Below, in pieces: positions 1-21,270 of a stretch of DNA of 21,270 nt. A model generated the notes under the pieces. The model was not told the DNA's origin, made no database searches, and worked only from the letters and a program-made list of their open reading frames with translations. The translations under genes and the position numbers were made by a program. Location: positions 1-21,270 of IMG/VR virus record IMGVR_UViG_3300009161_005892. One strand, given 5' to 3'. Position 1 is the first letter of the stretch. Each line of letters starts with the position of its first letter. This DNA comes from a virus.

Positions 1-1
1 T

Positions 2-1579
2 TCATATCCTGCGATATTACGATGGCAGGTTGAAAAAAGATTACCTGGTGTTCAATTCGATGATGTTAGTATGAACACATCTGGTGTAACACTTTCAGGT
101 GTGAAATTAGATAAAGGTTGGATCAAAGGTGACCTAGATAAGATCTCATCGGACTTTCAAGGTCACAATATTTTCATCAACGGTGGTATATTGTCCGTAA
201 ATCTTGACGTCAAGCCGAATGGAAAAGGGCAAGAAGATCAGCATAGAAACATACAATTCAGTAATCTGTCGCTTAACGTTACTAAGGAAGCTCACAACAT
301 TAAGCTCGAAAATATTAGATCTGAAAAGAATAATATCTGCTTCACAAAGGCACAGCTAGTGACGCCTTCTATTGCTACAGGCCCCGGGTGCTTCGACAGA
401 GAAACTCATGTGGTTACAGTCGGCGAGGCAAATCTCAAACAACTTAAGATTATGGGTGCAATAATCACAAACTTCGTGGCAAGCAATATCACTTATGATA
501 CAAAGGAAAAGATTGCTGTGGTGGAAGATATCACTGCGCAGATTGTATTTGAGAAACAAACTTTTTTAATTAAAACTAAGGGAGTTAGAGCTTCTCGTCA
601 CCCTGATACAATTACGTTAGACAAGCTAGAAGTACGACATCCATGGCTTGCTACAGATTGGATTGCCATGGAAAACGTAAAAGTCCAGCATGGGGATAGA
701 TGGGACTTGACTATCGGCGGAAGCCATGTTAAAATTGAGCCAGTTACATTAACTTTGTCAGGATCTGAAAATTGTGATACATGGATTAATTCTTTGCCTG
801 TTAATCTTAAGATATCGCCTCTTGACAAAATTCAAATGAAAGGTAAGACCAACTTTTCTATAGGATTTAGACCGAAACCTTCATTCACATTGAAATCTGA
901 CTGTCGTGCAACATGTAATTCAATTCCAAATCTAAGAAAAACTTTCATTTACACTGCATACAGACCTATGGGAGAAAAGTTTCAAAGGGAATCAGGACCT
1001 GGATCTAAAGGCTGGGTTACGTTACGGATGATGAGTGACATGCCTCTGGCTGCGATAACCATGGAAGATCCTGGGTTTGAACACCACAGCGGATTCATCG
1101 TTCAAGCCTTTGTTAATAGCTTCACTGACAACTTAAAGCACGGCCGCTTTCTTCGCGGCGGTAGTACATTAACCATGCAGTTAGCTAAGAATCTATGGCT
1201 CACCCGAGACAAGACGCTTGGTAGAAAAGTTCAGGAGTTTTTTCTGGCACAAGGTATAGAGTCCTGCTATTCGAAGGATGAGATTATGGAGTTATATTTG
1301 AATGTTATTGAATTTGGTCCAAATCAATATGGAATCGAATCGGGTACGAAACACTGGTTTAAGAAAGGCCCAGGAGAATTATCACCTCAGGAGGCATTTT
1401 GGCTGGCGAGCATTCTTCCGAAGCCAAGCAGAACCGGACCACCAACAGATGCATCGCTTAAACGAATTGATGGGTTAATGAAAAGATTCGCTAACGACGG
1501 TCGAATACCTGATTTTAGTTTAGATATTGTTGAAGATGATATTGCTGAATCTGAATCGCGATCACAAGTTGATTGGTGA
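2..1579 (+). CDS. AsmA-like/GT51 peptidoglycan glycosyltransferase, 5' end outside window
   Basis: This is a biosynthetic transglycosylase expected to polymerise lipid II into glycan strands at the periplasmic membrane face. The frame is open from base 2, and the first 23 codons before the ATG at 71 read as coding (ending KRLPGVQFDDVS), so the gene is truncated by the window and 71 is not its true start. Bases 2-930 encode beta-rich sequence with repeated short hydrophobic strands, like the AsmA-type N-terminal part of similar myxobacterial proteins. The GT51 domain fills about 950-1480. It has motif 1 TMEDPGFEHHSGF (catalytic Glu at about 1064), motif 2 GGSTLTMQLAKN, then RKVQEF and IMELYLNVIEFG. 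No penicillin-binding transpeptidase domain follows, as in MtgA-type monofunctional enzymes. The C-terminal tail is acidic. The stop overlaps the next gene's GTG start (GTGA). The GT51 call is secure; the AsmA label is inferred from texture and known fusions. Confidence 0.88.
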   Translation, partial: SYPAILRWQVEKRLPGVQFDDVSMNTSGVTLSGVKLDKGWIKGDLDKISSDFQGHNIFINGGILSVNLDVKPNGKGQEDQHRNIQFSNLSLNVTKEAHNIKLENIRSEKNNICFTKAQLVTPSIATGPGCFDRETHVVTVGEANLKQLKIMGAIITNFVASNITYDTKEKIAVVEDITAQIVFEKQTFLIKTKGVRASRHPDTITLDKLEVRHPWLATDWIAMENVKVQHGDRWDLTIGGSHVKIEPVTLTLSGSENCDTWINSLPVNLKISPLDKIQMKGKTNFSIGFRPKPSFTLKSDCRATCNSIPNLRKTFIYTAYRPMGEKFQRESGPGSKGWVTLRMMSDMPLAAITMEDPGFEHHSGFIVQAFVNSFTDNLKHGRFLRGGSTLTMQLAKNLWLTRDKTLGRKVQEFFLAQGIESCYSKDEIMELYLNVIEFGPNQYGIESGTKHWFKKGPGELSPQEAFWLASILPKPSRTGPPTDASLKRIDGLMKRFANDGRIPDFSLDIVEDDIAESESRSQVDW

Positions 1580-1842
1580 CGATTGTGGTAGTTGGTGATT
1601 TAATTAGGACAAAATTTAGAGATAGGTCTGTGTCGATGTGGAATACCAACAGTCCTCCTGAGGTCGGAGTGATAGGTAATTTTAAACCTACTCAAGTTGG
1701 TTTAATCATCGACATCGCGCGTGAAAACTCAAGGACTATGTTTAGAATATTCGTTAATGGTAAACGCGGGTGGATATATGATACATTTCTGGAGATGGTT
1801 AGCACAATGTCAATGCAAGTTAAGGGCGCCGATCCACTTTGA
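1576..1842 (+). CDS. small phage protein, SH3/KOW-like beta fold likely
   Basis: The product is an 88-residue protein. The GTG at 1576 overlaps the upstream TGA (GTGA), which suggests translational coupling; a TTG at 1573 is the alternative. The sequence alternates short beta strands: VGDLIRTKF near residues 7-15, GLIIDI near 43, MFRIFVNGKRGWIYDTFLE near 55-73. That pattern (GDLVR..., GIVxxI, ...NGKxxWIxxxxLE) is common in small phage proteins predicted to adopt an SH3/KOW barrel. No catalytic motif is visible and the role is unknown. Its place directly behind the transglycosylase may only reflect gene packing. Confidence 0.72.
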   Translation: MTIVVVGDLIRTKFRDRSVSMWNTNSPPEVGVIGNFKPTQVGLIIDIARENSRTMFRIFVNGKRGWIYDTFLEMVSTMSMQVKGADPL

Positions 1843-1878
1843 CTTTAAAACCAGGCGATTACTTTAAAGCGATAATAG

Positions 1879-2019
1879 ATGCAATTTCACGACTTAATCA
1901 ATAATCCTATGCATGATCATTTTGATATAAGACAAAAACTAAAATTAGTTCAGAAAATTTTAAGTGCAAGCCTACATCTACATAAGTTAGAATTTATAAA
2001 TCATGACAGCTCAAACTAA
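1879..2019 (+). CDS. small hypothetical protein (46 aa)
   Basis: This short ORF starts with ATG at 1879, two bases after a GATAAT hexamer, and ends 17 bases inside the next gene in another frame. The product begins MQFHDLINNPMHDHFDIRQK and continues as an amphipathic helix (QKLKLVQKILSASLHLHKLEF). It fills the otherwise empty space between 1842 and 2003, and its composition is protein-like. Dense packing favours a real gene, but its size and lack of recognised homology keep confidence moderate. Confidence 0.45.
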   Translation: MQFHDLINNPMHDHFDIRQKLKLVQKILSASLHLHKLEFINHDSSN

Positions 2020-2266
2020 TTTAAAATATAAAATTCGTGACATGGTTACTGGTCTTTATCAAGATGAGAGTTACGGAAAGAGTAGTTTGTATCCTGCAGC
2101 AACCTGGTCTGAAAAGGGCAAGATGTGGTGTAAGATATCTGATCTAAAGCTTCACCTAAATTTACTTCAAAAAAATTATATTGCAATCTCACCTCTCTGG
2201 CAAATCATTGAGATTGAACCATCTGGGTTTGAAAATAATTGTTATCCTGCTACTGCATTAATCTAA
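2003..2266 (+). CDS. conserved small phage protein
   Basis: The product has 87 residues. The pattern YKIRDMVTGLYQDESYG (about residues 9-25), then TWSEKGKMWCKISDLKLHL (about 34-52) and WQIIEIEP near residue 67, matches a widespread small phage family with the layout 'F/Y-K-I-R-D...TGLY...WSxKGKxWxxxxxLKxHL...xIIExE'. No function is known for that family. The ATG overlaps the end of the 46-residue ORF, which may couple their translation. The C-terminal residues after IEIEPSG look unstructured. Confidence 0.72.
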   Translation: MTAQTNLKYKIRDMVTGLYQDESYGKSSLYPAATWSEKGKMWCKISDLKLHLNLLQKNYIAISPLWQIIEIEPSGFENNCYPATALI

Positions 2267-2371
2267 TAGACAACAATCTCATTTTCTATTGACAGTGTAA
2301 AAAATTCTATTAGATTAGCAGACATCTACGAAAAAGTTTTATTTGAAACAATTAAAAGAATACTTTCTATT

Positions 2372-2884
2372 ATGAATAACATGTTAAACCTAAATCTTAA
2401 GCTCTGTTTTGTTAAGCGCAATTTTGCTTGGTTTACTTCGTGTCCGCTTGTTTATCAATGGGGTGACGATTGGGACATGGCTCCATATGAATTTAACGCA
2501 GGTATGCCTCATACGTGCCACAAGACGAAAGAAACCGAGCAACAGGATCATACAGTCATAAAAGTTTATTGGGAGGCAGCATATGTGACACCAGACATTC
2601 TTGAAGAAAAGTCAAGTTGGTCAACAAAAACAATTAATCGAGGCGATATTCCTTGGCTTAGCGTGTGTCCTTTATCTGATCAAGAATTAGCGCCCATCTA
2701 CTCTGGTACTACACTTTGTGATTTTATTAAGCTTATTCAAGTTTCAGGAGGTGAAGTATTTATTCCCTTTTGTGAGAAGTTAGAAATAAAAGCTATTGAA
2801 ACACCTACGCTTAATTTGACCGTTAAAAGCAAGAAAGAAAAGTCAAAGTCTAAGAGTAAGTCAAAGAAGAAAAAGTCAAAGTAA
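2372..2884 (+). CDS. conserved phage protein with WGDDWDMAPYEFNAG motif and Lys/Ser tail
   Basis: The product has 170 residues. Residues 10-50 (LKLCFVKRNFAWFTSCPL, then QWGDDWDMAPYEFNAGMP) match a phage family of unknown function recognised by 'GDDWxxxPYEHNAG'. The middle contains VYWEAAYVTP and WSTKTINRGDIPWLS, and GGEVFIP near residue 127 closes the conserved part. The last 20 or so residues are an almost pure Lys/Ser repeat, probably disordered and nucleic-acid or surface binding; similar tails are variable additions. ATG 2372 is used here, with ATG 2381 as an alternative. The reading frame is also open and coding-like back to 2270, but without a standard start codon. The gene converges on the minus-strand cupin gene and overlaps its last 9 bases. 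Confidence 0.82.
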   Translation: MNNMLNLNLKLCFVKRNFAWFTSCPLVYQWGDDWDMAPYEFNAGMPHTCHKTKETEQQDHTVIKVYWEAAYVTPDILEEKSSWSTKTINRGDIPWLSVCPLSDQELAPIYSGTTLCDFIKLIQVSGGEVFIPFCEKLEIKAIETPTLNLTVKSKKEKSKSKSKSKKKKSK

Positions 2885-3151
2885 TTTTGTTATTTCGACT
2901 ACTAACTCACTACAGTCTTTTTTCCTTATGACTCTATGCCATGTGCACTTTTTGATAAAATAAACTTTATTGGGCATCATTAAATCTGGCAAGTCATTGT
3001 CTCTTTGAAAATACCAGCCTTCACCCTTTAATACACGAACAGATCTATCTTCGGCATCTCTATGCCAAATTAATTCTTCATTAAGCGTTGATTGCTTAAA
3101 AGTTCTAATTTTAATTGTTTCACTAATCTGTTTTTCTTCAAAGGGTAGCAT
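2876..3151 (-). CDS. cupin-like phage protein
   Basis: The product has 91 residues. Start ATG at 3151 overlaps the upstream stop as TGATG, a classic coupled arrangement; a TTG at 3160 would add three residues. The motif WHRDAEDRSVRVLKGEGWYF (residues 29-48) followed by VYFIKKCTWHRVIR near 64-77 matches a phage family with the double-stranded beta-helix (cupin) pattern 'HRD..DR.v.VL.G.GW.fQ.dn.lP......v.iP....HRv'. The His residues could bind a metal, but the substrate is unknown. It forms an operon with the tagged protein upstream. Confidence 0.78.
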   Translation of the reverse strand: MLPFEEKQISETIKIRTFKQSTLNEELIWHRDAEDRSVRVLKGEGWYFQRDNDLPDLMMPNKVYFIKKCTWHRVIRKKDCSELVVEITKLL

Positions 3152-3765
3152 CACCACCAACCAGGAATGTCTCTTCCAAAGAATTTAGTTAATCTACAAG
3201 ACCAGTAACCGGGTTTAGTTCTATCTTTCTTCTTTGCACATTGATGTCTATCACCAAAAGATTTTCGTCTTTTTCTAGCAGCTTCAGAGTCGCCCATCGC
3301 ATCAGGCATTGAAGAACCAAAAGAAACTTTCTTGACATTACCTGTTTTAGGATTTCGAACATAAACATATGCTTTGCCGCCTGCACCTCTTTTTGGTTTG
3401 CCAAGTTCAACATCTCGACCTTTGTATTCAGCTTCAGTAAGACTAATTTCTTCCAGCTGTGGAAAGTCCAAAGGCACATTAATACCTTCATATAAATCCC
3501 ATTCACCTAAATCAGATTCGAGCAAATCTTTTTCAAAATCACTTTGAGGTTTATAACTTCCATTTTTGTACAGCTCTCGTGCTTCTTGCATTAAAACAAA
3601 GTATTTCTTAGAACCTTTTCTATACACAGGATTATCAAAAGCTATGCCTTCTTGCATATGCCATTGAATTCCGCTTGATAACAAAGTAGTTTTGTTAACC
3701 TGACCAAATCTTTGAAGAATTTCTTCTCTGATTAATTTTCGAAGTTGTCGTTCTAAGATTTGCAT
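3151..3765 (-). CDS. putative phage virion protein with capsid-targeting-like N-terminus
   Basis: The product has 204 residues. It begins MQILERQLRKLIREEIL, one of three proteins in the window with this N-terminal tag (see findings). The C-terminal 90 residues contain AYVYVRNPKTGNVKKVSFGS, then ARKRRKSFGDRHQCAKKKD and RTKPGYWSCRLTKFFGRDIP, ending GWW. This '(Y)VKNPKTGNVxKVxFG...RRKSFxxRHxC...KKDRTKPGYWSCR' block is a domain found in many marine T4-like phages and large DNA viruses (I believe DUF5872); its exact role is unknown. A Cys/His set (H-x-C...C) may bind zinc. ATG at 3765 follows an AT-rich stretch reading GATAAT then TATAAAT on the minus strand. It is transcribed with the cupin-like gene. 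Confidence 0.8.
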   Translation of the reverse strand: MQILERQLRKLIREEILQRFGQVNKTTLLSSGIQWHMQEGIAFDNPVYRKGSKKYFVLMQEARELYKNGSYKPQSDFEKDLLESDLGEWDLYEGINVPLDFPQLEEISLTEAEYKGRDVELGKPKRGAGGKAYVYVRNPKTGNVKKVSFGSSMPDAMGDSEAARKRRKSFGDRHQCAKKKDRTKPGYWSCRLTKFFGRDIPGWW

Positions 3766-3850
3766 ATTTATATTTATTATCTACGACATAATAATGTTAA
3801 AATTCGTAGTTTCCTTAGACGATAAAATTTTATAAATTTGCGTGTCTTTG

Positions 3851-3856
3851 TAGTAT
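3851..3856 (+). promoter_or_regulatory. possible -10 element for the Ser/Gly-rich lipoprotein gene
   Basis: TAGTAT lies 45 bases before the ATG at 3902, in the short non-coding space between divergent genes. I see no clear -35 box. The same TAGTAT hexamer occurs just before the gene at 17321. Confidence 0.3.
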
Positions 3857-3901
3857 ATTGTTTAATCTAAGCCGATATTGGCTTTCAATAAAAGGTATGA
3901 A

Positions 3902-4183
3902 ATGAACAAGAAACTATTCACAATCGTTTGTTTTTCAGCAGCTCTTGTCGCTTGTAAGGACAAGGAAGAGACAGCTGAAACCACTGTGGCATCTTCGACT
4001 TCAACGGTTACAGCTTCTAGCTCGTCCTCAGACGCAGGAGGTGCCGGCGGATCTGCTGTTTCAGGCTCAGGTGGTACTACTGCTTCAGCCGGTGGCGCTC
4101 AAGGAACAGGTGGAGAAGTTAGTACAACTGCTATGGTCAGCTCATCCGGGGCAGGCGGCAGCGGTGGTGCAGGCGGCAATTAA
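3902..4183 (+). CDS. small Ser/Gly/Ala-rich lipoprotein
   Basis: The product has 93 residues. The signal peptide MNKKLFTIVCFSAALVAC ends in a lipobox (LVAC), so Cys18 should be lipidated and the protein anchored in the host envelope. The mature part is first charged (KDKEET), then a low-complexity Thr/Ser stretch, then Gly/Ala/Ser-rich sequence (GAGGSGGAGGN at the end). Such linkers are typical of myxobacterial surface lipoproteins. ATG 3902 is preferred over an upstream in-frame TTG at 3878 because it has AAAGG 5 bases upstream and starts the signal peptide. A TAGTAT hexamer lies at 3851 and a strong terminator at 4219-4243, so it is probably a single-gene transcript. Function is unknown; a surface or exclusion role is a guess. 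Confidence 0.82.
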   Translation: MNKKLFTIVCFSAALVACKDKEETAETTVASSTSTVTASSSSSDAGGAGGSAVSGSGGTTASAGGAQGTGGEVSTTAMVSSSGAGGSGGAGGN

Positions 4184-4218
4184 GCTAAAAAGACTAGAAT
4201 TATAATTCCCTTAAATTA

Positions 4219-4243
4219 GGCCCTGTAACCCAGGGCCTTTTTT
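4219..4243 (+). terminator. Rho-independent terminator after the Ser/Gly-rich lipoprotein gene
   Basis: A 7-bp perfect stem GGCCCTG/CAGGGCC (4219-4225 with 4231-4237) with a 5-base loop is followed directly by six T residues. It lies 36 bases after the lipoprotein stop and isolates that gene from the next. Confidence 0.9.
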
Positions 4244-4295
4244 GTTTTCAATTTTAGATGCTTGAAGGAATACTTACGCATTAAGGAAAAATAAA

Positions 4296-4541
4296 ATGAG
4301 AATTAAGCTTGCACAGCTGCGATCTCTAATAAGAGAAGCAATCGAAGAAAGCATACAGCTCATTCATCTCAAAGAGTCGTCTGAAATGGAAGAAAATGAG
4401 TTTACTTGGAAGATTGCAAAAGCTGCAAAAGCTGGCAAAAAGAAAGTCAATGTGGGCGGGAAAAAATTTCCTGTTAAGATGTCTAAGAAAAAAGCAGAAG
4501 TTATTCTTGACGAAGAAGATATAGACGAAGATTCTACGTGA
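4296..4541 (+). CDS. small phage protein with capsid-targeting-like N-terminus
   Basis: The product has 81 residues. It starts MRIKLAQLRSLIREAIEES, the same tag as the proteins ending at 3765 and 19704. An acidic linker follows. The body (TWKIAKAAKAGKKKVNVGGK, then KFPVKMSKKKAEVIL) matches a recurring phage pattern of an 'AxAAxAGxKxxxxxGKKxPVxxxKxxAxxIL' helix-strand-helix module, often found in small proteins of marine phages. The tail is acidic (DEEDIDEDST). A good Shine-Dalgarno-like AAGGA lies 8 bases before the ATG. I infer a packaged internal or capsid-associated protein; direct evidence is only the tag. Confidence 0.76.
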   Translation: MRIKLAQLRSLIREAIEESIQLIHLKESSEMEENEFTWKIAKAAKAGKKKVNVGGKKFPVKMSKKKAEVILDEEDIDEDST

Positions 4542-4554
4542 GGCTCATGAAAAC

Positions 4555-4569
4555 ACGACAGTTTGTCGT
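4555..4569 (+). repeat. short perfect hairpin after the tagged gene
   Basis: ACGACA-GTT-TGTCGT forms a 6-bp stem with a 3-base loop 13 bases after the stop at 4541. The following sequence is T-rich but has no clean T run. It may be a weak terminator or an mRNA-stabilising hairpin ahead of the repeat lipoprotein gene. Confidence 0.4.
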
Positions 4570-4637
4570 TACAGTTTAAATTTGTCATTAAGCGAACTTA
4601 CGTTTTATTGTTCTGTATATAGGGCAATAATTTATCT

Positions 4638-7145
4638 ATGTCGCTCGTAAAATTTAAACAGATTATAGCAAGCTTATTTTTTTGTACGTTCGCTGCTTGC
4701 GTAGTTGCAGAACCAGATGTTACTGTTGATTTATTGAGCTCAGGAGCAGCAACTGAACAGACTAGTGGGGGTGGTTCTACACAATTTAATTCATGCGAGA
4801 TTGGAACACAACGTGCATGTCATATAACCCTCGGTCAACATGAAGGTGTTATCAGCTGTTTCGCTGGGGTACAAAAATGTATCGATGGCGAGTGGTCCGA
4901 TTGCGGCGAGGGCGAAGAAATAGCAAAACATCCCGCCGATGATGGAAAACCGCTTTCCTTAACAGAAGAAAAAATCTGCGATGATAATCCTTGTGATCCA
5001 CGATGCAGTAAGTGGGTCGAGGATGGCAAATGGAAAGCAGACGGCACTGTATGTAAATGGACGTGGAACTGGTCGGCAGATCCTGCCGGAAGCATTGATA
5101 AAGCCAACAAAGATGGTGCAGCAAAAGAACCTTGCACTCATGGATCTCAATGCCACCAAAATCAGAAGTGTCAAGACCCGTCTCAAGGCTCTTGTTCACA
5201 CGACATTTGTGCCAAAGGCGTCGGTCTAAAAAAAGGTTGCGAGACGAATTGTGTCGATAAGATTTGTGACAACAAGACTCAGTGCTGTGAAAAGGAGTAC
5301 ACGGGTACTTGCGAAGTTGAGCCGTGTTTAACTTATCAAAAAGGTCTCACGAAGAATTGCGACCCAAACGTCAAGAAGACATGCGAGTGGGATAAGACAT
5401 GTTGCCCTTATACCCAAATCGAGACGTGTAGCTATTGGGATATCATCGGGTATAAGCAAGTTTGTGAATGGATCGAGACGTACAAATGCGGTTGGCGTCA
5501 ATACTACCAGTGCGGCTGGCGGTGGGTGGACGTCTACATTTGCGGATGGAGATGGAAGCAAATCTACATCTGTGGTTGGCGCTGGCGTTACATCTACACG
5601 TATATCTGCGGCTGGCGTTACATTTACACATACATCTGCGGTTGGCGCTGGCGCTACGTCTATACGTACATCTGCGGCTGGCGTTGGATCGAGACCTACA
5701 TCTGCGGCTGGCGCTGGACGTGGATCCAAACCTACGTCTGCGGGTGGCGTTGGATCCAGAACTACGTCTGCGGCTGGACGTGGCAGCTCACCTACTACTG
5801 TGACTGGTGGAGCTGCTGGTGGCAGGAGGAGTACGTCTACACCTGCTGGTGGGAGCAGCAGTACGTCTACGATTGCTGGTGGGAGCAGCAGTACGTCTAC
5901 ACCTATGAATGCTGGTGGGAGCAGCAGTACGTCTACCAATGCTGGTGGGAAGACGTCTACACGTACCTGTACGAGTGCTGGTGGGAGTACGTCTACACCT
6001 ACGGCTGCTGGTGGGAGGATGTTTACACATACTTGTACGAGTGCTGGTGGGAACAAGTTTATGTTTATGAATGCTGGTGGGAACTACAATACGTGTATGA
6101 ATGTTGGTGGGAAGAGCGCTATGAGTGTTGGTGGGAATTGATTCAAAAATGTTGGGATGAACCAGAGTATGGCTGGATCTTTTACTCGTGTGAGAAGAGT
6201 TATGATGGTGAATGGACCCAAAAATGCGTAGATCAATACAAGGTATACGTACCTGGCGCCTGTCCACTGAGTTGGAAGGGCGATTGGGATTCTACTTGTA
6301 TCAATGCTGTTCACGATACATGTCACAATTACTGTGATGGCGTAAAGCTTGGTGCAGGTGAATGCGCGGAATGGGAAGCACCTAACTTCGATGACAAGTG
6401 TTCTGACTTCGAGCTTGGCGTTGGTTTAACCTGCAAGATCGGAAACACACCCGTCATTACTATTTGCAACACCGGGTCCAAAGAAGCGCCAAAGGGAATT
6501 CCGATCGCAATCATGCCGAAGGGTTCGGGATATTTTGGAACAGAACCGTCTTCTCTTCCCGGTGCGAAATACTGTTACACAGACTCTGCCATCCCAGCAG
6601 GTGAGTGTCGTAATGTGAAGAGCTGCAACGTGGTCAATGGTGACGAAGTTATGATTAACCCGAAGCCGAGCGCCAACTATAACTCTGCCGAATGTTTTAA
6701 GGGTGACAACTGGGGGTTTTACTACGATGCTGTCTGTGGATATCCACCGAAATGTCCAGGCGGTTATGCCGACACGGTTAAGTCTGAGTCATACGAATCC
6801 ACATGTGATGATGATCAGACGTCCCAATGGGGTTACCTATCATGGGATGCGACCATCCCTATTGGCACAGAAATATCCTTTAGAATTCGTACAGCCAAAA
6901 CTAAAGCCGATTTATCTGTTGCAGCCTGGGTGATTATGAGCACGAAGTCGACAAACATGAAACCAGATTGTTCAATGGTGGGTCCTGTTCCATGTCCTAT
7001 TGACCTCTATACTCTGCTTGGTAAGATGGATGCACAAAAGAAATTTCTTGAGCTAGAAACGAGCTTCAAAGTGGATGTAGTCAAGAAGAATACCCCGACC
7101 CTAGAAAAGTGGGAGGTCAGCTATTCTTGTATCGAAGAACAATAA
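4638..7145 (+). CDS. giant Cys/Trp/Tyr-repeat lipoprotein with Myxococcota-type modules
   Basis: The product has 835 residues. MSLVKFKQIIASLFFCTFAAC is a signal peptide with lipobox FAAC. Residues about 52-95 (CEIGTQRACH...GVQKCIDGEWSDCGEG) are a module common in myxobacterial surface proteins. Residues 96-283 are Cys-rich with CC pairs. Residues 284-387 hold ten basic units (CGWRQYYQ, CGWRWVDVYI, CGWRWRYIYTYI and so on). CDWWS links them to twelve acidic units at 393-505 (CWWEQQYVYT, CWWEDVYTYLYE and so on). Every unit is 8, 10 or 12 residues. The C-terminus has a CARDB-like beta domain (VITICNTGSKEAPKGIPIAI) and a final beta domain with WGYLSWDATIPIGTEISFRI and CPIDLYTLLG, again myxobacterial in style. 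It should sit on the host or virion surface, rich in disulfides. The reading frame is continuous through the repeat, so it is not an artefact. Receptor, adhesin or exclusion roles are possible; none is shown. Confidence 0.9.
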   Translation: MSLVKFKQIIASLFFCTFAACVVAEPDVTVDLLSSGAATEQTSGGGSTQFNSCEIGTQRACHITLGQHEGVISCFAGVQKCIDGEWSDCGEGEEIAKHPADDGKPLSLTEEKICDDNPCDPRCSKWVEDGKWKADGTVCKWTWNWSADPAGSIDKANKDGAAKEPCTHGSQCHQNQKCQDPSQGSCSHDICAKGVGLKKGCETNCVDKICDNKTQCCEKEYTGTCEVEPCLTYQKGLTKNCDPNVKKTCEWDKTCCPYTQIETCSYWDIIGYKQVCEWIETYKCGWRQYYQCGWRWVDVYICGWRWKQIYICGWRWRYIYTYICGWRYIYTYICGWRWRYVYTYICGWRWIETYICGWRWTWIQTYVCGWRWIQNYVCGWTWQLTYYCDWWSCWWQEEYVYTCWWEQQYVYDCWWEQQYVYTYECWWEQQYVYQCWWEDVYTYLYECWWEYVYTYGCWWEDVYTYLYECWWEQVYVYECWWELQYVYECWWEERYECWWELIQKCWDEPEYGWIFYSCEKSYDGEWTQKCVDQYKVYVPGACPLSWKGDWDSTCINAVHDTCHNYCDGVKLGAGECAEWEAPNFDDKCSDFELGVGLTCKIGNTPVITICNTGSKEAPKGIPIAIMPKGSGYFGTEPSSLPGAKYCYTDSAIPAGECRNVKSCNVVNGDEVMINPKPSANYNSAECFKGDNWGFYYDAVCGYPPKCPGGYADTVKSESYESTCDDDQTSQWGYLSWDATIPIGTEISFRIRTAKTKADLSVAAWVIMSTKSTNMKPDCSMVGPVPCPIDLYTLLGKMDAQKKFLELETSFKVDVVKKNTPTLEKWEVSYSCIEEQ
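5487..6149 (+). repeat. tandem coding repeats: basic CGWRW array, then acidic CWWE array
   Basis: Units begin with TGC/TGT. The basic array (5487-5801) has units of 24, 30 or 36 bases with varied codons. The acidic array (5814-6149) is more uniform at DNA level: a 26-base core, GCTGGTGGGAGCAGCAGTAC followed by GTCTAC, recurs nearly unchanged several times, suggesting recent duplication. All unit lengths are multiples of 6 bases, so gain or loss keeps the frame and residue parity. Because the codon set rarely makes stops, other frames and the opposite strand are also open here. Confidence 0.9.
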
Positions 7146-7249
7146 TTAACGAATAGTTAGCGATGCTTAAATAAGCCTATTATTCTTTCTTCTTATTTGG
7201 GTAAACATAGAAGGGCTTTAATATAAGATTACGTGTACGGACGGACTAA

Positions 7250-7495
7250 ATGATGAGCACAGAACAAACACAAACTGAACAACAAGCTGATACCTTGACA
7301 CGCCAAGATCTACTTTGTAGAGTTGTTGATGTAGAATTTTCTCTTCTAGCTGCATTTAAACGCTTTGTCGAAGAAGAAAAGTCCTCACTTGAGGATATGA
7401 TGCAACTTGCAAGAGAAGAACTTTCTAAGATGGAGCTATTTGCGCCAAAGGTAACAGACGACACAGCCGAAGAAATCAAGTTAGAAATAGCTTGA
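7250..7495 (+). CDS. small acidic helical protein, unknown
   Basis: The product has 81 residues. A Gln/Thr-rich N-terminus (TEQTQTEQQADTLTRQD) precedes a long amphipathic helix (LLCRVVDVEFSLLAAFKRF, then VEEEKSSLEDMMQLAREEL). The tail is acidic. Two adjacent ATGs (7250, 7253) could start it; GGACGGAC lies about 6 bases upstream. I recognise no family. It lies between the repeat lipoprotein gene and isocitrate lyase. Confidence 0.65.
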   Translation: MMSTEQTQTEQQADTLTRQDLLCRVVDVEFSLLAAFKRFVEEEKSSLEDMMQLAREELSKMELFAPKVTDDTAEEIKLEIA

Positions 7496-7575
7496 TCCTC
7501 AAATCAAGTGTCATTAACATGAGCATTATTACAAAAATTATTTCTATTTATGTTGTAAATTTAAAAATAATGCAA

Positions 7576-7581
7576 TAATAT
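7576..7581 (+). promoter_or_regulatory. possible -10 element just before isocitrate lyase
   Basis: TAATAT ends 9 bases before the ATG at 7591. If it is a -10 box, the transcript would start within about 3 bases of the start codon. No -35 box is evident. Confidence 0.3.
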
Positions 7582-7590
7582 GTTAGCAAC

Positions 7591-8835
7591 ATGAAAGATA
7601 GATTTGACGGAATTAAAAGGGCATATAGCACTGTAGACGTTGCTCGACTTCGTGGCAAGACACACATAGAATATACACTAGCAAAGCTTGGTGCTGAGAG
7701 GCTTTGGCGACTAATTAACGAGAAATCATATATTCATGCATTAGGCGCTTCAACTGGTGCGATGGCAGTGCAACAGGTTAAAGCTGGTCTTGAAGCCATT
7801 TACCTGTCAGGGTGGCAGGTTGCAGCTGATGCAAATTTATCAGGCAATACTTACCCTGATCAAAGTCTTTACCCAGCGAATAGTGTGCCTGCAGTCGTCA
7901 AGCGGATTAACAACGCACTTCTTCGTGCTGAACAAATCGATTGCGCTGAGAATTTAAGTAGTGATAAACACTGGCTTGCGCCTATCGTTGCCGATGCTGA
8001 GGCAGGCTTTGGTGGTTCACTAAATGCATACGAGCTGATGAAAGCAATGATTGAAGCCGGGGCGGCCGCTGTTCACTGGGAAGATCAATTGGCATCTGAA
8101 AAGAAGTGTGGTCATTTAGGCGGTAAGGTTCTCGTTCCAACATCCCAATTTATCCGCACACTCACTGCAGCGCGACTTGCTGCTGATGTAATGAATGTTT
8201 CTACCGTAATTATCGCTCGAACGGATGCGGAATCTGCAAATCTAATCACAAGTGATATAGATCCATACGATCATGATTACATCGAAACTGGAAAGAGAAC
8301 TCCCGAGGGCTTTCATTATCTATGCAGGACGGGAATGGAACGTTCTATTTCTCGAGGACTTGCATATGCACCTTATGCAGACATGATCTGGATGGAAACA
8401 TCGATGCCTGATCTTGAGGAAGCAAAGATTTTTGCGGAAGGAATTCATGCACAGTTCCCAGGTAAGCCTCTTGCATATAATTGTTCGCCCTCATTTAACT
8501 GGAAGAAGAAACTTGACGATACAACTATTGCAAAATTTCAGAGAGAGCTTGGGGCGATGGGTTACAAGTTCCAGTTTGTGACCCTTGCAGGATTTCATTC
8601 TCTAAATCATGGTATGTTTGAGCTAGCGAGAAAATATAAAGATCATGGAATGACTGCATACTCTGAATTGCAACAAGCAGAATTTGATTCTGAAAAATTT
8701 GGTTATACTGCGACGAAGCATCAACGTGAAGTTGGAACAGGATATTTTGATGAAGTTTCCAAGATAATCTCAGGCGGAACTTCTTCAACTCTTGCGCTCA
8801 AAGAATCGACAGAAACACAACAGTTTAATAAGTAA
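7591..8835 (+). CDS. aceA: isocitrate lyase
   Basis: The enzyme cleaves isocitrate to glyoxylate and succinate, the first step of the glyoxylate shunt, in the cytoplasm. The 414-residue product aligns along essentially the whole length of bacterial AceA (E. coli AceA is 434 residues) and keeps its C-terminal [17 protein letters not shown]. Visible motifs are [64 protein letters not shown] with catalytic Cys173 in [24 protein letters not shown], and [15 protein letters not shown]. No key residue seems lost and there is no frameshift, so it should be active. The start ATG lies 9 bases after a TAATAT hexamer, with no clear Shine-Dalgarno. A lipoprotein gene begins 4 bases after its stop. No malate synthase is in the window. 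A complete isocitrate lyase among phage genes is unusual. Confidence 0.96.
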
Positions 8836-8839
8836 TAAT

Positions 8840-9163
8840 ATGAGTCCTAAAATATTATTAGCAATACTATTTGTGATTACTGCAGCAGCGTGTATAACAC
8901 AGATTGGTATTATGCCGCTACAAGATACCACTGAGGAGAAAAAAATAGAAAAATCTGTTCCTGATATTATTAGTCAAAAAAATAAAAAGAACTTCGACGA
9001 TTGCGGCTATGAACAGATAGTAGTTGAAAATCCTGATAAAACCAAGTCAATCATTACCATACCGCTTGAGTGCATAGATGAACTTGTGAATTCAGTATGT
9101 GATCCGCTTAAGGATTCGATGAAGAACTGCGTGATTGATAATATTGAAGTTATCAATCACTAA
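8840..9163 (+). CDS. small lipoprotein, unknown
   Basis: The product has 107 residues from ATG 8840, which lies 4 bases after the isocitrate lyase stop, so the two are probably one transcript. An in-frame TTG at 8792 inside isocitrate lyase would bury the signal peptide and is less likely. MSPKILLAILFVITAAAC is a lipoprotein signal with lipobox AAAC. The mature part has four further Cys residues (DDCGYEQIVVENP, PLECIDELVNSVCDPLKD, KNCVIDN), which could pair as disulfides in the periplasm. It shows no known domain. An envelope role is inferred from the signal alone. Confidence 0.75.
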   Translation: MSPKILLAILFVITAAACITQIGIMPLQDTTEEKKIEKSVPDIISQKNKKNFDDCGYEQIVVENPDKTKSIITIPLECIDELVNSVCDPLKDSMKNCVIDNIEVINH

Positions 9164-9400
9164 TATAAGAAGTCAGCGATCAAATGCTGATGTTAATGTA
9201 AGCCTAAAGAAATCTTAAGTATTAATTCAAGGATTACAGCCAGCATTAATGATTGATTGCAATGACATGTTACTTAAGCAAATTTGGCTAGACTGTTTGC
9301 AAATTATTTATGAATAATTACATAAACTTAAAAACAAACAATGCTTTTTATGCCTAACTCTCTTTTGTTTTGCCATACTTAAAAATCGGAAGATGATAGT
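9164..9400. other. 237-base stretch without a convincing gene
   Basis: This AT-rich interval holds only tiny frames, the best being a 22-codon ORF in the middle of the interval with weak coding character. I see no tRNA, strong hairpin or terminator. The last bases before 9401 read GATAGT directly against the next ATG. Confidence 0.5.
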
Positions 9401-9577
9401 ATGTCATCCTTAAAAGAAGATCTTGTTGAGCAGCTTGAGAATATCAATGCTCAGATTAATCAATTGAGAAAATCTACATCAAAGAATAGTAAAGTTGCTA
9501 AAGAAAAAGCACGTCTCATGAAGATCATGACAGATTTAATTTTAGAATTAGACATGTTAAAAGAGCCAAAAGATTAA
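9401..9577 (+). CDS. small coiled-coil protein (58 aa)
   Basis: The product begins MSSLKEDLVEQLENINAQIN and continues as heptad-like helix (QLRKSTSKNSKVAKEKARLM, then KIMTDLILELDMLKEPKD), so it is almost certainly a helical coiled coil. The ORF ends at TAA 9575-9577, 51 bases before the ClpP-like gene. Its composition and placement look genuine. Function is unknown; it could be a small scaffold or adaptor. Confidence 0.62.
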   Translation: MSSLKEDLVEQLENINAQINQLRKSTSKNSKVAKEKARLMKIMTDLILELDMLKEPKD

Positions 9578-9628
9578 ATTGAATTTATAAAATGTACTTT
9601 TGATTCTTAAAGGCTTTATATAGTCTAT

Positions 9629-10189
9629 ATGATAAACCTCGAGAAGCCGCATTCCAGAAATTTATTTCTAGCACAACAGGTTGACCAAGACACAATGAAT
9701 GTTTTGTCAAAGTCAATCATTGAAATTCGTGAACATGATGTGTATCTTGAAGGGTATTATAAGCTTCATGACTTAGCATATAAGCCAAAGCCCATTATAC
9801 TCCACATTGATTCGTATGGCGGTTCAGTTTATCAATGTTTTGGCTTGCTATCCATTATGAAATCAACAGGTACGCCTGTAAATACAGTTATCACAGGCTG
9901 CGCAATGTCATGTGGTTTTATGCTGGCAATTCATGGTGCACATCGATCGATTCACAAATATGGCACTATGATGTATCATCAGGTTAGCTCTGGGACAGTC
10001 GGTAAGGTTGCTGACATTAAAGAAGATTTGTTTGAAGCTAAACGTCTTCAGAAGCAGATTGAGGCTATGACTCTTGATCTTACAAAAATCACTAAAGCAA
10101 AATTAGAAAAAGTTTATAAGCGAAAGCAAGATTGGTATATTGATGCAAAGGATGCAGTCAAATTAGGCTGTGCTGACGAGATTATTTAA
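9629..10189 (+). CDS. ClpP-like serine protease
   Basis: The product has 186 residues, close to the usual 190-210 for ClpP. It has the crotonase-like ClpP fold: ILHIDSYGGSVYQCFGLLS with the oxyanion-hole Gly-Gly near residue 60, TVITGCAMSCGFMLAIHG with nucleophile Ser94 in the position of ClpP's 'xxASMG', and TMMYHQVSSGTVG with His117. By eye alignment the third triad residue, Asp before 'ERDRFLSAPEA' in E. coli ClpP, falls in YKRKQDWYIDAKDAVKLG and seems to be Lys. Phage ClpP-like proteins can act as head-maturation proteases or alter host Clp activity; no neighbour here decides between these. TATAGT ends 4 bases before the ATG. Confidence 0.85.
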   Translation: MINLEKPHSRNLFLAQQVDQDTMNVLSKSIIEIREHDVYLEGYYKLHDLAYKPKPIILHIDSYGGSVYQCFGLLSIMKSTGTPVNTVITGCAMSCGFMLAIHGAHRSIHKYGTMMYHQVSSGTVGKVADIKEDLFEAKRLQKQIEAMTLDLTKITKAKLEKVYKRKQDWYIDAKDAVKLGCADEII

Positions 10190-10260
10190 CTTCTGCATAA
10201 CAAATTATAAAAGAAACACTTTATCTAGCGCTGCCAGCATTCTTAATTAGCTTATAGCTT

Positions 10261-10362
10261 TTATAACTTATTTTTTATAGTTCCATCGATGCTTAACGTC
10301 CCAATGAATATAAAAAACGTTGTAGCAACAATAAAAAATCCTGTTATCAATGTTGTAATCAT
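10261..10362 (-). CDS. possible 33-residue single-pass membrane peptide
   Basis: The minus-strand ORF reads MITTLITGFFIVATTFFIFI followed by GTLSIDGTIKNKL. The first 23 residues are a strong transmembrane helix, with a short polar tail. It is alone in a non-coding interval and opposite to its neighbours. Small membrane peptides are common in phages, but an AT-rich region can produce such ORFs by chance. Confidence 0.33.
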   Translation of the reverse strand: MITTLITGFFIVATTFFIFIGTLSIDGTIKNKL

Positions 10363-10511
10363 ACGGTTTTATTTGTTTGATAAATTTAAATTAATAAATT
10401 TTTAGTGCAAGTTTTTACGAAAGCTTTGTAGAATTAAGTCATAGACACAATAATCAATTAAATTGAAAACTAAGCGTGTGCTGAGCGTGTGCTTCATACT
10501 CGTTGAACTAA

Positions 10512-10527
10512 TATAATATAATATAAG
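10512..10527 (+). promoter_or_regulatory. overlapping TATAAT boxes upstream of the 259-residue protein gene
   Basis: TATAAT occurs at 10512-10517 and again at 10517-10522, followed by TATAAG at 10522-10527. Any could serve as a -10 box, with transcription starting near 10525-10535 and a leader that includes the hairpin at 10537-10555. No convincing -35 box is seen. Confidence 0.5.
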
Positions 10528-10536
10528 TAAGTGAAA

Positions 10537-10555
10537 CTGAGGATGAAGCCCTCAG
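10537..10555 (+). repeat. leader hairpin before the gene at 10575
   Basis: CTGAGG pairs with CCTCAG (10537-10542 with 10550-10555) around a 7-base loop. It lies 20 bases before the start codon and would form at or near the 5' end of the transcript. That position recalls 5' stabilising stem-loops of some phage messages. It is not followed directly by a T run, so it is not a standard terminator. Confidence 0.45.
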
Positions 10556-10574
10556 AAGTAACCAATTTTTTATC

Positions 10575-11354
10575 ATGTCAACAATTCAATTCCCAGAAAA
10601 TCTAAAAAACAGAGAATTCTTTATCTTTGATCAAATCTTGACAGGCAACTTTGAGGCGATGTGGACAGAGATTGTTCATTGCATCGATGGCGAGGAAGTT
10701 AAGCTTCATGTAATGGAAGATGCACTTTTGGTAGGAGGTGTTAGAGTTAATGTTTCAGCTAATCTTGAACAGAAGATTGCTGATTTATTCAATGCATCTT
10801 TGCCGACTGCAATGGTTGCTGATATGATATATGCGTCTGCTGTCAGAAAAATCGGTCCATGCCCTATGCCTATCTCATCATCTGTAAGTGCTATGATAAC
10901 ACACTCTAATGCTGTAACAAAGCAGTTAACTTCAGATGTGGGCCTAGTTTCTACAACTGGGAAACATTGGGTTCTTGACAAAAAGATTGATCTTAATCCA
11001 AATTATGCATGCAACTACGGCTGGCATTTCACTGGGCCTATTTATAAAGGTATCAAAGGTTACCCAGCAGCATCAAAAATTGCCGGCAAGAACGTTAATG
11101 TAATTCAACCCAATGCAATAGCACATAATGTTTTACACTCTGATTATTCACAAGTCTGTCAGCTTGTCGCTCAACGTTGTTGGATCAATGATGTTGAACA
11201 ACGCTTCTCTGACGTCGTAAAAGATCCACAGATAGCTAATCTAGTATCGCATACAGGCGCACTTAAATTTAATAGACAGCCTGGCACTGCAGCTTATACA
11301 GGTAATAAGATTACTTTGCCTTTTAGACTTACTTTTTCTTGTCCTACAGCTTAG
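10575..11354 (+). CDS. conserved protein of unknown function (259 aa)
   Basis: No signal peptide is visible. Sequence features in order: FFIFDQILTGNFEAMW near the N-terminus, VAVxxD-like secondary structure around KLHVMEDALLVGGVRVNVS, IGPCPMPISSS near residue 95, DKKIDLNPNYACNYGWHFTG near 137-156, and IQPNAIAHNVLHSDYSQVCQ near 176-195 followed by LVAQRCWIN. The segment 'YGWH...IQP....H...DYS...LV' recurs in uncharacterised bacterial and phage proteins, which suggests a fold shared with a hydrolase-like family, but I cannot name it. Cys, His and Asp residues in that segment could form an active site. It has its own promoter-like leader with a hairpin and may head an operon with the zinc-ribbon and TilS-like genes (7 and 33 bases apart). 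Confidence 0.8.
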   Translation: MSTIQFPENLKNREFFIFDQILTGNFEAMWTEIVHCIDGEEVKLHVMEDALLVGGVRVNVSANLEQKIADLFNASLPTAMVADMIYASAVRKIGPCPMPISSSVSAMITHSNAVTKQLTSDVGLVSTTGKHWVLDKKIDLNPNYACNYGWHFTGPIYKGIKGYPAASKIAGKNVNVIQPNAIAHNVLHSDYSQVCQLVAQRCWINDVEQRFSDVVKDPQIANLVSHTGALKFNRQPGTAAYTGNKITLPFRLTFSCPTA

Positions 11355-11361
11355 GTAAATC

Positions 11362-11556
11362 ATGCCAACATACGATTACGGTTGCTTTGTTTGTAATAAA
11401 GAGTTCGAAGTTTATCAATCTATCAAAGACGAAAAGGGTGCAGAGTGTCCCTATTGCAAAGTCTTTTCCTACAATCGTCTTATCTCCAAAGGCACATCAT
11501 TCAGGTTGAAGGGCGATGGCTGGGCTGCTGATAACTACTCTTCGTCAAAATCATAA
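11362..11556 (+). CDS. FmdB-type zinc-ribbon protein
   Basis: The product has 64 residues. MPTYDYGCFVCNKEFEVYQS with CxxC, followed by CPYC near residue 32, is the FmdB/CxxC regulatory-protein zinc ribbon ('MPxYxYxCxxCxxxFE...CPxCxS'). The four Cys should bind one zinc. FmdB-like proteins are usually small putative regulators or RNA/protein-binding ribbons; the role in phages is unknown. AGG precedes the ATG. The gene lies 7 bases after the preceding stop. Confidence 0.85.
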   Translation: MPTYDYGCFVCNKEFEVYQSIKDEKGAECPYCKVFSYNRLISKGTSFRLKGDGWAADNYSSSKS

Positions 11557-11574
11557 GCTAAACTTTGTGTGTGA

Positions 11575-11580
11575 TATAAT
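11575..11580 (+). promoter_or_regulatory. TATAAT extended -10 element before the TilS-like gene
   Basis: TGATATAAT gives a perfect TATAAT with an upstream TGn. It ends 9 bases before the ATG, so the transcript would begin only about 2-3 bases before the start codon. No -35 box is evident 16-18 bases upstream. Confidence 0.5.
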
Positions 11581-11589
11581 GGGGATAAG

Positions 11590-12183
11590 ATGATTCGATT
11601 TCTTGGCGCGATTCCTAACAAGTGTACTGTGGCTTTTTCTGGTGGCGTTGATTCAGTTGCAGTAGCTGATTTTTTGTTGAACGGAAGGAAACAAGTAGAT
11701 CTCGCTTTCTTTCATCATGGAACAGAGACATCAGCTGCAGCATTAAAGTTTGTAACAGAATTTGCTACAGAACGTAAGCTTATTTTACGAATTGGTCGAT
11801 TATCACGAGACAGGTTAAAAGAAGAATCTCTCGAGGAATTTTGGCGGAATGAACGTCATGGGTTCTTTGCAACGTTTAATTCTCCCGTAATAACCGCACA
11901 TCATTTAGACGATGCTATTGAGACATGGATCTTTACATCGCTTCATGGAGAATCACGTTTAATTCCATATTCTAGCGGAAACGTAATTCATCCTTTCTTA
12001 ATCACGCCAAAAAAAGAGATTATTGCTTGGTGCAAGAAAAAAAATCTTAAGTGGATAGAAGATGAATCCAATCGTGATATACAGTTTATGAGAAACCTTG
12101 TTCGTCACAAGATTGTACCTGAAGCGTTGAAGGTTAACCCAGGTTTGCACAAGGTCATTAAAAAGAAGTATCTTGAGCTTTAA
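11590..12183 (+). CDS. TilS-like PP-loop ATPase (minimal)
   Basis: The product has 197 residues. TVAFSGGVDSVAVADFL (residues 13-29) is the PP-loop SGGxDS motif that adenylates the target base. FFHHGTETSAAALKFV, ITAHHLDDAIETWIF and HPFLITPKKEIIAWCKKKNL match TilS, tRNA(Ile)-lysidine synthetase, which makes lysidine at C34 of the CAU anticodon so that AUA is read as isoleucine. DESNRDIQFMRNLVRHKIVP is the conserved end of the N-terminal domain. It lacks the C-terminal tRNA-binding domains of bacterial TilS (about 430 residues), so its substrate range may differ. TATAAT lies 9 bases before the ATG. It converges on the lysozyme gene with a 4-base overlap. Confidence 0.85.
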   Translation: MIRFLGAIPNKCTVAFSGGVDSVAVADFLLNGRKQVDLAFFHHGTETSAAALKFVTEFATERKLILRIGRLSRDRLKEESLEEFWRNERHGFFATFNSPVITAHHLDDAIETWIFTSLHGESRLIPYSSGNVIHPFLITPKKEIIAWCKKKNLKWIEDESNRDIQFMRNLVRHKIVPEALKVNPGLHKVIKKKYLEL

Positions 12184-12875
12184 GAAGCTTTTTCCTTTAA
12201 CAACGCGAATACAGATCTTGGAATCTTAGTTTTAGGTTCATCCCCTAAAGAAATACAGTTCTGGCTTGCGAATTGAGTTAAGCCGTTAGACGTGCCAGGT
12301 CCCCACAAACCGTCTATACTCTTGTCATATAGACAAATCTTTGATAAATATGTTTGTGCTTCCTTAAGCGTATTTTTATCCCATAATACAGAAGCATCCT
12401 GGGGTAATGCAGCTGTTTCGGTAGGCTTCATGAATAACTGTGCCTCTGACTTCCGTCGATTTAGTAGACCTTTGTTGATTTTCATCACACCGTTGACGCG
12501 AAACTTGCTCCACTCTTCTAGACTTGCAGGAACTTTAGCGAAATTACCAGAATTAACTGATTTTTGAACATTTGAGTTAATGATGCCACCTTCGCCTGTG
12601 TTAAAAATGAAGCTGACAAGTGCATCAAATTGATTTTGATTTAGATCAATAGTGATATACTTCTTGACAGCTTTTTCAAATCTTTCTACGTCTTTTGCTA
12701 AAATTTCCATTGCCTGCACTTTTGTAATCTCTTGATATTTTTCACCAGGCAGAATCACATGCCCTACACCAATTGTAGGTATACCAGCTATATCGTTATA
12801 TCTTTTAAGCATCAAACCTTCCCACTTCGTAATATGTTCTAAGCCAAATGCAGAAACTTTTAAATGTTCATTCAT
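12180..12875 (-). CDS. T4-type lysozyme (GH24) with C-terminal peptidoglycan-binding domain
   Basis: This is the phage endolysin, cleaving the MurNAc-GlcNAc bond. ATG 12875 gives 231 residues; a TTG at 12893 is less likely. WEGLMLKRYNDIAGIPTIG has the exact lysozyme spacing Glu-8-Asp-5-Thr known from T4 (E11, D20, T26), followed by GVGHVI. NQNQFDALVSFIFNTGEGGI is the usual second conserved block. After about residue 150, an LxEAQxxLxK pattern and DGLWGPGTSNGLTQFA indicate a PG_binding_1-like repeat that anchors the enzyme to the wall. No signal peptide or signal-anchor is visible, so release would need a holin, which I do not see in the window. Confidence 0.93.
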   Translation of the reverse strand: MNEHLKVSAFGLEHITKWEGLMLKRYNDIAGIPTIGVGHVILPGEKYQEITKVQAMEILAKDVERFEKAVKKYITIDLNQNQFDALVSFIFNTGEGGIINSNVQKSVNSGNFAKVPASLEEWSKFRVNGVMKINKGLLNRRKSEAQLFMKPTETAALPQDASVLWDKNTLKEAQTYLSKICLYDKSIDGLWGPGTSNGLTQFASQNCISLGDEPKTKIPRSVFALLKEKAS

Positions 12876-12938
12876 GATGTTTGTAAATATCAATATTGCA
12901 ACTCAACGTCGTATTAATGTACACTATTTTAGTACGGT

Positions 12939-13310
12939 ATGTCCAACGACAAAAAGATGCTAAGAATGGCTGCTAATGCTGCGCTACAAAATAAAGAACG
13001 TGGTAACGATATTCGAACGTTTTTTCTCGGCAGCGTAGGTTTAAGGAACGATGGTGTGCTTGTTTCATCTAGAAACGTTGCATCCCGTGACATTGCATTA
13101 AGCCACCATGCTGAAGCTCGCTTGGCTCGAAAACTCACTCCTCAGTCAGAAGTTTGGGTAGCACGAGTTCGAAAAAATGGTGAATGGGCAATTGCGAGAC
13201 CATGTGAAAGTTGCCAAAACAAATTACGTATGGCCGGCGTTTCTCGAGTCGTATATACACTTGAACACAATGAGTGGGGCGTTATGGATTTAAAAGAGAT
13301 TAAAAGATGA
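12939..13310 (+). CDS. cytidine/dCMP deaminase-fold protein
   Basis: The product has 123 residues. SHHAEARLARKL carries the zinc-ligand and catalytic H-A-E at residues 57-59, and RPCESCQNKLRMAGVSRVVY carries P-C-x-x-C with Cys89 and Cys92, the complete zinc site of the CDA superfamily. The N-terminus FLGSVGLRNDGVLVSSRNVA fits the first strands. The substrate (cytidine, dCMP or a modified base) cannot be decided from this. The length is that of a single-domain deaminase. The start follows TAGTAC at 12930 with no Shine-Dalgarno. The stop overlaps the next small ORF by four bases (ATGA). Confidence 0.86.
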   Translation: MSNDKKMLRMAANAALQNKERGNDIRTFFLGSVGLRNDGVLVSSRNVASRDIALSHHAEARLARKLTPQSEVWVARVRKNGEWAIARPCESCQNKLRMAGVSRVVYTLEHNEWGVMDLKEIKR

Positions 13311-13426
13311 ACGTTCACTCTATAAATCCTGTTGGCGCCCAAAGGATTCACGATGAACTATTTGATGCAGGATTTGGCGTAAAGTACATTCCAATTGACA
13401 AAGGATACGCAAGGTTTCTTAGATGA
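13307..13426 (+). CDS. 39-residue coupled micro-ORF
   Basis: This ORF overlaps the deaminase-fold gene at ATGA (13307-13310) and overlaps the next gene the same way (13423-13426). Two successive four-base overlaps strongly suggest a real, translationally coupled gene. The product reads MNVHSINPVGAQRIHDELFD, then AGFGVKYIPIDKGYARFLR. Function is unknown. Confidence 0.6.
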   Translation: MNVHSINPVGAQRIHDELFDAGFGVKYIPIDKGYARFLR

Positions 13427-13647
13427 AAAAAGACAATGTTATCTCCATGGCCGAGCGACTTGAGCGTTGGCAACATATTTACACTTCGCCTAATGGTGAA
13501 TTTTACGTGACTGTCTCGTCGAGAGGTTTCCTAAAAGTCGCTTTTAGAGATGATCAAAAGTCTATCTTACTCGACTTCTTTGAATCTGTCAGATTCATGT
13601 CTGTTGTATCAAAAGGATTTGAGGAGATGGTAATAGATGCAACTTAG
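13423..13647 (+). CDS. small hypothetical protein (74 aa)
   Basis: The start codon overlaps the upstream stop (ATGA). The product has a short N-terminal helix (ISMAERLERWQHIY) followed by beta-strand-like sequence (GEFYVTVSSRGFLKVAFRDD) and a C-terminal helix (LDFFESVRFMSVVSKGFEEM). No family recognised. It belongs to the coupled cluster that begins with the deaminase-fold gene. Confidence 0.68.
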   Translation: MKKDNVISMAERLERWQHIYTSPNGEFYVTVSSRGFLKVAFRDDQKSILLDFFESVRFMSVVSKGFEEMVIDAT

Positions 13648-13699
13648 CGTGCGCTTATTTTATAAAGATACGTGGGGTTCACACCCCAAAAAACAGTAA
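13637..13699 (+). CDS. possible 20-residue micro-ORF
   Basis: ATG 13637 overlaps the end of the previous gene by 11 bases. The product is MQLSVRLFYKDTWGSHPKKQ, with a protein-like composition. It spans a hairpin (GGGGT-TCAC-ACCCC, 13673-13686). Evidence is weak. Confidence 0.25.
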   Translation: MQLSVRLFYKDTWGSHPKKQ

Positions 13700-13722
13700 T
13701 TACATTAACGAAAGAAGCAAAT

Positions 13723-14037
13723 ATGATTAACAAGAAGCAGAAGAAGAATAACTTTTACAACCATGACTTGAATCTTACTATTGATATCCTTACCTACACG
13801 TCTGATGACGAACTTCGAAATTTGCATGATTCTCTTCACAAAGAGCGAGACATGATAGTTCGTGAAGGATATAGTTCAGCAGATGTTGAAACATCTATTT
13901 GCTACACCCAACGAGAACTTGACATACGCGAAATGCGTCGTACAGCTCATATGAACTACGTCAAGTCGTCGAACTTCATGCCTGCTGTACAACAGGCAAC
14001 TCAGCAAGCTGCAAAAGACAGCAATGTACTGTACTGA
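13723..14037 (+). CDS. small hypothetical protein (104 aa), helical
   Basis: ATG 13723 is chosen because GAAAGAAG lies 6 bases upstream and the hairpin at 13673-13686 would otherwise lie inside the gene; a GTG at 13672 would add 17 residues. The product has a basic N-terminus (MINKKQKKNNFYNHD) followed by predicted helices (SDDELRNLHDSLHKERDMIV, then TSICYTQRELDIREMRRTAH). The C-terminus is Gln-rich. No family recognised. It lies 14 bases before the sigma factor gene and is probably co-transcribed. Confidence 0.68.
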   Translation: MINKKQKKNNFYNHDLNLTIDILTYTSDDELRNLHDSLHKERDMIVREGYSSADVETSICYTQRELDIREMRRTAHMNYVKSSNFMPAVQQATQQAAKDSNVLY

Positions 14038-14051
14038 AGAAAAATATACTT

Positions 14052-14825
14052 ATGCAAGACATTATCCACGACTACCTTAAAGGCTTAAGAGCATTTTCGC
14101 TTTTAAAACATCCAGAAGTTGTATCCTTGTTTAAAGAATACGCTGAAGGCACAGACGTATCTGCTAAAAAAGCAAAGAAGAAACTGATTGAGAGTAATCT
14201 TCGTCTAGTAATCTCTATTGCAAAAAGGCACAAAGGGCACAATATTCCGCTAGAAGATCTTATTCAAGAAGGAAATCTTGGTCTCTTAAAGGCGATTGAT
14301 CGCTTTGATTATAAACGAGGCTTTAGGTTTTCTACTTACGCGACTTGGTGGATTAAACAGGCAATTAGTCAGCACGTTCTTAAGCGTAAGCGTATGATTC
14401 GTCTCCCTGCACATGCTGCGTCTGTTCAAAAAAAGATCGTGCAAGCTGCTAATGAATACCGCGCAATGATGGGTTGTGAACCTTCAAATGAGGAATTACT
14501 TGAATTAATTGATGCATCTGAAACGGTTGTGAAAGCAACCATTGCTTCAGGTCGTAATACAGTATCACTAAATCAAACAATAACGTCTGATCCTGATTCT
14601 GGTTCATTAGGCGATAAGATTGAAGATGAAAATGAGAATGTTAATCCGTTTTATGTAACATCTTCTAAAGAACTACTTGGAATTGTTCAAGATGTTCTTC
14701 AAACGCTTACAGAAAAAGAATCTGCAATTCTCAGACTTAGATTTGGATTATTTGATGAAGACATGAACACCGCAGAATATAAAATTTCTGAAGGCGATGT
14801 ATCAATTCTTATGACTGGATCGTGA
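14052..14825 (+). CDS. sigma-70 family factor lacking region 4.2
   Basis: The product has 257 residues. Region 2 is complete: LIESNLRLVISIAKRHKGHN at 45-64, LEDLIQEGNLGLLKAIDRFD at 67-86, then YKRGFRFSTYATWWIKQAIS and HVLKRKRMIRLPAH (2.3-2.4, DNA melting and -10 recognition). Region 3 follows (SVQKKIVQAANEYRAMMGCE, PSNEELLELI). Region 4.1 is recognisable (LQTLTEKESAILRLRFGLFD, 216-235), but the protein then ends SEGDVSILMTGS where the 4.2 helix-turn-helix should begin. No missing 4.2 sequence is present in the other two frames just downstream. It should redirect RNA polymerase to -10-type promoters without normal -35 contact, as T4 gp55 does. TATACT lies directly before the ATG. The stop overlaps the next start (TGATG). 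Confidence 0.92.
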   Translation: MQDIIHDYLKGLRAFSLLKHPEVVSLFKEYAEGTDVSAKKAKKKLIESNLRLVISIAKRHKGHNIPLEDLIQEGNLGLLKAIDRFDYKRGFRFSTYATWWIKQAISQHVLKRKRMIRLPAHAASVQKKIVQAANEYRAMMGCEPSNEELLELIDASETVVKATIASGRNTVSLNQTITSDPDSGSLGDKIEDENENVNPFYVTSSKELLGIVQDVLQTLTEKESAILRLRFGLFDEDMNTAEYKISEGDVSILMTGS

Positions 14826-15061
14826 TGAGTTTAAACATAGCAATTAGTCTTTTTGGACTTCTGAGTAATTTTATTACGCTTTCTTTAGTATTGAAGTTAA
14901 ATAAAAAGCTCGGCAACTACATTGAAGAGCAAGATATTGCAAGCGCAATAGAAGAAAAACTAAAACAGCGTGAAACCGACTACAGATCTGTCTTGATGTC
15001 TAAATTAGACGAAGTACAAAATATAAGATTCTCATCTCTGCATAAAATACAAGGAAAGTAA
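14825..15061 (+). CDS. small membrane-anchored coiled-coil protein
   Basis: ATG 14825 shares its A with the sigma stop TGA (TGATG); a GTG at 14822 is possible. The 78-residue product begins MSLNIAISLFGLLSNFITLS, part of one transmembrane helix (about residues 3-25), followed by a charged helical region (NKKLGNYIEEQDIASAIEEK, LKQRETDYRSVLMSKLDEVQ). It has the shape of a phage spanin-like or small scaffold protein, but nothing specific supports this. It is coupled to the sigma factor gene. Confidence 0.68.
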   Translation: MSLNIAISLFGLLSNFITLSLVLKLNKKLGNYIEEQDIASAIEEKLKQRETDYRSVLMSKLDEVQNIRFSSLHKIQGK

Positions 15062-15069
15062 ACTTAAGC

Positions 15070-15378
15070 ATGTTACAGTGTAAAAAAGATAAGTCACAAT
15101 ACGCAACGGTTACTGAAGAAGGAACTAATTATAGAGAGATTGCTGATATGATGACCATGATTGGATACAAGATGAACCATTCATCAGCAAGAAACTATGT
15201 GCTGCGAGTTATGAAAAAATTTGCCCATGCAATCACAAAAAAATGGAGCATTGATATTGCCGACGAGAAGCTTGAATATATAATTAAAAATCCTCAGTTT
15301 CAAGAAGGTATTTGTGATATTCTTCAAGAAATTGAAGTCGGCAGAAAATTACAGCAAGAAGGGATCACAGTTAAATGA
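15070..15378 (+). CDS. small HTH protein, region-4-like
   Basis: The product has 102 residues. Residues about 18-52 (GTNYREIADMMTMIGYKMNH, then SSARNYVLRVMKKFA) match the order of a sigma region 4.2-type helix-turn-helix: 'y.EIA..m......S..R.....A..K'. A C-terminal helical part (IIKNPQFQEGICDILQEIEV) follows. It could bind -35 DNA or RNA polymerase beta-flap in place of the missing region 4.2 of the sigma factor encoded one gene upstream, or be a simple repressor. The next gene starts inside its stop (ATGA). The HTH call is by pattern; the partnership is inference. Confidence 0.7.
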   Translation: MLQCKKDKSQYATVTEEGTNYREIADMMTMIGYKMNHSSARNYVLRVMKKFAHAITKKWSIDIADEKLEYIIKNPQFQEGICDILQEIEVGRKLQQEGITVK

Positions 15379-15773
15379 GACTTCATGAAAGAAGCATTTC
15401 AAAAGTTACGTTGATTAATGTTCTTAAGCGCAGAAAATCAAGTCTAAAAAGATTTTTAGAAGAGACGGGAATCGTAACATATGAGTTGTTACGCACTCGT
15501 TGCGACTCAATGGGAGTTATTCCACCTGAAGAACAAGAATTCTTAGACACAACAGGTGCATATGCAATGGGCACTGCTACTGTATCTTCACCCGCAGAAG
15601 GCGTAATTGTTCTTAATCCCCCCAAAGTTATTAATGAACTAACAGGCTTGCAAATTGCTATGCCAGATATTGAAACCGATATCTTAACAGAAGCAGCTGT
15701 GTCACAAGAAGATATTCTAAACGAAATAGAAACAGACGAAAGTTTAGCTAAGAAGAAGAAGAAAAAGCCCTGA
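15375..15773 (+). CDS. conserved phage protein, unknown function
   Basis: The product has 132 residues and begins at ATGA overlapping the previous stop. The N-terminal half (LINVLKRRKSSLKRFLEETG, IVTYELLRTRCDSMGVIPPE) resembles a short helical domain seen in several T4-like phage proteins ('RRKxxLxxFLxExxIxTYxxLxxxCxSxGVxPPxEExF'). The C-terminal half is acidic, with a TATVSSPAEGVIVLNPPKV strand segment, and ends in a Lys run (AKKKKKKP), perhaps nucleic-acid binding. Role unknown. It is the last gene of the coupled sigma cluster before the DNA ligase. Confidence 0.72.
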   Translation: MRLHERSISKVTLINVLKRRKSSLKRFLEETGIVTYELLRTRCDSMGVIPPEEQEFLDTTGAYAMGTATVSSPAEGVIVLNPPKVINELTGLQIAMPDIETDILTEAAVSQEDILNEIETDESLAKKKKKKP

Positions 15774-15804
15774 ATATGTTTTGCATCTTGGCGTCGCATA
15801 GTAG

Positions 15805-15810
15805 TATAGT
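15805..15810 (+). promoter_or_regulatory. possible -10 element before the DNA ligase gene
   Basis: TATAGT ends 9 bases before the ATG at 15820, the same spacing as before the TilS-like and isocitrate lyase genes. No TTGACA-like box is visible upstream. If used, the message would be nearly leaderless. Confidence 0.4.
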
Positions 15811-15819
15811 GTTTTCTGT

Positions 15820-16539
15820 ATGACATCCATCATTGATATTCTAGAACAGCTTGAGGCTAATAACTCCCGTCTGTTCAAGGAAGAACTTCTCGAGATGCAC
15901 GGCGATAATAAACTTCTTCGCCGTGTATTTGTTGCATCATTTGATCCTTACACAAATTATTTCATTTCAAAATTTAAGATGCCAAAGGCGTCTAATTTCA
16001 CGCCTGAAGATGATGTTGTTATCAGTAATTTTCTAGACTTCATCACAGCATCATTAGCAACCAGACGAATAACAGGCAATACTGCTAAGGACGCAGTTGT
16101 TTCTTTCTTTTGCGAATTGTCTGAAAGACAACAACGGTGGTGTCTCAGAATCCTTCTCCGCAATCTTAGAGTTGGAGTGATGGAGACCACGATCAACAAG
16201 ATTTGGCCGGGTTCCATCTCCAAGTTCTCAGTGCAGCTTGCAGAGACGCTTGCTTCCACCCATAAGGTCGGAAAAGGAATCATAATCACAGAAGAAGTTC
16301 AGTATCCTGTTCGGGTCGAGCCGAAGCTTGACGGCCTCCGATGCATCGCGATCAAACACAAAGGCACAGTGACGATGTTCACACGAAGCGGTTCGGAGAT
16401 CGATACACCCGGTGTTCAAGAAATCAAGCGTGCGCTTGAAAATTCATCTTGGGACAATTTTGTTCTTGATGGAGAGCTTCTTGACGAAGATGGCACTTGG
16501 AATAGCACAGCGTCGGGTGTTCTAAAGAAAAAGATCTAA
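15820..16539 (+). CDS. ATP-dependent DNA ligase, N-terminal part (continues by -1 frameshift)
   Basis: The product has 239 residues up to a premature stop. Residues 1-140 are the N-terminal DNA-binding-type region (WCLRILLRNLRVGVMETTIN is a typical block). PVRVEPKLDGLRCIAI has the nucleotidyltransferase motif I KLDG with adenylated Lys169, and FVLDGELL is motif III. TWNSTASGVLKKK then hits TAA at 16537. T7-like ligases continue from 'NTGSGLLRTK' through a linker to 'LHIKLYAILP'. Here that continuation, LTFIPIQLEITL and on to IKFHIFDAM, lies in the -1 frame with no stop between 16506 and 17201. TATAGT lies 9 bases before the ATG. Alone this half cannot ligate, because motifs IV and V are in the second part. 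The role would be nick sealing in replication, repair or recombination. Confidence 0.9.
   Translation: MTSIIDILEQLEANNSRLFKEELLEMHGDNKLLRRVFVASFDPYTNYFISKFKMPKASNFTPEDDVVISNFLDFITASLATRRITGNTAKDAVVSFFCELSERQQRWCLRILLRNLRVGVMETTINKIWPGSISKFSVQLAETLASTHKVGKGIIITEEVQYPVRVEPKLDGLRCIAIKHKGTVTMFTRSGSEIDTPGVQEIKRALENSSWDNFVLDGELLDEDGTWNSTASGVLKKKI
16524..16539 (+). other. -1 frameshift site inside the DNA ligase gene
   Basis: The first frame reads CTA AAG AAA AAG ATC TAA. Reading one base back gives GAT CTA ACT and enters the open frame of the second part. Two explanations fit. One A may be lost from the A5 run at 16528-16532, since A6 would restore one continuous ligase. Alternatively, ribosomes may slip on GAAAAAG or AAAG. 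The expected structural linker is present in the shifted frame. Confidence 0.75.
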
Positions 16540-16586
16540 CTTTCATTCCAATACAACTTGAAATCACGTTAAGGTATAATAGAACC

Positions 16587-17201
16587 ATGGCAATCAAATT
16601 TCATATCTTCGATGCAATGCACTTCGACGACTGGCGTGCTCAGTCGAACGAAACACTCGTTCCCGATCGTGTCGAACTTGCATCTGAACTCGTCAACCAG
16701 GTTGGCTCCGACCACGTTGTCACGGTGGCAGGCAGAACGGTCAATGACCACTCCGAGCTGATGAAGTTCTACTCCTCTACGATGTCGAAAGGCTATGAAG
16801 GTATTATGGTGAAGGACCTCGATTCACCATATGTCTTTAAACGGTCTGGTGCAGTGCTTAAGCTTAAGCCTGTTGCTACTGCTGAGCTCGTTATTGTTGG
16901 ACATTACGAAGGTAACAGAGGCTCTAAGCGTGAAGGTCTATGGGGCGGTTTTGAAGCAAAGGCAGCAAATGGAGTGATCACAAAGGTTGGCGGAGGATAT
17001 AACGACAAAGTACGAGCTGAGATTCAGATAGCCGGCCCAGATTCGTTCATTGGAAGTATTATTGAATGCGAATACCAACCTGATCCACTAACTGGTGATG
17101 GCTTCACTTCAGATGGCAAACTTCGATTTCCTGTGTTCGTTCGTTTTCGCGACCCTCGAGATGTCGATGCCAAGTTTTTAAAGGCCTCAGAAGCTTTCTG
17201 A
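16587..17201 (+). CDS. ATP-dependent DNA ligase, C-terminal part
   Basis: This frame is open from 16506; the ATG at 16587 is the first possible start, giving 204 residues. MAIKFHIFDAMHFDDW carries motif IIIa (F-x-x-FDAM), MSKGYEGIMVKDLDSPYVFK is motif IV, and AVLKLKPVATAELVIVGHYE contains motif V (KLKP). The rest (GLWGGFEAKAANGVITKVGG, then IIECEYQPDPLTGDG and LRFPVFVRFRDPRDVDAKF) is the OB-fold domain as in T7-like ligases. It starts mid-domain, so it is the 3' half of the same gene rather than an independent protein. TATAAT at 16575-16580 sits 6 bases before the ATG and might allow separate expression. GC content is higher than in neighbouring genes. Confidence 0.9.
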   Translation: MAIKFHIFDAMHFDDWRAQSNETLVPDRVELASELVNQVGSDHVVTVAGRTVNDHSELMKFYSSTMSKGYEGIMVKDLDSPYVFKRSGAVLKLKPVATAELVIVGHYEGNRGSKREGLWGGFEAKAANGVITKVGGGYNDKVRAEIQIAGPDSFIGSIIECEYQPDPLTGDGFTSDGKLRFPVFVRFRDPRDVDAKFLKASEAF

Positions 17202-17314
17202 AATAAGTAATTAATGTTTTCAAGCCAAAAAGCTAGCTGTATCGTGCTTTTCAATAAAAAAAATCAATATCTGCATTAGCACAAATAACGATGCAAATGC
17301 GCGTCAGGGCATGT

Positions 17315-17320
17315 TAGTAT
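17315..17320 (+). promoter_or_regulatory. possible extended -10 element before the metallopeptidase/VWA gene
   Basis: TGTTAGTAT is an extended -10-like box directly against the ATG at 17321. A start of transcription 7 bases downstream would fall on the second ATG at 17327, giving a leaderless message. Confidence 0.35.
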
Positions 17321-18628
17321 ATGAATATGTTCAAGGCTTGCCAAACCGACTTTAATCTAGATCGTCACTTAATATCTTTTCTGCAAGACTCTCCGTTCTT
17401 TGCGGAACTATCCCGACATATCACAAAGATTCCTACCGAAGATATGCCTACAGCAGCTGTAGCCTTCGATCAAAAGCGTGATGATCTGGTTCTCTATTGG
17501 AATCCACAGTTTTTCGCAAGTCTCTCATCTCGTGAGATCCGGGGTGTGCTCATTCACGAGTTTTATCATCTCGTGTTTGGCCACTTATACGGTCGCAAGC
17601 GTACTCCTCCGCAGCTGTGGAACATCGCTACTGATCTAGCCATCAATTCTATTATTCTTGATCCTTCACGCCCGGGTTTAAATCATCTAGATGGTGATCG
17701 CCTTTTGCCTGACTTTGCTCTAGTTCCTGGCAAGGCCCTCAAGCATCCTGAAGGTCGTGAGTGGTCTGAAGATGAGAAAGCTTCCAAGCAGCTCTCAGAG
17801 ATCATTGAAGCTTTACCACCCATGCAGGCTTCGGAATGGTATTTTGAAAAGATCTACGAAAAAATAAAGGACAATCCTGACTTCGCTGCAGCTATGGAGG
17901 CTGTTAGCGCGTTAGATGATCATGGCGCTTGGGAACAACTTTCCGATGAAGCTAAGGAATACGTGGAAAGTAAGGTTAAGTCAATTGTCGAAAAAGCAGT
18001 TAAGGTTGCAGATTCTCAGGCCAACGGTTGGGGTAATATCTCATCCGAGCTAATTAACTCCATTCGTCAGTCGGTATCTAACGTTATTAATTGGCGCATG
18101 GTGCTTCGACAATTCGTAGGTCAATTGGTTCGTGGTGGTCGTGCCACAACGATGAAGCGTATTAATAAACGCTACCCCTATATTCATCCGGGTACGAAGC
18201 GCGGTTATGATGCTAAGCTTCTCATTGCCATTGATCAGTCTGGTTCTGTGCACAATGATATGCTCGCGGAATTCTTCAGTGAGCTTGGTAGTCTCACTAA
18301 GAAGATTAGCATTGACGTTCTTCCATTTGATTGTGAAGCTAACGTTAATGATATTTATGAGTGGCGCCGCGGTGCTAAGATTAATGCCAAGCGCATACGC
18401 TCCGGCGGCACTGACTTTAATGCACCTACTAACATTGCAAACGATCCGAAGAATCGTGGAAGATGGGATGGAATTCTTTGTCTCACAGACGGTGAAGCAC
18501 CAGCACCTACTTCATCGAGAATTAAACGCGGCTGGGTCCTCGGCCGTGGTTGCAAACTTCACTTCAATACCACAGAATTAACTATTTCGATGCAAGACGG
18601 TAGCGAAACGAAAGGTGCGTGGCGTTGA
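17321..18628 (+). CDS. putative metallopeptidase with C-terminal VWA-like domain
   Basis: The product has 435 residues. RGVLIHEFYHLVFGHLYGRK has the zinc-protease HExxH (His79, Glu80, His83), followed by NIATDLAINSII, the third conserved block of predicted metal-dependent peptidases (COG3864/DUF2201 type). A central helical part of about 160 residues leads to a von Willebrand factor A-like domain. There LLIAIDQSGSV supplies the DxSxS MIDAS motif, SGGTDFNAP the Thr and LCLTDGEAP the Asp, so the metal site is intact. In bacteria this architecture is usually encoded beside a MoxR-type AAA+ ATPase, which is not in the window. The role may be metal insertion or protein remodelling; in a phage it is unknown. 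ATG 17321 or 17327 could start it. A good terminator follows at 18661. Confidence 0.88.
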   Translation: MNMFKACQTDFNLDRHLISFLQDSPFFAELSRHITKIPTEDMPTAAVAFDQKRDDLVLYWNPQFFASLSSREIRGVLIHEFYHLVFGHLYGRKRTPPQLWNIATDLAINSIILDPSRPGLNHLDGDRLLPDFALVPGKALKHPEGREWSEDEKASKQLSEIIEALPPMQASEWYFEKIYEKIKDNPDFAAAMEAVSALDDHGAWEQLSDEAKEYVESKVKSIVEKAVKVADSQANGWGNISSELINSIRQSVSNVINWRMVLRQFVGQLVRGGRATTMKRINKRYPYIHPGTKRGYDAKLLIAIDQSGSVHNDMLAEFFSELGSLTKKISIDVLPFDCEANVNDIYEWRRGAKINAKRIRSGGTDFNAPTNIANDPKNRGRWDGILCLTDGEAPAPTSSRIKRGWVLGRGCKLHFNTTELTISMQDGSETKGAWR

Positions 18629-18660
18629 CCAGGAAGCTTCAGAATTAATTTGTAAAATCA

Positions 18661-18686
18661 AGGTGAGGTTTTATACCTCGCCTTTT
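18661..18686. terminator. bidirectional terminator between convergent genes
   Basis: AGGTGAGG (18661-18668) pairs with CCTCGCCT (18676-18683) with one G-T pair and a 7-base loop, followed by TTTT. It serves the gene ending at 18628. A-rich sequence on its other side lets it also serve the minus-strand gene ending at 18685. Confidence 0.82.
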
Positions 18687-19074
18687 ATTCATTTGCAGCT
18701 AACACTTTAGATTCATTTACTTGTGATGTAGCTTGCAATGCGCGTTCATTTACAAGATCAGTCATTTCTTTCTTAATAAATTCTGAAACGCCCTGTTTCA
18801 TATAGAAGTTCTTAAGTGCTTCATCTTCTATAGATCTAAGCGTGTTAAGCGTGTTCTGAAGAATATCAGATGAAACTCCAAAAGTTTCTTTTGTAATCTT
18901 TTCTTCTGAAATTAATTTCTGTAGTTCACGCATCTGAGACTCAACAAAGCGTTGTATATAAACGTGTGTGTCTTTTGCGCAAACAGCATATGCTTCAAGC
19001 TTTTTTAAATCTTCAAGCGTTTGATTAAGTTGTGAACTTTTCTTATCAAGTGATTGTCCGTACATATTGTCCAT
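18685..19074 (-). CDS. hypothetical helical protein (129 aa)
   Basis: The product is almost wholly alpha-helical with coiled-coil character: SSQLNQTLEDLKKLEAYAVC, FVESQMRELQKLISEEKITK, SSDILQNTLNTLRSIEDEAL, SEFIKKEMTDLVNERALQAT. It has no signal peptide and no known motif. It lies downstream of the third tagged protein but is separated from it by a strong terminator at 19110-19133, so it is probably expressed separately. A structural or scaffold role is possible but unproven. Confidence 0.7.
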   Translation of the reverse strand: MDNMYGQSLDKKSSQLNQTLEDLKKLEAYAVCAKDTHVYIQRFVESQMRELQKLISEEKITKETFGVSSDILQNTLNTLRSIEDEALKNFYMKQGVSEFIKKEMTDLVNERALQATSQVNESKVLAANE

Positions 19075-19099
19075 AGATAATAAATTAATCTTCAGACAG

Positions 19100-19133
19100 A
19101 AAAAGTAAAAGGGGCCTTAAACTCAAGACCCCT
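19100..19133 (-). terminator. Rho-independent terminator after the tagged acidic protein gene
   Basis: On the minus strand AGGGGTCTT pairs with AAGGCCCCT (19133-19125 with 19118-19110) around a 6-base loop, with one G-T pair. It is followed by TTTAC and TTTTT. It lies 26 bases after the stop of the gene at 19159. Confidence 0.88.
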
Positions 19134-19158
19134 TACTTCATATATAATTACTATAGCT

Positions 19159-19704
19159 TTACTTTTTTTTCTTCTTGCCAATATTTAATGTTTTTGGGTA
19201 GCCTTTTTGACCAGGTTTTAAAGCACGTTTGCCACTTTTGCGACGGGCGTGTATGTTTGCCCAGAGACTTTCATCTAGTTCAGATTCATCTTCTTTGTGA
19301 CTATCCATGACTTCTTCAAAGTCATGCTCAGACTCATCTTCATCATGATCTTCGTCGTCGCCGAGCATATGCATTTTTGGCTCCATATATGATAAGACCT
19401 GATTTAAATTTTCATATGCAGTTGTGACATGAGCTTGAACCCAAGCAGGTAACTGATCATCATCTTCTAGCATATCACAGAGCATATAAGATATCTCTTT
19501 GACTCTATGCAGCTGATATTTTGCCATTGATCCTTCTGCATCATATGCATGACCATCTTCATCACCGTGCAAGAAAAATTCGCTATCATCATCATCATCT
19601 TCGTATTCATATTCATCATTATGATCTAAATCATAACCATCAAAGTGATCAGAAACTGCAGCTTCTCTTATTAATTTTCTTAATTGTTTTGCTGTGATTC
19701 TCAT
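19159..19704 (-). CDS. acidic phage protein with capsid-targeting-like N-terminus
   Basis: The product has 181 residues. MRITAKQLRKLIREAAVSDH is the clearest copy of the tag shared with the proteins ending at 3765 and starting at 4296. Residues 21-60 are highly acidic (YEYEDDDDDSEFF). A helical segment follows (LHRVKEISYMLCDMLEDDDQ, LPAWVQAHVTTAYENLNQVL), then another acidic run. The C-terminus SLWANIHARRKSGKRALKPG, ending in GKKKKK, matches a recurrent end in marine phage proteins ('LWxNIxxRRxxGxxxxKPGxKxYP'). I infer a packaged or capsid-core protein. TATAAT lies on the minus strand at 19751-19746, 42 bases before the ATG. A strong terminator follows. Confidence 0.78.
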   Translation of the reverse strand: MRITAKQLRKLIREAAVSDHFDGYDLDHNDEYEYEDDDDDSEFFLHGDEDGHAYDAEGSMAKYQLHRVKEISYMLCDMLEDDDQLPAWVQAHVTTAYENLNQVLSYMEPKMHMLGDDEDHDEDESEHDFEEVMDSHKEDESELDESLWANIHARRKSGKRALKPGQKGYPKTLNIGKKKKK

Positions 19705-19745
19705 ATAATTACCTGAAGCAAAAATTTTTGTCTAGAGTTAAGTAT

Positions 19746-19751
19746 ATTATA
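19746..19751 (-). promoter_or_regulatory. possible -10 element for the tagged acidic protein gene
   Basis: On the minus strand the sequence reads AGTATAATATAC, a perfect TATAAT, 41 bases before the ATG at 19704. It implies a leader of about 35 bases, longer than that inferred for several plus-strand genes. No clear -35 box is seen. Confidence 0.4.
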
Positions 19752-19840
19752 CTTTAGTTTTCTTTTTAGATCTTGTTTTTAAACAACAACAGGACGAGAA
19801 TTATAAGACAATAATTTCATTAGTGAATGAAATAATATTG

Positions 19841-20017
19841 TTAGCCTTTTAAATTTGTGTCGTGGTTTGTTGTTATTATTGTAATAAACGTGTCATCAAA
19901 ATCGAAGATCTGTAATTTGCTGAATGGATTCTTGATTTCTTTTACTAAGACTTCGCTGACGTATCTTTTAAGAATCACAGTAGATATGTGACGCTTTAAA
20001 ATATCTAAATAAATCAT
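19841..20017 (-). pseudogene. short N-terminal fragment of a HAD-superfamily phosphatase-like protein
   Basis: A 58-residue minus-strand ORF begins MIYLDILKRHISTVILKRYV and ends shortly after LQIFDFDDTFITI. 'hFDFDDT' is the signature motif I of HAD phosphatases (nucleophile DxDxT, here Asp39-Asp43), placed about 37 residues from the start as in several phage HAD proteins. Such proteins normally run 130 residues or more; here a stop follows 15 residues after the motif and no clear continuation appears in the other frames. It is either a decayed gene or a retained peptide. It fills most of the gap between 19704 and 20075. Confidence 0.5.
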
Positions 20018-20074
20018 AACAATAAATAATCAATTTAGTTTTACAAAGTATTCTAATTGAATTCCATTGATGCT

Positions 20075-20521
20075 ATGTCTAAGCTGGTTGTTATTCAAGA
20101 GCGAAGTTGCGGTACATGCACAAAGTGCTGCGAAGGTTGGTTATCTGCAAATATAAAAGGTTATGAAATGCACCCAGGAAAACCCTGCTTCTTTTTGGCT
20201 GACGGTAAGTGCACAGATTACACAGAGCGACCTAATACTTGTAAAGTATACAATTGTGCGTGGAAGTCTGAGCCTGAGACTTTTCCGGAATGGATGAGGC
20301 CTGACAGAACAGGTACAATCATTAGTAAGATCATTTTACCTTCCCGTAATGACCTGGCGCACTACGAGGTCGCTGAAAGTGGAGGCAGTTTAGATGTGAA
20401 GACATTAAATTGGCTGATTCAGTGGTGTCTAGACAAAGGTATAAATCTGTTTTACGAGATTGAAGGCAAGCACCACTTGATCGGAAGTCCAGTATTCAAG
20501 CAGTCAATGTCGGGGAAGTGA
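20075..20521 (+). CDS. YkgJ-like cysteine-cluster protein
   Basis: ATG 20075 gives 148 residues; an upstream in-frame TTG at 20057 is less likely. SCGTCTKCCEGWLSANIKGY, then GKPCFFLADGKCTDYTERPN and TCKVYNC reproduce the CxxCxxCC...C...C.Y..RP..C...xC pattern of the YkgJ family, a predicted zinc- or iron-chelating domain (PF03692 type). The Cys set is complete. Such proteins are thought to bind metal or an Fe-S cluster; their role in phages is unknown. The C-terminal third (LNWLIQWCLDKGINLFYEIE) is family-specific or unique. It converges on the next gene with a 26-base overlap of 3' ends. Confidence 0.85.
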   Translation: MSKLVVIQERSCGTCTKCCEGWLSANIKGYEMHPGKPCFFLADGKCTDYTERPNTCKVYNCAWKSEPETFPEWMRPDRTGTIISKIILPSRNDLAHYEVAESGGSLDVKTLNWLIQWCLDKGINLFYEIEGKHHLIGSPVFKQSMSGK

Positions 20522-20978
20522 TCCACCAATCGGGTGTAGCGCTATGACGCCATCGGGCGAATCGTGCTTTCTCCCCGATGTAATAAGCGCGGTAAGACGA
20601 AACAGGATCTTTCCTATGATATAGTTTGTCTTTAATAGCTAGCGCAAAAGGCGTTATAGGAATAACAGGTAGATTTTTCGGAATATTCTCTGAGCACCAC
20701 ACAGCAGCATCGTGAGCTTTGTGACGCCTTCCGTAGCGCCTTGTGTATTCTTCGAAGAGAGACAGCGCGTGCTTCGACAGCCACCTATAGTTTTCCACAG
20801 AGCTTCTCGCCCACACAGTGCATGGGTGATTGTAGTGTGTTCTCTTCCACGGTGCTTCACCTAGTGGATGAGCTGCGCACAACATTTGTGTGGACTCTAG
20901 ACACATTTTTAGAACATGACGATCACAATGATCTCTCGCCGCCAGGTCGGGGTCAAGATTAAGAATAAAGATATTCAC
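20496..20978 (-). CDS. conserved phage protein with DHCDRHVLKM and NHPCTVW motifs
   Basis: The product has 160 residues. GTG 20978 is the start: it gives MNIFILNLDPDLAARDHCDR, the usual beginning of this phage family, while the ATG at 20980 is out of frame and stops at once. Conserved blocks are DHCDRHVLKMCLESTQMLCA, YNHPCTVWARSSVENYRWL, FEEYTRRYGRRHK, TPFALAIKD, and SYRAYYIGEKARFARWRH, ending with DWW. The family is common in T4-like and marine phages. It is sometimes linked to pyrimidine-dimer glycosylase-like proteins, but I see no proof of that activity. TACAAT ends 7 bases before the GTG on the minus strand. Its GC content is higher than that of its neighbours. Confidence 0.82.
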   Translation of the reverse strand: MNIFILNLDPDLAARDHCDRHVLKMCLESTQMLCAAHPLGEAPWKRTHYNHPCTVWARSSVENYRWLSKHALSLFEEYTRRYGRRHKAHDAAVWCSENIPKNLPVIPITPFALAIKDKLYHRKDPVSSYRAYYIGEKARFARWRHSATPDWWITSPTLTA

Positions 20979-20985
20979 ATGTGCT

Positions 20986-20991
20986 ATTGTA
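20986..20991 (-). promoter_or_regulatory. possible -10 element for the minus-strand phage family gene
   Basis: TACAAT on the minus strand ends 7 bases before the GTG start at 20978. If it is a -10 box, transcription would begin at or next to the start codon. No -35 match is obvious. Confidence 0.35.
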
Positions 20992-21002
20992 GACAGAAGA
21001 GG

Positions 21003-21180
21003 TATAATGTACTAATGAGCCGAGTCTCAAAATTATGCGTATAACATCGATCATTAGCTTTTAAGCAACTTTGGAGTAGCAAGTTAAGCAGGAAATATAA
21101 GTAAGTCGACGAGTGCAGCTAGCTTAAGAGGTGTCAGCGGCTCACCCCGAACCTGCTTTATTTTTAATAAGATTTTTTTA
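21003..21180 (+). ncRNA. candidate structured RNA with pseudoknot-like pairing
   Basis: TATAAT at 21003-21008 could start a transcript near 21015. TGAGCCG (21016-21022) pairs perfectly with CGGCTCA (21138-21144), and AAGCAGG (21086-21092) pairs perfectly with CCTGCTT (21152-21158). The order of the four strands makes a pseudoknot. A T-rich tract (TATTTTT, then TTTTTTT by 21180) follows, as a terminator would. The only plus-strand ORF from 21015 is nine codons long. It matches no RNA family I know. A competing minus-strand ORF (21084-21188) covers much of it. Confidence 0.35.
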
Positions 21181-21188
21181 ATTATCAT
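21084..21188 (-). CDS. possible 34-residue peptide coupled to the edge gene
   Basis: The minus-strand ATG at 21188 overlaps the stop of the preceding minus-strand frame (ATGA). The product reads MIIKKILLKIKQVRGEPLTP, then LKLAALVDLLIFPA. The four-base overlap and reasonable composition support it, but it lies across the palindromic pairings of the structured region, so the two readings compete. Confidence 0.35.
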   Translation of the reverse strand: MIIKKILLKIKQVRGEPLTPLKLAALVDLLIFPA

Positions 21189-21268
21189 TGCTCAAATTCT
21201 TCAACCGTGAGCGTGCTTAAAAACAACCCACCGAAATAGGTAGTAGCGGTGTTGTCACCATTAATATA
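21185..21268 (-). CDS. 3' end of a minus-strand gene cut by the window edge
   Basis: The minus-strand frame enters from the right edge and reads YINGDNTATTYFGGLFLSTL, then TVEEFEQ and TGA at 21187-21185. All 27 codons look protein-coding, and the other minus frames are broken by stops or less plausible. The family cannot be told from this fragment. Confidence 0.5.
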   Translation of the reverse strand, partial: YINGDNTATTYFGGLFLSTLTVEEFEQ

Positions 21269-21270
21269 AA

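Follow-up and report, generated by a model that had tools for sequence, protein, structure and literature searches.

A predicted giant mirror-matched β-hairpin on a Polyangia-type lipoprotein of jumbo phages and their putative hosts

Introduction

Fold-back rods whose two arms are kept equal in length are familiar from the antiparallel coiled-coil arms of SMC and Rad50 proteins, which are α-helical and intracellular. On a much smaller scale, the two antiparallel strands of the cyclic peptide θ-defensin are joined by a cystine ladder of three rungs. Very long β-hairpins also occur as the stems of pore-forming toxins, where they form barrels; these stems are not known to have a full ladder of disulfides. 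The bovine ultralong CDR H3 combines a stalk with a knob, reaches at most about 70 residues and has its disulfides in the terminal knob (PMC5994613).

The present analysis concerns a gene in a 21,270-nucleotide stretch of viral DNA, IMG/VR record IMGVR_UViG_3300009161_005892 (here called the window), the product of which is referred to as W. Like bovine CDR H3, W would send out a long two-stranded antiparallel β-ribbon from a single loop of a domain that contains disulfides; unlike it, hairpins of the W type span about 170–390 residues, have a Cys pair every 8–12 residues and mirror-matched units, and lack a knob. Their ladder, putative here, is similar to the cystine ladder of θ-defensin, but the hairpin lipoproteins are larger, with 10–19 rungs. 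They share with SMC and Rad50 the demand for equal fold-back arms, although the hairpin would be β and neither α-helical nor intracellular, and they differ from toxin stems in the low TM-scores between them, in the barrels that the latter form and in the Cys ladder that these lack. β-Ribbons and cross-strand disulfides are known; the combination of a mirror-matched dual array with cassette exchange could not be placed in any known kind. A text search of the open literature, partial in coverage, turned up neither a hairpin of this kind nor a related phage lipoprotein. We conclude that W is probably a giant mirror-matched antiparallel hairpin on a Polyangia-type lipoprotein, host-derived in jumbo phages and with its distal part exchanged.

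Results and Discussion

Gene and domain organisation

Table 1. Features of the W gene. Positions are nucleotides of the window; residues are those of W.
Feature	Position	Strand	Description
Giant-hairpin lipoprotein gene	4638..7145	+	835 aa; from sequence and homologues
Signal peptide with lipoprotein-type Cys at its end (FAAC)	4638..4700	+	Putative; read from the sequence
N-terminal Cys-rich modules	4794..5423	+	Chassis common to Polyangia lipoproteins; stops just past CC, the hairpin insertion point
Ascending basic arm, residues 276–387	5463..5798	+	11 Cys-led units (8,8,10,10,12,10,12,10,12,10,10)
Hairpin tip C388-DWWS-C393	5799..5816	+	Predicted two-residue WW turn; centre 390.5; AF2 strands
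Descending acidic arm, residues 394–505	5817..6152	+	Ascending arm mirrored
Distal hairpin cassette, 7 rungs plus turn	5565..6052	+	95% DNA identity to a Polyangiaceae MAG gene
Conserved C-terminal Cys-rich domain	6189..7142	+	Chassis resumes after the hairpin at WTQKCV

The layout of W (Table 1) is best read, from sequence comparison, as a hairpin grafted into one loop of a Cys-rich Polyangia lipoprotein. In hairpin-less relatives the module reads CC-TG-TWTQACV, whereas in W the hairpin occupies the stretch from CC to WTQKCV. The N- and C-terminal Cys-rich modules that flank the insert place W among the Cys-rich surface lipoproteins of Polyangia, an uncurated family whose chassis has matches in 92 of 318 genomes of the class (E ≤ 1e-5), and the lipoprotein-type Cys recurs in homologues in the contexts LIASC, LASC and LAAC. 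An earlier note on this DNA had described a lipoprotein with Myxococcota-type flanks, in agreement with this signal and these modules, and had known of no described family with the repeat; searches with W found no Pfam, NCBIfam or PDB-sequence match up to E = 1.

The chassis of W is homologous at both ends to that of Cys-rich VWA lipoproteins from Polyangia. Pfam VWA was found in L012, L013, L017 and L025; the scan detected none in P0001 or L006, and the close hairpin clade is without it. The VWA proteins differ in that, among the relatives read, only L012 and L013 have a hairpin, each together with VWA. Between the phage copies L002 and L003, the one pair compared, dN/dS is low (0.12 in the N domain, 0.02 in the C domain). 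In two chassis relatives, L021 and L025, there are inserts that on visual inspection resemble C-type lectins, although Pfam gave no lectin match in L025; the chassis may thus serve Polyangia as a platform for exchangeable inserts.

Mirror-matched arrays

The arrays of W comprise ten CGW units (nine CGWR and one CGWT), the CDWWS linker, eleven CWW units and a final CWD unit. The units and lengths given in the earlier note are thus borne out in the 835-residue frame apart from the single CGWT and one unit, CEWIETYK, left out of the earlier count; its addition gives 11 units per arm. Outward from the CDWWSC turn, the Cys-to-Cys lengths in both arms are 10,10,12,10,12,10,12,10,10,8,8, and each of the 12 Cys pairs between C276/C505 at the base and C388/C393 at the tip is centred on residue 390.5. 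Unit-length shuffles (20,000) reached at most 11 such pairs; in a stricter test, which counts consecutive nested pairs from the tip, the observed value was again 12 and the shuffle maximum 9. The next pair outward, C264/C518, fits if a one-residue bulge is allowed (spacings 12 and 13). The arms are of opposite charge, the basic arm having 13 K/R and 4 D/E and the acidic arm 2 K/R and 22 D/E.

Because the unit lengths are even, every Cys falls on one face. On this face 76% of the cross pairs in mirror register are aromatic-aromatic (Trp, Tyr), compared with 3% on the other. Arg lies opposite Val, Thr or Leu in register, and Glu opposite Gly, Thr or Ile. The earlier note had pictured the two arrays, basic and acidic, as paired through a ladder of cysteines, stacked aromatics and Arg–Glu bridges. 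The mirror register and the aromatic face favour all of these except the bridges: direct Arg–Glu pairs are not supported by the alignment of the arms, in which they are not among the common pairs, and diagonal contacts alone are possible. Nor do the arrays look like two free elements or a fibre, since exact mirror matching, which the earlier note had not recognised, fits one intramolecular antiparallel hairpin. From the exact mirror lengths of two arrays of opposite charge, we predict that they zip into one rod-like hairpin of roughly 25–65 nm.

Homologues and covariation

A homologue search identified four phage contigs beside the window, with full-length copies in three (L002, L003 and L004) and a partial copy in one (L005), and host genes in Polyangiaceae/Deltaproteobacteria MAGs, of which L006 is complete and L007, L008 and L010 (G299) are partial. 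The sample comprises five records from phages and three close genomes from hosts; further viral scans for homologues brought no additions, and there was no match among INPHARED phages. When viral contigs were searched with a DNA pattern of CWWE arrays, the known loci were recovered along with four others, which are unrelated and lack an open frame that fits. A Streptomyces yangpuensis plasmid match proved to be a repeat protein rich in Gly, hit in a different reading frame.

The repeat does occur in other phages and in Myxococcota with variable unit numbers, as the earlier note had anticipated, at 9–18 units per arm: 11 in W, 11 in L002, 9 in L003, 16 in L004 and 18 in L006. In the same order the arms are 112, 100, 80, 166 and 194 residues long, which at 0.33 nm per residue corresponds to rods of ~37, 33, 26, 55 and 64 nm. 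Every unit in these five full-length close members has a partner of equal length (65/65 pairs). For the partial G299 gene, the acidic arm read in reverse predicts a missing basic arm that begins 8,8,10,10,12,12,12,10,12,10 at its base. Even lengths, noted earlier for W, are general, being kept in all close homologues; they predominate (4, 6, 8, 12) in the distant L012 and L013, where odd spacings occur at the tip, beside bulges or close to the base.

Cys pairs on one centre number 12, 12, 10, 17 and 19 in W, L002, L003, L004 and L006, against shuffle maxima of 11, 11, 10, 13 and 16; the L003 value was matched by 3 of 20,000 shuffles. The nested-pair test is unsuited to the L002 and L003 tips, which have extra Cys residues on the other face, and the symmetric-centre test was applied there. 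These tips (CGWGYCCDFFWCEWCYNC) keep the mirror register, and their two added Cys, on the opposite face, could pair diagonally. As relatives, the homologues are not fully independent tests, and their differing layouts are the stronger argument. Both distant members, in which the repeat sequences are quite different, likewise have mirrored Cys ladders: in L012 the Cys spacings are 4,8,8,8,6,6,6,12 to either side of the tip, and L013 has 12 nested Cys pairs with one residue of slack.

Partner units also covary in sequence. With length fixed, their summed mutual information is 33.7, compared with a permutation mean of 16.8, and none of 2,000 permutations reaches it (0/1,000 when W is left out). 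For example, RYIYTY stands opposite DVYTYLYE and TWIQ opposite QQYVYTYE, while RYIYTYI is mostly opposite EYVYTYG. In L002, units of identical protein sequence have only 42–46% codon identity, pointing to constraint at the protein level. The array of host L006 contains recent duplications (codon identity 0.86–0.97). Within this gene (7866–11006), near-identical pairs of 12- and 10-residue units have been multiplied equally in both arms, apparently a coordinated expansion of two separate arrays.

Predicted fold

Structure prediction, proposed in the earlier note as a check, did better for the tip than for the hairpin as a whole, where confidence was low. AlphaFold2 returned a mean pLDDT of 35.5 for the whole hairpin (five homologues aligned), with 62–66 at the tip and strands symmetric about the same centre. 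For the distal 114 residues pLDDT was 86.2, with two of five models good and an alignment of two near-identical rows; strands 2–55 and 60–113 pair with i+j=115, and these strands, of 54 residues each, match the Cys register exactly. Together with the mirror register and the covariation, the tip model supports a predicted antiparallel β-ribbon stalk with its two strands in continuous register.

In β-hairpins a two-residue turn leaves the pair that closes it non-hydrogen-bonded, a position in which disulfides across the strands are favoured. The CDWWSC sequence suits such a turn, so that its closing Cys pair is predicted to be non-hydrogen-bonded and cross-strand disulfides to be favoured. That they are oxidised we infer from the Cys register and from a nearby DsbA-like gene in the host. 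In the structure we propose, the basic CGW(R) arm would run outward to the CDWWSC turn and the acidic CWWE arm would come back in register. Each Cys would lie opposite the Cys of its partner unit at non-hydrogen-bonded sites, giving a ladder of disulfides or cysteines on a face that is covered by Trp/Tyr pairs. The ribbon, ~37 nm in W, would project from a single loop of a Polyangia surface protein that is Cys-rich and lipid-anchored.

Two other arrangements of the arms have to be weighed against this hairpin. Pairing between molecules, to give a domain-swapped fibre, sheet or tube at the surface, would show an identical mirror, and the opposite net charges and exposed strand edges are compatible with it; the fit of CDWWSC to a tight two-residue turn, the conservation of C-x-x-x-x-C at the tip of all full-length close homologues and the monomer hairpin given by AlphaFold2 nevertheless make it unlikely. 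Foldseek searches of the PDB and of viral models found only generic long hairpins at low TM-scores. Among these, weak matches to pore-forming proteins with long hairpin stems raise the idea that hairpins of several molecules form a long β-barrel or channel, but TM-scores of about 0.1–0.2 reflect generic hairpin resemblance and no membrane-spanning belt was recognised, so that we regard this as very improbable and favour the monomeric, intramolecular hairpin.

Probable exchange of the distal hairpin

A stretch of 488 bp, the distal cassette of Table 1, is 95% identical in DNA between W and host L006, whereas the domains flanking the hairpin are both about 70% identical in protein. Unit by unit from the tip, DNA identity is 0.97, 1.0, 0.94, 0.93, 0.94, 0.90 and 0.92 in one arm and 0.97, 1.0, 0.97, 0.97, 0.92, 1.0 and 0.86 in the other, falling in each case to 0.63 in the next unit; the breakpoints on both arms thus correspond to the same ladder rung. 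At identical amino acids, codon identity is 0.88 inside the segment compared with 0.41 and 0.39 in the N and C domains. Third-position GC (Trp and Met omitted) in the N domain, hairpin and C domain is 0.36/0.70/0.43 in W, 0.30/0.85/0.25 in L004 and 0.78/0.91/0.81 in host L006; it is host-like only in the hairpin in W and L004, and not strongly so in the hairpins of L002 and L003 (0.49 and 0.47). Trees of the flanking domains, which are poorly resolved, do not separate phage and host into clades.

The main alternative to phage–host exchange is that the DNA match is an assembly chimera joined through similar repeats. All copies come from metagenome assemblies, in which repetitive arrays are prone to mis-assembly, and the host contigs G002 and G299 break off inside the array. 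Yet the match is 95%, short of identity; the outer rungs, unlike those of the host, still mirror one another; the breakpoints fall on the same rung; and phage G005 is independently host-like in third-position GC in its hairpin only (0.85 versus 0.30/0.25). A chimera is on this evidence improbable. We favour exchange, by which jumbo phages would carry host-derived copies and would have traded the distal hairpin with host genes. A single contiguous swap of the central DNA would alter both arms at once, so that the rod could change with its register kept.

Phage and host context

Judged by its genes, the window is jumbo-phage DNA with relatives in the T4-like 211-kb phage G004. Protein identities to G004 are 62% for a transglycosylase, 86% for isocitrate lyase, 70% for ClpP and 48% for DUF2201; isocitrate lyase and ClpP are 76–77% identical to those of G003, and a 21.6-kb record (G006) is syntenic with the window. 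The neighbours of the W gene are thus common to a phage that carries structural genes, G004 encoding terminase, portal, major head protein, tail sheath, ribonucleotide reductase, SbcCD and GroEL.

In the host, the conserved gene order is FG-GAP/ASPIC, DsbA-like thioredoxin, small protein, FG-GAP/ASPIC, hairpin, DUF4215 and trypsin, with a glycosyltransferase and GH31 further out; this order comes from three genomes, with two loci partial or split over contigs. None of these operon neighbours was found in the phages. A T4-like late promoter motif (TATAAATA) showed no enrichment and no occurrence upstream of the hairpin gene.

A protein that is phage-encoded and predicted to be long might be a virion fibre or spike. 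The lipoprotein-type signal, the chromosomal operon in which the host homologues lie and the distance of the gene from structural genes in the 211-kb phage (hairpin gene at 116–119 kb; terminase, portal and capsid at 4–15 kb; tail sheath at 33–37 kb) all speak against this, and we think it highly unlikely that W is a virion part. We infer instead display on the surface of the infected cell.

Putative function

The lipoprotein-type signal, the extracellular-type Cys content, the host operon and the common distal hairpin suggest that these phages display a stalk matching the host's own. The likeliest purpose, though at less than even odds, is that the phage shows a host-like stalk on the infected cell that would mask, replace or co-assemble with a receptor structure, resulting in superinfection exclusion or mimicry. 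This idea, raised in the earlier note, is better motivated now that homologues in the host, the operon around them and the phage–host trade in distal hairpins are recognised, and the likeness of W to superinfection-exclusion lipoproteins would be one of functional analogy alone. Alternatives consistent with the same context are upkeep of a host surface function during infection, or interference with host stalk assembly.

The chances seem about even that these proteins represent a class of mirror-array rods, disulfide-laddered and up to ~64 nm long, that coevolve unit by unit and trade a cassette so that phage stalks match, and perhaps disguise or co-assemble with, those of the host. Arrays that stay mirror-matched in evolution offer a readable natural record of β-sheet pairing and register, and suggest a β rod that is genetically modular and tunable in length. 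The segment common to phage and host indicates how such a rod may change its tip or length without losing register. That jumbo phages carry such a host stalk and keep it updated suggests that an arms race is under way at the cell surface of uncultured Polyangia.

Other genes in the window

Genes for an isocitrate-lyase-family protein (7591–8835), ClpP (9629–10189), a PP-loop, TilS-like protein (11590–12183) and a sigma-70-like protein (14052–14825) lie downstream of the W gene. The isocitrate lyase, an unusual auxiliary gene, is 86% and 77% identical to the copies of two related phages. The transglycosylase-domain protein at 71–1579, whose 62% homologue in G004 is L052, may act in cell-wall remodelling or lysis. 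ATP-dependent DNA ligase domains extend over two ORFs in different frames at 15820–17201, consistent with a frameshift, an assembly error or a broken gene.
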